A model generated the notes under the pieces. That model did not search any database and was not told the origin of the DNA. It was given only the letters and a program-made list of their open reading frames with translations. The position numbers were made by a program, and so were the translations under genes. Below are positions 1-64,000 of a stretch of 64,000 nt of DNA, piece by piece. Origin of the DNA: a bacterium (GTDB taxonomy: Bacteria > Desulfobacterota > Deferrisomatia > Deferrisomatales > Deferrisomataceae); assembly GCA_027021615.1 (NCBI GenBank), contig JALUTY010000014.1, positions 1 to 64,000 on the forward strand. The letters are read 5' to 3'. Numbering within the stretch: position 1 is the stretch's first letter; each line of letters starts with the position of its first letter.

Positions 1-432
1 GGGGCCGGCCGGTGGCGGGGCGGCCTGGGGGTGGAGACCGAGTTCGTCATGGGCGGCGAGAACGTGAAGGTGGTGACCTTCGGCGACGGCGACGTGGAGC
101 CCGCCAGGGGAGCGGTCGGGGGCAAGGACGGCACCCTGAACGTGATCAAGCTCCGGTACCCGGACGGCCGGTGGTACACCTGCACCAGTAAGGACCTGGT
201 GGAGAACGTGCCGGCCAGCACCGTGTACTTCCAGCAGGCCGGGGGCGGCGGGGGCTGGGGCGACCCCAGGGAGCGGGACCCGGCCAAGGTGCTCCGGGAC
301 GTACGAAACGGCGTGGTCTCCCTGGAGAAGGCCCGGGGGGACTACGGCGTGGCCATCGACCCGGACACCTGGACCGTGGACGAGGCCGAGACGGAGAGGC
401 TGCGCTCTGGAGAGGCAGAAACCGGAGACTAG
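1..432 (+). CDS. Hydantoinase B/oxoprolinase-type protein, C-terminal fragment
   Basis: The frame is open from base 1, so this is the last 143 codons of a gene that starts outside the window. The glycine run before a WGDP motif (QQAGGGGGWGDPRERDP) and the following acidic helix are typical of the C-terminus of HyuB-type subunits of hydantoinases, oxoprolinases and acetone/acetophenone carboxylases. A second, complete HyuB-type gene at 13035-14648 ends soon after a similar glycine run, so these are paralogues. The last eight or so codons and the TAG stop lie inside a 7-nt tandem array, which probably rewrote the original C-terminus. Substrate cannot be inferred. Family assignment is good; function is only a class call. 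Confidence 0.7.
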   Translation, partial: GAGRWRGGLGVETEFVMGGENVKVVTFGDGDVEPARGAVGGKDGTLNVIKLRYPDGRWYTCTSKDLVENVPASTVYFQQAGGGGGWGDPRERDPAKVLRDVRNGVVSLEKARGDYGVAIDPDTWTVDEAETERLRSGEAETGD

Positions 433-868
433 AGACTGGAAACTAGAGACTCGGCGACAAGATAGGCGCGTCACCTCGGAGGGCTGGGCAAGGGACCTGC
501 CTCCGGCCGGGCGCGAAGCCGGGCATGAGATTCGCCGCGCAGGCACGGGGCCGAAGAGCTAATTTTATGACAACTCGGTGGAATCTGACCATTTCGCGGT
601 CCGAGCGTCAGAGGCGTTGCGCGGCGAGCTAAGGGGCCGCGCCCGGCTCTCCGACAGGTCCCTTGCCCCTCCGAGCAGGGAGCGATAGCGCCTGTTTATC
701 CCCCGGGGACTATTAACCCGGCGTTCCATTTCGCAAAAAAAGTATGCGGATTGCGGCGGTGGGGCTGGGGGCTCCGACGAAGCGTGACGGCCGAGCAGCC
801 CGGGAGCCGACCCGACCGACGACCAAAGACCGACGACCGACGACCGAAGTTGCTGGGAGCCATTCACC
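411..868. repeat. Mosaic intergenic element, site 1
   Basis: No gene is seen here. Parts in order: a TAGAGAC-type 7-nt array (about 411-452); a long inverted repeat (486-668) with three nested stems, 486-499 with 655-668, 507-515 with 638-646, and 533-541 with 618-626, leaving a loop of about 76 nt; a unique stretch (669-812); a GACCGAC 7-nt array (813-845); and a GAAGTT-GCTGGGAG leader box (846-859) that provides the ribosome binding site of the gene at 869. The inverted repeat is nearly identical to the copy at 16360-16544. Confidence 0.85.
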
Positions 869-2152
869 ATGAGCCAAACCTTCATGCCATCCATCCGGGA
901 CGAGGAGGAGCTGGCCCGCGTCCAGCTCGAGGGGCTCCGCTGGACCGTGCGCCATGCGTACGAGGGGTCGGAGTTCTACCGCCGCCGGTTCGACAAGGCC
1001 GGGGTGCGGCCCGACCAGATCAAGACCCTCGAGGACATCCAGCGCCTGCCGTTCACCACGGCCAACGACCTGCGCGAAGGATACCCGTTCCCGCTCCTGA
1101 GCGTGCCCACGGATCGGGTGGTGCGGATCCACTCGTCCTCGGGAACCACGGGCAAGCGCAAGATCCTGGCCTACACCCGCAAGGACATTGAGGACTGGAC
1201 CGCGTTCTTCGCCCGGTGCTACGAAATGGCCGGGGTGGGCCCGGGCGACCGGGTCCAGATCGCCGTGGGGTACGGGCTGTGGACCGCGGGGGTGAGCTTC
1301 CAGGCCGGGTGCGAGGCGGTGGGCGCCATGGCGGTGCCCGTGGGACCCGGCAACGTGGACCTCCAGTGTCAGTTCCTGGTGGACCTGCAGCCCACGGTGG
1401 TGTGCTGCACCGCCAGCATGGCCCTGCTGCTGGCCGAGGAGGTGGAGCGCCGGAACCTGCGGGACCGCATCCGCCTGAGGTCGGTGATCCAGGGCTCGGA
1501 GCGGTGCAGCGACCGGATGCGGCGCCGGATCCAGGAGGGGCTCGGGGTGGAGCACGTGTTCGACATCACCGGCATGACCGAGCTGTACGGGCCAGGTGCC
1601 GGCATCGACTGCCGGGAGCACCGGGGCATCCACTACTGGGCCGACATGTACATCCTGGAGATCCTCGATCCCAAGACCCTGAAGCCGGTGCCCGAGGGCG
1701 AGATCGGGGAGATGGTGGTCACCACCCTGCGCAAGGAGGCCAGCCCCCTGATCCGGTACCGCACCCGGGACCTGACCCGGGCCCTGCCGGGGCGGTGCGC
1801 CTGCGGGTCGGTGTTCCCCCGGCACGACCGGATCCTGGGCCGGGACGACGACATGTTCATCTACCGGGCCGTGAACATCTACCCGGGCCAGATCGACGAG
1901 ATCCTGTCGGAGGTGCCGGGGGTGTCCAGCGAGTACAACATCGTGCTCGAGCGGCGCCAGGGCCGGGACTACATGACCATCTACGTGGAGCGGGACCCGG
2001 CGGGGGACCCCCTCAAGGACGAGCGCATCGAGGCGGACCTGGAGCACCGGATCAAGAGCCAGATCATGGTGTCGGCCGAGGTTCGGGTGGTGGACTACGC
2101 CAGCCTGCCCCGCAGCGAGAAGAAGGCGAAACGGGTGTTCGACAAGCGCTGA
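869..2152 (+). CDS. Phenylacetate-CoA ligase-like AMP-forming enzyme
   Basis: 427 aa, matching the PaaK family length. It probably activates a carboxylic (likely aryl or arylacetic) acid to its CoA thioester with ATP. Visible motifs are the phosphate-binding loop SSSGTTGKRK near residue 90, the adenine-side GMTELYGPG near 235, RYRTRDLT near 300, and a C-terminal KKAKRVFDKR holding the lysine expected to act in adenylation. The start codon follows the leader-box ribosome site 10 nt upstream. It is followed after 16 nt by the FAD subunit of a molybdenum hydroxylase, so the pair may activate and then hydroxylate one substrate. A second PaaK-like ligase lies at 11650-13038. The actual acid is unknown. 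Confidence 0.88.
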   Translation: MSQTFMPSIRDEEELARVQLEGLRWTVRHAYEGSEFYRRRFDKAGVRPDQIKTLEDIQRLPFTTANDLREGYPFPLLSVPTDRVVRIHSSSGTTGKRKILAYTRKDIEDWTAFFARCYEMAGVGPGDRVQIAVGYGLWTAGVSFQAGCEAVGAMAVPVGPGNVDLQCQFLVDLQPTVVCCTASMALLLAEEVERRNLRDRIRLRSVIQGSERCSDRMRRRIQEGLGVEHVFDITGMTELYGPGAGIDCREHRGIHYWADMYILEILDPKTLKPVPEGEIGEMVVTTLRKEASPLIRYRTRDLTRALPGRCACGSVFPRHDRILGRDDDMFIYRAVNIYPGQIDEILSEVPGVSSEYNIVLERRQGRDYMTIYVERDPAGDPLKDERIEADLEHRIKSQIMVSAEVRVVDYASLPRSEKKAKRVFDKR

Positions 2153-2168
2153 GCGCGGAGGACGCGAC

Positions 2169-3041
2169 ATGGCCGCAAAGGGCTTTTCCTATCACCGCCC
2201 CACCAGCCTGGGCGAGGCCCTGGCCCTGCTGGCGGACCTGGGGCCGGGGGCGGTTCCGGTGGCGGGGGCGACGGACGTCTGGGTGAACCTGCGGGCCGGC
2301 AAGCTCGCGCCCGAGGCCCTGGTGTCGTTGCGCAACGTGCCGGAGCTCTCGGGCCTCCGGAAGACGGAGCACGGCCTCGCGCTGGGGGCGTGCGTCACCC
2401 ACGCCGAGGTGGAGGACGACCCGTGGGTGGCCGAGCACTTTCCGGCCCTGCACCAGGCCTGTTCGGGCGTGGGGTCGAGGCAGGTGCGCAACGTGGCCAC
2501 GGTGGGCGGAAACCTGTGCAACGCCGCCCCTTCGGCCGACTCGGCCGTGGGGCTCCTGCTCTACGACGCCGAGTGCCGCATCGAGACCGGAATCGGCCAC
2601 CGGGACGTGCCGCTCACGGAGTTCTTCGCCGGGCCGAACCGGACCGTTCTCGGCCCCGGCGAGGTGCTGGCCGAGATCCGATTGCCGCTCCCGGCGGGCC
2701 GGACCTTTGCGGGCTACCGGAAGATCACCCGCCGCAAGGCCGTGGAGCTGCCGATGATCGGCATCGGCGCCCGGGTGACCCTGGGGGCCGACGGCCGGGT
2801 GGCCGAGGCCCGGATCGCCCTGGGGGTGGCCGGTCCCACCCCCCTGCGGGTGCGCAAGGCCGAGGACCGGCTGGAGGGCGAGCTCCTCACCCGCGAGGCC
2901 GTGGCCGAGGCCGCCGAGATCGCGGCCCAGCAGGCCAAGGTGCGCGACTCCTGGCGGGGCGAGGCGTGGTACCGTCGGGAGATGATCCGGGTGTGGATCC
3001 CCCGGATCCTGGACGAGGCGGTCCTCTCACGAAAGGGGTAA
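2169..3041 (+). CDS. Molybdenum hydroxylase, FAD-binding subunit
   Basis: 290 aa, the medium (CoxM/XdhB-like) subunit of xanthine-dehydrogenase-family enzymes, passing electrons from the 2Fe-2S subunit to an external acceptor. The FAD-binding segments VPVAGATDVWVNL (about 28-40) and VGGNLCNAAPSADS (about 112-125) are present, followed by the CO-dehydrogenase-flavoprotein-type C-terminal domain. The extra 4Fe-4S insertion of 4-hydroxybenzoyl-CoA reductase beta subunits is not visible, arguing against that enzyme. The start ATG follows a GGAGGACGCGAC ribosome site. Gene order FAD, FeS, Mo is usual, but here a repeat element of 276 bp separates this gene from the next subunit. Confidence 0.92.
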   Translation: MAAKGFSYHRPTSLGEALALLADLGPGAVPVAGATDVWVNLRAGKLAPEALVSLRNVPELSGLRKTEHGLALGACVTHAEVEDDPWVAEHFPALHQACSGVGSRQVRNVATVGGNLCNAAPSADSAVGLLLYDAECRIETGIGHRDVPLTEFFAGPNRTVLGPGEVLAEIRLPLPAGRTFAGYRKITRRKAVELPMIGIGARVTLGADGRVAEARIALGVAGPTPLRVRKAEDRLEGELLTREAVAEAAEIAAQQAKVRDSWRGEAWYRREMIRVWIPRILDEAVLSRKG

Positions 3042-3317
3042 AGTGCACCGGCCCCCACTCAGTTTCGGCGGAGGGGCATGGGGCCTGCTTCCGGCCGCGC
3101 GCGAAGCCGGGCATGAGGTTCGCCGCGCAGGCACGGGGCACCAACAGTGGTCTTATGGCGGTGCGGCCGGGCACGAACGGTTTCACGGTACAAGCGTTGG
3201 AGGCGCTGCGCGGCGAGCTGAGGAGCCGCACGCGGCGCTCCAGCAGCCCCCATGCCCCGCGGAGCGTTGACGCGACGGCCTGGGAGCCGCCCAGCGTCCC
3301 TCAAGGAGAGCTCTGAT
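3042..3317. repeat. Mosaic intergenic element, site 2 (splits a three-subunit enzyme operon)
   Basis: Contains one long inverted repeat, arms 3073-3089 (GGGGCATGGGGCCTGCT) and 3242-3258, with inner stems homologous to site 1 but of different sequence; changes in one arm are mostly matched in the other. It lies between the FAD and 2Fe-2S subunit genes, which are normally contiguous. No 7-nt or 8-nt array is present here. The end (3303-3310, AAGGAGAG) is an ordinary ribosome site for the next gene. Confidence 0.85.
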
Positions 3318-3794
3318 ATGGAACGCATCACGATTCGGTTCAAGGTCAACGGGGAGGACGCCACCGTGGCGGTGGAGCCCCACTGGAACCTCCTGCGGGT
3401 GCTCCGGGAGGAGCTGGAGCTCACCGGGGCCAAGGAGGGGTGCGGGGCGGGCGAGTGCGGGGCCTGCACGGTCCTCGTGAACGGCCGGGCGGTGAACGCC
3501 TGCCTGTACCCGGCCGTGGAGGCCGACGGCGCCGAGGTGACCACCGTGGAGGGGCTGGCCGGGCCGGGAGGGGAGCTCCACCCGATCCAGCGCGCGTTCG
3601 TGGAGAAGGGGGCCGTGCAGTGCGGGTTCTGCACCCCCGGCATGGTGCTGTCGGCCAAGGCGCTCCTGGACCGGATGCCGCTGCCCAGCGAGGAGGAGAT
3701 CCGTACCGCCCTGGCCGGGAACCTGTGCCGGTGCACCGGGTACGCCCAGATCATCGAGGCCGTGCAGGCGGCGGCCGAGGAGTTGAGCCGATGA
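3318..3794 (+). CDS. Molybdenum hydroxylase, 2Fe-2S subunit
   Basis: 158 aa, full length for the small (CoxS-like) subunit. It carries two [2Fe-2S] clusters linking the molybdenum site to FAD. The N-terminal plant-ferredoxin-type motif GCGAGECGACTV (about 40-51) and the C-terminal four-helix motifs CGFCTPG (near 100) and NLCRCTGY (near 138) contain all eight expected cysteines. The frame extends upstream to 3252 but that part is repeat-derived; ATG 3318 has AAGGAGAG eight bases upstream and gives the family's usual start. The stop overlaps the start of the large subunit (ATGA). Confidence 0.95.
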   Translation: MERITIRFKVNGEDATVAVEPHWNLLRVLREELELTGAKEGCGAGECGACTVLVNGRAVNACLYPAVEADGAEVTTVEGLAGPGGELHPIQRAFVEKGAVQCGFCTPGMVLSAKALLDRMPLPSEEEIRTALAGNLCRCTGYAQIIEAVQAAAEELSR

Positions 3795-6133
3795 GTGCCA
3801 CGGCAGTGGTGGGCAAGGCCATCCCCAAGGTGGACGGCGCCGAGAAGGTCACGGGGCGCACCGTCTACATCCACGACCTGAAGATTCCGGGCATGCTGTA
3901 CGGCAAGATCAAGTACAGCGACCGGGTGAGCGCGCGGATCGTCTCGATCGACACCTCCGAGGCGGAGAAGGTGCCGGGCGTGAAGGCGGTGATCACGGCC
4001 TACAACACCCCGGAGATCCGGTTCGGGTTCCTCAAGGACAACACCGCCCTGAAGAAGGACCGGGTACGCCAGTACCGGGACGAGATCGCGGCCGTGGCCG
4101 CCACCACGCCCGAGGCGGCCGAGGAGGCGGTGCGGAAGATCCGGGTGGAGTACGAGGACCTGCCCGCGGTGTTCGACCCGGACGAGGCCCTGAAGCCCGA
4201 CGCGCCCCGGGTGCACCAGACCGACGCCCGGGGCAAGCCCCTCAAGGACAACCGGCTGCGCCTTCCCTGGCGGGTGGAGGCGGGTGACGTGAAGGCCGGG
4301 GAGGAGGCCAGCGCGTTCGTGGCCGAGGGCGAGTACGAGGTGGGGTGGGTGACCCACTGCTGCCTGGGCACGTCGGGGTGCATCGCCTCGTTCGACCCCC
4401 ACGGCAACCTGACCATGTACTCGAACACCCAGATCCCCAGCCTGGCCCGGACCGACTACATGGAGGCCTTGAAGGCCATGGGGCTCCGGGGCCGGGTGCG
4501 GGTGGTGAACGCGGCCATCGGCGGCGGGTTCGGGTCGAAGCTCGACACCTACGCCCACGAGTACATCGCGATCCTGCTCGCCCACCGCACCGGACGGCCG
4601 GTGAAGATCGTGTTCGACCGTGAGGAGGAGTTCTTCGCGACCTCGCCCCGGCAGCCGGTCAAGGTGCGGGTGCGGCAGGGGTGCGACGCCGAGGGCCGGC
4701 TCACCTTCCGGGAGATCTCCATGGTCCTGGACAACGGGGCCTACACCTCCTGGGGGGCCACCACCCCCACGGTGATGATGATGCCGGCCACCAGCCTGTA
4801 CCGGGTGCCCAACGTGCGGTTCGAGGCCACCTGCGTGTACACGAACAACACCTACTGCCAGGCCATGCGCGGGTACGGCACGCCCCAGGTCACCTTCGCC
4901 ATCGAGTGTAACCTGGACGAGCTGGCCGAGAAGGTCGGGCTGGACCCCCTGGAGATGCGCCTGCGCAACGCGAACGAGCCGGGGGAGATCACGCCCCAGG
5001 GGTTCAAGGTCACCACCTGCGGCCACCGGGAGTGCATCGAGGAGGTGGCCAAGCGCCTCGACTGGAAGAACAAGCGGGGGCGGGCCGGCCAGAGGGGGGC
5101 CAAGCGCCGGGGCGTGGGCATGGCCTGCCTGATGCACGTGGGCGGCGGGGCCAAGATCTACCGGTCCGACGGGTGCGGCACCCTGATCAAGGTGGACGAC
5201 TTCGGGAACGTGGACGTGTTCAGCGGGTCCATGGACATCGGCCAGGGCCTGGACACGGTGCTCAGGCAGATCGTGGCCGAGACCCTGGGGGTGGGGATCG
5301 AACGGGTCAACGTGATCGTGGGCGACACCGACGTGTGCCCCTGGGACGTGGGGGTCCATGCGTCCCGGTCCACCTTCATCGCGGGCAACTCGGCGCTGAA
5401 CGCCGCCCGCATGGTGCGCGACCAGATCCTGGAGTTCTCGGGCCAGATGCTGGAGGCCCCGCCCGAGATCCTGGCCCTGGAGAACGGCCAGGTGGTGTGC
5501 CGGGAGGATCCCTCGAAGAACCTGCCCCTGGCCAAGGTGCTCCGGCGGGCCCACTTCGCCAAGATCGGCAACACCATGTTCATGGCGGCCCACTTCTACG
5601 AGCCCGACACCGACATGCTGGAGGGGGAGTTCAAGGGCAACTACTCGTGCACCTACGCCTGGGGCTGCCACGGCGTGGAGGTGGAGGTGGACACCGCCAC
5701 CGGCCACGTGGAGATCGTCAAGTACGTGGCGGCCCACGACGTGGGCCGGGCGATCAACCCGATGCTCCTGCGGGGCCAGGTGCAAGGCGCGGTGATGATG
5801 GGCATCGGGTACGCCCTGTCCGAGGAGATGATCTTCGAGCAGGGCCGGCTCCGGAACCCCAACTTCCGGGACTACAAGATCCTCACGGCCAAGGACGCCG
5901 TGAAGGTGGAGCCGGTGATCGTGGAGACCGAGGACCCGGCCGGCCCGTTCGGGGCCAAGGGGATCGGCGAGCCCGGCCTGGTGCCCTCGGCCCCGGCCAT
6001 CGCCAACGCCATCTACGACGCCGTGGGCGTGCGGCTGAACCGCCTGCCCCTGAAGCCCGAACGGGTGCTCCGGGCGCTCAAAGAACGGGAAGCCCCATCA
6101 GGCCCCTGCGGGGCCCTACAACGGGAAGGGTAG
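3791..6133 (+). CDS. Molybdenum hydroxylase, molybdopterin-binding large subunit
   Basis: 780 aa, the catalytic subunit of the xanthine dehydrogenase/aldehyde oxidase family. The N-terminal a/b hammerhead (IPKVDGAEKVTGRTVYIHD) is followed by AIGGGFGSK, AMRGYGTPQ, the GQGLDTVLRQI segment, and GIGEPGLVP carrying the presumed catalytic glutamate. AMRGYG rather than the CoxL AYXCSFR loop excludes form I CO dehydrogenase. The ATG overlaps the small-subunit stop. The linked mocA, yqeB and yqeC genes suggest cytosine-dinucleotide cofactor and labile-selenium maturation. The last 14 or so codons and the TAG stop lie in a repeat element (from about 6091), so the C-terminal tail EAPSGPCGALQREG is probably not ancestral. 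Substrate unknown. Confidence 0.92.
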   Translation: MSATAVVGKAIPKVDGAEKVTGRTVYIHDLKIPGMLYGKIKYSDRVSARIVSIDTSEAEKVPGVKAVITAYNTPEIRFGFLKDNTALKKDRVRQYRDEIAAVAATTPEAAEEAVRKIRVEYEDLPAVFDPDEALKPDAPRVHQTDARGKPLKDNRLRLPWRVEAGDVKAGEEASAFVAEGEYEVGWVTHCCLGTSGCIASFDPHGNLTMYSNTQIPSLARTDYMEALKAMGLRGRVRVVNAAIGGGFGSKLDTYAHEYIAILLAHRTGRPVKIVFDREEEFFATSPRQPVKVRVRQGCDAEGRLTFREISMVLDNGAYTSWGATTPTVMMMPATSLYRVPNVRFEATCVYTNNTYCQAMRGYGTPQVTFAIECNLDELAEKVGLDPLEMRLRNANEPGEITPQGFKVTTCGHRECIEEVAKRLDWKNKRGRAGQRGAKRRGVGMACLMHVGGGAKIYRSDGCGTLIKVDDFGNVDVFSGSMDIGQGLDTVLRQIVAETLGVGIERVNVIVGDTDVCPWDVGVHASRSTFIAGNSALNAARMVRDQILEFSGQMLEAPPEILALENGQVVCREDPSKNLPLAKVLRRAHFAKIGNTMFMAAHFYEPDTDMLEGEFKGNYSCTYAWGCHGVEVEVDTATGHVEIVKYVAAHDVGRAINPMLLRGQVQGAVMMGIGYALSEEMIFEQGRLRNPNFRDYKILTAKDAVKVEPVIVETEDPAGPFGAKGIGEPGLVPSAPAIANAIYDAVGVRLNRLPLKPERVLRALKEREAPSGPCGALQREG

Positions 6134-6424
6134 CTTTCGTTGGTCCGGAACCATTGCCGGCGGTGGGGCACGGAGCCTGCCGGTCAGGAGCCAGAAGACA
6201 GAATTCAGAGGACAGGTTGCAACGTCGGATGCAGGAGCGTGCCCGTGGTCTTTTCCTGTCTTCGGCCCGCTGAATCCTGGCCCCTGAAACCCATGCCCCC
6301 CGAAGCCCTGGCGTCGGGGCTCAAGAGCCGCCCGGCCGCCCAGCTGCCCAGCGGGCCGAAGGCCCCCGACCGACGACCAACGACCGACGACCCACGACCG
6401 AAGTTACGTGGAAGCCTCGCCGGG
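6091..6424. repeat. Mosaic intergenic element, site 3
   Basis: Parts in order: a GC hairpin and AAGGGTAGC box (6091-6160) that overlaps the end of the large subunit; an inverted repeat (6164-6302) whose inner arms are CAGAAGACAGAATTCAGAGG and its near-complement CCTGTCTTC...CTGAATCCTGG; an 8-nt array of CCGCCCAG type (6325-6358); a GACCGAC 7-nt array (6366-6399); and a GAAGTTAC-GTGGAAG leader box (6400-6414). About 110 bp (6188-6302) recur almost unchanged at 23261-23375. Confidence 0.85.
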
Positions 6425-7018
6425 CTGCTGCTGGCCGCCGGGGCGTCGGCCCGGATGGGCGGGCCCAACAAGCTCCTCCTGCCGGTGGAAGGGGAGCCCC
6501 TGGTCCGGCGGCCGGCCCGGGCGCTGTTGGAGGCGGGCCTGAGACCCGTGGTCGTGGTGGTGGGCCGGGACGCCGAGGCCGTGCGGCAGGCCCTGGAGGG
6601 GCTCCCCGTCCTCTTTGCCGAGAACCCGGATTTCTCGGAGGGCATGGCCGGGTCGCTGCGGAAGGGCGTCGAAGCCCTCGGGAGCGACGTGGAGGCGGTG
6701 GCGATCGCGCTGGGGGATCTCCCGGACCTTCGGGCCCCGGTGGTTCGGCGCCTGGTGGCGGCGTTTCATGATGCCGCCCAAGGCATCGTGGTTCCGGTCC
6801 ACGAGGGCCGAAGGGGGCACCCCGTGCTTCTGGATCTCCGGCGATACCGGGGTGAGCTCCTGGCCCTTGCCGGAGACGAGGGCGCCCGATCGATCCTCCG
6901 CCGACACCCCGAGGAGGTGCTAGAGGTAGCGGTGGAGGACCCCGGGGTGACCGCCGACGTGGACACCCCGGAGGAGTACGAGCGGATCCGCCAGGGGGCC
7001 CGCGCCCCCCGACCGTAA
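6293..7018 (+). CDS. mocA: MocA-like molybdenum cofactor nucleotidyltransferase
   Basis: NTP-transferase family protein, probably transferring CMP to molybdopterin to make the cytosine dinucleotide cofactor of the neighbouring hydroxylase. Conserved parts are LLLAAGASARMG, the substrate lysine region NKLLLPVEGEPLVR, ALGDLPDL, GHPVLL, and the C-terminal DVDTPEEYERI. The start is uncertain: the homologous region begins only at about 6416, but the nearest in-frame ATG (6293) is inside the repeat element, which would add a 40-residue repeat-coded leader; a CTG near 6425 after the leader box is the alternative. The next gene is yqeB, as expected for selenium-dependent hydroxylase clusters. MobA (GMP transfer) is less likely given the context. 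Confidence 0.82.
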   Translation: MPPEALASGLKSRPAAQLPSGPKAPDRRPTTDDPRPKLRGSLAGLLLAAGASARMGGPNKLLLPVEGEPLVRRPARALLEAGLRPVVVVVGRDAEAVRQALEGLPVLFAENPDFSEGMAGSLRKGVEALGSDVEAVAIALGDLPDLRAPVVRRLVAAFHDAAQGIVVPVHEGRRGHPVLLDLRRYRGELLALAGDEGARSILRRHPEEVLEVAVEDPGVTADVDTPEEYERIRQGARAPRP

Positions 7019-7152
7019 GGCGATAAAGAGACGTGCTGATGATTAGAACGCTGGGAAATCATGGATGCTTTCAAGCCTCCTAGCGTCCCAGCCTCCTAGC
7101 GTCCCAGCGGGCCGAAGGCCCCCAACCGACGACCGATGACCGACCTGATCCC
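7019..7152. repeat. Mosaic intergenic element, site 4 (short)
   Basis: An 8-nt array of CCTCCTAG/CGTCCCAG units (about 7073-7112), the GGGCCGAAGGCCC hairpin (7110-7122) and a GACCGAC-type 7-nt array (7124-7146) that runs right up to the start codon of yqeB. The leader box seen at other sites is absent here. The GGAAATC sequence at 7053 is not at ribosome-site distance, so initiation of yqeB is unexplained. Confidence 0.75.
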
Positions 7153-7965
7153 ATGCGCCTTCATTCCAGCCTGACCGACCTTCGGGTGCTCGTTCGGGGC
7201 GCCGGGGAGATGGCCTCGGGCATCGCCCACCGGCTGTTCCGGAGCCATCTGCGGGTGGCCCTGACCGAGGTGCCCGAGCCGTTGGCCGTGCGCCGCAAGG
7301 TCAGCTTCTGCGAGGCCGTGTGGGACGGCCGGACCGAGGTGGAGGGGGTGGAGGCCCGTCGGGTGGAGGCGGCCGCGGAGTTCGACGCGGTCCTGGATGC
7401 GGGGGCGATCCCCGTGGTGGTGGACCCGGAGCTGGAGTGCCTGGAGGCCTGGCAGCCCCAGGTGCTGATCGACGCCACCATTGCCAAGCGCAACCTGGGC
7501 ACCCACCGGGACATGGCCGATCTGGTGATCGGGTTCGGCCCCGGGTTCCGAGCCGGGCACGACGTGGACGTGGTGGTCGAGACGAATCGCGGCCACGACC
7601 TGGGCCGCCTGATCTTTGAGGGCGAGGCCCAGCCCAACACCGGCGTTCCCGGCGCCACCCTGGGCTACACCACGGAGCGGGTGCTCCGGGCCCCGTGCGA
7701 CGGCGTGTTCGAGCCCACGGTGGACATCGGGGACCCGGTGGAGCCGGATCAGGTGGTGGCCCGGGTGGCCGGCCGAGAGGTCCGGGCCCGGATCGGCGGG
7801 GTGGTGCGGGGGCTCCTGCGGCCGGGGCTGCGGGTGTGGAAGGGCGTGAAGGCCGGGGACATCGACCCCCGGGGCGACCGCAGGTACTGCTTCACCATCT
7901 CGGAGAAGGCCCGAGCCCTGGGCGGCTCGGCCTTGGAAGCCATCCTGATGAGGTTTAACGGCTAG
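7153..7965 (+). CDS. yqeB: YqeB-family selenium-dependent molybdenum hydroxylase accessory protein
   Basis: 270 aa. The N-terminal RGAGEMASGIAHRLFRSH dinucleotide-fold motif and the segment DATIAKRNLGT are typical of the YqeB (EF2563) family, known from comparative genomics as a marker of selenium-dependent molybdenum hydroxylases. The C-terminal part (APCDGVFEPTVDIGDPVEPD) resembles a biotinyl/lipoyl-type fold. Its biochemical step is not established; it is thought to serve insertion or handling of the labile selenium of the hydroxylase active site. It lies 134 bp after mocA, and its partner yqeC is two genes downstream, separated by a methyltransferase. Confidence 0.87.
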   Translation: MRLHSSLTDLRVLVRGAGEMASGIAHRLFRSHLRVALTEVPEPLAVRRKVSFCEAVWDGRTEVEGVEARRVEAAAEFDAVLDAGAIPVVVDPELECLEAWQPQVLIDATIAKRNLGTHRDMADLVIGFGPGFRAGHDVDVVVETNRGHDLGRLIFEGEAQPNTGVPGATLGYTTERVLRAPCDGVFEPTVDIGDPVEPDQVVARVAGREVRARIGGVVRGLLRPGLRVWKGVKAGDIDPRGDRRYCFTISEKARALGGSALEAILMRFNG

Positions 7966-8420
7966 GGGGCTGGAAAGCCCGATCAGGCCCTGTGCGGGGC
8001 CCGGCAACGAGGAAAGGTAACGCTTGGTGGTGCTGGGGCCATCGGCGGCGGCGGGGCATGGGGCCTGCTTCCGGCCGGGCGCGAGTGCAGCATCCGATCG
8101 CCGCGCCTTCGCATGCCGTTACCGGAGCAGCCTGTTCGGGCGGCGACAGCGGAGGACCTTGGAATTCGGCGAAGCTACGGATGGTTGGGGGGCGCGGCGA
8201 GCCAAGGAGCCGCGCCCGGCGCTCCAGCAGACCCCACGCCCCCCGAGCTTGGGCGCTGGCTCAGGAGCCGCTCGGCTGCCTAGCCGCCCAGCGGGCCGAA
8301 GGCCCCGACCGAAAACCGTAGACCGACGACCGTAGACCGAGGTTACTGGAAAGCTGGGAGGCGGAGAAATCAGCGGACAGGCTTCCACTGTCCTCTGTCT
8401 TCTGTCCTCTGTCCTCTGAC
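7966..8420. repeat. Mosaic intergenic element, site 5 (longest set of parts)
   Basis: No gene. Parts in order: GC hairpin and AAAGGTAACG box (about 7975-8025); a long inverted repeat of a second subtype, arms 8053-8069 and 8226-8242, inner loop starting GTGCAGCATCCGATCG, shared with the copy at 62803-62998; an 8-nt array (8266-8300); a GACCGAC 7-nt array (8307-8338); a GAGGTTACTGGAAAG leader box (8336-8351); and a second 7-nt array of TCCTCTG type (8388-8418) ending directly at the ATG at 8421. The methyltransferase thus starts without a normal ribosome site. Confidence 0.85.
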
Positions 8421-9014
8421 ATGGACATCGATCTCGTTCTCGAAATCAACCGGTTGTGGGAGCCGGTGTACCCGCACATGGCCCGGTACCTGCTGGGGCG
8501 GTGCGGCGGCCGGACGGGACGGCTCCTGGATCTGGGGCCGTTCGCCGGGGGCATCGCGGTGGAGGCCCTGCGGCAGCGCGATGGGCTGGAGGCGGTGGTG
8601 TACGACGAGTCCCCTGGGGTGCCCGGCTGGGCCGGCGACCTGGCCCGAACGGCCGGCGTGGCCGCCCGCCTGGAGGCGCAGGTGGGCCCGCTGGAGCCCC
8701 TGGCCCTGGCGGACCGGTCGTTCGACGCGGTGGTGGTGCGGGGCGCGTTCTTCTTTCTCACCCCGGGGCTCCTCGCGGAGGTCGCGCGGGTGCTTGCGGA
8801 AGGCGGGTTCGGTTGGGTCGGGGGAGGGTACGGCCCCGACACGCCAGACGAGGTGATCCGGCCGATCGCGGACGTGTCCCGGGAACTGAATGCCCGCCTC
8901 GGGAAGCGTTGGGTCTCGGCGGACGAGGCGAGAACGCTCGTCCGGGAGGCCGGGTTGGCGGACCGGGCCCGGGTGGTGGAGCGGGGCGGGCTCTGGATCG
9001 AGGTGCGGGGGTGA
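8421..9014 (+). CDS. Class I SAM-dependent methyltransferase
   Basis: 197 aa. LLDLGPFAGGIAVEAL (about 32-47) is the SAM-binding motif I; RSFDAVVVRGAFFFLTPG (about 100-117) and EVARVLAEGGFGWVGGG are motifs typical of small Rossmann methyltransferases. Substrate unknown. It sits between yqeB and yqeC and its stop overlaps the yqeC start, so it is likely co-expressed with the hydroxylase maturation genes; whether it acts on the cofactor, on a substrate or is a recent insertion cannot be told. The ATG directly follows a 7-nt tandem array. Confidence 0.85.
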   Translation: MDIDLVLEINRLWEPVYPHMARYLLGRCGGRTGRLLDLGPFAGGIAVEALRQRDGLEAVVYDESPGVPGWAGDLARTAGVAARLEAQVGPLEPLALADRSFDAVVVRGAFFFLTPGLLAEVARVLAEGGFGWVGGGYGPDTPDEVIRPIADVSRELNARLGKRWVSADEARTLVREAGLADRARVVERGGLWIEVRG

Positions 9015-9844
9015 GGTTCACGAAGCCCCAACGGCTGGCCGACGCCCTGGGGGTGGGCCGGGGCGACCTGGTCACCGTGGTGGGGGCCGGGGGCAAGACC
9101 ACCCTGATGTACCGGCTGGTCCGGGAGCTTCGGGAGCAGGGGGTCCGGGCGGCTGCCGGCACCACCACCAAGATCTTTCCGCCGGATCCGGAGGGAGGAG
9201 GCAGGCTGGTCCTGGGGGAGGGCCCGGAGGCCCTGCAGGAGGCGGTGGCGCGGTGGGATTGGGCCGACCCCGGGTTTCCGGTGCTCGGCCGGACCCGGAT
9301 CCACCCGGGCAAGGTGGACGGCATCGACCCGGCCTGGGCCGTCGGGTTGCTGCGGGACGACCTTCTGGAGGCGCTGGTGCTCGAAGGGGACGGGTCGGCC
9401 CGCCGACCCGTGAAGGCGCCGGAGTCGTGGGAGCCGGTGGTGCCGGCCGAGACCACGGTGTTCGTGGCGGTGGCGGGGCTATCCTGCCTGGGGCGCCCCC
9501 TGGGGCCGGACGTGGCCTTCCGGACCGAACGGTTCGCCGCCGTCACGGGCCTGGGCGGGGGGGAGCCCATCTCGGCCGAGGCCCTGGCACGGCTGTTCGT
9601 GCACCCCGAGGGCGCCGCAAAGGGGTGCCCGCCCGGGGCCCGGGCCGTGGCGGTGCTGAACCAGGCCGACGACCCCCGGCGATGGGCCGCGGCCCGGGGG
9701 ATCGCCGGGGCCGTGCTGGCGGCCGGAGGACGGTTCGAAAGGGTGGTGGTGGCCAGGCTGGCCGAGCCCGAGGCGTGTTGGGAGGCGTGGGAGAAGGCCA
9801 TGCCCCCCGAGGGGGCGGCGGCTCGGGAGCCGCCTCGACCGTAG
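9011..9844 (+). CDS. yqeC: YqeC-family selenium-dependent hydroxylase accessory protein
   Basis: 277 aa, starting at GTG 9011 which overlaps the methyltransferase stop. A P-loop GAGGKTTLMYRL (about 27-38), the GTTTKIFPP segment, and EGDGSARRPVKAPESWEPV match the YqeC family, found together with YqeB in genomes with selenium-dependent molybdenum hydroxylases. It is probably a nucleotide-dependent maturation factor; its reaction is not established. Together with mocA and yqeB it is the main evidence that the upstream hydroxylase uses a selenium-containing cofactor. The stop codon TAG is formed by a GACCGTA heptad of the adjacent array. Confidence 0.88.
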   Translation: MRFTKPQRLADALGVGRGDLVTVVGAGGKTTLMYRLVRELREQGVRAAAGTTTKIFPPDPEGGGRLVLGEGPEALQEAVARWDWADPGFPVLGRTRIHPGKVDGIDPAWAVGLLRDDLLEALVLEGDGSARRPVKAPESWEPVVPAETTVFVAVAGLSCLGRPLGPDVAFRTERFAAVTGLGGGEPISAEALARLFVHPEGAAKGCPPGARAVAVLNQADDPRRWAAARGIAGAVLAAGGRFERVVVARLAEPEACWEAWEKAMPPEGAAAREPPRP

Positions 9845-9866
9845 ACCGTTGACCGAAGACCGACCT
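9817..9866. repeat. Mosaic intergenic element, site 6 (short 7-nt array)
   Basis: A GGCGGCTC-GG-GAGCCGCC hairpin (9817-9834) inside the end of yqeC, then four GACCGTA/GACCGTT/GACCGAA/GACCGAC heptads (9838-9865) that contain the yqeC stop codon. A run of eight T follows, without a stem directly before it. The remaining 95 bp to the next gene hold only its ribosome site. Confidence 0.75.
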
Positions 9867-9961
9867 TCTTTTTTTTGCCCCGGAGAAGAGGCGAGACGCC
9901 GTTCGACGATGCCCGGGTGCCTGGACGGGGGCCGTCGGATTCGGCTGGAGGAAAAAGGTCC

Positions 9962-11035
9962 ATGGCAGAAAACATGGTTTCACAAGGGCAAAGATCCCCC
10001 GGCCCCGACCGGTTCGACGGGTCCCGGATCGCGTTTCACAGCCTCTCCCGGCGGCTGGGACGGCCGTGGGTCGAGGCGTACATGGAGCGGGCCGCGGCCC
10101 GGGCGCGCACCGATCCGGAGGCGCGAAGGGCGCTGGCAGAGCTCTCCGGCGCCCGGACCCTGAACTTTCTCGTGGGCCCCTACGGCGAGGGCCGCGAGAA
10201 CCGGGGGCTCCTGTCGTGGACCCCCCAGGGCGGGCCCCCCGGCCTGGCCGGGCTGCCCTGGCCGGTGGAGGACCCGGCCGAGAACGCCCGCTGGGTCTGC
10301 GGGCTGGCCCGACGGTTGGGGGCCCTGGACGCGGGCGTGGCCCCGTTGGAGCCGGAGTGGGTGTACGGCCGGGTCCAGACCAACCCCTACGCCTCGGGGG
10401 AGCCGGAGACGAAGCCCATCGTGATCCGACCGGCGGCCGAGCCGGCCGAGACCCAGGACCAGTTCGTCCTTCCCGAGACCGTGAACCGGGCCGTGGTGCT
10501 CCTGGCGCCCATGGACCGGCGGCGCCTGGTGTCGAAGCGGCCGTACGAGGCGAGCATCGAGACGAACCTGGGCTACTCGCGCATGGCCGAGCTCGCCGTG
10601 TCGGTGGCCGGGGCCCTGCGGGCCGCGGGGTTCACCGCAATCCCGTGCATGAACGACACCGCCCTGTCCGTGCCCGTGGCCGTGGCCGCGGGCCTGGGAG
10701 TGGCCGGCCGCCACGGCATGCTGGCCGCGCAGGGGTGGGGGACCGCCGTGCGGATCGCCAAGGTGCTGACCGACATGCCCCTGGAGCCCGCGAAGCCGCC
10801 GGAGGAACCTCTGGCCGGGCTCTGCCACGACTGCGGAATCTGCGCCCGGGCCTGCCCGGCCGGGGCCATTCCCGAGGGCGAGCCCACGGCGGAGGCGCCC
10901 CACCCGTGCAACCGGCCGGGGTCCCTCAAGTGGCCCGTGGACGGCGAGGCCTGCCTTCGGTTCTGGGTGGAGCGGGGCGAGAGCTGCGGCCTGTGCCAGG
11001 GGGTGTGCCCGTTACAGGTATCGGTGGACGGATGA
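9962..11035 (+). CDS. Cytoplasmic reductive-dehalogenase-like 2x[4Fe-4S] protein
   Basis: 357 aa. The segment GYSRMAELAVSVAGALRAAG and VAAGLGVAGRHGML...TDMPL resemble the corrinoid-binding core shared by reductive dehalogenases and epoxyqueuosine reductase. Two ferredoxin-type motifs follow: CHDCGICARACPAG (about 283-296) and C-x10-CGLCQGVCP near the end. The frame opens at 9875, but ATG 9962 with GGAGGAAAAAGG five bases upstream is the better start. No twin-arginine signal or anchor protein gene is seen, so it is unlike respiratory RdhA enzymes and should act in the cytoplasm. It may be a catabolic or orphan member of the family; substrate unknown. QueG is less likely given the length and the atypical N-terminus. 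Confidence 0.78.
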   Translation: MAENMVSQGQRSPGPDRFDGSRIAFHSLSRRLGRPWVEAYMERAAARARTDPEARRALAELSGARTLNFLVGPYGEGRENRGLLSWTPQGGPPGLAGLPWPVEDPAENARWVCGLARRLGALDAGVAPLEPEWVYGRVQTNPYASGEPETKPIVIRPAAEPAETQDQFVLPETVNRAVVLLAPMDRRRLVSKRPYEASIETNLGYSRMAELAVSVAGALRAAGFTAIPCMNDTALSVPVAVAAGLGVAGRHGMLAAQGWGTAVRIAKVLTDMPLEPAKPPEEPLAGLCHDCGICARACPAGAIPEGEPTAEAPHPCNRPGSLKWPVDGEACLRFWVERGESCGLCQGVCPLQVSVDG

Positions 11036-11176
11036 CAGGTCCGGCGGGCTAGAGGCTAGAAACCAGAGACTAGAAACTAGGATCAGGCCTTTCAGCCTCC
11101 CAGCCGCCTAGCCGCCCACCGGGCCGAAGGCCCCAGACCGTCGACCGTCGACCGAAGTTCCAAAGGCAACCGATCC
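11036..11176. repeat. Mosaic intergenic element, site 7
   Basis: A TAGAGGC/TAGAAAC-type 7-nt array (11049-11081), an 8-nt array CCTCCCAG/CCGCCTAG/CCGCCCAC (11094-11119), the GGGCCGAAGGCCC hairpin, a GACCGTC 7-nt array (11137-11157) and a GAAGTTCCAAAGG leader box (11154-11166) 10 nt before the ATG at 11177. There is no long inverted repeat at this site. Confidence 0.8.
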
Positions 11177-11653
11177 ATGAGCCAGACGCTTCCTCTCACC
11201 GTGGATCCGGACCGGGGATCGCTCTTTGTCGGCACCGGCCGGTACCTCTTGATTCGGCCGGAGACCCTGGGGCCCCTGGTCTCGTCCGCGTCCGACGAGG
11301 TCCGGGCGGCCCTGATCGAGGGAGGCCGGGCCGGCGGCCGGCTGGCGGCCCGGGCGGTGCTGGATCGGGGCGGGGAAGGGAAGGGAGCGGTGGAGGAGAT
11401 CCTGGCGTTCGGTGCGCTCATCGGGTGGGGCCGGTTCCGCGTGGTGTGGGGGCCGGGGGGTGCCGAGGTCCGGCTGGCCGGCTCCCCGTTCGCAGAGGCC
11501 GCGGGTCGGGCCGCCGGACCCGTCTGCCACCTGGTGAGGGGGGTGCTCGAGGGGATCTGGGAAGAGGTGTTCGGACCTACGGTCGCGTTCGACGAGACCG
11601 GATGCGTGGCCTGTGGGGCCGACACGTGCCGGTTCGAGGAGAGAAGAGGGTGA
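11177..11653 (+). CDS. V4R domain protein
   Basis: 158 aa. The C-terminal pattern GPTVAFDETGCVACGADTC with closing RFEERRG, and the alternating helix/strand body, fit the V4R (4-vinyl reductase) domain, a small-molecule-binding module found in BchJ and in the N-terminal sensor of XylR/DmpR-type regulators of aromatic degradation. It has no DNA-binding or kinase domain. Its stop overlaps the GTG start of a CoA ligase, so it may bind the ligase's substrate or product, or act as an accessory subunit. Role inferred only from context. Confidence 0.75.
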   Translation: MSQTLPLTVDPDRGSLFVGTGRYLLIRPETLGPLVSSASDEVRAALIEGGRAGGRLAARAVLDRGGEGKGAVEEILAFGALIGWGRFRVVWGPGGAEVRLAGSPFAEAAGRAAGPVCHLVRGVLEGIWEEVFGPTVAFDETGCVACGADTCRFEERRG

Positions 11654-13038
11654 TCGCGGACCGGTCCACCCTGCGCACGGGGCGACCCGACCCCGGGGAG
11701 GCGCTTTGGAACCCTGGGGTGGAGGCCCTGCCGACGGACCGGATGCGCCGGCTGCAGTGGGAGCGGCTGCAGCGGCAGCTGGCCTACGTGTACCAAAGCT
11801 CCGCCTTCTACCGCCGTTGGTTCGACGAGGCCGGGGCGAGGCCGGAGGACGTGGACTCGTGGGACGCCTTCACCCGCCTGCCGATCCTGACCAAGGACGA
11901 CCTGCGCCGGGCCCAGGCCGAGAGCCTGGCCGAGCGGGGCGACCCGTTCGGCGGCATCTGCTGCGCGCCCCGGGACCGGGTGGTCCGGGTGAACGCCACC
12001 TCCGGCACCACCGGAACCCCCACGCTGTACCTGCTCACGGCCCACGACGTGGCCGTGGTCAACGAGATGCACGCCCGCAAGTACTGGCGGGCAGGGCTGC
12101 GGCCGGGCCACGTGATGCTCCAGGCCCTGAGCCTCTCCATGTTCACCGGCGGGCTGCCCCTGTCCCAGGGCATCATGCACCTGGGCGCGGCCGTGGTTCC
12201 GGTGGGCGTGGACGGCGGCAGCCGGCGGGTGCTGGAGTTCGCCCGGCTCACTCGGCCCCAGGCCGTCGTGGCCACCCCCAGCTTCGGGCTGCACCTGGTG
12301 GAGCGGTGCCCGGCCGTGCTGGGATGCGACCTCCGGGATCTGGGTATCCGGTGGTTTTTTGCGGCGGGCGAGCCGGGCGGGTCGGACCCGGCGATCCGCA
12401 GCCGGCTGGAGCAGGGGTTCGGCGCCCGGGTGTTCGACCACACCGGCGGCGGGCACGCGTTCCACGCCATCACCTGCCCCGAGCACGCGGGCATGCACTT
12501 CGTCTCGGCCGACCACTGCGTGCTGGAGCTGGTGGAGCCCGGCACCGGCCGGCCGGTGCCGGTGGGCGACGGGGCCGAGGGGGAGCTGGTGGTGACGTTC
12601 CTGGCCTGGGAGGGCACCCCGTTCGTGCGGGCGAGCTTCGGCGACGTGGTTCGGGTGTGGACGGGCCCGTGCGGGTGCGGACTGCCGGGCCTCAAGCTGA
12701 GCATCGTGGGCCGGGCCGACGACATGCTGATCGTCAAGGGCGTGAACCTGTTCCCCGGTGCGGTGCGGGCGGTCCTGGAGGAGTTCGTGCCCCGGGTCAC
12801 GGGCCACTTCCGCATCGTGCTGGCACGGCCCGGCCCCCGGGTGGACCCGCCCCTGCGGCTCCGGGTGGAGCGGGGAAGCGGGGTGGAGGGGGAGGCTCTG
12901 GCCCGGCTGGAGGCCGAGCTGGTGTCCGCCATGCGGGACCGGCTGCGGGTCCGGCCCGCCGTGGAGTGGGTGGACCCGGGAACGCTGCCCCGGCCCACCC
13001 ACAAGGCCCGGTGGGTCGAGGTGGAGGGAGACGGATGA
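11650..13038 (+). CDS. Second phenylacetate-CoA ligase-like enzyme
   Basis: 462 aa from GTG 11650. NATSGTTGTPTLY (about 116-128) is the phosphate loop; GRADDMLIVKGVNLFPG (about 356-372) and the C-terminal PRPTHKARWVEVEGDG complete the AMP-ligase architecture. The usual acid-recognition motif GMTE is altered to HTGGGHAFH, indicating a different substrate pocket from the ligase at 869. Both ends overlap neighbours by 4 nt (V4R gene upstream, HyuB-type gene downstream), so the three are one translational unit. In acetophenone-type pathways a carboxylase made of Hyu subunits is followed by CoA ligation, which this layout recalls, but no HyuA subunit is present here. Confidence 0.86.
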   Translation: MIADRSTLRTGRPDPGEALWNPGVEALPTDRMRRLQWERLQRQLAYVYQSSAFYRRWFDEAGARPEDVDSWDAFTRLPILTKDDLRRAQAESLAERGDPFGGICCAPRDRVVRVNATSGTTGTPTLYLLTAHDVAVVNEMHARKYWRAGLRPGHVMLQALSLSMFTGGLPLSQGIMHLGAAVVPVGVDGGSRRVLEFARLTRPQAVVATPSFGLHLVERCPAVLGCDLRDLGIRWFFAAGEPGGSDPAIRSRLEQGFGARVFDHTGGGHAFHAITCPEHAGMHFVSADHCVLELVEPGTGRPVPVGDGAEGELVVTFLAWEGTPFVRASFGDVVRVWTGPCGCGLPGLKLSIVGRADDMLIVKGVNLFPGAVRAVLEEFVPRVTGHFRIVLARPGPRVDPPLRLRVERGSGVEGEALARLEAELVSAMRDRLRVRPAVEWVDPGTLPRPTHKARWVEVEGDG

Positions 13039-14648
13039 GCCCCGCGTCCCCGGCCGCGGAGGTGGCCATCCTCCGGCACCGGCTCAAGAGCCTGACCCGG
13101 GAGATGGGCCTGGCGCTGCTGCACACGGCCCGGTCCCCGATCCTGGCCGAGGCCCGGGACTTCGTGACCGGCCTGTACGACGCCCGGGGCCGGATGTTGG
13201 AGCAGACCGAGTACATCCCGGTGCTCGCGTTCGCGGTGCAGCCGGCGCTCCAGGACCTGATCGAGACCTTTGGGGACGACGTGGGCCCGGGGGACGTGTT
13301 CCTCCACAACGACGTGTTCCGGGGCGGCAACCAGCTCGCCGATGTGTGCGTGTTCCGGCCGGTGTTCGTCGGGAACCGCCTGGTGGCCTGGGCCGCGGTC
13401 AAGGGCCACCAGGCCGACATCGGCGGCGCGGTGGGGGGCGGGTACAACCCCCGGGCCACCGAGGTGTGGCAGGAGGGGCTGCGGATCCCGCCGGTGCGGG
13501 TGGTGCGCCGGGGCCGGAGGCTCCGGGACGTGTGGGACCTGATCCTGGCCAACATCCGGTATCCCGTGGTGGCCGAGGATCTGGAGGCGGCCATGGGGGC
13601 GTGCGTGGTGGGCGAGAGGGGGATGCGCCGGATCGTGGACCGCATGGGCCTGCCGGCGTACCTGGAGACCGTGGAGGCTCTGATGGACGCCACCGAGCGC
13701 CGGATGCGGGCCGCGATCCGGGAGTTCCCGCCGGGCCGGTACGAGGGGGAGGCGCCGGTGGGAGCCGGCGCCGAGGAACGGGGGCACCTCCTGTGGATCC
13801 GGTGCCAGGTGGAGGTGGGGGACGGAGAGGTGCTCATCCGGTACGACGGCACCTCGGCCCAGACCGAGGGGTTCCTCAACGCCCCGGCCTCGGCCTCGCT
13901 GTCCGCGGCGGTGCTCACGCTCCTCATGATCCTGGCGCCCGACATCCCCCACAACGAGGGCATGCTCCGGCCCCTGCGGATCCGGCTGCCCGAGGGGACG
14001 ATCCTCGCGGCCCGGCCCCCGGCCGCCACCGGGTTCGGGAACACCCTGACCGGCGCCCACGCCGACGCCCTGTTCAAGGCGTTCTTTCAGGCGAGGCCCG
14101 ACCGGGTCACGGCCGGGTGGAACCGGATGCTGGCCGTGGTGCTCGCCGGCCGGGATCCCCGCAGCGGCGGCGCGCCCTACGTGGACATCCTGTTCAACGC
14201 CCTCAAGGGCGGGAGCGGGGCCATGGAGGGGTGCCACGGCTACGACCACATCGGGCTGATCAACTGCGCCGGCGGCATCCTGGCCCAGGACCCCGAGATG
14301 TTCGAGAGGGCCGTGCCCCACCGCCTGGAGCGGCACGAGTACGCGCCGGGCACGGCGGGCCGGGGCTGCTGGCGGGGCGGCCAGGGGGTGGTGACCCGGA
14401 TTCGGTTCGGCGCGCCGGTGGACCGGGTGGTGGTGTTCGGCGACGGCCTGGCCGAGGAGACCCGGGCGTTCGGCCTGGCCGGGGGGCAGCCGGGGTCCCG
14501 GAACCACCTGTTCCTGGACCTGCCCGACGGCCGGCGGCTTCGGCCGCGCTCCCTGGATCTGCTCGAAGGGCTGCCCGAGGGCACGGTGCTGTGCCAGGTG
14601 GCCGGGGGCGGCGGAGGGTTCGGTTCGGTTGCCAACGAAGACAAATAG
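13035..14648 (+). CDS. Hydantoinase B/oxoprolinase family protein
   Basis: 537 aa, complete, near the usual 500-600 aa. Visible family segments: VFLHNDVFRGGNQLADV (metal-site region, about 95-111), KGHQADIGGAVGGGYNP (about 128-144), ATGFGNTLTGAHADALF and the C-terminal VAGGGGGFG. HyuB proteins pair with HyuA to hydrolyse hydantoins or oxoproline, or form ATP-dependent carboxylases of acetone or acetophenone. The partner HyuA is not in the window; the fragment at 1-432 shows that another HyuB gene and perhaps HyuA lie just upstream. ATG overlaps the preceding ligase stop. Confidence 0.88.
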   Translation: MSPASPAAEVAILRHRLKSLTREMGLALLHTARSPILAEARDFVTGLYDARGRMLEQTEYIPVLAFAVQPALQDLIETFGDDVGPGDVFLHNDVFRGGNQLADVCVFRPVFVGNRLVAWAAVKGHQADIGGAVGGGYNPRATEVWQEGLRIPPVRVVRRGRRLRDVWDLILANIRYPVVAEDLEAAMGACVVGERGMRRIVDRMGLPAYLETVEALMDATERRMRAAIREFPPGRYEGEAPVGAGAEERGHLLWIRCQVEVGDGEVLIRYDGTSAQTEGFLNAPASASLSAAVLTLLMILAPDIPHNEGMLRPLRIRLPEGTILAARPPAATGFGNTLTGAHADALFKAFFQARPDRVTAGWNRMLAVVLAGRDPRSGGAPYVDILFNALKGGSGAMEGCHGYDHIGLINCAGGILAQDPEMFERAVPHRLERHEYAPGTAGRGCWRGGQGVVTRIRFGAPVDRVVVFGDGLAEETRAFGLAGGQPGSRNHLFLDLPDGRRLRPRSLDLLEGLPEGTVLCQVAGGGGGFGSVANEDK

Positions 14649-14663
14649 TGTTTGAATGAGACG

Positions 14664-15445
14664 ATGAGAGAACAGAGCGAAAGCACGCCGATCTTGCGCG
14701 TGGAGCACGTGACCATGGATTTCGACGGGCTCCGCGCGCTAAACGACTGTTCATTCGTGGTGGAGCCGGGCGAGATCTTCGCCGTGATCGGGCCCAACGG
14801 GGCGGGCAAGTCCACCCTGTTCAACGTGATCACCGGCCTGTACCGGCCCACGCAGGGGCAGGTGTACTTCCGGGGGGTGCGGGTGGACCGGATGCGGCCC
14901 AACCGGGTGGGCCGCATGGGCATGGCCCGGAGCTTCCAGAACCTGGAGCTGTTCAAGGGCCTCACGGCGGCGGAGAACGTGCTGGTGGGGGGGCATCGGC
15001 ACCTGGGGTACGGGTTCTTCCGGGCCCTCTGGGGGGACCCGGGCGTGCGGCGGCGCGAGGCCCGGGGCCTCGACCGGGCCCGGGACCTGCTCGGGTTCCT
15101 GGGGGCAGCGGAGTTCGCCGACGTGGCCGTGGACGACCTGCCGTACGGGGTCCAGAAGAAGGTCGAGGTGGCCCGGGCCCTGGCCACGGACCCGGTGCTC
15201 CTGCTCCTGGACGAGCCCGCGGCCGGGCTGAACGACGCAGAGACCGAGGATTTGATGGAGACGGTTCGCCGCATCCGGGACGAGCGCGGCATCACGGTCG
15301 TCCTGGTGGAGCACAACATGCGGTTCGTGATGGGGCTGTCCGACCGGGTGTGCGTGCTCAACTACGGCAGCATCCTGGCCCAGGGCCGGCCGGACGAGGT
15401 GCGCTCGAACCCCCGGGTGGTCGAGGCGTACCTGGGAGAAGAGCC

Positions 15446-15452
<7 letters not shown>
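14664..15452 (+). CDS. livG: Branched-chain amino-acid-type ABC transporter ATPase LivG
   Basis: 262 aa. Walker A GPNGAGKST (about 37-45), Walker B VLLLLDEPAAGLN, H-loop VEHNM, and LPYGVQKKVEVARAL in place of the LSGGQ signature, as usual for LivG. With LivF it energises import through LivH/LivM. A TTG at 14652 would add four residues; ATG 14664 was chosen, though neither has a strong ribosome site. The stop overlaps the GTG of livF. The setting beside CoA ligases suggests transport of an organic or aromatic acid rather than leucine. Confidence 0.93.
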
Positions 15453-16150
<698 letters not shown>

Positions 16151-16773
16151 GGGGGGGACGTTGGGACGTTAGGACGTTAGGACGTTGGGACGTTGGGACG
16201 TTGGGACGTTAGGACGTTAGGACGTTAGGACGGTGGGACGGTGGGACGGTGGGACGGTGGGACGTCCCTGAGGCCCCCGAGAGGGGTGGCAACGTGCCCT
16301 GGCTCACGGTGTAGGAGCGACCTCTCGGTCGCGATCCCTGGCGGGGCCAGTCGGCGGCGGGGCAAGGGACCTGCCTCCGGCCGGGCGCGAAGCCGGGCAT
16401 CGAGATTCGCCGCGCAGGCACGGGACCGAAGGGCTGCTTTCATGACAACTCGGCGGAATCCGAACCATTTCGCGGTCCGAGCGTCAGAGGCGCTGCGCGG
16501 CGAGCTAAGGGGCCGCGCCCGGCTCTCCGGCAGGTCCCTTGCCCCCGAGCTTTGGCGGTGGCCCGGGGAAGCGGCCCGGCCGCCCAGCGGGCCGAAGGCC
16601 CCGACCGACGACCGTTGACCGACGACCGACGACCGAAGTGACCAGGAGGCCAGAGAGAGAATGAGACCCTTGCAAACCGTAGGTATCCCCCCCCTCGTCA
16701 CGGTTCCGCGGGCGGCCCAGCCGCCCAGCCGCCGTGCTGCCCGGCGGCCTAGCCGCCTAGCGGCTTAGCCGCC
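16151..16773. repeat. Mosaic intergenic element, site 8 (inside liv operon)
   Basis: Fourteen 8-nt units of GACGTTAG/GACGTTGG/GACGGTGG type (16157-16264); a GACCTCTCGGTCGC hairpin region (16318-16333); a long inverted repeat (16360-16544) nearly identical to the site-1 copy; short CCGCCCAG units (16569-16585) with the GGGCCGAAGGCCC hairpin; a GACCGAC 7-nt array (16602-16636); a GAAGTGACCAGGAGG leader box (16635-16649); and a second 8-nt array CCGCCTAG (16718-16773) that ends at the livH ATG. The only possible gene is a 35-codon frame at 16661-16768. Confidence 0.85.
16661..16768 (+). CDS. Possible 35-residue leader peptide before livH
   Basis: A short ATG frame with a good ribosome site (CCAGGAGG, 10 nt upstream) in the position where other leader boxes meet a true gene. 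It ends five bases before the livH ATG, which lacks its own ribosome site, so translation of livH could be coupled to it. The encoded peptide is basic and proline-rich in its second half because it reads through an 8-nt array (RRAARRPSRLAA). This may equally be a chance frame. Confidence 0.25.
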   Translation: MRPLQTVGIPPLVTVPRAAQPPSRRAARRPSRLAA

Positions 16774-17640
16774 ATGTTCTGGCAGCTGGTCGTGAGCGGG
16801 CTGGCCACGGGGTGCGTGTACGCCCTGGTGGCCCTGGGCCTCACTCTGATCTACCGGGCCACGGAGCACGTGAACTTCGCCCAGGGCGAGCTGGCCATGG
16901 TGGGGGCGTTCCTGGGGTTCACCCTCCACGTGCACCTTCAGCTGCCGGTGTGGGCCGCGGTGCTGGGCGGGGCGGTGCTGGGTGGGGCGGTCGGGTGGGT
17001 GTGCGAGCTGGCCGTGATCCGACCCGCGGAGGGCCAGCCCCACGTCAACGTGTTCATCATCACCCTGGGGCTCAGCATCGTGCTCAAGAGCCTCGCCGGC
17101 ATGGTGTGGTCCCACGACGAGTTCCCGTTCCCGCCGCTGTTCTCGCCCCGAGGGGTGCGGCTGGGCTCGGTGGTGGTCACGCCGCTCAACCTGGGCACCA
17201 TTGCTGTGGCCCTGGGGATCATGGTGGGGCTGTTCGCGTTCTTCCGGTACACCCGCCACGGCGTGGCCATGCGGGCGGTGTGCGAGAACCCGGAGGCGGC
17301 CCAGCTCATGGGGGTGGAGGTGCGGCGGGTGTACGCGTTCGCCTGGATCCTGTCGGCAGGGCTGAGCGCCCTGGCCGGGGCCCTGATCGCGCCGGTGCTG
17401 AACCTCTCGACCCACATGGGCGCCGTGGTGATCCCGGCGTTTGCCGCGGCCATCCTGGGTGGCTGGGGATCGTTTCCAGGGGCCATCGCCGGCGGCATGG
17501 CCCTGGGGGTGATCGAGAACCTGGCCGGCGGGTATCTGGCCGCCCAGATCAAGAACATGGTGCCGTTCCTGGTGGTGCTGGCCGTGCTGGTGGCCCGGCC
17601 CCAAGGTCTGTTGGGGGAGCGGGAGGTCCGGAAGGTATGA
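16774..17640 (+). CDS. livH: Branched-chain amino-acid-type ABC permease LivH
   Basis: 288 aa, about eight hydrophobic segments. The N-terminal GLATGCVYALVALGLTLIYR, HVNFAQGEL, and the cytoplasmic coupling segment RAVCENPEAAQLMGVEVRRV (about 168-187) are characteristic of LivH. It forms the membrane channel with LivM. The stop overlaps the livM start (ATGA). No ribosome site is seen directly upstream; an 8-nt tandem array abuts the ATG, and coupling to a short upstream frame is possible. Confidence 0.94.
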   Translation: MFWQLVVSGLATGCVYALVALGLTLIYRATEHVNFAQGELAMVGAFLGFTLHVHLQLPVWAAVLGGAVLGGAVGWVCELAVIRPAEGQPHVNVFIITLGLSIVLKSLAGMVWSHDEFPFPPLFSPRGVRLGSVVVTPLNLGTIAVALGIMVGLFAFFRYTRHGVAMRAVCENPEAAQLMGVEVRRVYAFAWILSAGLSALAGALIAPVLNLSTHMGAVVIPAFAAAILGGWGSFPGAIAGGMALGVIENLAGGYLAAQIKNMVPFLVVLAVLVARPQGLLGEREVRKV

Positions 17641-18566
17641 GGACGGTCCGAAAAATCGCGATGTGGGCCGGGGCCGCGGCAGTGCTCTGGGTGGTGAAGG
17701 CGAGCCTGGGGCTGTTCGTGGTGAACCTGCTCCTGGTCTACGTGATCGTGGCCGTGGGGCTCAACCTGCTCATGGGGTTCACGGGCCAGATCAGCGCCGG
17801 CCACGCCGGGTTCCTGGCGGTGGGGGCCTACGTGGCGGCCCTGGTGGGCACGCACGCACCCCAGGTCGGGGCGGTGGGCGCCCTGATCGCGGCGGGCGCG
17901 GCGGCCGCCCTGTTGGGGGTGGCGATCGGGTTGCCGGCGCTTCGGCTGGCCGGGTTCTACATCGCCATGGCCACCCTGGCGTTCGGGGTGGTGGTGACCG
18001 AGGCGATCCTCCAGATGGACGTCTGGACCGGCGGGGCCGACGGCATGTACGTGCTGGCGCCCTCGCTGTTCGGCTTTCCCCTGGACTCGGACACCCAGAA
18101 GTTCTGGCTGGTTCTGGGGACGGCGGTGCTGGCCGTGTGGACCGCCCAGAACCTGGCAGGGTCCAAGGTGGGGCGGGCGTTCCTGGCGCTGCGCGAGAGC
18201 GACGTGGCGACCGAGACGCTGGGCATCTCCACGGCCGCCTACCGGACCCTGGCCTTCGCCCTCAGCGCGTTCTACACGGGGGTGGCGGGCGGGCTGTTCG
18301 CCTACGTGGTCTCGTACATCTCGCCCGACGCGTTCTCCATCGAGCTATCGATCGACTTCGTGGCCATGGTGATCCTGGGGGGCATGGGGAGCATCGGCGG
18401 TTCGATCGTGGGGGCCGCCCTGCTGACCGTGCTCAACCAGTACCTGGCGGTGCTCCAGGACTTCAAGGCCCTGATCTTCGGGCTCGCCGTGGTGGTCTGC
18501 ATGATCTTGATGCCGGGAGGAGTCAGCGCGGCGTGGAAAGCGGCCCTGGAGCGGTTCCGGGGCTGA
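17637..18566 (+). CDS. livM: Branched-chain amino-acid-type ABC permease LivM
   Basis: 309 aa with eight or more membrane segments. GLNLLMGFTGQISAGHAGF (about 38-56) and the coupling helix RAFLALRESDVATETLGIS (about 181-199) are LivM hallmarks. It pairs with LivH in the inner membrane. The ATG overlaps the livH stop. The C-terminus ends without the fused ATPase found in some family members. Confidence 0.94.
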   Translation: MRTVRKIAMWAGAAAVLWVVKASLGLFVVNLLLVYVIVAVGLNLLMGFTGQISAGHAGFLAVGAYVAALVGTHAPQVGAVGALIAAGAAAALLGVAIGLPALRLAGFYIAMATLAFGVVVTEAILQMDVWTGGADGMYVLAPSLFGFPLDSDTQKFWLVLGTAVLAVWTAQNLAGSKVGRAFLALRESDVATETLGISTAAYRTLAFALSAFYTGVAGGLFAYVVSYISPDAFSIELSIDFVAMVILGGMGSIGGSIVGAALLTVLNQYLAVLQDFKALIFGLAVVVCMILMPGGVSAAWKAALERFRG

Positions 18567-18606
18567 ACCCTCAACCAAGCGGGCGGGGAAAAAAGGAGGT
18601 GCACTC

Positions 18607-19800
18607 ATGAGGCGAACGACGTGGTGGCTGGCAACCCTGGCGGCGGTTCTCCTGGGCGTGGCGGCGCCGGCGGCGGCCGAGGTGGGGGTGACGGCCGACC
18701 GGATCCTGATCGGCACGTCCCAGTCGTTCTCGGGGCCCCTGGTGTTCCCGGGCACCGAGGAGATCGCCGGCATCGAGGCGTACCTGGAGTACGTGAACCA
18801 AAGCGGCGGCATCCATGGCCGCAAAATCGAGTGGAAGTGGTACGACGACGGGTACAAGCCCCAGGACGCCGTGGCCAACATGAAGCGGTTGGTGGAGCAG
18901 GACCAGGTGTTCTGCATCCTGATCAACCAGGGTACGTCCCCGGTGATGGCGGTGGTGCCGTACCTGGAGCAGAAGAAGGTTCCCCTGATGTTTCCGTTCC
19001 AGGGCAGCTCGAGGCTCCACGGCAAGAAGTACGTGTTCACCTCGTTCACGTACTACGACACCCAGACCCAGATCGTGACCCGGTGGCTGGTCGAGAAGAA
19101 GGGGTTCAAGCGGATCGGCATCATCTACCAGGACGACGCCTACGGGAAGTTCTTCCTGAACACCCTGAAGAAGGAGCTCGAGGCCAAGGGGCTGAAGATC
19201 GCGGCGGCCGAGTCCGTGAAGCGCGGGGCCACCGACGTGGCGCCCCAGGTGGCCAAGATCGCCCAGGCCGGCCTGGACGCCTGCCTGCTTGCCCTGGTGC
19301 CGGGCCCTGGGGCCCAGGTGCTCAAGGAGGCCGCCAAGATCGGGCTCAAGAAGACCAAGCTGATCTCGTCGGGGCCGCTCACCGACGAGAAGTTCCTGAT
19401 CCTGTCGGGCGGCGTGGGCGAGGGGGTCTGGGGCCTGTCCCTGTGGCCCGACCCGGTGCGGGACGACTCCCCGGCCATGCAGGAGTACCGCAAGATCCTC
19501 AAGAAGTACCGCCCGGGCCACGAGCCCAACCGTTACAACCTGTACGGCTACTTCTACACCAAGCTGTTCTGCGAGGGGCTCAAGCGGGCCGGCAAGGACC
19601 TGACCCGGGAGAAGCTGATCCAGGCCCTGGAGTCGATCCAGAACTGGGAGAACGGCATCATCCCGGCGGTGTCGTTCGGCCCGGGGGACCATCAGGCCCA
19701 GGACCAGGGGTTCATGGTGGAGGTGCAGGGCGGCCGGTTCGTTCCGGTTAGCGGGTGGCTGGGCATCCGCGACGGCAAGCTCGTGGAGAGCCCGCTCTGA
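18607..19800 (+). CDS. ABC transporter periplasmic substrate-binding protein (LivK-like)
   Basis: 397 aa with a clear signal peptide (RR near the N-terminus, hydrophobic core, cleavage likely after APAAA near residue 24). The mature start VTADRILIGTSQSFSGPL and later IGIIYQDDAYGKFF, GVWGLSLWPDP and YGYFYTKLFCEGLKRAG fit the type I periplasmic-binding (Peripla_BP_6) fold. It delivers the ligand to LivHM. The AAAAAAGGAGGTG ribosome site is the strongest in the operon, consistent with high expression of a binding protein. The ligand is unknown; adjoining acyl-CoA and aryl-CoA synthetases point to an organic acid. Confidence 0.93.
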   Translation: MRRTTWWLATLAAVLLGVAAPAAAEVGVTADRILIGTSQSFSGPLVFPGTEEIAGIEAYLEYVNQSGGIHGRKIEWKWYDDGYKPQDAVANMKRLVEQDQVFCILINQGTSPVMAVVPYLEQKKVPLMFPFQGSSRLHGKKYVFTSFTYYDTQTQIVTRWLVEKKGFKRIGIIYQDDAYGKFFLNTLKKELEAKGLKIAAAESVKRGATDVAPQVAKIAQAGLDACLLALVPGPGAQVLKEAAKIGLKKTKLISSGPLTDEKFLILSGGVGEGVWGLSLWPDPVRDDSPAMQEYRKILKKYRPGHEPNRYNLYGYFYTKLFCEGLKRAGKDLTREKLIQALESIQNWENGIIPAVSFGPGDHQAQDQGFMVEVQGGRFVPVSGWLGIRDGKLVESPL

Positions 19801-20219
19801 ACCCGGCGGCCCGATCGAACCGGGCGGTCCCCCCGTCCGCCCGGTTCGATCACCTGGGGTTCGTGGTGGAGGACCTGGAAGCAGCGGCCCGCGCCTTCGA
19901 CGCGCTCCTCGGTCCCCCGATGATCCGCTCGATCCCGGAGATCGGGCTTGAGGCGCGGGTGTACCTGGGGGGAGGGGTGGAGGTGCTGCGTTTCGCGGGC
20001 GAGGTGGAGGGGATCGACCCCCGGGCCACCCGGCCGAGGCCCGGAGTGCACCACCTGGCCGTTCGGGTCCAGAACCTGAGCGGCTGCCTGGCCTCGCTGG
20101 CGCAGGACGGGGTGGGCGTGCTCCAGGGGTTCCCCCGGCCGGGGCTCCACGGCCGGATCGCGTTCGTGGAGGACCCGGTCTCCGGCGGGCTGCTGGAGCT
20201 GGTGGAGGCAGAGGCGTGA
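19755..20219 (+). CDS. VOC/glyoxalase-fold protein
   Basis: About 140-154 aa. FDHLGFVVEDLEAAARAFD and HHLAVRVQNLSGCLASL are the two beta-alpha-beta units of the vicinal-oxygen-chelate fold, and the end GLLELVEAEA supplies the usual last metal glutamate; this resembles methylmalonyl-CoA epimerase. The start is unclear: GTG 19755 overlaps the upstream gene by 46 nt, and the only later in-frame option before the domain is CTG 19797 at the upstream stop. The stop overlaps the GTG of an acyl-CoA synthetase, so it belongs to the importer/CoA operon. Specific reaction uncertain. Confidence 0.8.
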   Translation: MAGHPRRQARGEPALNPAARSNRAVPPSARFDHLGFVVEDLEAAARAFDALLGPPMIRSIPEIGLEARVYLGGGVEVLRFAGEVEGIDPRATRPRPGVHHLAVRVQNLSGCLASLAQDGVGVLQGFPRPGLHGRIAFVEDPVSGGLLELVEAEA

Positions 20220-21709
20220 GGAGGGGCGGGGCCGACCTGGCCCGGGCCATGGCCCCCGACCGGTGGGTCGCCACGTGGGCGGCGCGCCGGCCGGAGGAGC
20301 CCGGCCTCGAGTTCGAGGGACGGGTGTGGACCTGGGCGGGGTTGGACCAGGAGGTGGAGCGGACCGCCCGGTGGCTTCGGTCGCTGGGGGTGGGGCCGGG
20401 CGAGCGGGTGGCTTGCCTGCACCGGAACCACGCCCACGTGGTGTTCCTGTTCCTGGCCGCGAGCCGTCTCGGAGCGGTGTTCAACCCCTGGAACGCCCGT
20501 TTGGCGCCCGAGGAGACCGCGTACCGGCTCCGCGACGCCGATCCCCGGTGCGTGGTGGTGGAGCCGGGGTTGCGCGACCGGCTCGCTGCCGAGGTGGAGC
20601 GGTCCGGCCGGGTGGTCTCGTTCCTCCAGGGGGCCCCGGCGGGAGATGCTGCGCCCGCCCCCGCCGCAGGCCGCGGGGGGCCGGACGCGCCCCAGGCGCT
20701 CCTCTACACCTCGGGCACCACGGGCCGGCCCAAGGGGGCGCTTCTCCCCGTGCGAAAGGGGTTCTTCAACGCCCTGAACGCCCAGGAGTTCCTCGAGGTC
20801 GGTGTCGGGGACCGAATGCTGGTGGTGTTGCCCCTGTTCCACTCGGGCGCCCTGTTCATCCAGGTGGTGCCGGCCCTCTACGCCGGCGCCACGGTGGTGC
20901 TGCATTCCCGGTTCGATCCCGAGCGGGTGGCCCGCACCCTCATGGAGGACCGGATCACCCACTTCCTGGCCGTGCCCACGGTGCTCCGGAGGGTCCTGGA
21001 TGCGGGCAGTGCGCAGCATCTGCGGGGCCTTCGGGTGTGCGGGGTGGGCGGGGAGCCGGTGCCGCCGGAGATGATCGCCTCGTGCCTCGAGGCCGGGGTT
21101 GAGGTGCGCCAGCTCCTGGGCCAGACCGAGACCTCGATCGTGCTGTGGGCCTCGGCCGACGATCTCCGGGACCGGCCGGGCACGGTGGGCCGGCCGGTAC
21201 GCCACGCCGAGCTGCGGCTGGGGCCCATCCGGTCGGGGGTGGGCGAGATCCGGGTCCGGGGGCCCGCACTCATGTTGGAGTACTGGAACGATCCGGAGCT
21301 CACGCGGAGGTCCTTCGTTCGGGGGTGGTTCCGCACGGGCGACCTGGGCCGGATGGACGAGGGGGGGTACTGGTACCTGGCCGGCCGGGCCAAGGAGATG
21401 TACATCTCGGGCGGGGAGAACGTGTACCCGGCCGAGGTGGAGGCGGTGCTCCGTGCCCACCCGGCCGTGGCCGACGCGGCCGTGATCGGCGTGCCCGATC
21501 CCCGGTGGGGCGAGGCCGGCCACGCCTTCGTGGAGCTCCGGCCCGGTGCGGAGGCCTCGGCAGAGGATCTTCGGGTGTGGTGCTCCCGGCGCCTGGCCCG
21601 GTTCAAATGCCCCCGGGACGTGAGCTTCGTGGCCCGGCTGCCCCGCACCGAGCTGGGCAAGGTCCGTAAGGATGCCCTCAGGGGTCTGCGGAGAGGAACC
21701 GAACCATGA
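20216..21709 (+). CDS. Acyl-CoA synthetase (AMP-binding, fatty/aryl acid type)
   Basis: 497 aa, full-length ANL superfamily. LLYTSGTTGRPKG (about 161-173), the acyl-pocket loop LLGQTETS, GWFRTGDLGRMDEGGYWYL, GGENVYPAEVE, and the C-terminal PRTELGKVRKDAL with catalytic lysine are all present. It activates a carboxylate to acyl-CoA. It is more like long-chain or crotonobetaine-type ligases than the two PaaK-like enzymes upstream. The GTG start overlaps the VOC gene stop and its own stop overlaps the thioesterase start, so the three are tightly co-translated behind the importer. Confidence 0.9.
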   Translation: MRRGGADLARAMAPDRWVATWAARRPEEPGLEFEGRVWTWAGLDQEVERTARWLRSLGVGPGERVACLHRNHAHVVFLFLAASRLGAVFNPWNARLAPEETAYRLRDADPRCVVVEPGLRDRLAAEVERSGRVVSFLQGAPAGDAAPAPAAGRGGPDAPQALLYTSGTTGRPKGALLPVRKGFFNALNAQEFLEVGVGDRMLVVLPLFHSGALFIQVVPALYAGATVVLHSRFDPERVARTLMEDRITHFLAVPTVLRRVLDAGSAQHLRGLRVCGVGGEPVPPEMIASCLEAGVEVRQLLGQTETSIVLWASADDLRDRPGTVGRPVRHAELRLGPIRSGVGEIRVRGPALMLEYWNDPELTRRSFVRGWFRTGDLGRMDEGGYWYLAGRAKEMYISGGENVYPAEVEAVLRAHPAVADAAVIGVPDPRWGEAGHAFVELRPGAEASAEDLRVWCSRRLARFKCPRDVSFVARLPRTELGKVRKDALRGLRRGTEP

Positions 21710-22155
21710 GTCACAAAGGTCCGGACGCAGCCACCGCCTGCCGCGCCATCGCCCAAGCGGCCGAGCGGGAGGCCTTCGCCAACCGGATGGGGCTGCGCCT
21801 CCTGGAGGTGGAGCCCGGGGCCTGCCGGGTGGAGATGGTGCCCGGCGAGGACATGACCAACCTGTTCGGCACGGTCCACGGCGGAGCCCTGTTCAGCCTG
21901 CTGGACGAGGCGTTCCAGATCGCCTGCAACTCCCACGGCGTCACCGCCTTCGCCCTGAACCTGTCGGTCACCTACGTGAGCTCTGCCAAGCCCGGGGAGC
22001 GGCTGGTTGCGGAGGCGCACGAGGTGGCCCTGACCCGCCGCACGGCCTCCTACCACATCCGGGTGACCCGCGACAGCGGCGAGGTGGTGGCCACGGCCCA
22101 GGCCCTGGCCTACCGGCTGGGCACCCCCGTCCCCTTCCTGGACCCTTCCGGATGA
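21706..22155 (+). CDS. PaaI-type hotdog acyl-CoA thioesterase
   Basis: 149 aa. FGTVHGGALFSLLDEAFQIAC (split here as FGTVHGGALFSLLDEAF, about 49-65) is the PaaI active-site motif with the catalytic aspartate/glutamate on the long helix; LNLSVTYVSSAKPGERL follows. It hydrolyses aryl- or acyl-CoA esters, commonly as a safety valve releasing CoA when intermediates stall. It overlaps the acyl-CoA synthetase by 4 nt and is the last gene of the importer operon. Confidence 0.9.
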   Translation: MSHKGPDAATACRAIAQAAEREAFANRMGLRLLEVEPGACRVEMVPGEDMTNLFGTVHGGALFSLLDEAFQIACNSHGVTAFALNLSVTYVSSAKPGERLVAEAHEVALTRRTASYHIRVTRDSGEVVATAQALAYRLGTPVPFLDPSG

Positions 22156-22401
22156 ATAGCCGTTCGGTCCGATCCGATGAGGCTCGCCCCAACAACGAAC
22201 CACGAACGACCAGTAGCTGCTTTGTTCCTCCGTTGTCGTGAGGACCGGGGGCGTCCGTCCGAAAAACCGGCGCGAATGTGTGCTCGAGCCTCTGATCGAC
22301 GGGAACCACGCTCTCACTGTCTCGTGTACGCTTGGTTCTTCGGTTTCCCACCGTCTTGAAAGACTGTCTTGAGCTCGTATCGAGAATTTTTTCTGAAGGG
22401 C

Positions 22402-22430
22402 TTGCATAAGTTGGATGGGTCCGTTATATA
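22402..22430 (+). promoter_or_regulatory. Sigma-70-type promoter of the MucR gene
   Basis: TTGCAT (22402-22407) and TATATA (22425-22430) with a 17-bp spacer, 39 bp before the start codon of the MucR-family gene. The surrounding 22360-22470 is clearly more AT-rich than the rest of the window. The remainder of the 314-bp gap (22156-22401) shows no gene or repeat. Confidence 0.6.
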
Positions 22431-22469
22431 ACTCGTGCCGTTCACAACGCTCACGTTAGGAGGACCCCC

Positions 22470-22949
22470 ATGGACAAACGTTTGCTGCTCCAGCTCACCG
22501 CCGACATTGTGGCCTCTCATGTCTCCATGAACGAAATGGGGCAGGAGGATCTGCTCTCCGAGATCGACAAGGTGTATCGAAAGCTGGCCACCCTGGCCGG
22601 TGAGGAGGTGGCCGAGAAGGCGGCGGAGGCGGCGGAGGCCGAGGAGACCGGCGAGGAGGCGCCGGCGCAGCCCGTGGTGCCGCCGGATGTGGCCTTCGGC
22701 AAGGACAAGATCTACTGCATGATCTGCGGCAAGGGGATGAAGACCCTGAAACGTCATCTCCACACCGCCCATGGGCTCGATCCGAAGGCCTATCTGACCA
22801 AGTTCGGGCTGCCCACGAACACCCCGCTGGTGTCCCAGGAGTACTCGGAGCAGCGCAAGCGCATGGCTGCCGAGTTGGGCCTGGCGGAGAAGCTGGTCGA
22901 GGCCCGGGCCGCCCGGGCGGCCAAGCGCAAGGCGCAACAGGAGGAGTAG
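22470..22949 (+). CDS. MucR/Ros-family zinc-finger transcriptional regulator
   Basis: 159 aa. The C-terminal half has the MucR core: KIYCMICGKGMKTLKRHL and the following HTAHG give one C2H2 zinc finger, then LDPKAYLTKFGLP and SEQRKRMAAELGL. An alanine/glutamate-rich linker (about 52-70) joins it to an N-terminal helical region. Such proteins bind AT-rich DNA and control envelope and motility genes in proteobacteria. It is a single-gene unit: own promoter, a TAGGAGGA ribosome site, and a strong terminator. Its AT-rich promoter could be an autoregulatory target. Confidence 0.92.
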   Translation: MDKRLLLQLTADIVASHVSMNEMGQEDLLSEIDKVYRKLATLAGEEVAEKAAEAAEAEETGEEAPAQPVVPPDVAFGKDKIYCMICGKGMKTLKRHLHTAHGLDPKAYLTKFGLPTNTPLVSQEYSEQRKRMAAELGLAEKLVEARAARAAKRKAQQEE

Positions 22950-22969
22950 CTATCGGGAACGACCCAGAC

Positions 22970-23008
22970 ACGGCCCGGATCGAGTCCCCCGATCCGGGCC
23001 GTCTTTTT
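22970..23008 (+). terminator. Rho-independent terminator after the MucR gene
   Basis: Perfect 13-bp stem, ACGGCCCGGATCG (22970-22982) with CGATCCGGGCCGT (22990-23002), a 7-nt loop, then CTTTTT. It closes the MucR transcript. Confidence 0.92.
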
Positions 23009-23502
23009 CTGGAGACTAGAGAGCCTAGAGAAAATCTTAGGGGCCTCGGCCCGTGAGGTGGGGCGGGCGCTCCACCAGGCCCCCCGCCGCCGAGTTGGCG
23101 AGAGCCCCTCGCCCTGGGGGCCAGGAGGCCGAAGACCGAAGACCGTGGGCCGAAGTTACAGGGAAGCCCCTTCGGCGCTGGGGGCCCCTACAACGGAGAA
23201 GGGTAACGTGCGTTGGCTCGGGCCGTTGTCGGCGGCGGGCATGGGGCCTGCGGTTCAGGAACCAGAAGACAGAATTCAGAGGACAGGTTGCAACGTCGGA
23301 TGCAGGAGCGTGCCCGTGGTCTTTTCCTGTCTTCGGCCCGCTGAATCCTGGTCCCTGAAACCCATGCCCCCCGACTTTGGTGCGGTTCGAGAGCCGCCCG
23401 GCCGCCCAGCTGTCCAGCCGCCTAGCGGGCCGAAGGCCCCAGACCGGCGACCGTTGACCGTAGACCGACGACCGAAGTTACGAAGTTACGTGGAAGGCAG
23501 CC
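23009..23502. repeat. Mosaic intergenic element, site 9 (two elements in tandem)
   Basis: A TAGAGAG remnant (23015-23030); a first 7-nt array with GAAGTTACAGGGAAG box (23130-23166) that leads into a GC hairpin instead of a gene; AAGGGTAACG box (23200-23209); an inverted repeat (23237-23370) with the same core as site 3; an 8-nt array (23396-23430); a second GACCGTT/GACCGAC array (23442-23476); and a leader box with the octamer GAAGTTAC doubled (23474-23489), then GTGGAAGG 10 nt before the ATG at 23503. The tandem layout suggests one element inserted into or beside another. Confidence 0.82.
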
Positions 23503-24627
23503 ATGGGCAAGGACAACGTGGTGTTCCTCGAGGTCATCGAGTGGTTCGACCCCACCGGCCGGGAGGTGGCTCACCGGATCCCCGAGGGAGGCTCCGGCGA
23601 GTTCAAGGTGGGGGCCCAGGTGATCGTGCGCGACAGCCAGGCGGCCGTGTTCTACTCGGGCGGGGTGGCCTGTGACGCCCTGGGGCCGGGGCGCCACACC
23701 TTGGTCACCAAGAACGTGCCGCTGCTCACCAAGGCCCTGGCCCTGCCCTGGGGCTTCACCAGCCCGTTTCGGGCCGAGGTGTACTTTGTCAACCTCAAGG
23801 TGTTCGCGAACCTGAGGTGGGGCACCCGCGACCCGGTAGCGTTCCGGGACCGGGAGCTCGGCCTGGTCCGGCTCCGGGCCCACGGCATGTGCAACGTCCG
23901 GGTGGTCCAGCCGGTGCTGTTCGTGAACACCTTGGTGGGCACCGAGGCCTCGTACACCGTGGACGCCCTGGAGGCCTACCTGGGGGAGGTGATCGTCTCC
24001 CGGCTGAACGATCATCTAGGAGAAAACCTGGACTCGCTCCTCGAGCTGCCCACCCGGTACGAGGAGCTGGCCGGGGGGCTTCACGAACGGCTGGCGCAGG
24101 ACCTGGCCGGGTATGGGCTGGCGTTGGACGCTTTGTACATCAACGCCATCACCCCGCCGGACGAGGTGCAGCAGGCCATCGACGACCGCACCCGGCTGGG
24201 CGCCGTGGGCGACCGGTTGGACGAGCTCATGAAGCTCAAAGTGGCCGAGGCGCTGGAGCGGGCGGCCGACGCCGGCGGGCCGGCCGAGGGCGCCATGGGG
24301 CTGGGCCTGGGGATGATCCTGCCCGGACTCCTGTCCGGCATGGGATCCCTCGACAGGGCGCCGGCCGAGGGGATCGCCCCGTGCCCGGAGTGCGGCCTGC
24401 CCGTGGGCGGTAACGCCCGGTTCTGCCCCCACTGTGGGCACCAGATTCTGGTGACACGCCGCTGCGCCCGGTGCGGCAAGAACCTGACGGCCCGGGCGAG
24501 GTTCTGCCCCGCGTGTGGCGCCCCCACCGATGCCCGGCCGGCGGGGCGGACCTGCGGGGCCTGTGGCGCCGAGAACCGGCCGGAGGCCGTGTTCTGCAAC
24601 GCATGCGGAACCCGCCTGACCGGGTAG
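23503..24627 (+). CDS. SPFH (band 7)-type protein with three C-terminal zinc ribbons
   Basis: 374 aa. The first two thirds (about 1-255) are a band-7/SPFH domain of the YdjI type (IVRDSQAAVFYSGG, GPGRHTLVTKNVP). After a glycine-rich linker (MGLGLGMILPGLLSGMG) come three CxxC...CxxC ribbons: CPECG/CPHCG, CARCG/CPACG and CGACG/CNACG. No transmembrane segment is obvious, so it may form cytoplasmic or membrane-associated assemblies. The next two genes overlap or abut it and encode unrecognised proteins, the first also with zinc ribbons. Function unknown beyond a scaffold role inferred from the family. Confidence 0.85.
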   Translation: MGKDNVVFLEVIEWFDPTGREVAHRIPEGGSGEFKVGAQVIVRDSQAAVFYSGGVACDALGPGRHTLVTKNVPLLTKALALPWGFTSPFRAEVYFVNLKVFANLRWGTRDPVAFRDRELGLVRLRAHGMCNVRVVQPVLFVNTLVGTEASYTVDALEAYLGEVIVSRLNDHLGENLDSLLELPTRYEELAGGLHERLAQDLAGYGLALDALYINAITPPDEVQQAIDDRTRLGAVGDRLDELMKLKVAEALERAADAGGPAEGAMGLGLGMILPGLLSGMGSLDRAPAEGIAPCPECGLPVGGNARFCPHCGHQILVTRRCARCGKNLTARARFCPACGAPTDARPAGRTCGACGAENRPEAVFCNACGTRLTG

Positions 24628-25880
24628 GCCCCTGGCCGGGGGCTGAGATCCCCTGCCCGCGATGCGCAGCCCCCGTAACCCTGGGGGTGGGCGACCCGGT
24701 GGTACGGTGCTCCTTCTGCCGAACGGGTCTCTACGTTCGCGCTCCCGGCTCCTTGGTCTACCACTGGCCTCTGGCGGACCCCTCGCCGCCGGGTCTCGTG
24801 TGGATCCCCTACTGGCGGTTCCGGGGTCTGTGGTACCGGGTAGGGGAACGGGCCACCGAGGGGGTCCTTCTGGATTCCACCGTGAGCGCCCGCCGGGGGG
24901 TGAGGGCGGAGTCGCACCTGGGTATCCGGCCCCAGGTGGTGCCGTTTCGCATGGGCCCTCCGGCCGCGGGCCGGGTCCTGTGGCCCGACCTGTCCCTTGG
25001 CGACGCCGTGGCCGTGTCAGAGGCGCGGCTGGAGGGGGGATCGGCCGAGCCGGCCCCGGTGCGACGTCTGGTGGGCGAGGTAGCCGCGGTTCTTCTGGTA
25101 CCGTTCGCTTTGGAGAGGATGGACAGGGGGTGGGGGCTCTCCTCTCTATTCCCCGAGGGGCCGGACGGCCCCCTCGGCCGGGCCGAGGCACTCAGCCTGC
25201 GCAAGGGGCTGGACGAGGCCTTCAGGGAATGGAGGCCCACTTTCCTGGCCCTCCGGTGCCCGGAGTGCGGGAACGACCTGCCCGCGGCAGCCCACGCGGT
25301 GGGGTTCTGGTGCGGCCGGTGCGGCCGGGGGTGGTGGCCCCGGGGGCCCAGGCTCATGCCGCTGCCGTTCACGGTCCGGCCGGCCCGGGGGCGAGACGTG
25401 CGCTACCTGCCGTTTTGGGAGCTGGAGGTCTCGGCGAGGGGCTTGCCGCTTCAGAGCCGTGCCGCCCTGGTGCGGTGGGCGGTTCCGTACTGGAGGAGCC
25501 CGGCCGCCGATGCCCGACGGCCGTCGGTGGTGCGGATCCCCGCGTTCAAGGCCCATCCCCGGCTGTTCCTCCGGATCGGCCGGAACCTGACGCTCGCCGA
25601 CCTGCCTGCCGGCGGTCTCGACCGCCTCCCCCCGGCGGGCACCGAGGTGGAGCCGGCACGGCTGCCCCTCGGCGAGGCCGCCCAGAGCCTCAAGCCCGTG
25701 CTGGCCGAGCTGGCCGGAGCCCAACACCGGAAGCGGGCTGCCGTTCTCACGGCTCGCCTTCGGGTGCGCCGGGCAGCGTTGGTACTGCTGCCGTTCCGGC
25801 GAAGGGGGGCGGAGTGGGTGGAGGCGGCAACCGGCGTGGCCGTGCCGGCGGCAGCCTTGAACCGGGGGAGGGGGATCTGA
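24603..25880 (+). CDS. Unrecognised protein with two zinc-ribbon-like motifs
   Basis: About 425 aa if ATG 24603, which overlaps the SPFH gene by 25 nt, is used. I do not recognise the family. Visible are an N-terminal ribbon CPRC-x16-CSFC (about 16-40), a tryptophan-rich segment (WIPYWRFRGLWYR), a second ribbon CPECG-x16-CGRCGRGWW (about 218-245), then RDVRYLPFWELEV and a C-terminal basic region. The paired WIPYWRF and LPFWELEV motifs on either side of each ribbon suggest an internal duplication. Coupling to an SPFH/zinc-ribbon gene suggests they act in one complex. Confidence 0.7.
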   Translation: MRNPPDRVGPWPGAEIPCPRCAAPVTLGVGDPVVRCSFCRTGLYVRAPGSLVYHWPLADPSPPGLVWIPYWRFRGLWYRVGERATEGVLLDSTVSARRGVRAESHLGIRPQVVPFRMGPPAAGRVLWPDLSLGDAVAVSEARLEGGSAEPAPVRRLVGEVAAVLLVPFALERMDRGWGLSSLFPEGPDGPLGRAEALSLRKGLDEAFREWRPTFLALRCPECGNDLPAAAHAVGFWCGRCGRGWWPRGPRLMPLPFTVRPARGRDVRYLPFWELEVSARGLPLQSRAALVRWAVPYWRSPAADARRPSVVRIPAFKAHPRLFLRIGRNLTLADLPAGGLDRLPPAGTEVEPARLPLGEAAQSLKPVLAELAGAQHRKRAAVLTARLRVRRAALVLLPFRRRGAEWVEAATGVAVPAAALNRGRGI

Positions 25881-25882
25881 CG

Positions 25883-26440
25883 ATGCCGCTTGCGTTCCCG
25901 TCCCGATCCCACGGTACGGTTGTGTTCGGTTTCTACAACGTCGAGACCGACAGCCTGCTGCTCGAAGACCTGAGCTTCTTCTGTACGGACTTCTGCGGGG
26001 CCCTCGCGGAGATCTCTCCCACCTCGGGCGGGGCGGTTCGGCTGCCGGGGTACCGGTTCGCCTCCCGACGGGCGATCGGTGACCTGATGGGAGCCATCCG
26101 GGGGGATCGGCTCGTGGGGTACCTGGGCGAGGTGTACCGGATGTGGCCGTTTCCGGAGGACCCCACAGGGTTTCGCCAAAAGCTCGAGGGGCATCGGAAT
26201 CGGCCCGAGGTGGAGCGGCTGCTGGCCCGGTGGGCCCGGAAAGCCGCGATTCCGGTCGCGTGGGGCCCTGCTCAGGACCTGGCGACCGTCGGGCCCTACG
26301 AGTTCTCCGCCACCCAGTTCCGGGCGCTGCTCGAGTACGTGGTGCGCGGTGGCTACCCAACCTGGGAGGGGTTTCTGGAAGAGGGAGCATGCCCTCCCTG
26401 GGTGAGAGCCATGGCAGAGCTCTGGGGTGTCGACACCTGA
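25883..26440 (+). CDS. Conserved-looking hypothetical protein
   Basis: 185 aa from ATG 25883, two bases after the upstream stop. I do not recognise it. FGFYNVETDSLLLEDLSFFCTD is the opening pattern (hydrophobic/acidic, no signal peptide), followed by a mixed alpha/beta body and an aromatic C-terminus (GGYPTWEGFLEEGACPPW). It is soluble by appearance. It closes the three-gene SPFH operon; a weak GGCCCCCGCCGGGG hairpin with T-rich tail follows the stop. Confidence 0.65.
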   Translation: MPLAFPSRSHGTVVFGFYNVETDSLLLEDLSFFCTDFCGALAEISPTSGGAVRLPGYRFASRRAIGDLMGAIRGDRLVGYLGEVYRMWPFPEDPTGFRQKLEGHRNRPEVERLLARWARKAAIPVAWGPAQDLATVGPYEFSATQFRALLEYVVRGGYPTWEGFLEEGACPPWVRAMAELWGVDT

Positions 26441-26980
26441 GCGAAAGAGGCCCCCGCCGGGGATCCTTCTTCTCCCCGTCCCACTCCCCCGCGGAAATTT
26501 TTTAAAGAGTTCTAAAGTCCGAAATTCCCTCCTCCGATTATGACCCGGAAGGTTCGCAGGAATTGGGCCATCCGGGCCCCCAAGCCGGAGAGAGGTCTGT
26601 TCTGAAATTTCCTTTGCGGGTTCCCCCCCCTCGGCTCCCCCTGGTTTCACCCTCCGTCGGTTTCCGTCATCGTTTTTTTCTCGGCGGCCCAGGCAGGCCC
26701 CCGCGGGCTGGGCAACGGAGAAGGGTAACTTGCGTGGGCCCGGGGCCATCGTTGGTGGCGGAGCCATGGGGTCTGCTTCCGGCCGCGCGCGAAGCCGGGC
26801 ATTGAGATTCGCCGCGCAGGCAGGGGGCACCGACGACCAACGACTGACGACCGTCGACCGAAGTTATTACTCCGGCGGCTAAACGGATGCGCTCTGGGGC
26901 GTGGGGCCCGAGGCCCCACGCCCCTGCGACCACCTGAGCGCCTCTATATTCGCTGGGTCAATACTGGAAAGGAGTGTGCC
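26441..26980. repeat. AT-rich stretch and mosaic intergenic element, site 10
   Basis: No gene. A T/A-rich stretch (26495-26545) is followed by unique sequence, then the AAGGGTAAC box (26721-26729), the left half only of a long inverted repeat (26762-26826, a truncated copy), a 7-nt array (26830-26862) with GAAGTTATT, and 26941-26980, where TACTGGAAAGGAG supplies the ribosome site for the chemoreceptor. The leader box appears to have been split by about 100 bp. Confidence 0.75.
26513..26540 (+). promoter_or_regulatory. Possible FliA-type promoter
   Basis: TAAAG (26513-26517) and TCCGATTA (26533-26540) resemble the sigma-28 elements TAAA and GCCGATAA, but the spacing is one base longer than usual and it lies 440 bp before the chemoreceptor gene. 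Weak on its own; mentioned because the next operon has a better match. Confidence 0.25.
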
Positions 26981-28813
26981 ATGCGCGTCGGAATCCAAGG
27001 GAAGGTCTGCGGTTTCTTGGCGGGGGTTCTGGTGCTGACGTTTGGTGGGAGTACCTGGGTATCCACGGTTGCGTCCACGGCGGCCCTGGAGGAGCTGGGG
27101 GAGCGCAGCGCCAAGGCGTTGCGGACCTCGGCGATCGCCCAGGCTCGCAACGTGTTCTCCAGCCTGGAGATCGGCACGAAAGAGTCGTTGGAGAAGGGGG
27201 AGATGGAGGGCTTTCAGAGCCTTCTGGCCGAGCTGGGGGGGGTGGAGGGAGTGATCGAGATCGGTCTCACGGACCCGGCTGGCACGGTCGTGTACGCGAG
27301 CCAAAACGCCTCGACCGGCGGGCAGCTCGATTCGGAGGTGATCCGCCGGGCGGTGGGATCCGACCAGGCCGTGGTGGTGGCGCGGGGCGCTGAGGTCACC
27401 GTAGTGAGGGCCCAGCGGTTCCGGCAGAAGTGCACCCAGTGTCACGAGGGGGCCTCGCCGGGTGCGCTGGCTGGCTCCCTGTACGTTCGGTACACGCTCG
27501 CCGACACCGCTCGGATGGAGGCAGACACGCGTGGTTTCGTTGCCTCGGCCCGTCGCGCAAGCCTGTGGACAGGGATCGGGGCGGGGCTCGCGGGGCTCCT
27601 GATCGCCACCGCCGGTACCTGGCTCCTGCAGGATCGGTTGGTGACCCGCCGCATGCGGGGGTTCGTGGGGAGGCTGAAAGAGATGGCGGAGGGCGACGGC
27701 GACCTCACGAAGAGCATCCCCCTGGAGTACGTAAGCTGCTCCGGGGTCAAGAGCTGCGGTCACGACGAGTGCGTGTGCTTTGGAAAGCAGGAGGCGTGCT
27801 GGAGCCACGTGGGCTCCATGCAGCTCATCCCGGAGAAGATCCAGTGCCCCTCTGTGCTCTCCGGCAAGATCGCCGACTGTGCCACCTGTGAGGTGTTCCA
27901 GGCGGCCGAGCGGGACGAGTTCGATCAGCTGGCCAACTGGGTCAACATCTTCACCAACAAGATCCGCTACATGGTTGAGCAGGTGAAGGCGTCGGCCGGG
28001 GAGATGGCTGCCGTGAGCGAGGAGCTCTCGGCCACCACGACCCAGATCGCGGCGAGCACCGAGGAGGTGTCGCAGCAGACCCAGGCGTTGGCTGCGAGCG
28101 GTGAAGAGATGGGGGCAACGGTTCAAGAGGTGAGTCAGAACGCGGCAGCCGTGACCCAGGCCGCGGACCGGGCGCGGGGCCAGGCTGTGGAAGCCGCCCG
28201 CCTGGTGCGGGACACCGGCGAGTCGCTCGAGCGGATCGCAGAGGTGGTGACCGGGGCGGGGCAGGTGGTGGAGGGGCTGGGCGCCGAGGCCGAGAAGGTG
28301 GACGTGGTGATCCGCACGATCAAGGAGATCGCGGACCAGACGAAGCTCCTGGCCCTGAACGCAACGATCGAGGCGGCGCGGGCTGGCGAGCAAGGCCGGG
28401 GCTTCGCGGTGGTGGCGGACGAGGTGCGCAAGCTCGCGGCGGATACCGTGAAGGCCACCCAGGAGATCGCCCGCACGGTCGAAGGGATCCGCACCGAGGC
28501 CCGCCGGGCGGTGAGCGCGATGGGGGAAGGTGTGGCAGCAGTGGACGAGGGAAGGGAGATGGGGCGGAAGGCGGCCGGAGCCATGGCCGAGGTGGAGGCC
28601 GAGGCGAGCGGGGCCGCCACCCAAGTGGAGCAGATCGCAGCGGCCACCGAGGAGCTTACCGCCACGATTCATCACCTGGCCATGAACCTGGATCAGATCG
28701 CCCAGGGGGTGGGGGAGAACACCCGTGCCGGAGAGGAGATCGCCCGGACGGCCGAGACTGTGGCGAAGAAGGCCGACGAGCTGCGCCACCTCACAAGCCG
28801 GTTCCGCACCTGA
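26981..28813 (+). CDS. Methyl-accepting chemotaxis protein with heme-c motif and cysteine-rich HAMP insert
   Basis: 610 aa. Membrane segments near 10-32 and 187-210 bound a periplasmic sensor that contains one CxxCH motif, CTQCH at 151-155, typical of covalent heme c. After the second membrane helix a HAMP start ([19 protein letters not shown]) is interrupted by a cysteine-rich module (residues 253-303: [34 protein letters not shown]) before the coiled-coil signalling domain, whose tip is [20 protein letters not shown]. The receptor probably reads redox state, oxygen or NO through heme. It stands alone; a terminator lies 212 bp downstream. Confidence 0.92.
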
Positions 28814-29025
28814 TGGGGAGGTGGGGTGTCGGCTCCCGGCTCACAGCTCCCTCCCCAGCGGAGAGGAGCCGGATTGAGCAATGCCTCTGCTGGAAAATGC
28901 TCAAGCAAAAACATTGTTTTGGTGGTCGCAGGCTTCCTGCGGCCTGTCGCGTCGTCTCGCCGGCGGGCGGTGGGGGGCCTTGGAACCGGGTTCCCATTGA
29001 CACCTTCTTGGCGGTTTTTTCCGAT

Positions 29026-29052
29026 AAGGCCGGGGTCCTCCCCGGCCTTTTT
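29026..29052 (+). terminator. Rho-independent terminator after the heme chemoreceptor
   Basis: Perfect 10-bp stem AAGGCCGGGG (29026-29035) / CCCCGGCCTT (29040-29049), TCCT loop, TTT tail extended by the stem's own T residues. The 210 bp between the gene and the stem include a CGGCTCC...GGAGCCG hairpin (28833-28876) but no gene. Confidence 0.8.
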
Positions 29053-29129
29053 CCTCGAGAGGTCCAAAAGCTCCCCACAGGGGGGATATGCAGATGTTTT
29101 GCGGAGGACTTCTTTTTTGCGCGGAGTGC

Positions 29130-29156
29130 TCAAGTTTTCCCTCGCTACGCCGATCC
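29130..29156 (+). promoter_or_regulatory. FliA (sigma-28)-type promoter of the chemosensory operon
   Basis: TCAAGTTT (29130-29137), an 11-bp spacer and GCCGATCC (29149-29156) match the sigma-28 consensus TAAAGTTT-N11-GCCGATAA at 13 of 16 positions with exact spacing. Transcription would start near 29163, after ATG 29158, which supports GTG 29242 as the real start of the first gene. Confidence 0.6.
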
Positions 29157-29241
29157 GATGTTTGTTGCGCGAGGGGCATGCTGCACGGGGGCCGGGGAGG
29201 GGGGCGAGGCCCTTCTTTTTTTGGAGAGCGGGGAACGACCG

Positions 29242-30306
29242 GTGGTCAGCGATTCTCGTGCCGAAGCGACGGTGCTGGTAGCCCACGCGGACACCGGGGT
29301 CCGGGAGCGGATCCGGCGCGACCTGGCGTCGCGGGGGTTCTCGGTGCTCACGGCCTCGCCGGAGGAGGCCCAGTACCTCGCGGAGTCCGAGGGGGTCGAC
29401 GTGGTGCTCACCGAAACCCCCTTGCCGGAGCTCTCGGGAGACGTGGACGGGGCGGCGTGGGTGTGCCTGGGCTGCTCGGCCGACGGTGTGGACGACTCGG
29501 TGCCGGCCGACGCCGACATGGACGTCCTGGCGGATCGGATCCGTCTCCACGTGGCTTACCGTCGCAGGTGGTCGGCCCACCGGCAGGTCGAGAGCCGTAA
29601 GACCCGTTCCCTCACCGCGGCCCAGCAGCGGCTGCTTCCCAGACCCGGCGAGGTGCCCGGGGTGCGGTTCGGGGTGGTGTACGCGCCGGCCCTCGAGGCC
29701 GGGGGCGACTTCTACGACGTGATCCCCTTGGCCCACGGATCGTTCGGGGTGCTGGTGGCGGACACCGTGGGGCACGACCTGGGTGCCTCGTACGTAACCG
29801 GGTCCCTGAAGAGCTTGACAGCGCTGTCGGTCAGCCGGGACGCCCACCCCACCTCGGTTCTGGAGGTTCTCAACGAGGGGCTCCGGCCGGTGCTGGGCGG
29901 GGGACGCTACGTGACGGCCCTGTTCGCCCGGGTGGACGTGGTGCGGGGGGTTCTCACCCTGGCCTCCGCCGGACACCCCTCTCCCCTGTGGGTCCCGTTG
30001 GGCGGATCGCCCCGCTTCCTCGAGGCCCAGGGCGACGTGCTGGGGGTGTACCCCCGAATCGACACCCCGGAGATCCGGGTGCCGGCCCCTCCGGGGTCGC
30101 GGTTGTACGCCTTCAGCGACGGGCTGTTGGAGGCGGTGGCCCAGTCCGTGGGGGAACGGCCGCGGGTGGCGGGCATCTTGGAAGCGGTGGCCGAGGAGGT
30201 GAGGCCCTACCCGGTGGAGCTGGCCGTGGCCGAGATCGCGTCGCGGCTGGTTGGGGAGGGGAGGGGGCAAGCGGACGACATCGTGCTGCTGGGCGTGGAG
30301 GTGTAG
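29242..30306 (+). CDS. Receiver-like domain fused to SpoIIE/RsbU-type PP2C phosphatase
   Basis: 354 aa from GTG 29242. Residues 1-115 look like a degenerate receiver (TVLVAHADTGVRERI...VVLTETPLPELSG); the position of the phospho-accepting aspartate holds glutamate, which may mimic phosphorylation. Residues about 130-350 are a PP2C phosphatase: GGDFYDVI, ADTVGHDLGASYVT, SAGHPSPLW, YAFSDGLLEA, DDIVLLGV, with the metal-binding aspartates in place. It should dephosphorylate the STAS protein two genes on, in a partner switch. A longer start (ATG 29158) would lie upstream of the predicted transcription start. Confidence 0.85.
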   Translation: MVSDSRAEATVLVAHADTGVRERIRRDLASRGFSVLTASPEEAQYLAESEGVDVVLTETPLPELSGDVDGAAWVCLGCSADGVDDSVPADADMDVLADRIRLHVAYRRRWSAHRQVESRKTRSLTAAQQRLLPRPGEVPGVRFGVVYAPALEAGGDFYDVIPLAHGSFGVLVADTVGHDLGASYVTGSLKSLTALSVSRDAHPTSVLEVLNEGLRPVLGGGRYVTALFARVDVVRGVLTLASAGHPSPLWVPLGGSPRFLEAQGDVLGVYPRIDTPEIRVPAPPGSRLYAFSDGLLEAVAQSVGERPRVAGILEAVAEEVRPYPVELAVAEIASRLVGEGRGQADDIVLLGVEV

Positions 30307-30308
30307 AC

Positions 30309-30740
30309 ATGGCCGAGCGGGGGGGGACCCGTCGGTTCCGCGCGCGGATCGACCCCGACTACCGGGCCGTGGACCGGGTGGTGGAAGCGGTGGAGGCCCT
30401 GCTGGCACCGCAAGCATGCCGGAGGGTCAGCTTCGGGTTTCAGTTGGCCCTGCGTGAGGCCCTGGTCAACGCCGTCCGCCACGGCTGCAAGCGGGGCGGA
30501 GGCTCCAGGGTCGAGGTGGAGGTCACTGTGGGCCCGGGGAAGTGGGAGGCCCGGGTGGCGGACAACGGACCGGGGTTCGACTGGAGGCCCCACCTGGAGA
30601 AGGTGCCGGTGCCCACCGCGTCCGCGGGCCGGGGGCTCGCCATGATCCGGCTCTACGGCGACGAGGTGGAGTTCAACGGGTGCGGGAACGAGATTCGGAT
30701 CGTCTGTCGGCCCAAGCCGGCGGACCTACAACGGAGGTGA
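30309..30740 (+). CDS. RsbW/SpoIIAB-like serine kinase (anti-sigma type)
   Basis: 143 aa GHKL ATPase. EALVNAVRHG (N box), DNGPGFDWRP (G1 box) and GRGLAMIRLYGDEV (G2 box) are present. Such proteins phosphorylate a STAS antagonist and bind a target, often a sigma factor. It lies between the PP2C phosphatase (2 nt) and the STAS protein (4 nt), completing a partner-switch triad. No sigma factor gene is nearby, so its target may be elsewhere or be part of the chemosensory complex. Confidence 0.88.
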   Translation: MAERGGTRRFRARIDPDYRAVDRVVEAVEALLAPQACRRVSFGFQLALREALVNAVRHGCKRGGGSRVEVEVTVGPGKWEARVADNGPGFDWRPHLEKVPVPTASAGRGLAMIRLYGDEVEFNGCGNEIRIVCRPKPADLQRR

Positions 30741-30744
30741 GGGT

Positions 30745-31065
30745 ATGAGCGTGATCGAACAGGGAGGAAATGCGGTGAGGGTGCGGCCGGAGCCGGGGCT
30801 GGTGGCCTCGGCGGCCGAGGAGCTGAGGCCCCGCCTGCTCGAGGCCGTCCGGTCGGGGGCGGTGGAGGTGGTGTTCGACCTGGAAGGAATCCAGCAGATC
30901 GACTCGTTGGGGATCGGCCTGCTGATCGCCACCCACAACACCGTCACCTCCCAAGGGGGCCGGGTGAGGGTGGTGGGCCCGAGCCCGGAGGTGGTGCGGC
31001 TTCTGAGATCGATGCGGCTCGATCGACACTTGGCGCTGGAGCCGGGGCCGGACGGTTCCGGTTGA
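30745..31065 (+). CDS. STAS-domain anti-sigma-factor antagonist
   Basis: 106 aa, the usual SpoIIAA size. DLEGIQQIDSLGIGLLIATH carries the phosphorylatable serine in the conserved IDSLG loop. It would be phosphorylated by the RsbW-like kinase upstream and dephosphorylated by the SpoIIE-type phosphatase, switching partner binding. It is followed 28 bp later by cheA. Confidence 0.9.
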   Translation: MSVIEQGGNAVRVRPEPGLVASAAEELRPRLLEAVRSGAVEVVFDLEGIQQIDSLGIGLLIATHNTVTSQGGRVRVVGPSPEVVRLLRSMRLDRHLALEPGPDGSG

Positions 31066-31093
31066 GGGCTTCCACCAACCAGGGGAGCGAGCG

Positions 31094-34000
31094 ATGACGA
31101 TCCTCGACGACGAAACCTTGCAGATGTACGTGGAGGAGTCCCTAGACCACCTGGAGGACATCGAGTCCGACCTCCTGGCCATCGAGCAGGCCGGTGCCGG
31201 CGCCGACGAGGAGCTGGTGAACAAGGTGTTTCGAGCGGCCCACTCGATCAAAGGTGGTGCCGGGTTCCTGGGGCTCACGGCCATCAACCAGTTGGCCCAC
31301 AAGCTGGAGAACATCCTGGGGCTGTTTCGAAGCAGAGAGCTGGTTCCCAACCCCGATGTGATCAACCTTTTGCTCCAGGGGTTCGACCGCCTGCGGGACC
31401 TGCTGCAGGATGTGGACGCGGGCCGCGACGCGGACGTGTCGGAGCTGGTGGTCGCTCTGGAGGGGCTGACCACGGCCAACGTGCCCGAGGAGCGCAAGCC
31501 CTCCGTGTCCGAGCGGGTGCAGGTGGTCCTCGACGGCCGGGGCCCGGTGTTTACGGTCAGCCGGTTCGAGCTGGATCAGGCGCTCGAGGGGGGGAAGAGC
31601 CTCTACGTGTTCGAGTACGACCTGATCCACGACGTTCACCGCCGGGGCCGCTCCCCCCTCGTCGTGCTGCAGGAGCTGGAGGACGGCGGGGTGATCCTCG
31701 ACGCCAAGGTGGAGCTTGGGGTCGTCGGCGGTCTGGACTCGGAGGCCCTCCCCCGGTCGATCCCGTTCCTGGTGCTGTATGCCACCATCGTGGGAACGGA
31801 CATCGCCTCAGGGGTGTTCGACCTGCCCGACGAACGGATCCATGTGCTGGGAGAAGCGAACCTCCGAGACGCGCCCCCCGATCCCGTGGCACCCGAGGAG
31901 AAGCCCGCCGTGGTGGTGGCCGCCCCGGCATCGGCGTCGTCGGCCCCGCCCGATTCCGGTCCTTCGGCCGCCCCTCCGCCCCGACCCCCTGCCGCCGATC
32001 CGGAGTCACGCGCCCCGGCCAGATCGAGCCGACCCAAGGACCCCGGCAAGCCGGCTGAGACCAGCATCCGGGTCCACGTAAGCCTGCTCGAAAGCTTGAT
32101 GACCCTGGCCGGCGAGCTTGTGCTGAGCCGCAACCAGCTCCTCCAGGCCGTCACCTCCGGCGCCGCCGGTGTCGACCGGATCGCCCAGCGCATCGATCTG
32201 ATCACCTCGGAGCTCCAGGAGACGATCATGCTCACCCGGATGCAGCCGGTGGGCAAGATCTTCGGGAAGTTTCCCCGGGTGGTGCGCGACCTGGCTCAGA
32301 AGCTGGGCAAAAAGGTCGAGCTGGAGCTAGAGGGCAACGAGGTGGAGCTGGACAAGACCATCATCGAGGGCCTCAACGACCCCCTGACCCACCTGGTGCG
32401 AAACGCGGTGGACCACGGCGTGGAGACCCCCAGCGAACGCCTGGCGGCCGGAAAGCCGGCCAAGGGCCGGGTCTCCCTACGGGCCTTCCACGAGGCCGGC
32501 CACGTGAACATCGAGATCTCGGACGACGGCCGGGGGATCGATCCCGAGAAGATCGTCGCCAAGGCGATCGAAAGGGGCCTGGTGGGAGCGGAGCAGGCCC
32601 GGGCCATGTCCGACAAGGAGAAGGTTGCGCTCATCTTCCTACCCGGACTCTCCACGGCCGATCGGGTCACGGACGTGTCGGGCCGCGGAGTGGGAATGGA
32701 CGTGGTGAAGACCAACCTGGACAAGCTCGGGGGGGTCGTGGACATCGAGTCGAGCCGGGGTCGGGGCACCACGGTCCGGATCAAGCTGCCCCTGACCCTG
32801 GCCATCATCCCCAGCCAGATCGTGGCCTCGGGCGGCCAGGCCTTCGCGATTCCCCAGGTCAACATGGACGAGCTGCTGCGCATCCCGGCCTCCCAGGTGA
32901 AGGAGCGCATCGAGATCGTGGGGGACGCGGAGGTGGTGCGGCTGCGGGACCGGCTGCTCCCTTTGGTGCGGCTGGCGGACGTGCTCGGGCTGTCTGCCAA
33001 GTACCGGGACCCGGCCACGGGCCAGGAGCGGGAGGACCGGCGCCGATCCCTGGCCGACCGCAGGGGGCGGCGCCTGACGCTGGACGATCCGGGGACGGAT
33101 CCGGACCCGACGGCGTCCCAGCACGAGGACCGGCGCGGGGGTCCCGACCGCCGAACCGCGAGCGCCGTGAGCATCGTGGTGGCCAATGCGGGAGCGTTCC
33201 AGTACGGCCTGGTCGTGGACGAGCTCCTGGATGCCGAGGAGATCGTGGTGAAGCCGCTGGGCAGGCACCTGAAAGGGTGCGGCTGTTATGCCGGCGCAAC
33301 CATCATGGGAAGTGGCCGCGTCGCCCTGATCCTGGACGTTCCGGGGGTGGCCCGGCTGGCCCGGCTCACCAGCGTGGAGGGCTCGGCCCGGGCGGCAGAG
33401 GTGAAGCAGCAGGCCTTGCGTCGGGCCGTGGGGGAGGAGCACCTGCTCCTGTTCCGGTACGCCCCCACCGAGCGCTTCGCTTTGCCCTTGGACATGGTGC
33501 AGCGGATCGAGCGGGTGGGACGCAAGGACATCGTCACGGTGGGCGGCCGCCGGGTGCTGCAGTACAAGGGGAGCGTCCTGCCCCTGTTGGCGCTGGACGA
33601 CGTGGCCCAGGTGGGGGTGCCCGATGAAGACGCCGAGCCGGTGGTCCTCGTCGTGAGGCTTCCGGGCCGTTCGGCGGGCCTTCTGGCCACCGGGCCGGTC
33701 GACGCGTATCAGGGGCGCCTCGAGGTGGACCGGGAGACCCTGGCCCAGCCGGGCATCGCAGGGTCCACGGTGATCGACGGGGAGACCGTGCTGGTGGTGG
33801 ATGTGGTTGACGTGGCCCGCCGTTCCTACCCGGACTGGTTCCAGGAGTATGAGGCCGGCGAGACCGAGGCACGGGAGGGCGCCACCCTGCTGCTGGCGGA
33901 GGACTCCGCCTTCTTCCGCGGGCAGGTGGCCGGGTTCTTCCGCGAGGCCGGGTATGCGGTGCTTGAGGCAGAGGACGGCCGGGAAGCATGGGACATCCTA

Positions 34001-34258
34001 TGCCGCGAGGGAGAGAAGATCAATGCCGTGGTCACGGACATCGAGATGCCCCACATGGACGGCCTGGCCCTGACCCGGAAGATCCGGGCCGACGAACGAT
34101 TCCGGCACCTCCCGGTGGTCGCGCTCACCACGTTGGCCGAGGACGAGGACATCGAGCGGGGGCGGGAGGCCGGGGTGACGGACTATCAGGTGAAGCTGGA
34201 CCGGGAGGAGCTGCTGGCCAGCGTGACCCGGCTCTTGCGCACGGAGGAAGACGCATGA
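31094..34258 (+). CDS. cheA: CheA histidine kinase with C-terminal receiver
   Basis: 1054 aa. Order: Hpt domain (1-110, phospho-histidine H50 in AAHSIKGGAGFL); an unusual 130-260 alpha/beta segment in place of a typical P2; a Pro/Ala-rich linker (about 275-315); dimerisation helices; GHKL ATPase (VRNAVDHGVETP, DDGRGID, GRGVGMDVV); a first CheW-like domain interrupted by an arginine/aspartate-rich insert (about 645-690); a second CheW-like domain; and a receiver (about 935-1050, VTDIEMPHMDGLAL). The C-terminal receiver makes it a hybrid that can act as its own output or phosphate sink. No separate cheY lies in this operon. Confidence 0.93.
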   Translation: MTILDDETLQMYVEESLDHLEDIESDLLAIEQAGAGADEELVNKVFRAAHSIKGGAGFLGLTAINQLAHKLENILGLFRSRELVPNPDVINLLLQGFDRLRDLLQDVDAGRDADVSELVVALEGLTTANVPEERKPSVSERVQVVLDGRGPVFTVSRFELDQALEGGKSLYVFEYDLIHDVHRRGRSPLVVLQELEDGGVILDAKVELGVVGGLDSEALPRSIPFLVLYATIVGTDIASGVFDLPDERIHVLGEANLRDAPPDPVAPEEKPAVVVAAPASASSAPPDSGPSAAPPPRPPAADPESRAPARSSRPKDPGKPAETSIRVHVSLLESLMTLAGELVLSRNQLLQAVTSGAAGVDRIAQRIDLITSELQETIMLTRMQPVGKIFGKFPRVVRDLAQKLGKKVELELEGNEVELDKTIIEGLNDPLTHLVRNAVDHGVETPSERLAAGKPAKGRVSLRAFHEAGHVNIEISDDGRGIDPEKIVAKAIERGLVGAEQARAMSDKEKVALIFLPGLSTADRVTDVSGRGVGMDVVKTNLDKLGGVVDIESSRGRGTTVRIKLPLTLAIIPSQIVASGGQAFAIPQVNMDELLRIPASQVKERIEIVGDAEVVRLRDRLLPLVRLADVLGLSAKYRDPATGQEREDRRRSLADRRGRRLTLDDPGTDPDPTASQHEDRRGGPDRRTASAVSIVVANAGAFQYGLVVDELLDAEEIVVKPLGRHLKGCGCYAGATIMGSGRVALILDVPGVARLARLTSVEGSARAAEVKQQALRRAVGEEHLLLFRYAPTERFALPLDMVQRIERVGRKDIVTVGGRRVLQYKGSVLPLLALDDVAQVGVPDEDAEPVVLVVRLPGRSAGLLATGPVDAYQGRLEVDRETLAQPGIAGSTVIDGETVLVVDVVDVARRSYPDWFQEYEAGETEAREGATLLLAEDSAFFRGQVAGFFREAGYAVLEAEDGREAWDILCREGEKINAVVTDIEMPHMDGLALTRKIRADERFRHLPVVALTTLAEDEDIERGREAGVTDYQVKLDREELLASVTRLLRTEEDA

Positions 34259-36387
34259 GGTGGCGCCTGTCGTTCCGGAAGAAGGTGTGGGTCTCGGTGG
34301 GGGCTGCGGTGGCGGGCATGGCGGGAATCACGGCGCTGGCCTCGGCGGGGCTCACGGCGGTGGAGTCCCGGGTACGCCAGGTGGGGGGGGCGACCGGGGC
34401 CCTCGGAGCGGTGGCAGACGCGGAGATCGCGGCGCTCCGGATCGCCTCGGAGGTCACCCACATGACCTCCGAGAGGATCCAAGCCTTTCGGACGGGCGTG
34501 GAGGAGGTGAGGGGGGAGGTCCGCTCCAAGCTCGACTCGGTGGCCGAGGGAGCCGACGGGCAGCTCGCAGCGGCTCTTGCGGGGCTGTCCGATGCCGTGG
34601 GGCAGCTGACCGGCGACCTCACCGGCTGGGCCGACGGGATGGAGCAGCTCGGCTTCAGCCCCGAGGAGGGTACTCGTCAGGAGTTCACGGCCGTGGAGGA
34701 GGAGCTGGCCGAGAGGACCCGGTGGTTCTCGTACCTGCGAGAGGCCCTCGTGCCGTGCCGCGAGGCCGCAAAGAACCTGTTCCTGCACCGGGATCCCGGG
34801 CTGATCCAGAAGTTTGCCGACGACCTCGACGTTCTGGTGGGCAAGCTCCGGGACCAGAAGATGGAGGACTACAAAGGCAACGCTCCCGAGACCCTCGGTG
34901 AGACGGTGGCGCGGTACCGGGCGGCGTTCGACCGGTTGGCGAGCGAGGCGGTGGCCGTGTGGAAGGCCGAGGATGCGATCGGGCGGTCCCTGGAAGAGGT
35001 GAAGAGCAGGGCTCGGGAGGCCAAGGAGGCGGTGGCGAGCCTCGTGACGACGGCCCGGGCCGAGGCCGAGAGGTCGGCGCGCCGCACCCGGGTGAGCACG
35101 GCAGGTGGGGCGGTGGTCGTCGGGTCGGTGCTCCTAGGCGTCCTCCTGTGGTTGGGCACGGGCACCATCCGGGCCTTGAACCGGACCGTGGACATCTTGA
35201 AGGACATGGCCGAGGGCGAGGGGGATCTCACCCGGCGGCTGCCTTACCGGGTCCCGGTGTGCTCCGAGGTGTGGGACTGCGGCGCCGAGGACTGCCCCTC
35301 TTACGGGGTGGACGACCCCTGCTGGAGCCACTCGGGCACCATGCAGCCCCTCGAGGGGAACGTGCGGTGCCGGGAGGTGCTGGACGGCAAGGTCTCCGAC
35401 TGCCGCGAGTGCCCGGTGTACGCCAAGGCCCGCTCGTACGAGGTGGATGAGTTCGACCGCATGGCCCACTGGTTCAACCTGTTCCTCGACAAGGTCAGGG
35501 TGGTGGTGGAGGGAGTGAAGACCGCCTCCCAGCAGGTGGCCCGGGTCTCGGAGGGGGCCTCGGGCGCCGTCGGCCAGATCGCGGACGCGGTGGGGCGGTC
35601 GGCGAACGACACGGGCGCCATGGCCGAGGGCACGGGGCAGCTGGCCACGGCGCTGGAAGACGTGGACGGCCGGGTGGCCTCGGCAAACTCGACCCTTGCC
35701 GAGGTCGCCGATGCCGCCCGACAGATGGCGGACACCATCGGGGAGATCGCCAAGAGCACCGAGACCGCCCGGCAGACCACGGGAGGAGCGGTGGCCCAGG
35801 CCCGCCAGGCCACGGAGCGGGTGGCCAATCTGACCGAGGCGGCCGACCGGATCGCCGCGGTGACCCAGACGATCAACGAGATCAGCGAGCAGACGCGGCT
35901 GCTCGCCCTGAACGCCACCATTGAGGCGGCCCGGGCCGGGGAGTCGGGCAAGGGGTTCGCGGTGGTGGCCAACGAGATCAAGGAGCTGGCCCGGCAGACC
36001 GCCGAGGCCACCGAGCAGATCCGCGAGCGGATCGATGCCATCGTGGGCTCCACCCAGGCCACCAGCTCGGACATCGAGTCCGTGGCTCGGGGCATCGCCC
36101 AGGTTGAGGAGGTGGTGTCGGGGATCGCCGCCGCGGTGGAGGAGCAGTCGGTGACCACCAAGCACATCGCGGACGGGGTGGGCGACGCGGCCGGCGAGCT
36201 GGACGCATCGGCCCGGCAGGTGACGGACGTCACGGACCGCTCCCGCCAGGTGTCCCAGGACCTGGCCGGGGTGGCCGAGGCCGTGGGAGGTGCCAGCCGA
36301 GAGGCGGACACCGTGCGGCAGCAGATGGAGCAGCTGGTGGAGACGGCCAGGGGCCTGTCGCGGCTCGTGGCCCGGTTTCAGGTGTAG
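34255..36387 (+). CDS. Methyl-accepting chemotaxis protein with cysteine-rich HAMP insert
   Basis: 710 aa, ATG overlapping the cheA stop. A first membrane helix (about 10-32), a long all-helical periplasmic sensor (about 35-275), a second helix (about 282-304), then HAMP (VDILKDMAEGEGDLTRRL) broken by a cysteine-rich module at residues 336-386: CSEVWDC, DCPSYG, PCWSHSGTMQ, CREVLDGK, DCRECPVY. The signalling tip is [20 protein letters not shown]. The insert is homologous to the one in the heme chemoreceptor at 26981 and resembles the two-CW cysteine pattern of deltaproteobacteria; it may hold zinc or an iron-sulfur cluster. Confidence 0.92.
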   Translation: MRWRLSFRKKVWVSVGAAVAGMAGITALASAGLTAVESRVRQVGGATGALGAVADAEIAALRIASEVTHMTSERIQAFRTGVEEVRGEVRSKLDSVAEGADGQLAAALAGLSDAVGQLTGDLTGWADGMEQLGFSPEEGTRQEFTAVEEELAERTRWFSYLREALVPCREAAKNLFLHRDPGLIQKFADDLDVLVGKLRDQKMEDYKGNAPETLGETVARYRAAFDRLASEAVAVWKAEDAIGRSLEEVKSRAREAKEAVASLVTTARAEAERSARRTRVSTAGGAVVVGSVLLGVLLWLGTGTIRALNRTVDILKDMAEGEGDLTRRLPYRVPVCSEVWDCGAEDCPSYGVDDPCWSHSGTMQPLEGNVRCREVLDGKVSDCRECPVYAKARSYEVDEFDRMAHWFNLFLDKVRVVVEGVKTASQQVARVSEGASGAVGQIADAVGRSANDTGAMAEGTGQLATALEDVDGRVASANSTLAEVADAARQMADTIGEIAKSTETARQTTGGAVAQARQATERVANLTEAADRIAAVTQTINEISEQTRLLALNATIEAARAGESGKGFAVVANEIKELARQTAEATEQIRERIDAIVGSTQATSSDIESVARGIAQVEEVVSGIAAAVEEQSVTTKHIADGVGDAAGELDASARQVTDVTDRSRQVSQDLAGVAEAVGGASREADTVRQQMEQLVETARGLSRLVARFQV

Positions 36388-36426
36388 ACCCAGGCCCACG
36401 GAAACGACACAACCAGGAGAGACGTC

Positions 36427-38586
36427 ATGAACATCGCGGGAAAGATGACATTGCTGGCGGTTTCAGGGGTGGTGGCGCTGGGGGCCATCACGGCGATCAC
36501 GACCTCCCTGGCCATTCGAGAGAGCGGCCGGACCGAGATCCGTGAGCTCCGGGCCCGGATGATGGAGGCGAAAAAGGAGAAGCTCAAGGACCTGGTGAGG
36601 GGCGTGGAGGCCATCGCCAGCAGGGAGTACCAAGAGGCGAGGGACCCCGAGAAGATCAAGGACCGATATCGCGATCGGCTCCAGGAGCTCGTGGACACGG
36701 CGTACGCGGCCATCGAGGCCGTGTACAACGACCCGAGCCTGGACGAGGCCCAGAAGAAGGAAGAGGCCAAGCAGGTGGTCAAGGGGCTTCGGTACGGGAA
36801 GTCGGGGTACTTCTGGATCAACGACACCCAGCCGTCCATGGTGATGCACCCGATCAAACCCCAGCTCGACGGCAAGGACCTGTCGGGGTTTAAAGACCCC
36901 AACGGCAAGAAGCTGTTCGTCGAGTTCGTGAAGACGTGCCAGTCCTCGCCGGATGGGGCCGGGTTCGTGGACTACATGTGGCCCAAGCCGGGGAGCGACC
37001 AGCCGGTGCCGAAGCTGTCGTACGTGAAGCTGTTCAAGCCCTGGGGCTGGATCATCGGAACCGGCGTCTACCTGGAGTCGGCCGAGAAGGAGATCCAGCA
37101 GACCGTTCTCCAGATCATCGGGGAGATGCGGTACGGGAAGGAGGGCACCGACTACTTTTGGGTCAACGACATGAACTCGGTGGTGCTGATGCACCCGATC
37201 AAGCCCTCACTGAACGGAAAGGACCTGTCCGGGCTCCAGGACAAGGAGGGGACGTACATCTTCCGCGAGTTCGTGAGGGTCTGCAAGGAGAAGGGCGAAG
37301 GGTACGTGCCCTACCTCTGGCCCAAGCCGGGTGAGGACGAGCCCGTGCAAAAGCTCTCGTACGTGAAGCTGTTCAAGCCCTGGGGGTGGGTCATCGGGAC
37401 CGGGGTGTACCTGGACGACGTGGAGAACGAGGTGGCTGCCGTGAGCAGCCGGATCGAGGGCCGGATCCACAGGTCGATCTGGACCCAGGTGGGGGCCATC
37501 GCGCTCGTGACCGTGATCGCAGGGGTGCTGACCTTTGTGCTGGCCCGGAGGTTCTCCCAGCCCATCCGGACCACCACGGCCATGCTCAAGGACGTGGCCG
37601 AGGGGGAGGGCGACCTCACCAAGCGGCTCGAGGTGCAGAGCCAGGACGAGCTGGGCGAGATGTCCCGGTGGTTCAACACCTTCGTCGGAAGGATGCAGGA
37701 GATGATCCGGGAGGTGAAGGAGAACGCCGAGGTGGTGGGCCGCTCGTCCCAGGGGCTCAACGAGCTGGCGGCCCACATGTCCCAGGGCGCGGACGACATG
37801 TTCGGCCGGTCCAACACCGTGGCGGCCGCGGCCGAGGAGATGAGCTCCAACATGACCAACGTGGCCGCAGCCATGGAGCAGGCCACCACCAACCTGGGGG
37901 TGATCTCCACGGCGGTGGAGCAGATGACCTCCACGATTCGGGAGATCGCCCAGAACACCGAGAAGGCGAGCAATGTTACCTCGCAGGCGGTCACGGTGGC
38001 CCGGAGCGCCACCGAGAAGGTGGACGAGCTGGGCAAGGCGGCCCAGCTGATCGGCAAGGTGACCGAGACGATCAACGAGATCAGCGAGCAGACGAAGCTG
38101 CTGGCACTGAACGCCACGATCGAGGCGGCCCGGGCCGGGGAGGCCGGCAAGGGGTTCGCGGTGGTGGCCACCGAGATCAAGGAGCTGGCCCGCCAGACCG
38201 CGGCCGCCACCGGCGAGATCCGGGAGCGGGTGGAGGGGATCCAGGGCTCCACCTCGGCCACGGTCACCGAGATCGCGGAGATCACGCGGGTGATCGAGGA
38301 GGTGAACGAGATCGTGACCACGATCGCGGCAGCGGTGGAGGAGCAGTCGTCCACCACCCGCGAGATCGCGGACAACGTGACCCAGGCGGCCCAGGGCGTG
38401 GAAGAGGTGAACACGAACGTGGCGCAGACCTCGGAGGTGAGCCGGGACATCGCGCGGGAGATCGCCGACGTGAACCAGGCGGCCAGCGAGATGTCGAACT
38501 CCACGAGCCAGGTCCAGGCCGCGGCAGAGGACCTGAGCCGCCTGGCGGGCAGCCTGCAGGAGATGATGGGCCGGTTCAAGGTGTGA
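36427..38586 (+). CDS. Methyl-accepting chemotaxis protein with tandem Cache_2-type sensors
   Basis: 719 aa. Two copies of the single-Cache-2 signature occur: YGKSGYFWINDTQPSMVMHP near 120 and YGKEGTDYFWVNDMNSVVLM near 237, each followed by KLSYVKLFKPWGW and GTGVYLE/GTGVYLD. Such domains bind small carboxylates and similar ligands in the periplasm. Membrane helices near 8-28 and 355-376, an uninterrupted HAMP, and a signalling domain with [20 protein letters not shown] follow. Unlike the other two receptors here it has no cysteine module. A CAGGAGAG ribosome site precedes the ATG. Confidence 0.93.
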   Translation: MNIAGKMTLLAVSGVVALGAITAITTSLAIRESGRTEIRELRARMMEAKKEKLKDLVRGVEAIASREYQEARDPEKIKDRYRDRLQELVDTAYAAIEAVYNDPSLDEAQKKEEAKQVVKGLRYGKSGYFWINDTQPSMVMHPIKPQLDGKDLSGFKDPNGKKLFVEFVKTCQSSPDGAGFVDYMWPKPGSDQPVPKLSYVKLFKPWGWIIGTGVYLESAEKEIQQTVLQIIGEMRYGKEGTDYFWVNDMNSVVLMHPIKPSLNGKDLSGLQDKEGTYIFREFVRVCKEKGEGYVPYLWPKPGEDEPVQKLSYVKLFKPWGWVIGTGVYLDDVENEVAAVSSRIEGRIHRSIWTQVGAIALVTVIAGVLTFVLARRFSQPIRTTTAMLKDVAEGEGDLTKRLEVQSQDELGEMSRWFNTFVGRMQEMIREVKENAEVVGRSSQGLNELAAHMSQGADDMFGRSNTVAAAAEEMSSNMTNVAAAMEQATTNLGVISTAVEQMTSTIREIAQNTEKASNVTSQAVTVARSATEKVDELGKAAQLIGKVTETINEISEQTKLLALNATIEAARAGEAGKGFAVVATEIKELARQTAAATGEIRERVEGIQGSTSATVTEIAEITRVIEEVNEIVTTIAAAVEEQSSTTREIADNVTQAAQGVEEVNTNVAQTSEVSRDIAREIADVNQAASEMSNSTSQVQAAAEDLSRLAGSLQEMMGRFKV

Positions 38587-38611
38587 CGCGATGGGTGAGG
38601 AGGCCACATCG

Positions 38612-39058
38612 ATGGCGAAACAGCAGCGGAGAGCACCGGATCAGATGTGCACCTTCTGGATCGGGGATGCCCTGTGCGGGGTGGACATCCGTTGTGTGCA
38701 GGAGATCAACCGGCAGGTGGACGCCACCCCCGTGCCCCTGTCGCCTCCCCACGTGCTGGGGGTGATGAACCTGCGGGGCCGGGTGGTCACCGTGGTGGAT
38801 CTGGCGGCCAAGCTGGGGCTCGGGCGCACCCGGTTCACGGACGAGACCCGGAACGTGATCGTCCACTCCCAGGAGGAGCCGGTGGGGCTGCTGGTCGATC
38901 GGATCGCCGACGTGGTGGACGTGGACCCCGGAGCGGTGGAGCCCGCCCCGGCGAACCTGGGGGGGATCCGGGGCACGGCGTTCCAGGGGGTGCTGCGCAC
39001 GGAGGGGTCCCTCGTGGGCATCCTGGACGTGGACGCCGTGCTCGGAGAGGAGGCGTGA
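38612..39058 (+). CDS. cheW: CheW coupling protein
   Basis: 148 aa, single CheW domain (CTFWIGDALCGVDIRCVQEI, GVMNLRGRVVTVVDLAAKL, LLVDRIADVVDVDP). It links receptors to CheA. ATG 38612 has GAGGAGG eight bases upstream, which itself overlaps an earlier in-frame ATG (38591) and makes that start less likely. Its stop overlaps the GTG start of cheB. Confidence 0.94.
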   Translation: MAKQQRRAPDQMCTFWIGDALCGVDIRCVQEINRQVDATPVPLSPPHVLGVMNLRGRVVTVVDLAAKLGLGRTRFTDETRNVIVHSQEEPVGLLVDRIADVVDVDPGAVEPAPANLGGIRGTAFQGVLRTEGSLVGILDVDAVLGEEA

Positions 39059-40170
39059 GCGCGACCGAGCCGCCGATCCGGGTCCTGGTGGTGGACGACA
39101 CGATCGTCTACCGCAAGCTGGTGACCGAGGCCCTCGAGGCGATCCCGGGGGTCGAGGTGGTGGGCACGGCGGCCAACGGAAAGATCGCCCTCGCAAAGGC
39201 CCAGAACCTGCGGCCCGATCTCATGACCCTCGACCTGGAGATGCCGGTCGTGGACGGGCTCGAGGTGCTGCGGCGGCTGCCCGAGGTCTGCCCCGATACG
39301 GCCGCGATCATGGTGAGCACCCTCACCCAACGGGGGGGCGCTCTCACCATGCAGGCCCTGGAGCTGGGGGCCTTCGACTTCGTGCCCAAGCCCCAGGAGG
39401 CTTCGGCCAAGGTCAACCGGGCGGTGCTCGTCCAGGAGCTGAAGCGTAAGATCGAGGCGTTCCGGGCCCGCCGCGCCCTCCGGACGCGCCCCGCCCCCCG
39501 GGCGGCGAGACGGGTGTCGCGCCGGGTGGCCCCTGCCCGGGCTCCCGCCCGTTGGGAGGGGGCGGATGTGGTGGCCGTCGGCGTCTCGACCGGCGGCCCG
39601 AACGCCCTGGGCCGGCTGCTTCCGGGGATCCCGAAGGGGTTTCGGGCGCCGGTCCTGGTGGTCCAGCACATGCCCGCGATGTTCACCGCGTCGCTGGCCG
39701 AAAGCCTGGACCGGAAGTGCCCGTTGGAGGTGAGGGAGGCCCGCGACGGCGAGCGCCTGGAGCCCGGACGGATCCTGATCGCTCCGGGCGGGCTCCACAT
39801 GAAGGTGGTGGCCGGTGTGGACGGCCTCAGCCGGATCGTCCGCCTGACCCGGGATCCGCCGGAGCACGCCGTGCGGCCCAGCGTGGACTACCTGTTCCGA
39901 TCGGTGGCTCACCTCTTTGCCGGGCGGGCCGTGGGGGTGATCATGACCGGCATGGGCCGGGACGGAACCGAGGGGTTGGAACAGATGAAGCGGAACGGAT
40001 GCCGCACCCTCGTCCAGGACGAAGCGACCTCGGTGGTGTGGGGCATGCCGGGGTGCGCGGTGGAGGCCGGCGTGGTGGACCGAGTGGTGCCCCTGGACCG
40101 GCTGGCCGATGCGATCGTGGCGGCGGCCCAGCCCGGAGAGGTCCGCTGGGCTGCCGGAGAGACGGCATGA
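39055..40170 (+). CDS. cheB: CheB receptor-modification methylesterase
   Basis: 371 aa from GTG 39055. Receiver 1-125 (LVVDDTIVYRKL, MTLDLEMPVVDGLEVL, VSTLTQRGG, KPQE), an arginine/alanine-rich linker, and methylesterase about 165-365 with catalytic serine in GVSTGGPNAL, histidine in VVQHMPAMF and aspartate in MTGMGRDGTEGL. It demethylates or deamidates receptor glutamates/glutamines when phosphorylated by CheA. It overlaps cheW and cheR. Confidence 0.95.
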   Translation: MSATEPPIRVLVVDDTIVYRKLVTEALEAIPGVEVVGTAANGKIALAKAQNLRPDLMTLDLEMPVVDGLEVLRRLPEVCPDTAAIMVSTLTQRGGALTMQALELGAFDFVPKPQEASAKVNRAVLVQELKRKIEAFRARRALRTRPAPRAARRVSRRVAPARAPARWEGADVVAVGVSTGGPNALGRLLPGIPKGFRAPVLVVQHMPAMFTASLAESLDRKCPLEVREARDGERLEPGRILIAPGGLHMKVVAGVDGLSRIVRLTRDPPEHAVRPSVDYLFRSVAHLFAGRAVGVIMTGMGRDGTEGLEQMKRNGCRTLVQDEATSVVWGMPGCAVEAGVVDRVVPLDRLADAIVAAAQPGEVRWAAGETA

Positions 40171-41045
40171 CAGGGGCCGAGGCCGCAAAGGCGTCGAAGC
40201 CCCGCCTGACCCCGTCGGAGTTTCAGGTGCTGGCCCAGTACCTCTACGAGGTGTCCGGCATCCACCTCGACCCGGGGAAGGCCTACTTGGTCGAGACCCG
40301 CCTCGGCCACATGCTCGAGGAGCTCGGGTGCGCCTCATACAGCGAGTTCCTGTACCGCCTCAGGCAGGACCGAAGCAAGAGCCTGGTCCATCGCTTCGTG
40401 GACGCGATGACCACGAACGAGACGCTCTTCTTTCGGGACACCGGGCCGTTCGACCTTCTGCGCTACAAGCTGCTGCCCGACCTGATCGACCGAAAGACCT
40501 CCGGCGCGGTGACAGGGCTGCGACCCACCATCCGGATCTGGAGCGCCGCGTGCTCGTTCGGGCAGGAGGTGTACAGCGTGGCCATCGTGTGCCACGAGGT
40601 GCTCCAGCACGCGCCGGGGGTGTCCGTGAAGATCCTGGGAACCGACATCTCCAGCGCGGCGGTGGGTCGGGCGAGCGCCGGAAAGTACAGCGCGTTCGAG
40701 GTGGAGCGTGGACTGCCCCCCAATATCCGGGAGCGGTACTTCCAAAAGGTGGGGCACTCCACCTGGAAGATCTCGGACGAGATCCGGGCCATGTGTCAGT
40801 TCAAGAAGCTCAACCTGCTGGAGCCGTTCGGGTTCCTGGGCCGGTTCGACATCATCCTGTGCCGCAACGTGGCCATCTACTTCAAGCCGGAAGACCGCAA
40901 AAACCTTTACGAACGGTTGGCCGACTCCCTGGAGCCTTGGGGAGCGCTCCTGATCGGGGCGTCGGAGTTCCTCACCGGGGTGACCCAGCGCTTCACGGCC
41001 CGAAGACACCTGCGACATGTCTACTACGTGAGAACCGATCCATAA
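40167..41045 (+). CDS. cheR: CheR receptor methyltransferase
   Basis: 292 aa, ATG overlapping the cheB stop. N-terminal helical domain, then the SAM-binding domain: TTNETLFFRD, IWSAACSFGQEVYSVAI, ILGTDISSAAV, FDIILCRNVAIYF and LLIGASE are typical CheR motifs (usual GCSTGEEPYS is altered to ACSFGQEVYS). It methylates receptor glutamates. Last gene of the chemosensory operon before a repeat-filled gap. Confidence 0.95.
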   Translation: MTGAEAAKASKPRLTPSEFQVLAQYLYEVSGIHLDPGKAYLVETRLGHMLEELGCASYSEFLYRLRQDRSKSLVHRFVDAMTTNETLFFRDTGPFDLLRYKLLPDLIDRKTSGAVTGLRPTIRIWSAACSFGQEVYSVAIVCHEVLQHAPGVSVKILGTDISSAAVGRASAGKYSAFEVERGLPPNIRERYFQKVGHSTWKISDEIRAMCQFKKLNLLEPFGFLGRFDIILCRNVAIYFKPEDRKNLYERLADSLEPWGALLIGASEFLTGVTQRFTARRHLRHVYYVRTDP

Positions 41046-41372
41046 CCCGGCGAGCACAGGGGCCGCGCCCGGCGCCCCAGCAGGCCCCAGGCCACCCCGG
41101 GGCTTTGGCGGCGGCAGGGGAACCGTCTCACCCCCTGGGATTCGTGGCCTTTCGACCAACGACTGACGACCGTCGACCAAAGTTACTGGAAAGGGGCGGC
41201 CCGACTCCTTCGAACCAAGCACGTCGTCTGGGGGCTGGTTGCTTTTCGGGCTTTTCCTGACTTCTGCCTCCTGAACTCCGGCCCCCGAACCGCAGGCCCC
41301 GCGCCCGGCGCCACGGCACCATGCTTGTCCTGCCGCTGGGTCGACAACCCCCTCGCCGGAGGCGTTTCGACC
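41046..41372. repeat. Mosaic intergenic element, site 11
   Basis: Right-hand half only of a long inverted repeat (41050-41100), a GACCAAC/GACTGAC/GACCGTC/GACCAAA 7-nt array (41155-41182) with an AAAGTTACTGGAAAGG leader box (41180-41195), then a CTGACTTCTGCCTCCTGAAC 7-nt-like tract (41254-41285). The array heptads match those of site 10 unit by unit, as though the two truncated sites (left half at 10, right half at 11) are related. Confidence 0.75.
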
Positions 41373-44300
41373 ATGACTTGGCTCATGGCTCAGGCCGACT
41401 ATCTCCGGTTCGTGTATGGTCTCTTGCTGGGGCTGACCGCCCTGGGGTGCACCGTGGTGTACGGAAGGGACCGGGCCGGCGTTCGCTGGGCCTGGTTGGC
41501 GGCGTTCGGGGTGCTCCATGGCCTGCACGAGTGGGTGGAGCTGTTCCCCGCACAGGGGGGGTGGGAGACGTTGTCCGTGGGCCTGTGGGTGGCCTCGTGG
41601 GTCGCCTTGGCCGTGTGCGGGGCCCCGGCCCGGTGGGGGCGGTGGGCCGCGCTCGTGGGGGGCGGCCTTCTCGCCGGGACGGTCGTGGGCCCCCGCGCCG
41701 TGCCCGAGGCTGTTTGGACGTATACGCTGGCGCTGCCCGTGGGCGCGGTGGCTGCCTGGTCCACGGCGCGCACCTGGGCCCGGTCCGACCACCACCAAGG
41801 GCTGGGGCTTCTGGCGGTGGGGCTGACCGGGTTCGCCCTGGCCTCGGGGCTGGTGGGGCCCGGGGCGCCCTGGATCCCCGCCGCGGTTTGGAACGAGGAG
41901 GCGTTCGCGGCGTGGTGCGGGGTGCCGGTGTGGGGAGTGCGGGGCGTTTTCGCCGGGGTGATGGCCGCCGGGGTGTGGGTGCGGGGGCACGCCTTGGCCC
42001 GGGCCGAGGGCCGGCCCGCAGCGTCCCGGGCGGCTGCCGCGGCCTTGGTGGTGTTGACGGCGTTGGGCTGGGTCGGGACCGAGACCTTGGGGCGGTGGGA
42101 GAGCGCGCGGGCGGACGCCCAGGCCCGGCAGCTCGCCCGGGCCTGGGCCTCGGCTGCCGCGGCCCAGGCCCGGGCGGTGCAGGCCGAGGCTGAGGCCGTG
42201 GCAGGCAGGCCAGAGGTCCGGGCCGCCCTGGGGGTGGGGGGGGACCCGGGGCTGCCGCCGAACGGGCCTTGGACCCTGTTCGACTCCGCGGGGAGGCGGC
42301 TGGTAGGGCCGGTCCCTCCCAGGCGCACACCGCCCACGGCGCGGGGCGCATGGACCGCCGAGGATCGGGTGTGCGCGGCGGCGCCGGTTCGAGATGCGTT
42401 CGGGGCGGAACTCGGTCGGGTTGTGGCGTGCCGTCTGCTTCCTGCCGGGGGCTACCGGATCGGGGAGGGAGAGGGGGTCCGCCACCCGGTGGACGGGCTG
42501 GGGGTGACGGTGCGAGTGCCGCCTTGGGCCGGCTCCAGAGCCCGGGCCCGCGGCCTGGGCATGGCCCTTACCCTGGCGGCCGTGGCCTTGGCGGCCGCCG
42601 GGTTCTCGTTCTGGGAGCGCCGGAGGGTGCATCGGGACGAGAGGGCACGGTTCGAGGGGCGGTTGAAGAGGGTCCTCGATGCGGCGCCCGACCCCGTGGT
42701 GGTGGTAGACCCGGCGGAGCGGAGGGTGCTTTGGGCCAACCGTCGTGCCGGCATGCTGCTCGGCTGCGCCCCGGAGGGTCTCGAGGACGCGCCGGTGGCG
42801 GACCTGCTGGACGGGAAGGCGGGGGAGCAGCTGTGGGACCTGCTGTCCGGCCGGGAGGAGGGGGAGGTGGTCTGCCTGGAGGTCTCCGGCGGGCCGGCCT
42901 GGCTCCAGGTGTCCCGCGTCGGCATCGGGTTCCGTGGCCGTCGGGCGCTCCTGGTGGCCCTTCGGGACGTGACCGCCGTGGCGGAGCAGGCGAGGCAGGC
43001 CCGGGACACGGCCCGAATCCTGGAGACCGTGCTCGAGCACTCGGACAACGGGCTCGTGCTCCTGGGCCCGGACCACCGGATCCGGTACTACAATCAAAAG
43101 GTGCGGGAGCTCTGGGGGGTGCCCGAGGACGTGCTGTGGCCCGGGCCCACCCTGGAGGACATGGTGCGGTGGGTGTGCAACCACGGGATCTATCCGCCGG
43201 ACGAGGTGGAGGATCTCGTGCGGGAGCGCATGCGCCAGATGGAGCAGGCCCGGCAGGGCAAGCGGGTGGAGTATCTCGCCCCCCGCCGGGACGGCCGCAT
43301 CGTGGAGGCGGTGGCCGTGGGGCTTCCCGACGGGGGGGTTCTGGTCTCCTACCGGGACGTGACCGCGAGGGAGCGGGTGCTCGCGGAGCTGCGGGAGCAG
43401 GAGGAACGGTTCCGGGGCATGCTCGAGGCGCTCCCCGACCCGGTGTACATCCGCGGGCCGGAGGGGGGGGTGGAGTACGCCAACCCGGCCATGGTGGCCC
43501 GTTGCGGCCGCGACCCCCGGGGCAGGCCCTGTTACGCTGTGATCCACGGCCTGGCCGGCCCGTGCTCGTGGTGCCGGGACCCGGGGCCCGAGCCGTGGAC
43601 CGGCGAGTGGCGCAGCCCCCGCGACGGCCGGTACTACCGGGTGACCCTCGCCCGGGTGGCCGGGGGGGACGGGTCCCGCCGGATGGGGATCCTGCGGGAC
43701 GTGACGGTGGAGCGCACAGCAGGGGAGCGCCTGCGGGCCGAGAAGGAGTTTGCGGAGAGCTTGGTGGCGTCGCTCGCGGTGGGCGCGTTCGTGCTGGACG
43801 CGGACGGCAGCATCCGGGTGTGGAACCGGGCCGCCGAGCTGCTCACCGGGGTGTCTGCATCCCGGATGGTGGGCACCCGGGATGCGTGGTTTCCGTTCTA
43901 CCCTCACCCCCGGCCGACCCTCGCCGACCTGGTCCTGAGGGGGCGGGGCAGCGAGGCCGGACGGTACTACGGGAGCTGGGGGCCGTCGCCGTTGAGCCCG
44001 GATGGGCTTCGGGCCGAGGGCTGGTTCGACGAGATGAACGGACGCCGTCGGTTTCTGGTGTTCGACGCCGTGCCGATCCGCGACGGCCGGGGCCGCATCC
44101 GGGCGGTGTTGGAGACCCTGCAGGACCTCACCGATCTGAAGGAGGCCGAGGCGGGCCGGGCCCGGCTGGACGCGGCCGTGGAGCAGGCGGCCGAGGGGAT
44201 CGCCGTGGTGGACTCGGAGGGGCAGGTCCGACACGCGAACCCCGCGTTTCGGAGGATCATCGGAAACGGCACCTGTGTCTCCGACATCATCGGCGGCGTG

Positions 44301-45629
44301 CCGGGGCCCCACGAGGCGCCCAAACGCTTTCGGTGCTGCCTGGGCGCGGTACCCCAAGGCGCCAGCCCCCGGGAGCTGGACCTGTCCGTGACGCCGCTGC
44401 GGGGGGGAGAGGGCGGGGCCGTGGTGGTGGCGCGGGACGTGACCCAGGAGGTGCTGCTGGAGCGCCAGGTCCGACAGGCCCAGAAGCTGGAGTCCCTGGG
44501 CACACTGGCCAGCGGCATCGCTCACGACTTCAACAACATCCTCACGGCGGTCACCGGCTACCTGGAGCTCGCCTTGGACGATGTGCGGTCCCCCACCGCC
44601 CGGCAGAACCTGAACCGGGTTCTCGCGGCAGTGGACCGGGCCGCCTCTCTCGTGGCCAGGATGTTGGCCTTCGGCCGCGAGGCCGAGGGAGACCCCCGAC
44701 CGGTGCGGCTGTGCCGCGTGCTGGACGAGGCCATGGACCTGCTGCGTTCCGGCCTGGGGCCCGAGGTGGAGCTGGTGTGCTGGTGGGCCGCGCAGGACGA
44801 CCGGGTGGTGGTGGACCCGGTGCAGGTCCAGCAGGTGGTGATGAACCTGGTGACCAACGCGGCCCAGGCCCTGGGGGACGAGGGCGGAAGGGTGGAGGTG
44901 TCGGTTCGGGACGCCGAGGTGGACGAGGCCCTCGCCCGGGGCCGGCCGGGACTGGTGCCCGGGGCGTACCTTCGGATCACGGTGTCGGACAACGGGTGCG
45001 GCATCCCACCGGAGGTGCTCCCCCGGATCTTCGACCCCTTCTTCACCACCAAGGAGGTGGGCCAGGGCACCGGGCTCGGCCTGGCCATGGTCCACGGGAT
45101 CGTAGCCTCGTGGGGTGGGGCCGTGGAGGTCCGTAGCGAGCCGGGGCAGGGCACCACGTTCCACGTGTTCGTGCCAAGGCAGGCCGCGGAGCGGAGGGCC
45201 GGGACCCCCGGGCCCGAGGGAGAGGGGGAGCGGATCCTGGTGGTGGACGACGACCCTGCCGTGGCCGAGATCATGGCCGAGGTGCTCACGGCCAAGGGGT
45301 ACCGGCCCGACGTGTTCGGCCACCCTGCCGAGGCACTCGAGGCGCTCGAGGCCGACCCCGGAGGGTTCGATGCGGTGGTGACGGACCAGGCCATGCCGGG
45401 AATGGACGGGATGGAGCTCTTGGAACGGGTGCGAGCCGTGCGGCCCGGCATCCCGGCGGTGGTGTGCACGGGGTTCGAGCGGGAGGAGACCCGCCGGGCG
45501 GCTGAACGGCTCGGAGACGTGCAGGTGATGCTCAAGCCCTTCACGGCCGGCGAGCTGGCTCGGACGTTGGCGGCCGCGTTGAACGCTCGGCGGCAGGAGC
45601 CCCCCGCAGCAGAAGGAGGTGAGCGATGA
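41373..45629 (+). CDS. Large hybrid sensor histidine kinase (multi-TM, five PAS, receiver)
   Basis: 1418 aa. About seven N-terminal membrane helices (to residue 235), a short external domain (about 240-385), one more helix (about 392-412), five PAS-type domains (LDAAPDPVVVVD, LEHSDNGLVLLG, LEALPDPVYIRG, VASLAVGAFVLD, VEQAAEGIAVVD), HisKA with SGIAHDFNNILTAV, GHKL ATPase (NLVTNAAQAL, DNGCGIPPE, GTGLGLAMVHG), and a receiver (VVTDQAMPGMDGMEL). The third PAS has the cysteines CY-x12-PCSWC, seen in metal- or heme-linked PAS domains. ATG 41373 with GGAGG is preferred over an upstream TTG. The stop overlaps a binding-protein gene. Confidence 0.92.
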   Translation: MTWLMAQADYLRFVYGLLLGLTALGCTVVYGRDRAGVRWAWLAAFGVLHGLHEWVELFPAQGGWETLSVGLWVASWVALAVCGAPARWGRWAALVGGGLLAGTVVGPRAVPEAVWTYTLALPVGAVAAWSTARTWARSDHHQGLGLLAVGLTGFALASGLVGPGAPWIPAAVWNEEAFAAWCGVPVWGVRGVFAGVMAAGVWVRGHALARAEGRPAASRAAAAALVVLTALGWVGTETLGRWESARADAQARQLARAWASAAAAQARAVQAEAEAVAGRPEVRAALGVGGDPGLPPNGPWTLFDSAGRRLVGPVPPRRTPPTARGAWTAEDRVCAAAPVRDAFGAELGRVVACRLLPAGGYRIGEGEGVRHPVDGLGVTVRVPPWAGSRARARGLGMALTLAAVALAAAGFSFWERRRVHRDERARFEGRLKRVLDAAPDPVVVVDPAERRVLWANRRAGMLLGCAPEGLEDAPVADLLDGKAGEQLWDLLSGREEGEVVCLEVSGGPAWLQVSRVGIGFRGRRALLVALRDVTAVAEQARQARDTARILETVLEHSDNGLVLLGPDHRIRYYNQKVRELWGVPEDVLWPGPTLEDMVRWVCNHGIYPPDEVEDLVRERMRQMEQARQGKRVEYLAPRRDGRIVEAVAVGLPDGGVLVSYRDVTARERVLAELREQEERFRGMLEALPDPVYIRGPEGGVEYANPAMVARCGRDPRGRPCYAVIHGLAGPCSWCRDPGPEPWTGEWRSPRDGRYYRVTLARVAGGDGSRRMGILRDVTVERTAGERLRAEKEFAESLVASLAVGAFVLDADGSIRVWNRAAELLTGVSASRMVGTRDAWFPFYPHPRPTLADLVLRGRGSEAGRYYGSWGPSPLSPDGLRAEGWFDEMNGRRRFLVFDAVPIRDGRGRIRAVLETLQDLTDLKEAEAGRARLDAAVEQAAEGIAVVDSEGQVRHANPAFRRIIGNGTCVSDIIGGVPGPHEAPKRFRCCLGAVPQGASPRELDLSVTPLRGGEGGAVVVARDVTQEVLLERQVRQAQKLESLGTLASGIAHDFNNILTAVTGYLELALDDVRSPTARQNLNRVLAAVDRAASLVARMLAFGREAEGDPRPVRLCRVLDEAMDLLRSGLGPEVELVCWWAAQDDRVVVDPVQVQQVVMNLVTNAAQALGDEGGRVEVSVRDAEVDEALARGRPGLVPGAYLRITVSDNGCGIPPEVLPRIFDPFFTTKEVGQGTGLGLAMVHGIVASWGGAVEVRSEPGQGTTFHVFVPRQAAERRAGTPGPEGEGERILVVDDDPAVAEIMAEVLTAKGYRPDVFGHPAEALEALEADPGGFDAVVTDQAMPGMDGMELLERVRAVRPGIPAVVCTGFEREETRRAAERLGDVQVMLKPFTAGELARTLAAALNARRQEPPAAEGGER

Positions 45630-46675
45630 GGTGGACGGCGGCTGTGGTGTTTGTGGCCCTACTCGGAGCGGGGTCGGCGGAGGCGGCGCGGGTGTTCGTG
45701 GTCCACAGCTACAGCGCCGGACACGTGTGCGGTCAGCCCCAGCACGACGGAGTGCTCCAGGCCTTGGAGAAGCAGGGGTTTGTGCCGGGGCGGAACCTGG
45801 AGGTGGGCGTGTTCTACATGGAGACCAAGCGCCGCTACACGACCCCGGAGGCGATCGAGGAGCGGGGGAGGAAGGCCCTGGAGGCGCTTCGGGCGTTCCG
45901 GCCGGATGTGGTGGTCACCCTGGACGACAACGCGTTTCGCACCGTGGGGGCGGCCCTGGTGGGCACGGAGGTCCCGGTGGTGTTCTCCGGGGTTAACACC
46001 CCCCTGGACCGCCTGAACCGGACCATGCGGTTCTTTGCCACGGCCTCTCGGCCCGGGGCCAACGTCACGGGGGTCTACGAGAAGCTCCACTTCGTGGACG
46101 CGGTACGCACCCACTGCCGGCTGGTGCCGGACACCGCCCGGGTGGTGTTCCTGGGAGACCGATCGCCCACGGGAGAGGCGATCCGGGCCCAGGTCCTCCA
46201 GGAGCTGGAGGACGAGGTGCTGCCCGTGCCCCTGGAGCTGTATGTGGTGGACACCTGGGAGGCGTACCAGGAGCTGGTGAGGCGGCTAAACCGCTCACCC
46301 GTCCGGTTGGTCCTGTATCCGGCGGCGCTGCGCCTGCCCGGGGCGGACGGGGTGGTGCGGAGCGCGGCCGAGATCCTACCCTGGACGGCGCGGGAGGCCC
46401 GCCACCCCAGCATCCCGATCAACGTTGGGTTCCTGCAGGCCGGCCTGTTCGGCGGAGCCTCGGTGGACTTCGCGGCCATGGGTGCCCAGGCGGGGCGGAT
46501 GGTGGCGAGGGTTCTCCGCGGCACCCCGCCGGGGGAGATCCCGTTGGAGGAAGCGAAGCGGGTCCGGCTCGTGTTCAACCTGGCCCGTGCCCGGGAGCTG
46601 GGTATCCGGATCCCGGAGGATGTGCTGCTGGCCGCTGACGAGGTCATCGGGTGGGAGGAGGCCCAGAAGCAATGA
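45626..46675 (+). CDS. Periplasmic ABC-type binding protein (TrpX-like) between two kinases
   Basis: 349 aa with a signal peptide (cleavage likely after GSAEA, near residue 20). VVHSYSAGHVCGQPQHDGV, RPDVVVTLDDNAFRTV, VPVVFSGVNTPLD, NVTGVYEKLHF and the end RARELGIRIPEDVLLAADEV match the ABC_sub_bind (PF04392) family. There are no permease or ATPase genes nearby. It overlaps both neighbouring kinase genes by 4 nt, so it most likely presents a ligand to one or both sensor kinases rather than to a transporter. Confidence 0.9.
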   Translation: MRWTAAVVFVALLGAGSAEAARVFVVHSYSAGHVCGQPQHDGVLQALEKQGFVPGRNLEVGVFYMETKRRYTTPEAIEERGRKALEALRAFRPDVVVTLDDNAFRTVGAALVGTEVPVVFSGVNTPLDRLNRTMRFFATASRPGANVTGVYEKLHFVDAVRTHCRLVPDTARVVFLGDRSPTGEAIRAQVLQELEDEVLPVPLELYVVDTWEAYQELVRRLNRSPVRLVLYPAALRLPGADGVVRSAAEILPWTAREARHPSIPINVGFLQAGLFGGASVDFAAMGAQAGRMVARVLRGTPPGEIPLEEAKRVRLVFNLARARELGIRIPEDVLLAADEVIGWEEAQKQ

Positions 46676-49600
46676 TCCAGGCAGGGGACCCCAGGCCGCC
46701 GGTACGGCGGGTCCTGATCCGGTGGTTCCTGTGCATGGCGGCCCTATCCGCGGTCACCCTGGGGCTGGCTGTGTACGTCCCGTTGGCCGGGGCGTTGCGT
46801 GCCGAGTTCGAGGAGCGCCAGGCTGCCGAGCTGGCCCGCACCGAGGCCGTGGTTCGGGCCCGGATCGGCTCGGTTCGGGACCGGGTGCGGCGGCTGGCCC
46901 AAAACAACGGCGTCCGGGTAGGGCTGCTGATCGGTCCGGAGGCCCGGCTGAAGGAGGTGCTGCGTCGGGAAGCGCCGCCGTCCAGGGGTGCCGTGTTCGG
47001 GGTACGCACGGCCGAGGGCCGGGTGCTGGCGGCAGGGGCCCTGCCCTGGGGCGAGAGGGAGGCTCTGGCCGGTCCGGTGTCGCCCCCCCGGTGGATGTTC
47101 CGCGAGCCGATCCGAAGGGGCGAGCAGACCCTGGGTGAGGCGTGGGCGATTTACGACCTGACGAAGGACACCGCCATCTGCGGGGAGGTGGTGGGGGGCG
47201 GGGCGGGGCTCGGGGTGCGCATCGGCGGCCGGGTGCAGTGGGTGTGCGGCAGGCCCGGCCCCCCCCGGCCCGTTCCCGGCATGCCTGCGGTGGTTCGGGC
47301 CACCGATCCCGACGCCTTGACGCGCCGTCGCCGGAATCTCGCCACGGTGGTGGCGGCCGGGCTGGCGGCGGCCTTGGGGCTGGCCTGGGTGGCCGCCTCG
47401 ATGGTGTCCCGCCGGGTGGCTGACCCGCTGGCGGCGTTGGCGGCCGAGGCCGCAGGGGTGGCCGAGGACCCGACCTTGGGTGCCGTGACCGAGGACGCCC
47501 CCTATGCCGAGCTGGCGGAGGTACGAAAAGCGCTGCGGGCCATGGTGGCAGCGGTGGACGAAAGCCGGGAGCGGGCGCGGTTCCGGGAGGTGTTCGAGCT
47601 GGCTGCCGACCCCATGCTGCTCGTGGACCGGGCCGGTCGGATTCTGGCCCTGAACCGGGAGTCACAGCGGGTTTTGGGGGAGATCCCGAAGGGCAGGGAC
47701 CTGCGCTCGTACCTGCCGCCTCCGGCGGTGTCCACGTTGTTGGAGCGAGCCAAGCAAGGGGACCCTTCCCCCATCACGGTCCACATCCAGAGGGATCCGC
47801 CGCGGCACCTGGATGTGCGGAGCCGGGCTACCCGGTTCGGGGGAGCGGAGGTGATTCTCCTCCAGGGACGGGACGTGTCCGATCGGGTGGGGGCCGAACA
47901 GGAGGTGAGGCGGCGGGAGGCCTTCCTGCGGTGGGTGCTGGATCACCTGGACGAGGCGGTCCTGATCCTCGATGCGCAGCGGAGGGTCCGATACTTTAAC
48001 GAGCCCTTTGTGGATCTGTGGGGGCTGGAGCCCTCCTTCCTGGAGCGGAGGCCGACCGTGGAAGAGACGATCCGGGAGGTGGCTCGGAAGGGGCTGTACG
48101 ACCCCCTTGCAGCCGACGCCCTCGTTCGGCGTCGGCTCGAGGACCTGTCGCGGCCGGGCCCGGCTGTGCCGATCCATACCCCCCGCCGGGACGGCCGTGA
48201 GGTGGAGGCGTTCGCCGCCCGGCTGCCGGACGGCGGCTTCTTGCTCACCTACCGTGACGTGACACAGCGGATCTACAGGGAGCGGGAGCGGGCCATGCTG
48301 TCGGCAGCCGTGGAACAGTCCCACGAGGGGCTGGCCTTGGCCACCCCGCTGGGAAACCTGATCTATCTGAACCCGGCGTACGAGAGGCTGTGCGGGGTGC
48401 CCCGGGCGGAGGCGCTGGGCGCGCCGTACTGGGAGGTTCCCCAGGGGGGCGGGCCGGACCCGGCCGAGGTGGAGGCTGCGCTGGCGGACGGATCGGTGTG
48501 GCAAGGTCGGTTGGAGTGGGAGCGCCCCGACGGCACCGTGGCCGTGCACCACGTGACCGTGGGAGACGTGGAGGTTCGGCCGGGGGAGCGGTGTCGCGTG
48601 GTGGTGCGACGGGACATCACCCAGCATGTGGAGATGGAGACCCAGCTGGCCCAGGCCCAGAAGATGGAGGCCCTAGGGGTGCTGGCAGGGGGGGTGGCCC
48701 ACGACTTCAACAACCTGTTGATGGCGTTTCTTGGGAACCTGGAGATCCTGAAGGCGCGCACCGTCGGGGACGAACGGCTCGCCAGGGTGGTGGACCGCAT
48801 GGAGCGGGCCGTGATGCGCGCCCGGGACCTGGTGCGGCGGATCCTGACGTTCAGCGGGAGGCAGCCCAGGCATGAGGGGCCGGTGGACGTCGCCATGGTG
48901 ATCCGAGAGGTGGTGGGGTTGGTCCGGTCGGGTGCCCCGCCGGGGGTGGTGCTCCGTGAGGTCGGGGACGCAAGCGATGCCGTGGTGGAGGGGGACGCCT
49001 CCGAGCTGAACCAGGCCCTCATGAACCTGGTGGTGAACGCGGTCCAGGCCGTGGGCGAGACAGGCACGATCGAGGTGGGGGTGGGGTGCTCGGACGGGAA
49101 GGTGGAGATCTGGGTCCACGACGACGGCCCGGGAATCCCGCCGGAGGTGGGGGGGCGGATCTTCGACCCCTTCTTCACCACGAAGGCCCCGGGCCAAGGC
49201 ACCGGCTTGGGACTGGCCATGGTTCGGGCGATTGTGGAGCGCCACGGGGGTGAGGTGGCCGTAACGTCCTCACCTCAGTCGGGGACCTGCTTCCGCATGA
49301 CGTTGCCCCGTCGGGCGGGAAGGGGGGAGCCTGGGCCCTGTGGCGTGCCGGAGGCCGAGGCTGCGGCCGTGCGGGTGCTGGTGGTGGAGGATGACCCAGC
49401 GGTGGGAGAAGCCCTCGTGGAGACCCTGCTTCTCCGGGGGCACCGGGTGGAGGTGGCGACGTCCGGAGAGGAGGCCTTGGAGCGGCTCCGGACGGACGAG
49501 TTCGACGTGGTGATCACGGACGACCTGATGCCCGGCATGGGCGGCACGGCCCTGGCCGAGCGGGTGAAGCGGGAGCACCCTGGTGTGGCGGTGATCCTGG

Positions 49601-49722
49601 TGACGGGCCGGGTGTCCTCCGGCGAGGAGCGGAGCGTGGCGGACGCCCGGTTGACGAAACCGGTGACCGGGGCAGAGTTGGAACGGACTCTGCAGGGGGT
49701 GACGGGAAAAGCCCCCTCATGA
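46672..49722 (+). CDS. Hybrid sensor histidine kinase (three PAS, receiver)
   Basis: 1016 aa. Membrane helices near 20-42 and 225-245 flank a periplasmic domain; a HAMP-like segment follows, then three PAS domains (FELAADPMLLVD, LDHLDEAVLILD, VEQSHEGLALAT), HisKA (LAGGVAHDFNNLLMAF), GHKL ATPase (NLVVNAVQAV, DDGPGIPPE, GTGLGLAMVRA) and a receiver (VVITDDLMPGMGGTAL). ATG 46672 overlaps the binding-protein stop and follows GGGAGGAGG. The kinase core closely resembles that of the 1418-aa kinase upstream, so the two probably arose by duplication and may read the same ligand. Confidence 0.92.
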   Translation: MIQAGDPRPPVRRVLIRWFLCMAALSAVTLGLAVYVPLAGALRAEFEERQAAELARTEAVVRARIGSVRDRVRRLAQNNGVRVGLLIGPEARLKEVLRREAPPSRGAVFGVRTAEGRVLAAGALPWGEREALAGPVSPPRWMFREPIRRGEQTLGEAWAIYDLTKDTAICGEVVGGGAGLGVRIGGRVQWVCGRPGPPRPVPGMPAVVRATDPDALTRRRRNLATVVAAGLAAALGLAWVAASMVSRRVADPLAALAAEAAGVAEDPTLGAVTEDAPYAELAEVRKALRAMVAAVDESRERARFREVFELAADPMLLVDRAGRILALNRESQRVLGEIPKGRDLRSYLPPPAVSTLLERAKQGDPSPITVHIQRDPPRHLDVRSRATRFGGAEVILLQGRDVSDRVGAEQEVRRREAFLRWVLDHLDEAVLILDAQRRVRYFNEPFVDLWGLEPSFLERRPTVEETIREVARKGLYDPLAADALVRRRLEDLSRPGPAVPIHTPRRDGREVEAFAARLPDGGFLLTYRDVTQRIYRERERAMLSAAVEQSHEGLALATPLGNLIYLNPAYERLCGVPRAEALGAPYWEVPQGGGPDPAEVEAALADGSVWQGRLEWERPDGTVAVHHVTVGDVEVRPGERCRVVVRRDITQHVEMETQLAQAQKMEALGVLAGGVAHDFNNLLMAFLGNLEILKARTVGDERLARVVDRMERAVMRARDLVRRILTFSGRQPRHEGPVDVAMVIREVVGLVRSGAPPGVVLREVGDASDAVVEGDASELNQALMNLVVNAVQAVGETGTIEVGVGCSDGKVEIWVHDDGPGIPPEVGGRIFDPFFTTKAPGQGTGLGLAMVRAIVERHGGEVAVTSSPQSGTCFRMTLPRRAGRGEPGPCGVPEAEAAAVRVLVVEDDPAVGEALVETLLLRGHRVEVATSGEEALERLRTDEFDVVITDDLMPGMGGTALAERVKREHPGVAVILVTGRVSSGEERSVADARLTKPVTGAELERTLQGVTGKAPS

Positions 49723-50050
49723 GGCGTGTGGGGTCCGGGGCGTTGCCGGGGGCATGGGGCCTGCTGTTCAGGAGCCAGGGGCCGGAGGACAGAGGACAGA
49801 AGACAGAAGCGTAGGGCGCCTCCCACGATGCGCGAAGCTCTATGAGGTGGGAGGCTTTCCCCTGTCTACCGTCCTCTGAATTCTGACGGCTGGTATGGCC
49901 ACGCCCGGCGCTCCGGCAGACCCCATGCCCTCCGGACCATGAGGTGGAGGCGAAGAGGCGTGGTAATGCCTAGAACGTGTGGGAATCCGGGAGGTTTTCA
50001 AGCCTCCCAGCGTCCCAGCGTCCTAGCGGAAGTTGCATGGAAGAGGAACC
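49723..50050. repeat. Mosaic intergenic element, site 12
   Basis: A long inverted repeat with the common outer arms (49749-49765 and 49915-49930) but a different interior: an AGGACAG/AAGACAG 7-nt array (49784-49808) facing its complement CTGTCTACCGTCCTCTGAAT (49862-49881). After unique sequence come an 8-nt array CCTCCCAG/CGTCCCAG/CGTCCTAG (50005-50028) and a GGAAGTTGCATGGAAGAGG leader box (50028-50046) giving the ribosome site of the gene at 50051. Confidence 0.82.
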
Positions 50051-50431
50051 ATGGAGAGGATACTCGTGGTGGACGACGAGGTGGAGGTCCGGGGGATGCT
50101 GAGCCAGGTCCTTCGGCGGGCGGGATACGAGGTGGTGGAGGCGGCCGACGGCAACGAGGGGGTTGCGCGGTTCCGGGAGACTCGGCCGGACCTGACGGTG
50201 ACCGACATTCTCATGCCGGCCCGAGGGGGGCTGTCGTTGATCGTGGAGATCCGGAAGATCGATCCCTCGGCCCCGGTGCTCGCGATCTCTGGGGGGGGCA
50301 AGAGCGGGAACCTCAACTTTTTGAGCACCGCCCAAGCGTTGGGTCGCGTAGAGACATTGCGAAAGCCGTTCCGTCGAGCCCAGCTTCTCGGGTGCGTGGA
50401 TCGCCTCTTGGGGAAGGTAAAGGAGGAGTAG
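50051..50431 (+). CDS. Single-domain response regulator receiver
   Basis: 126 aa, CheY-type receiver without output domain: ILVVDDEVEVRGML, LTVTDILMPARGGLSL (phospho-aspartate), ISGGGKS, KPFRRAQLL. It is likely the phosphate acceptor for one of the hybrid kinases upstream or for the CheA system. ATG 50051 follows GGAAGAGG from the leader box. It is one base from a CheX-like phosphatase gene, a pairing that fits phosphate removal from this regulator. Confidence 0.92.
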   Translation: MERILVVDDEVEVRGMLSQVLRRAGYEVVEAADGNEGVARFRETRPDLTVTDILMPARGGLSLIVEIRKIDPSAPVLAISGGGKSGNLNFLSTAQALGRVETLRKPFRRAQLLGCVDRLLGKVKEE

Positions 50432-50432
50432 C

Positions 50433-50948
50433 GTGGATGTCCGGTTCATCAACCCGTTCGTATCGGCCACGGTGGAGGCTTTGCGGACGATGGCAGGGCT
50501 CGAGGTGGTGCGGGGGAGGCCCACCCTGGAACGTCAGTTCATGGCCCGGGCCGACGTGAGCGGCCTGATCGGGATCACCGGGGACGTGAAGGGAGCCGTG
50601 GCTTTGTCGTTCCCCCTGTCGCTGGCCCGAACCCTGTGCGAGGCCCTGGTGGGGGAGACCGTGCTGGACGACGACCCCGCCATCCCCGATGCGGTGGGGG
50701 AGCTGGCCAACATCGTAACCGGGGGGGTCAAGCGGGAGTACGCAAACCTGGGAATCTCGTTTCAGCTGAGCGTTCCAACCCTGGCCGTGGGGCCCCGCCA
50801 CCAGATCCTGTATCAGAGCGACCAGCCGGTCCTGGTGATTCCGTTTCATGCGATGGGCACCCCCTTCTGGGTACAGGCGGCTCTGAAGTTCGAGGGAAGC
50901 TCTCCAGGCCCCTCCGAGACCCGCGCCGTCAAGCCGGCGGTTGAATAG
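50433..50948 (+). CDS. CheX-like chemotaxis phosphatase
   Basis: 171 aa from GTG 50433 (GGAGGAG ribosome site). GVKREYANLGISFQLSVPT, GDVKGAVALSFP and especially VGELANIVTGG, which holds the E-x2-N catalytic pair of the CheC/CheX/FliY family, support the call. It would dephosphorylate a CheY-like receiver, most simply the one encoded just upstream. The gene ends at a convergent boundary with lptG. Confidence 0.85.
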   Translation: MDVRFINPFVSATVEALRTMAGLEVVRGRPTLERQFMARADVSGLIGITGDVKGAVALSFPLSLARTLCEALVGETVLDDDPAIPDAVGELANIVTGGVKREYANLGISFQLSVPTLAVGPRHQILYQSDQPVLVIPFHAMGTPFWVQAALKFEGSSPGPSETRAVKPAVE

Positions 50949-50980
50949 GGGCTGCTGTCCTCTGCTCGGAGGGGCAGGAG

Positions 50981-51000
50981 ACCCGCTTCCCAGCGGGTTT
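50981..51000. terminator. Bidirectional terminator between cheX-like gene and lptG
   Basis: ACCCGCT (50981-50987), TCCC loop, AGCGGGT (50992-50998), TTT on the plus strand. It lies exactly between the convergent genes and overlaps the lptG stop codon. Stem of 7 bp, so moderate strength. Confidence 0.55.
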
Positions 51001-52079
51001 CAGGAGGCCTCGGCCCGGCGCAGGGCCCACCGGGCGAGCAGGGCGAACCCCAGGGGCGGAGCCCATGCCGCCAGGGGAGGGGGCAGAGCGCCGGTCCGGC
51101 CAAGGGATAAGCTCACCGCCTGGGCCAGGCCGAACGCCACCGCAGCTGCCAGGGCCGTCAGCACCCCGCGGACCCCCGTGCCCCGGGGAGGGCCTCCGAC
51201 CCCCAGGGAGAAGGCCAGAAACGGCAGAAGGGCCGTGGCGGCGGGGAAGGCGGTCTTGGCCCACAGGCCCACCTCCAGGTCCAGGGTGTCGAACCCGCGT
51301 CGCCGGCTCCGCTCGATGCGGCGCCGGAGCTCCCCCCACGAGATCGCGTCCGTGGGCACCTTCTCCACGGTGAGGTCCTGGGGGGTGAGGCCCAGGTCCC
51401 ACCGGGTCCGCTTTATCCGGTCGGTCTCGAGCGTGCCGTCGGGCCGGAACCGCCACACCTCCACGGACTCGAGCACCCACCCCCTGCCGTCCCACCGGCT
51501 CGTCCGGGCGCTCACCCGCTCGTACACGCGCCCCCCCTTGACCCTAGCGATCTGAACCCCGGTCAACGTTCCGGTCCTCGGGTCCAAGCGGTCCACGTGG
51601 ACGAAGCCCCCCGGTACCCGCAGCCACAGGTCGGTGGTGCGCACGAGCGAGGCCTCGGATCGGCCCTTGATCCGGACGTTCTTGATCTGCCGGGCCAGGG
51701 CGAACCCACGAGGGGCCACGAGCTCCTGAAGCCCGAGGTGACCGACCGCGAGCAGGAGCCCCGACGCCACGAACGGGACGCTCAGCCGGGCCAACGAGAG
51801 CCCCCCTGCCCGCAGGGCAGCCAGCTCTCCCCGGCGGATGAGCCCGGCCACGGCAAAGGCGGCGGCCAGAAGCCCGCTCATGGGGAGAATCTGGGTCAGC
51901 ATCCAGGGAACCCGGGCCGCGAAGAACAGGGCCATGTCGGCCGCCCGGGGGGAGTACTTGAGGATCAGGCGGAGCTTCTCGAACGCCTCCACCACTAGAA
52001 ACAGCCCCAGGAACCCGACTACCACCGGCCACCACAGGCCCCAGAACCGCTGGGCCAGGTACCGGCTCACCACGGTCAC
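51000..52079 (-). CDS. lptG: LPS export ABC transporter permease LptG
   Basis: 359 aa, YjgP/YjgQ family. Three N-terminal membrane helices (SRYLAQRFWGLWWPVVVGF at the start), a periplasmic beta-jellyroll-like middle (RIKGRSEASLVRTTDLWLRV, FVHVDRLDP), and three C-terminal helices (TALLPFLAFSLGVG). With LptF and LptB it extracts LPS from the inner membrane. GTG at 52079 overlaps the lptF stop; a GTG two codons later is possible. Coded on the minus strand in a two-gene operon. Confidence 0.92.
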   Translation of the reverse strand: MTVVSRYLAQRFWGLWWPVVVGFLGLFLVVEAFEKLRLILKYSPRAADMALFFAARVPWMLTQILPMSGLLAAAFAVAGLIRRGELAALRAGGLSLARLSVPFVASGLLLAVGHLGLQELVAPRGFALARQIKNVRIKGRSEASLVRTTDLWLRVPGGFVHVDRLDPRTGTLTGVQIARVKGGRVYERVSARTSRWDGRGWVLESVEVWRFRPDGTLETDRIKRTRWDLGLTPQDLTVEKVPTDAISWGELRRRIERSRRRGFDTLDLEVGLWAKTAFPAATALLPFLAFSLGVGGPPRGTGVRGVLTALAAAVAFGLAQAVSLSLGRTGALPPPLAAWAPPLGFALLARWALRRAEAS

Positions 52080-53218
52080 GGCCGGTCCTCGCGACCCCGG
52101 AGCCGGCGCACCAGGCCGTCCCAGGCCGCGCCCAGTCCCTCCTCCAACGGGAGTGGCCGCTCCTGGTTCTTGCGGGCGAAGGCGAACGCTGCGAGCCCCC
52201 ACAGAAGGACCTGGGGCGCCCAGACCGCCGCCTCCGGGGGCACGGAGGAGGCCTTCCCCAGCGCTCGGGACACCGTGAGGAGCCCGTAGTACAGGAGCAG
52301 CACCCCCAGCCCCAGCACGTAGCCCCGGCCCTGGCCGAAGCGGGAGTGGTGGAACCCGAGACACGCCCCCAGCACCCCCAGGACGAGGCATCCGGCCGGG
52401 AGGGCGAGCCGGCGGTGCATCTCGAGGCGGGCGCTCCGGTCGCCGTTGGCTGCGGCCCCCCAAACCTCGGCCGTGGGGAGCTCCTCCACGTCCAGGTCGG
52501 GGGAGACGCCGGGGATCGGAAGGACGACCCGGTATCGCCGAAAGCCTACCCTCCGATACGGGGTGCCGGGCCCCTCGTACTCGTGAACCTCCCCCCGTTC
52601 CAGGTCCAGAAACAGGCGTCGGCCCTCGGTCCACAGCCGGCCCTGCTGGGCCGTGACCCATAGGGGTCCCTTTCCCCCGCGGTCCACCACCAGAAACAGG
52701 TCGGCCAGCTCCCTGCCGCCGCCTCGGGTGTCGCCGGCGAACAGGGTGATGCCGGGCGCCACCTCGGTGAAGGTACCGGCCTCGGCGGTGAGCCCCACCC
52801 GGTTCTTGACCGCGTCGTAGAGCTCCTGACGGAAGGCTCGGGCCGCGGCGGGCTGACCCCATAGGCTCACCGCTGCCGCCACCGCCGTGACCCCGGCGCT
52901 CAGCCAGACGAGGGGGCGCAGGTTCTGGGCCAGGCTCACCCCGGAGGCCCGCATGGCCACGGCCTCGTGGTCCAGGCTCAGGCGTCCCGTCGTCAGGAGC
53001 ACGGCCACGAGCAGGCTCACGGGCAGGAGGATCGGAAGGAGTGCGGGCAGGGCCAGGGCCATGATCCGGGCCACCGTGGACAACGGAACCCCCCGGGTCA
53101 CGATCAGGTCCGACAGGAGAAACATGCGGTGCATGACCAGCACGAAGGCGAGCACCACCAGGCTCACCCCCAGGGCGGGGAGCGCCGATCGCAGGAGGTA
53201 TCGATCCAGAACCTTCAT
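52076..53218 (-). CDS. lptF: LPS export ABC transporter permease LptF
   Basis: 380 aa, YjgP/YjgQ family. MKVLDRYLLRSALPALGVSL starts the first membrane helix; SDLIVTRGVPLSTV and HEAVAMRASGVSLAQ are typical of the N-terminal part; periplasmic region about 105-260; C-terminal helices about 270-345 with ALPAGCLVLGVLGACLGFH. Partner of LptG. The ATG is preceded, on the minus strand, by a GAAGTTACTGGGAAGGAG leader box, the same box used by plus-strand genes elsewhere, which shows that the box follows gene orientation. Confidence 0.93.
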   Translation of the reverse strand: MKVLDRYLLRSALPALGVSLVVLAFVLVMHRMFLLSDLIVTRGVPLSTVARIMALALPALLPILLPVSLLVAVLLTTGRLSLDHEAVAMRASGVSLAQNLRPLVWLSAGVTAVAAAVSLWGQPAAARAFRQELYDAVKNRVGLTAEAGTFTEVAPGITLFAGDTRGGGRELADLFLVVDRGGKGPLWVTAQQGRLWTEGRRLFLDLERGEVHEYEGPGTPYRRVGFRRYRVVLPIPGVSPDLDVEELPTAEVWGAAANGDRSARLEMHRRLALPAGCLVLGVLGACLGFHHSRFGQGRGYVLGLGVLLLYYGLLTVSRALGKASSVPPEAAVWAPQVLLWGLAAFAFARKNQERPLPLEEGLGAAWDGLVRRLRGREDRP

Positions 53219-53552
53219 GGGTTCGCGGCAATCTCCTTCCCAGTAACTTCCGCTAGGACGCCAGGAGGCCGGAAGGCTAGAAGGCTTGAAAACCTAAGTG
53301 CTTTCCAGTCGTTCCAAGAATGATCCCGCCTCCTTGGCGTCACCTCACGGTCTCGGGGGGCATAGTCTAGTTTCTAGTCTCTAGACGGCCCCCCAAGGGC
53401 CGGCGGAGGCTTCCGTCGGGATCGTGCCCCTACCTCAGGCTACCGGATTTGGCCCGGCCGGCGCCAGACGGGCCGGGCCGTGGTTGAGTCCAGCGGGGTG
53501 GGATGATACCGTTCTTGGGTCCGCGATCCGCCTGTCCGTTGCCGGAGTTCCC
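53219..53552. repeat. Mosaic intergenic element, site 13 (inverted)
   Basis: Read on the minus strand toward lptF: a TAGAGAC-type 7-nt array (complement of 53366-53388), unique sequence, an 8-nt array ending CGTCCTAG (complement of 53253-53286), and the GAAGTTACTGGGAAGG leader box (complement of 53237-53254). The remaining 53390-53552 before deoC holds no repeat and no clear promoter. Confidence 0.75.
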
Positions 53553-54221
53553 ATGGAGCCGGACCGTCTTCGCCGAGCTTTGGAGTCCACCCTCCTGTCC
53601 CCGGTGGCCGGTGCCGCCGAGGTGGAGGCCCTGTGCCGGGAGGCGGCGGAGCTCGGCCTCCACGGGGTGTGCGTGAGCCCGTGCCGCGTGGGGGAGGCCT
53701 CGCGGTGGTTGGCGGGGACCGGTGTCCGGGTCGTCACCGTGGTGGGGTTTCCGCTGGGCACCCAGACCCCCCGGTGCAAGGCGGCCGAGGTGGACGAGGC
53801 CGTGGCCGCCGGGGCCCACGAGGTGGACGCCGTGTGGAACCTGGGCTGGTTCCTCGAGGGCCGTTACCGAGCGGTGGTCGCCGAGCTGAGGGGTCTCCGC
53901 AGGGCCGCGGGGGACCGGACCCTCAAGGTCATCCTGGAGACCGGCCACCTCACGCCCCCGAAGCTCCGGGAGGCGGCCGCCCTGGCCCTGGGGGCCGGGG
54001 CGGACTTCCTGAAGACCTCCACGGGATTCGGCCCCCGCGGAGCCACCGTCGAGGACGTGCGCACCCTTCGGCAGGTGGCCGGAGGCCGCTGCGGCGTGAA
54101 GGCTTCGGGTGGAATCCGCTCCCTGGAGCATGCATCGGATCTCCTGGCTGCGGGGGCGGACCGGCTCGGCACCTCGTCTGCCGGAACCATCTGCCGGCAG
54201 GCCCTGGAGTCGGGCACCTGA
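53553..54221 (+). CDS. deoC: Deoxyribose-phosphate aldolase
   Basis: 222 aa, normal DeoC length when ATG 53553 is used; the frame extends to 53424 but that part is not homologous. Schiff-base lysine in DFLKTSTGFGP, second active-site lysine in GVKASGGIR, aspartate in HEVDAVWNLGW, and TLKVILETGHL are all present. It splits 2-deoxyribose-5-phosphate into glyceraldehyde-3-phosphate and acetaldehyde in nucleoside salvage. Stand-alone gene, convergent with the phospholipase-like gene 9 bp on. Confidence 0.94.
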   Translation: MEPDRLRRALESTLLSPVAGAAEVEALCREAAELGLHGVCVSPCRVGEASRWLAGTGVRVVTVVGFPLGTQTPRCKAAEVDEAVAAGAHEVDAVWNLGWFLEGRYRAVVAELRGLRRAAGDRTLKVILETGHLTPPKLREAAALALGAGADFLKTSTGFGPRGATVEDVRTLRQVAGGRCGVKASGGIRSLEHASDLLAAGADRLGTSSAGTICRQALESGT

Positions 54222-54230
54222 CCCGCCCCT

Positions 54231-55223
54231 CTACAGCCCCGGGGGCAGGGCGGGTTCCCCTCCGGCCGGCTCCACCGCATCTCCTGCCGCGGCCACGTAG
54301 CTCAGGGCCGTCTCCACCAGGTCTGCAGCCGAGGGCTCGGCATAGATGCTCGCCTCCAGGTGCGGCCGATACCGTTCGAGCACGTCGCGGAATGCCTGCC
54401 GGGAGAGCCGCCCGCGGCGGTACAGCCGCCGCAGATGGGCCCGGATCAGGCCTGCGGCCTTGAGGCTCTGGTGGCCGGTGGGATCGGCCCGAAAACACCA
54501 CGCCTCCTCCCGGTCGATGAGATAGGCCAGGACCGCGTTCAGGGAGAGATCCTTGTACCGGGCCACCCGCTCCGGATCCAGGACCACCCGGGACTGGTCC
54601 ATGGACTGGCGGATGATCTCGTGCCAGCCACGAAACCGGCCCATCAGGACCACGCTGTTGAAGATCACTTTGTTGGTCTGGAACGACAGGAGCGTCCGGC
54701 TCAGCACCGACTTTAAAAGCTCGTCGTTGTCCTGGTGCATCTCCCGGCTGATCCGGTAAGGGATCTGCCACACCTCCCGGGGGGCATGGGTGTCGAACCG
54801 TACCTCCCAGTAGGCGTGGTTCATGGCCCGGGTGGGAAAGCTCAGGATCGTCTTGAACGGCACGAAGTAGTTGTGGGCCACCACGTCCGCGGCCAGGTGG
54901 GCCAGGTAGCCCCAGGCGAACGCCTCCTGACTGGGATGTCTGGCGCGGGACAGAACCTCGAGCCCCACCGTCCAGCGGTGGCAGTGGCGCAGGTAGTGGG
55001 TGAGCCGCTTGGCCACCACGATGTCCGCCGCGATGGACCCGTACAGGAAGTCCAGGGGATGCCCCCGCAGCAGGGCCTGCAGGGCGGCAGGCAGGAGGGG
55101 CAGGTTCTCGAGGACCCTCGTTCCGATCTCGAGATGGGTGGCCGGGCCCCATGCCAGGGCCGCGGCAGGGATCAACAGGACCAGGGCCACAGCAACGGCC
55201 AGGATCCGGCTTGCTCTCATCAT
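54231..55223 (-). CDS. Zinc-dependent phospholipase C-family protein
   Basis: 330 aa with a signal peptide (about 1-25, ending AAALA). Predicted cleavage leaves tryptophan as the mature first residue (WGPATHLEIG), as in bacterial zinc phospholipases C where Trp1 binds zinc. Further candidate metal ligands: AYLAHLAADVVAHNYFV-like segment (YLAHLAADVVAHNYF, HxxxD...H) and RHCHRW. Members of this family in anaerobes often have unknown lipid or scaffold roles. Start at the first of two adjacent ATGs; no strong ribosome site. Confidence 0.82.
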   Translation of the reverse strand: MMRASRILAVAVALVLLIPAAALAWGPATHLEIGTRVLENLPLLPAALQALLRGHPLDFLYGSIAADIVVAKRLTHYLRHCHRWTVGLEVLSRARHPSQEAFAWGYLAHLAADVVAHNYFVPFKTILSFPTRAMNHAYWEVRFDTHAPREVWQIPYRISREMHQDNDELLKSVLSRTLLSFQTNKVIFNSVVLMGRFRGWHEIIRQSMDQSRVVLDPERVARYKDLSLNAVLAYLIDREEAWCFRADPTGHQSLKAAGLIRAHLRRLYRRGRLSRQAFRDVLERYRPHLEASIYAEPSAADLVETALSYVAAAGDAVEPAGGEPALPPGL

Positions 55224-55407
55224 GGGGTGTGTCCGTGCCCCGGCGCAGGGCCGGGCCGGGGAGTCGTTGGTGCATGGCGTTCGGCCACCGAAAGTATAGT
55301 GGCAGCCTCTGACGCGGTCAAAGACGCCGTGGGCTCCTTGACCCCTGGGGACGCCCCTGTCTAGAATCCGCCGTCCCTCCCTTGTCCTCGTGCGCAAACG
55401 GTCTGCC

Positions 55408-56343
55408 ATGCCTGCCATCCCTTCCCGCGTCGATCTGTCCGTCCGAGTAGGCCCCCTGGAGCTCCGGAACCCCGTGATCACGGCCTCGGGCACGTTTGGG
55501 TACGGGGAGGAGTTCGCTTCGTTCGCGGATCTCGGGCGTCTCGGGGCCATCGTGGTCAAGGGCCTGAGCCTGCGACCCCGCGACGGCAACCCTCCTCCGC
55601 GCATCGTGGAGACCCGGGCCGGCATGATCAACGCCATCGGCCTGCAAAACGTGGGGGTCGCCGCCTTCGCCCGGGAGAAGATGCCGTTCTTACGGGATCT
55701 GGGGACCCCCGTCCTCGTTAACTTCTTCGGCAACACCGTGGAGGAGTATGAGGCCTGCGCGTCCGAGCTGAACCGGGTGGAAGGGGTCGCGGCGCTGGAG
55801 GTGAACGTGTCGTGCCCTAACGTGAAGGCCGGCGGCATCGCCTTCGGCACCGACCCGGGCCTGTTGGGCCGGGTGGTGGAGGGCGTCCGCCGGGCCACGG
55901 GCCTCCCCCTGATCGTGAAGCTGAGCCCCAACGTGGCGGACATCCGTCCCCTGGCCGAGGCCGCCGTGGCAGCCGGGGCCGACATCCTGAGCCTGATCAA
56001 CACGATCCCCGCGATGGCCGTGGACCTGGAGAACCGGCGACCGGCCCTGGCCAACGTCACGGGTGGGCTGTCAGGGCCGGCCATCAAGCCGGTGGCCCTG
56101 CGCCTGGCTTGGGAGGTGCTCCAGGCCGTGGACGTGCCCGTGATCGGTGTGGGCGGCATCTGGGACGCCCAGGACGCCCTGGAGTTCCTGTGCCTGGGGT
56201 GCCGGGCCGTTCAGGTGGGCACGGTGAACTTCGTACGACCCTGGGCCGCCCTGGAGATCGCGGACGGCATCGCACGATATCTCGGGGAGAAGGGGTACGC
56301 CGGGGTGGGGGAGTTCATCGGAACGTTCCGGGTGGGACCGTGA
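55408..56343 (+). CDS. pyrD: Dihydroorotate dehydrogenase, class 1B catalytic subunit
   Basis: 311 aa. LRNPVITASGTFGYGEEF, the FMN lysine segment IVVKGLSLRPR, NVSCPNVK with the catalytic cysteine (class 1), IVKLSPNVADI, SLINTIPAMAVD, GVGGI and GTVNFVRP match PyrDB. It oxidises dihydroorotate to orotate in pyrimidine synthesis and normally needs the FAD/2Fe-2S subunit PyrK, not found in the window. A GTG at 55390 would add six residues. The stop overlaps the GTG of tag. Confidence 0.94.
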   Translation: MPAIPSRVDLSVRVGPLELRNPVITASGTFGYGEEFASFADLGRLGAIVVKGLSLRPRDGNPPPRIVETRAGMINAIGLQNVGVAAFAREKMPFLRDLGTPVLVNFFGNTVEEYEACASELNRVEGVAALEVNVSCPNVKAGGIAFGTDPGLLGRVVEGVRRATGLPLIVKLSPNVADIRPLAEAAVAAGADILSLINTIPAMAVDLENRRPALANVTGGLSGPAIKPVALRLAWEVLQAVDVPVIGVGGIWDAQDALEFLCLGCRAVQVGTVNFVRPWAALEIADGIARYLGEKGYAGVGEFIGTFRVGP

Positions 56344-56858
56344 CGCCGGCCGCCTACTGCGACTGGGTTGGTGACGACGCCCTGGCCCGGAGGTTCCACG
56401 ACGAGGAGTGGGGCCGCGACCCCGGGGACGACCGGGCGTGGTTCGAGCTCCTTTGCCTCGAGGTGTTCCAGGCCGGGCTGTCCTGGCGGCTGGTCCTCCA
56501 CCGGAGGGAAGCCCTGCGCCGGGCCCTGGAGGGGTTCGAGCCCGAGGCCCTGGTCCGTTGGGACGCCGACCGGATCGAAGAGGCCCTGGCTGCCCCCGGC
56601 ATGATCCGCAACCGGAAGAAGCTGGAGGCGGTGGTGTTCAACGCCCGGGCCTTCCGGCAGGCCGCGGCCGAGGGGCCAGGGTTTGGGGTATGGGTGGATC
56701 GGCTGATCGCCTCGGAAGGGGAGGCCGGGGTGGTCCGGGCGTTCCGGCAGCGGTTTCGGTTCCTGGGACCGGTGCTGGTGAGGAGCCTCTTGGAGAGCTC
56801 GGGCCGGCTTCCACTTCCCCACGACCCCCACTGCCACGCCTCGGGGGGACGGCCGTGA
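56340..56858 (+). CDS. tag: DNA-3-methyladenine glycosylase I
   Basis: 172 aa from GTG 56340, overlapping pyrD. CDWVGDDALARRFHDEEWG (CDW and HDEEWG), LLCLEVFQAGLSW, GMIRNRKKLEAVVFNARAF and the C-terminal HDPHCH (zinc site with the N-terminal cysteine/histidine) are typical of Tag. It removes 3-methyladenine in base excision repair. The stop overlaps the GTG of the ClC gene, so pyrD, tag and clc form one operon. Confidence 0.93.
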   Translation: MTPAAYCDWVGDDALARRFHDEEWGRDPGDDRAWFELLCLEVFQAGLSWRLVLHRREALRRALEGFEPEALVRWDADRIEEALAAPGMIRNRKKLEAVVFNARAFRQAAAEGPGFGVWVDRLIASEGEAGVVRAFRQRFRFLGPVLVRSLLESSGRLPLPHDPHCHASGGRP

Positions 56859-58651
56859 GGCTCCTGCGGGCCCTCCCGAAGCGCCTGGCCCTGCCGACCC
56901 TGGGGCGGTGGGTGGCCCTGAGCGCTCTGGTGGGGGTGGTGGCCGGGGCCGGCGCCATCGTGTTCTACTATGCTACCAACTATGCAGGGGCGTTCTTCCT
57001 GCGCGACCTGGCCGGCTACGTGCCCCCGGAGGAGGGTGTGTCCCACGGACCCCGGGTCGAGTCCCTGTCCATGTCGTTTCGGTGGTTCCTGGCGTTCGTT
57101 CCGGCGCTGGGAGGGCTGGTGTCCGGGTGGCTGGTCTACACGTTTGCGCCCGAGGCCGAGGGCCACGGCACCGACGGCGCCATCGATGCCTTCCACAACA
57201 AGGGGGGGCTCATCCGGGCCCGGGTGCCGATCGTGAAGACCCTGGCCTCGGCCGCCACCATCGGCACCGGCGGCTCGGCCGGCCGGGAGGGGCCCATCGC
57301 CCAGATCGGGGCGGGGTTCGGCTCGTTCCTGGCCACCCGCCTGGGGCTCACCCCGGCCGACCGGCGGGTGCTCCTGGTGGCCGGCATGGCCGGCGGCATC
57401 GGGGCGACCTTCCGGGCCCCCCTGGGCGGGGCGCTGTTCGCCGTGGAGGTGCTGTACCAGAACCCCGAGTTCGAGCACGAAGGGCTCATCCCGGCGATCA
57501 TCTCGTCGATCGTGGCGTACTCCCTGTTCGGGGCCGTGACCGGGTGGGAGCCGCTCCTCCAGACCCCCAGGTTTCGGTTCACCTACCCCCCGGAGCTCCT
57601 GGTCTTCCTGGGGCTGGCCGTGGCCTGCGCCCTGCTGGGCATGGCGTACGTCCGGGTGTTTTACGCCACGAGGGACCTGTTTCACCGGGTCCCGGTGCCA
57701 GCCATGTGGAAGCCGGTGCTCGGCGGGCTGATCCTGGGCGCCCTGGCCCTGGCGGTTCCCCAGGTTCTGGGCTCGGGATACGGGTGGATCCAGGCGGCGC
57801 TACGGGGGCACATGGCCCTGTGGGTGATGCTGGTGGTGTGTCTGGCCAAGGTAGTGGCCACGAGCCTCACCATCTCGTCCGGAGGTTCCGGCGGGGTGTT
57901 CGCTCCGAGCCTGGTGATCGGGGCCATGCTGGGGGGGGCCTTCGGCGCCACGGCCGAGGCCCTGTTTCCCGCTTTGGTTCAGGACCCCCGGGCCTACGTG
58001 CTGGTGGGCATGGCCGGGTTCTTCGCCGGGGTGTCGAACACGCCGGTAGCCACCCTCATTATGGTCAGCGAGCTCACGGGCGACTACGGGCTGCTGGCCC
58101 CGCTGATGCTCGTGTCGGTGGTGGCCATGCTCACGGCCCGGGCCACCACCATTTACGAGAAGCAGGTGCCCGGAAGGGTGGACTCCCCGGCCCACCTGGG
58201 AGACCTGGTGGTGGACGTGCTGGAGGGGATCCGGGTCCGCGACCTGGGGGACCAGGGCCGGCCCCCCACCCTGGTGGCCGAGGACATGCCCCTGCCCCGG
58301 ATCCTCGAGTGCATCGCCGCGGCCGACACGGCCTACTACCCGGTGGTGGACCACCAGGGGCGGATGACCGGGATCTTCTCGGTCAACGACATCCGCCGCA
58401 TCCTGAACGAGGACCTGCCCCCCAACCTGGTGATCGCCCGGGACATCGCCGTGCCCCGGGTCGTCACGGCCACGCCCGACGAGCCCCTCTCCCACGTGCT
58501 TCGGAAGCTCTCCAGCAGGGGGCTCGAGGAGCTCCCCGTGGTGGACCCGGACGATCCGGGGCGGGTCCTGTACATGCTGTCCCGGCGGTCGGTCCTGGCC
58601 CGGTACACCCGGGAGCTGGAGCACCGAAAGGGGCTGTACGCAGAGGCGTGA
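56855..58651 (+). CDS. ClC-family chloride channel/antiporter with two CBS domains
   Basis: 598 aa from GTG 56855. About ten or more membrane segments to residue 440 with ClC signatures GTGGSAGREGPIAQIGAG (gating glutamate in GREGP) and SSGGSGGVFAPSLVIGA. Two CBS domains follow (about 465-590; MPLPRILECIAAADTAYYPV and ATPDEPLSHVLRKLSSRG), which often bind adenine nucleotides. Likely chloride or fluoride/proton movement; the exact ion is unknown. Third gene of the pyrD-tag operon. Confidence 0.92.
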   Translation: MRLLRALPKRLALPTLGRWVALSALVGVVAGAGAIVFYYATNYAGAFFLRDLAGYVPPEEGVSHGPRVESLSMSFRWFLAFVPALGGLVSGWLVYTFAPEAEGHGTDGAIDAFHNKGGLIRARVPIVKTLASAATIGTGGSAGREGPIAQIGAGFGSFLATRLGLTPADRRVLLVAGMAGGIGATFRAPLGGALFAVEVLYQNPEFEHEGLIPAIISSIVAYSLFGAVTGWEPLLQTPRFRFTYPPELLVFLGLAVACALLGMAYVRVFYATRDLFHRVPVPAMWKPVLGGLILGALALAVPQVLGSGYGWIQAALRGHMALWVMLVVCLAKVVATSLTISSGGSGGVFAPSLVIGAMLGGAFGATAEALFPALVQDPRAYVLVGMAGFFAGVSNTPVATLIMVSELTGDYGLLAPLMLVSVVAMLTARATTIYEKQVPGRVDSPAHLGDLVVDVLEGIRVRDLGDQGRPPTLVAEDMPLPRILECIAAADTAYYPVVDHQGRMTGIFSVNDIRRILNEDLPPNLVIARDIAVPRVVTATPDEPLSHVLRKLSSRGLEELPVVDPDDPGRVLYMLSRRSVLARYTRELEHRKGLYAEA

Positions 58652-58757
58652 GGGGGCCCACGCCCGACCGGAGGTAGGCCCCTTGCCCCGCCCCCCAAGA
58701 GCTTTTGACTCGAACGCGACTCGGTATCAAGCGCCCGGCCCGATCTGCCGATCCGAG

Positions 58758-58773
58758 GGGAGAACGTTCTCCC
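58758..58773. promoter_or_regulatory. Perfect 16-bp palindrome, possible operator
   Basis: GGGAGAACGTTCTCCC is a perfect inverted repeat 29 bp before the GTG of the small secreted protein at 58802, within a 150-bp gap without other features. It could be an operator; it resembles no consensus I can name with certainty. Confidence 0.4.
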
Positions 58774-58801
58774 GCGGTCAACCCGGAAGAGGAGGCAGAC
58801 G

Positions 58802-59230
58802 GTGCGCAGAGCTTGGAGCTTGGGGGTGGTTCTGGCGGTGGCAGTGGCCGGCGCGGGGCAGGCCCGGGCCTGGGGGCTCGGCGGGCTCTCGGCCGTGAGC
58901 GTGGAGGTGGTCGCCCCCACGGCACCAGACCCGGTGGAGGCCGAGGTGGAGCTGCTTCGCACCCTCCGGGGTCTGGGCGTCCGGCCGGATCCCTCCGCCC
59001 GGGAGCGGCTTCGGCTGGATCTGACCCCGGCCGACGAGGGATGGTCTGCCGGGCTGGTTCTCATCCAGCCCATGTGCCTGGAGCGGGATCCCCTGCTGTG
59101 CGCCGAGCAGGCCACCTGGATGGAGGTGGCCACGGACCGGGGGATCGGAGAACCGATCTACTTGGCCCGGGAGGTGCTGGACCGGTTCGCCGCGGCATGG
59201 CGCCAGGCAAACCTCTCCGGCGGGGATTGA
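58802..59230 (+). CDS. Small secreted protein of unknown function
   Basis: 142 aa from GTG 58802 with an AAGAGGAGG ribosome site. Signal peptide about 1-23 (RR, hydrophobic core, GQARA cleavage). The mature part (about 118 aa) is alpha/beta with two cysteines (MCLERDPLLCAEQATW), perhaps a disulfide. I do not recognise the family. It is a single gene convergent with the cysteine-repeat protein gene. Confidence 0.7.
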   Translation: MRRAWSLGVVLAVAVAGAGQARAWGLGGLSAVSVEVVAPTAPDPVEAEVELLRTLRGLGVRPDPSARERLRLDLTPADEGWSAGLVLIQPMCLERDPLLCAEQATWMEVATDRGIGEPIYLAREVLDRFAAAWRQANLSGGD

Positions 59231-59242
59231 TCGGGCCCTCGG

Positions 59243-60427
59243 CTATCCGGCGCCCTGCCGGACCTCCCGGGCCTTGCACTCCCCGCACAGCTCGGGTCTC
59301 ACCCACAGGCCCAGCTCGGCCATGAGCTGGGCCTCGCTGGTCCAGAGCACCGGCGTGCCGCAGATCCGGCACGGCACGTCCACGGGGGGATGATCCTTCA
59401 GGAAAGTCTCGCACCGGGGGCACAGCCTTCGGGGCTCGGGTCGGCCGGTGCGCTCATGGAGGAGCCGATCGAACCGGGTGAAGATCCAGGTGCCGTCGCA
59501 CCCCTCCTGTCGGCAGGGTACCCGCCGGTCCTCTAGGCTCCTCACCCGCTCCAGGCAATCGGGGCAGAGCCGCCGGGGCGGCTTGCGGCCGCGGCGCAGG
59601 TCCGAGAGCTGTTGGACCGCGGTGTACACCCAGGTGCCGTCGCACGCGTTCACCCGGCACGGCATGGTGCGGTCCTGGAGCCGTTGGAGCTCCTCCTGGC
59701 ACCGGGCGCAGCGCCGGCGGGGAGGCTCGGGGCCGAGCCCCCTCCTCTCGGCGGCGAGCTGGGAGAACCGGGTCCAGGTCCAGCTGCCGTCGCATCCTCG
59801 CACGGAGCACGGAACCGGCCGGTCCTGGAGCTGCCGCAGCCGCTGGGCGCACGCCGGGCACATCCGCTGGGGAGGGCGCCGGCCGGCCTTGCGGTCTGCC
59901 AGCTGGTCGAACCGTCGGTACACCACCGTGGCCGAGCACCCGGGGACCTTGCACGGCCGGGGCACGTCCTTCAGCTCCCGGTAGGTGCGGTAGCAGTCCG
60001 GGCACATGCGGGCCGGCGGCTCGTTCCTACCCCAGGCGAGGCGCTCCTCGGGCTTCCACAGCCATCGGCCCGAGCAGCCGCGGACCCGGCAGGGCACCTC
60101 CACCGGTTCCTGGGCCCCGGCCTCGGACCGGCATTCCTCGCACAGGAGCTCCCGGGGCCGGCGGCCCCGCACCTGCCACACCAGCTGCTGGAACCGTCCC
60201 AGGCGGACCGTTCCCCCGCACCCGGGCCGTCCGCAAGGGACCTCCTGCTCGGCGATGTCCCGGTACAGGGCCTCGCACCGGGCGCACATTCGTTTGGGCG
60301 GCTCCCTCTCGCCCCGACGGAGCGCGTGGAGGATGTCCTCCGCAGTCTGGGTCCAGGTGTTCCGGCACCCGGGAACCCGGCACGGAACCTCGCGGGGCTG
60401 CACGGCAGCGGTGAGCGAGATGCGCAT
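59243..60427 (-). CDS. Eight-repeat cysteine-rich (zinc-ribbon-like) protein
   Basis: 394 aa made almost entirely of eight tandem repeats of about 46-50 aa. Each has PCxxxGC near the start, a GTWxWTRFxQL-type core, a basic stretch, RRLCPRC and a helix ending LQDR. The cysteine pattern C-x4-C...C-x2-C in each repeat suggests eight zinc sites (the eighth repeat has PCRIC). It is soluble with no signal peptide. I do not recognise a named family; short trcl-type zinc ribbons are the nearest likeness. It lies 12 bp downstream of a J-domain gene on the same strand, so the two are probably co-expressed. Confidence 0.85.
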   Translation of the reverse strand: MRISLTAAVQPREVPCRVPGCRNTWTQTAEDILHALRRGEREPPKRMCARCEALYRDIAEQEVPCGRPGCGGTVRLGRFQQLVWQVRGRRPRELLCEECRSEAGAQEPVEVPCRVRGCSGRWLWKPEERLAWGRNEPPARMCPDCYRTYRELKDVPRPCKVPGCSATVVYRRFDQLADRKAGRRPPQRMCPACAQRLRQLQDRPVPCSVRGCDGSWTWTRFSQLAAERRGLGPEPPRRRCARCQEELQRLQDRTMPCRVNACDGTWVYTAVQQLSDLRRGRKPPRRLCPDCLERVRSLEDRRVPCRQEGCDGTWIFTRFDRLLHERTGRPEPRRLCPRCETFLKDHPPVDVPCRICGTPVLWTSEAQLMAELGLWVRPELCGECKAREVRQGAG

Positions 60428-60439
60428 GGAACCTGTCCT

Positions 60440-61222
60440 TCAGCAGCAGGAGGGGGGGGCGGATATCCTGAGGAAGAGGTCCCCTCTGCTGTCGGCCCGG
60501 CCGGGCCCCTTGCCTCGGATCCGGAGCCTCAGGCCCGGCCGGGCCCCGGTCGGGATGCGAACTCGGAGCCGTTCCATGCCGTCCGGCCCTGGCACGGCCA
60601 CCTCCACGGTTCCCCCGGCACGCCGCACCTCCGGCGGCACCGGTAACCGATACTCCACGTGGCCGGGGAAGGCCGGACGGGGAAGGGCTTTCCGGAGGAT
60701 TCGGCCCAGGATCCCGGGCCGCTTCGGCAGGGCCCTGAGGCGGCTGCCCCGGCCGGAGATGGTCTGTTGGGTTCGCTCGAAGGCACGAAACCAGCCCCCC
60801 AGGGGCCCCACGAACACGAACCCGCCGAAGAACACCCCGCCGCCGGGCGCGTGGAACACCCTGCGGAGGTACCCTTCGTCGAACCGGAGGCCCTGGCGCC
60901 GGAACTCCTCGGCCATCTGCCGCAGGAACGTCCCGAACACCGGGTGCCGGAACAGGTCGGCGAAGAGGTCCTCGGGTCGGAAGTCGGCTCCTTCCGGCGA
61001 CGACCGGCCGTCCCGGGCCGCGTCGTAGCTTCGGCGACGGGTCGGGTCGGCGAGCACCATGTAGGCCTCGGTGAGCTCCTTGAACGCCTCCTCGGCCTCG
61101 GGGCTGCCGCCGTTGCGGTCCGGATGAAGCTCGAACGCCCTGCGGCGATAGGCCCTACGGATCTCCTCGGCCGTGGCGCCCGGCGGGACACCCAGGACCG
61201 CGTAGTAGTCCTTCATGGCCAT
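60440..61222 (-). CDS. J-domain protein (DnaJ/CbpA-like, no zinc finger)
   Basis: 260 aa. J domain 1-70 with the HPD motif (ELHPDRNGG), a middle region of about 100 residues with a glycine/phenylalanine patch (GGGVFFGGFVFVGPLGGWF), and a single C-terminal substrate-binding domain (VEYRLPVPPEVRRAGGTVEV, LRVRIPTGARPG). The CxxCxGxG zinc-finger region of class A DnaJ is missing. It would stimulate a DnaK partner. Its start overlaps the upstream alpha/beta hydrolase gene by 10 nt, and a multi-cysteine protein gene follows at once. Confidence 0.9.
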   Translation of the reverse strand: MAMKDYYAVLGVPPGATAEEIRRAYRRRAFELHPDRNGGSPEAEEAFKELTEAYMVLADPTRRRSYDAARDGRSSPEGADFRPEDLFADLFRHPVFGTFLRQMAEEFRRQGLRFDEGYLRRVFHAPGGGVFFGGFVFVGPLGGWFRAFERTQQTISGRGSRLRALPKRPGILGRILRKALPRPAFPGHVEYRLPVPPEVRRAGGTVEVAVPGPDGMERLRVRIPTGARPGLRLRIRGKGPGRADSRGDLFLRISAPPSCC

Positions 61223-61950
61223 TCCCCCCGGCCGAAGAACTCCTGGAGCACCCGGGCCGTGGCCTCGGGGTTCTCCAGGGGGCTCAGGTGCCCCGCCCGG
61301 GGGATCACGGCCTGCCGGGCCTGCCGGGCCAGGCGGCTCATCCGTTCGGCCACCTCGGGCGGAGTGAGGGGGTCGTCCTCGCCCGCGGCGAACAGGAGCG
61401 GCAGATCCGTCTGCTCCACCACGTCCTCGTACGAGCCCCGGTCCCGGATGGCCGCCACATCGGCAGCGAACGCCTCCGGCCCCACGGCGCGGCCCATCTC
61501 GACCACCAGGTCCCGGAGCGGGCCGTCCCGGTGGTAGGGGGCCAGCACGCTGGCCGCGAAGGTCTCGAGCACCTGTTCGAACCCGCCCCGCCGGATCAGG
61601 TCGAGCACCTGGTCCCTCTTGACCCTACGCTCCGGGGTGTCGCCGAAGGCGGTGGTGTCCACCAGGGCGGCCGCGGCGATCCGGTCGGGTCGGCGCCGAA
61701 GGAGCTCGAAGGTGATGTAGCCGCCCATGGACAGTCCGACCACGAAGGCGTGGGACGCCTCGATGTGGTCGAGGACGCCCGCCAGCTCGTCGGCGGCCCG
61801 GGCCAGGGACCCGCGGCCCCACACGCTCGGGTACACCACTCGGAACTCCCCGGCAAGGCGCTCCCCCACCGGAAGCCAGAGCCGGTCGTCGCAGCCCAGG
61901 CCGGGGACCAGCACGAGCACCGGCCCTCTGCCGTGGATTCGTGTCTCCAT
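61213..61950 (-). CDS. Alpha/beta hydrolase
   Basis: 245 aa. VLVPGLGCDDRLWLPV (oxyanion region), the nucleophile elbow GLSMGGY (serine near 90), aspartate in LFAAGEDDPLTPP and histidine in IPRAGHLSPLENP make a full catalytic triad. Size and motifs resemble esterases and 3-oxoadipate enol-lactonase-like enzymes; substrate unknown. GGAGGTCACC ribosome site before ATG 61950. First gene of the minus-strand operon with the J-domain and cysteine-repeat genes. Confidence 0.9.
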   Translation of the reverse strand: METRIHGRGPVLVLVPGLGCDDRLWLPVGERLAGEFRVVYPSVWGRGSLARAADELAGVLDHIEASHAFVVGLSMGGYITFELLRRRPDRIAAAALVDTTAFGDTPERRVKRDQVLDLIRRGGFEQVLETFAASVLAPYHRDGPLRDLVVEMGRAVGPEAFAADVAAIRDRGSYEDVVEQTDLPLLFAAGEDDPLTPPEVAERMSRLARQARQAVIPRAGHLSPLENPEATARVLQEFFGRGEWP

Positions 61951-62100
61951 GGTGACCTCCGGAGCCTCCGTCGGAACATCGAAGAAGGAGTGTGGGTTCG
62001 GATGGGAACCGCTCGCCCGACAATTTCCAAACTACACGATCCCACGCTAAGATTCCAAGGGGAGGAACGAGCCGGGAACCCCTCGAACCGGAGGCGCCCC

Positions 62101-62769
62101 ATGGATCCTATGCCCCTGCTGAGACCCGAGTTCCAGATGATCCTGCTGCCCGTGGCCGGCCGCATGGCGGTGGCGTTCCTGTGCGGGGCGTTGGTGGGGG
62201 CGGAGCGGGAGTGGAAGGGGAAGCCCGCGGGGCTGCGCACTAACATCCTGATCTGTCTGGGAGCCGCCCTGTTCACCATGGGCTCGGAGTTCATGGCCAA
62301 GTTCGTGGCCCACGCTCCCCAGGAGTCCACCCGGATCGCGGCCCAGATCGTGAGCGGGGTGGGGTTCATCGGGGCCGGGGCGATCCTGCGGAGCGGCAGG
62401 GGGGTGGTGGGGCTGACCACGGCGGCCACGATCTGGCTCGTGGCGGCCATCGGGGTGATGGTGGGGATGGGGTACTGGCTCATCGGCCTGATCACCGCCG
62501 TGATGACGGTGGCCACCCTGGTGGCCCTGGGCCGGGTGGAAAAACGCCTCATGGGGCCGTGCGACATGCGCACGGTGGAGGTGGAGCTGGGGCCAGACCG
62601 GCCCGTGGCCCTGGCCCGCCTCGAAGCGGTCCTCGAGAGCGCCCAGTGGCCCACCCGGGTGGACCGGATCGAGAGCTGCGAGGGCGGCACCCGCATCCGG
62701 TTCACCTACTGCGCCCGCCACCCCTCCCACCGGGGCATCCTGTGGGACCTGGGGCAGATCCTGGAGTAG
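62101..62769 (+). CDS. MgtC/SapB-family inner-membrane protein
   Basis: 222 aa. Four to five N-terminal membrane segments with GALVGAEREWKGKPAGLRTN (about 32-51), GVGFIGAGAILRSG and GLTTAATIWLVAAIG, the conserved MgtC core; then a C-terminal soluble ACT-like domain (about 155-222). Linked in other bacteria to magnesium limitation and membrane energetics. GGAGG lies six bases before ATG 62101. It is divergent from the hydrolase operon, with a 150-bp shared upstream region (61951-62100) showing no repeat. Confidence 0.9.
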   Translation: MDPMPLLRPEFQMILLPVAGRMAVAFLCGALVGAEREWKGKPAGLRTNILICLGAALFTMGSEFMAKFVAHAPQESTRIAAQIVSGVGFIGAGAILRSGRGVVGLTTAATIWLVAAIGVMVGMGYWLIGLITAVMTVATLVALGRVEKRLMGPCDMRTVEVELGPDRPVALARLEAVLESAQWPTRVDRIESCEGGTRIRFTYCARHPSHRGILWDLGQILE

Positions 62770-63048
62770 CCTCTTCCTAAACTCTTCGAAAGTGTTGCCG
62801 TAGTGCGGGGTGGTGGGGGCCTGGCTCCGGCCGGGCGCGAGTGCAGCATCCGATCGCCGCGCCTTCTCATGCCGTTGTCTGTCCGTCGATTCAGTCGGCG
62901 ATAGCGGAACCCCCGGAAGCCGGTGGCGGTCCCGACATTCGGGGGCGCGGCGAGCCGAGGGGCCGCACCCGGCGCTTCGCCAGACCCCCACCCCGCACTC
63001 CCCGGGGAGGGAGGCACGAGCCCTGAGGAGCCCTCGTTGGAGGGGTGA
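62770..63048. repeat. Mosaic intergenic element, site 14 (inverted repeat only)
   Basis: A long inverted repeat of the second subtype (62803-62998). Its outer arms, GTGCGGGGTGGTGGGGGCCT and the near-complement CAGACCCCCACCCCGCAC, differ from every other copy yet still pair; the interior GTGCAGCATCCGATCG is shared with site 5. No tandem array is present. It sits between convergent genes, so it is not tied to a start codon here. Confidence 0.82.
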
Positions 63049-63522
63049 TCAGTCGCTCCCGGCCGGCGTCTTCTCGATCTGGACCGCCCCGCGCATGCCC
63101 CGGTCGGCGTGGCCGGGCCGGGTGCAGGCCACGGGGTAGGTGCCGGGCCTCACGGCCACGAACGACAGGCGCACCGACCGCCCCGGTGCGAGCTGGAACG
63201 CGGTGAACCGCCAGGCCCGGACCTCGGCCACCTCGGGCACCTCGGCCTTCCGGGCCGCCACGGCCTTGAGGAACTCCGGAGCGGAGAAGGAATGGGTCTC
63301 CCGGCCGGTGTTCACGATCTCCAGGACGTAGGGCCGGCCTTCCCGGAGCACCAGCACCTGCGGCGAGAGGCGATACTCGGCCAGCTCGAGCCGCAGGGTC
63401 TGGGCCTCGGCCCAGTTCGCCTCCTGGACCCAGGGGGTGGGGTCCTTCACGTATCCAGCCGGGATGCAGCCGGCCAGCCCCAAGAGGCCGGCCGCCAACC
63501 ATACCTTTGTTGTGCTCGCCAT
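63049..63522 (-). CDS. Cupredoxin-like lipoprotein
   Basis: 157 aa. Signal peptide with lipobox LAGC near residue 18, so it is likely a membrane-anchored lipoprotein. The C-terminal domain (about 45-150) is a cupredoxin fold: histidine in TGRETHSFSAPEF and CTRPGHADRGM, giving the Cys-x4-His-x4-Met ligands of a type I copper site. It may carry electrons in respiration. The frame extends upstream, but ATG 63522 with GGAGGAG is clear. Confidence 0.88.
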   Translation of the reverse strand: MASTTKVWLAAGLLGLAGCIPAGYVKDPTPWVQEANWAEAQTLRLELAEYRLSPQVLVLREGRPYVLEIVNTGRETHSFSAPEFLKAVAARKAEVPEVAEVRAWRFTAFQLAPGRSVRLSFVAVRPGTYPVACTRPGHADRGMRGAVQIEKTPAGSD

Positions 63523-63554
63523 CGGGGGGAACTCCTCCTGTGTCCAGGGGACCG

Positions 63555-64000
63555 TCACGGCGGGGGCAGCACCCACGAGCGGCGCTCCACCACCTTGAGG
63601 GGCACCGGGCCGGCCCCCTCGAACGCCGAGGCCGGCAGCCGCGACTCGTACACCTCCAGGGTGATCACGTTGCCCTTGAGCTGGGGGCAGTAGAAGATCA
63701 GGACCACATCGCGGAGCCGGCCCTGCCGGTGGATGGCCGCCACGGTGGGGCCCAGGGCCCGGGCCAGCCGCTGGGCGAACCGCCCCAGGCTGCGTCGGTC
63801 GAACCGCCGGAAGGTGACCTTGGCCCGGCTCAGGACCACCAGGTCGCCCCCCGGCTCCAGCCACACCCCGGCCACATAATACAGCTCCCCGCACCCCGCC
63901 TGGAAGCACAGGGTCTGGAGCGGGGCCACCCACCCGCCCAGGGCCGGGTCGATGTACACCGGCTTCTTGCTGAACCCGGCGGCAACGGCCGTCCAGACCA
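63555..64000 (-). CDS. Hypothetical protein, probably partial at the window edge
   Basis: The minus-strand frame is open to base 64000; GTG 63959 is an internal candidate start but the residues before it (TAVAAGFSKKPVY) continue smoothly, so the gene most likely begins outside the window. Visible: FQAGCGELYYVAGVWLEPGG, RAKVTFRRFDRRSLGRFAQR and a C-terminal LKVVERRSWVLPPP. No membrane segment. I do not recognise it. It lies 32 bp upstream of the cupredoxin lipoprotein gene on the same strand, so they may be one operon. Confidence 0.6.
   Translation of the reverse strand, partial: VWTAVAAGFSKKPVYIDPALGGWVAPLQTLCFQAGCGELYYVAGVWLEPGGDLVVLSRAKVTFRRFDRRSLGRFAQRLARALGPTVAAIHRQGRLRDVVLIFYCPQLKGNVITLEVYESRLPASAFEGAGPVPLKVVERRSWVLPPP

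Follow-up and report, generated by a model that had tools for sequence, protein, structure and literature searches.

The nearest precedent for the repeats described here is RUP of Streptococcus pneumoniae, a repeat of 107 bp for which mobilisation by IS630-Spn1 at TA sites has been proposed (PMC2229807). Our repeats resemble RUP in being short, intergenic and present in many copies, with TIRs matching an IS630-family insertion sequence and a TA target (PMC2229807). Unlike the smaller RUP, which has one shell, the elements here span 270-480 bp and carry a core found in at least four shells with differing target duplications. The Correia/NEMIS elements of Neisseria, likened here by description and not by sequence, are also TA-ended MITEs with long stem-loop transcripts and provide a precedent for RNase III processing, indicating that hairpins of such kind can matter in mRNA; the passages concerning them in PMC2229807, however, describe no modular exchange of core and shell. 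The bcr1-bcr3 repeats of the Bacillus cereus group are MITE-like and occur in UTRs and operon intergenic regions (PMC3446304), but belong to a different host group and are again comparable by description, not by sequence. Tn3-derived TIMEs and mosaic transposons are likewise non-autonomous shells with exchangeable contents (PMC4133298), but they have Tn3-type 38-bp ends and 5-6 bp duplications, and they carry gene modules rather than a common hairpin core. The literature searched held no report of one hairpin core common to shells with differing ends and duplications, which is in itself weak evidence. We regard the elements as IS630-type MITEs that are unusual in having one exchangeable hairpin core in several shells.

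The window, the whole stretch of DNA that was analysed (64 kb), was compared within its own genome (G000), with two genomes of the same genus (G001 and G002) and with one of the same family (G003); L-numbers designate stretches taken from these four genomes. The repeats are most probably (at roughly 0.8) non-autonomous, MITE-like nested palindromes, in which a transposon-end outer shell surrounds one of a few cores (I-IV). The palindromes are ~270 bp in length, extending up to ~480 bp. A sequence-only reading had named six copies of a long inverted repeat, with arms that differ between copies and still pair. All six were recovered at those positions with alignable arms; the coordinates first given correspond to the inner part of a larger palindrome, which at site 1 extends from ~452 to 710 (Table 1). 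Pairing of the arms was confirmed, with minor corrections. Outer arms pair over 14 bp at sites 486-668 and 16360-16544, whereas the 8053-8242 arm contains an A.C mismatch and the outermost base is unpaired at site 49749. Similarly, the inner stem of site 2, CCGCGCGCG/CGCACGCGG, contains one compensated pair (G-C to C-G) but also one broken pair (C.A), and this second pair is missing in 15 of the 36 copies compared. The outermost TATTAACC of the left shell A at site 1 is missing in the window and present in G002, in which the orthologous copy has an internal deletion (~493-595).

Table 1. Positions of the repeat elements and their parts in the 64-kb window.
Feature	Position	Strand	Remarks
Core I copy, site 1	486..668	+	outer helix 486-499/655-668
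Site 1 core I, middle helix	505-520/635-648	+	
Site 1 core I, inner helix	528-541/618-630	+	
Shell A left part, site 1	452..485	+	CGGCGACAAGATAGGCGCG...; compare IS630-type end TTAACCCGGCGATTAAATAGGCGCG
Shell A right part, site 1	669..710	+	CTCCGAGCAGGGAGCGATAGCGCCTGTTTATC...; extreme end degenerate
Core I copy, site 2	3073..3258	+	arm variant GGGGCATGGGGCC/CCCCATGCCCC
Shell C composite with core III	6100..6406	+	TTCAGGAGCCAGAAGACAG...
Shell C composite with core II (8053-8242)	7968..8346	+	whole block absent from G002
Core I copy in shell C context	16360..16544	+	
Shell C composite with core III	23180..23485	+	core 96% identical to copy at 6166-6303
Shell C composite, only 5' half of core I kept	26722..26860	+	
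Shell-A-like mini element, 95 bp	26867..26961	+	TTACTCCGGCGG...GCTGGGTCAA, TA-flanked
5'-truncated shell C copy	41042..41190	+	absent from G002
Chimeric copy	49749..49930	+	5' half core III-like, 3' arm core II/IV-like
Fragment: core/mid arm joined to shell B end GCGACTCGGTATCA	58661..58728	+	
Core II copy with shell D mid arm GTGCGGGGTGGTGGGGGCCTGG/CCAGACCCCCACCCCGCAC	62803..62998	+	

Four outer shell types, A, B, C and D, were seen. Shell A carries the ends of an IS630-family insertion sequence, together with its TA duplication, and a complete version of this insertion sequence is present in the sister genome G002. The 25-bp ends of shell A, TTAACCCGGCG..AAATAGGCGCG, are matched in the IS630-family element (L175-L177), the shell A TIR being TTAACCCGGCGACAAAATAGGCGCG and the IS630-type TIR TTAACCCGGCGATTAAATAGGCGCG. 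The complete element in G002 is 1107 bp long, TA-flanked and encodes a 345-aa DDE_3 transposase, with at least three copies that are >99.5% identical. Shell A elements measure ~267 bp end to end. Most intact copies have TA flanks, frequently within a CTA..TAG context, and one fresh insertion shows CTA. Common TIRs, TA duplication and a short, non-coding, multicopy nature, as expected of an IS630-family MITE, were all observed for shell A. Shell D, with CTAATACCAACGG / CTAAGGCCTACGAAGG ends, also combines IS630-like TIRs with insertions that duplicate TA; its TIRs, CTAATACCAACGG.../CTAAGGCCTACGAAGGTATTGCCGG, are similar but not identical to those of a second IS630-type element, CTAATACCTACAA.../CTAAGACCTTCAAAAGTATTGCCGG. 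Shell B has TACCAAGTTGC ends and a 3-bp TNA duplication, as indicated by matching TNA flanks, and shell C is a longer composite flanked by GGAAG or TGGAA, the target sometimes lying just before the next gene. A related autonomous element was not found for shells B and C: no pair of shell B ends encloses a recognisable transposase, and matches to PF13358, PF01609 and PF01797 were detected without suitably placed B or C ends. No shell B end is present in the same-family genome G003, in which A-like and C-like flanks occur. In the window's own genome, whose 134-contig assembly could have lost IS copies, no DDE_3 (IS630-type) transposase was detected. As judged from ends and duplications, IS630-type transposases supplied in trans would have moved shells A and D, and shells B and C were presumably moved by other enzymes.

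Several sequences associated with the shells were also observed. Shell C composites include intergenic tails in which short tandem units (GCCGCCCA/GCCGCCTA, ACCGACG) surround a GGGCCGAAGGCCC hairpin; these tails are located in the window at 6353-6403, 8293-8346, 11121-11160, 16589-16640 and 23427-23480. An array of the 8-bp unit GGGACGTT/GGGACGGT lies at 16155-16258, directly left of the 16360 copy, and is absent from G002 together with it. Near 1378 and 2489 of L177, the IS630-type element is inserted into the conserved GGCGAGC-TA-AGGAGCC of a core, indicating that the cores themselves offer TA targets. Another repeat of ~180 bp, GCCCGCATTATTCATGAAGCC...CTCATGAATAATGCGGG, is gained or lost between genomes, and both shell D and its IS630-type relative use it as an insertion site (L136 ~6261-6442, L020 ~9600-9850, L046 ~12527-13015 and the flanks of L171 1376-2484).

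The cores are not tied to particular shells. Core I was found in shells A, B, C and D, core II in shells C and D with a II-like core in an A-type shell of G003, core III mostly in shell C and core IV in shell B among others. The sequence adjacent to the arms, CCGGCCGGGCGCGA ... GGRGCCGCGCCCGGC, is common to cores I, II and IV, which have differing loops; core III is a different inverted repeat. The simplest reading is that cores were swapped by recombination through the common arms. Entry of cores into pre-existing empty shells was considered and rejected, the coreless shells looking like internal deletions between short mid-arm repeats. It is also conceivable, although we consider it unlikely, that the hairpin core is a unit of its own, recruited by several unrelated transposon shells because its fold helps transposition. 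If so, the fold may bring the ends together or shield the element, and selection on pairing would act during transposition itself, not at the level of the host.

The window's own genome contains at least 40 nearly full copies as well as several fragments, a lower bound derived from scoring 40 of 320 candidates. The elements are abundant in the two same-genus genomes and fewer in the same-family genome, while more distant relatives contained none or, in three genomes, one 29-37-nt match each. A profile search detected 155 nearly full cores in 2.25 Mb from the four genomes, stretches chosen mostly around known copies such that densities do not represent genome averages. In G002, one contiguous 400-kb stretch contains 11 nearly full cores.

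Individual copies are gained and lost between closely related genomes. The single contig of G002 is syntenic with the window, identity being ~97% over the first quarter and lower beyond it. The 347-kb alignment of G000 and G002 contains 66 indel junctions of >40 bp, many of which are a clean gain or loss of hairpin elements. The copies at 8053 and 16360 are present in the window and absent from G002, the latter together with its left flank (16155-16588), and the site of the 26867-26961 mini element is intact and empty in G002. The 3073 copy is present in G002 and absent from G001: L059, a contig of the deltaproteobacterial MAG JAADGT01 whose window matches coincide with G001 contig C106, joins window position 3021 to 3303 with ~18 bp between. 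At the place corresponding to 6100-6406, G000 carries core III whereas G002 carries core I. The empty sites show that insertions have occurred recently.

The folding potential of the copies is variable. As RNA, the inner 183 bp of site 1 (486-668) fold with z = -3.7 relative to dinucleotide shuffles and the full-length copy L014:4442-4708 with z = -7.5 to -8.4 (-6.1 as DNA), whereas the 8053 copy (8030-8265) is barely better folded than shuffles (z = -1.8). RNAalifold gave a poor consensus over all 155 copies owing to the differing loops of cores I, II and IV, and the structure of the window copy was mapped in its place. No Rfam match at gathering scores was obtained within the window, and no reading frame is open throughout all 88 cluster-2 cores.

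The sequence-only reading attributed the paired arm changes to selection on folding and proposed covariation analysis of genome-wide copies as a check. In an R-scape-like test, an in-house approximation to R-scape consisting of an APC-corrected G-test with a null in which substitutions are re-placed on the tree, one of 41 pairs (pair 8-182) was significant across the 155 copies and none was significant within cluster 2, cluster 1 or core II. Same-branch double changes were counted on a tree built from unpaired columns. The outer helix had 42, of which 34 go from pair to pair, compared with a null mean of 11.8 and a maximum of 21 in 500. The corresponding values were 4 versus 1.6 in the middle helix (P = 0.06) and 5 versus 4.3 in the inner helix (P = 0.43). 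Thus, against a phylogenetic null, an excess of covariation was detected by co-substitution in the outer helix only and not throughout the stems, the middle and inner helices having no clear excess. Simple counting in 36 copies gave 92.5% paired cells versus 87.8% in shuffles and 57 double-changed cells versus 15.1, although kinship alone can exceed such shuffles. The outer-helix double changes are unevenly distributed, as 22 of the 42 fall on nine branches, each with two or three pairs switching together. A further 20 branches carry a single double change, indicating that arm swapping does not explain every paired change.

A different picture was obtained for copies that stay in place. In 19 G000/G002 copy pairs with both flanks orthologous, a small sample, about 32-33 one-sided changes and no pair-preserving double change were observed; the single double change does not preserve pairing and lies outside the outer helix. 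Of the 32 one-sided changes scored, 23 either abolish or create a pair. The ratio of one-sided to double changes in the outer helix is 18:0 in orthologs versus 157:42 on the tree (Fisher P = 0.027), a comparison to be read as indicative since the counts were made differently. Stems of orthologs diverge slightly less than loops (2.2% versus 3.4%, P = 0.03), which leaves room for weak constraint. Paired changes therefore separate copies within a genome, and their accumulation at fixed sites is not seen in the 19 pairs. The proposal of selection on folding, as RNA or cruciform DNA, was consequently not supported, given the ortholog result, the appearance of about half of the double changes as whole-arm exchange and the dispensability of several copies between sister genomes.

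Selection by the host on hairpins acting as cruciform DNA or in mRNA, where they could for example stabilise operon transcripts or lead to their cleavage, would be consistent with the excess of paired changes in the outer helix, the strong folding of full copies, the slightly lower divergence of stems and the location of several window copies between same-strand ORFs, where they would be transcribed. We nevertheless consider it improbable: orthologs preserve no pair by double change while most of their one-sided changes alter pairing, copies come and go between ~97% identical genomes, and the middle and inner helices lack a clear excess. We found no evidence for a host RNA function of the hairpins. 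Founder arms that are inherited, together with arm exchange and possibly template switching, fit better than host selection, given that the 19 ortholog pairs contain no pair-preserving double change and that several pairs switch at once on some branches. Template switching between arms during replication is known both to create and to maintain hairpins and has been documented to give rise to compensatory changes in them neutrally (PMC8794818); it could thus generate paired changes without selection. Copies L011 and L024 differ by one pair on both sides and L019 carries a one-sided intermediate, as expected from this process; it should, however, also act at fixed loci, where the 19 ortholog pairs contain no pair-preserving double change, and the joint switching of separated pairs on nine branches is better fitted by exchange between copies. 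Template switching can hold together with the MITE interpretation, but as the main source of the paired changes it is a tentative alternative that we think somewhat doubtful. Combined, the paired arm differences would mark founder lineages of the MITE-like elements and would arise when copies are born or recombine, by arm exchange, with template switching probably adding further paired changes. Well-paired copies are possibly more mobile, and a copy, once inserted, would then drift with little or no selection on its pairing.

Two other modes of spread were weighed and are far less probable than any of the above. RAYT-type Y1 transposases are present in all four genomes, as would be needed for REP/REPIN-type elements, but GGGACG-type repeats of their own, and not the arms described here, flank the RAYT genes, and the TIRs of shells A and D are of DDE type and accompanied by TA duplications; a RAYT origin was therefore rejected as very improbable. 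RAYT-like Y1 genes are located in L147, L148, L149, L154 and L155, several being flanked by short repeats, GGGACGCTGGTC and variants. The reverse complement of L148 8550-10199 (G002 near 1,936,000) contains a 550-aa ORF in which a RAYT-like Y1 domain is joined to a ferredoxin-like stretch rich in cysteine; this ORF may be a frameshifted tandem copy. Spread by reverse transcription was suggested by a single shell C copy (41042-41190) that is 5'-truncated and has a repeated tail. This is the least probable of the alternatives, as truncation in other copies affects the 3' side or the middle and no PF00078 reverse transcriptase was detected in G000, G002 or G003.

These repeats provide a worked example in which covariation of repeat arms mimics a functional RNA, yet orthologs that stay in place are without paired changes, an observation that bears on the handling of mobile repeats in genome-wide covariation screens. 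The sharing of cores among shells raises the question of whether a hairpin interior raises the transposition rate of a MITE. Within the genus, many of the differences in intergenic length that separate close relatives are due to these elements.
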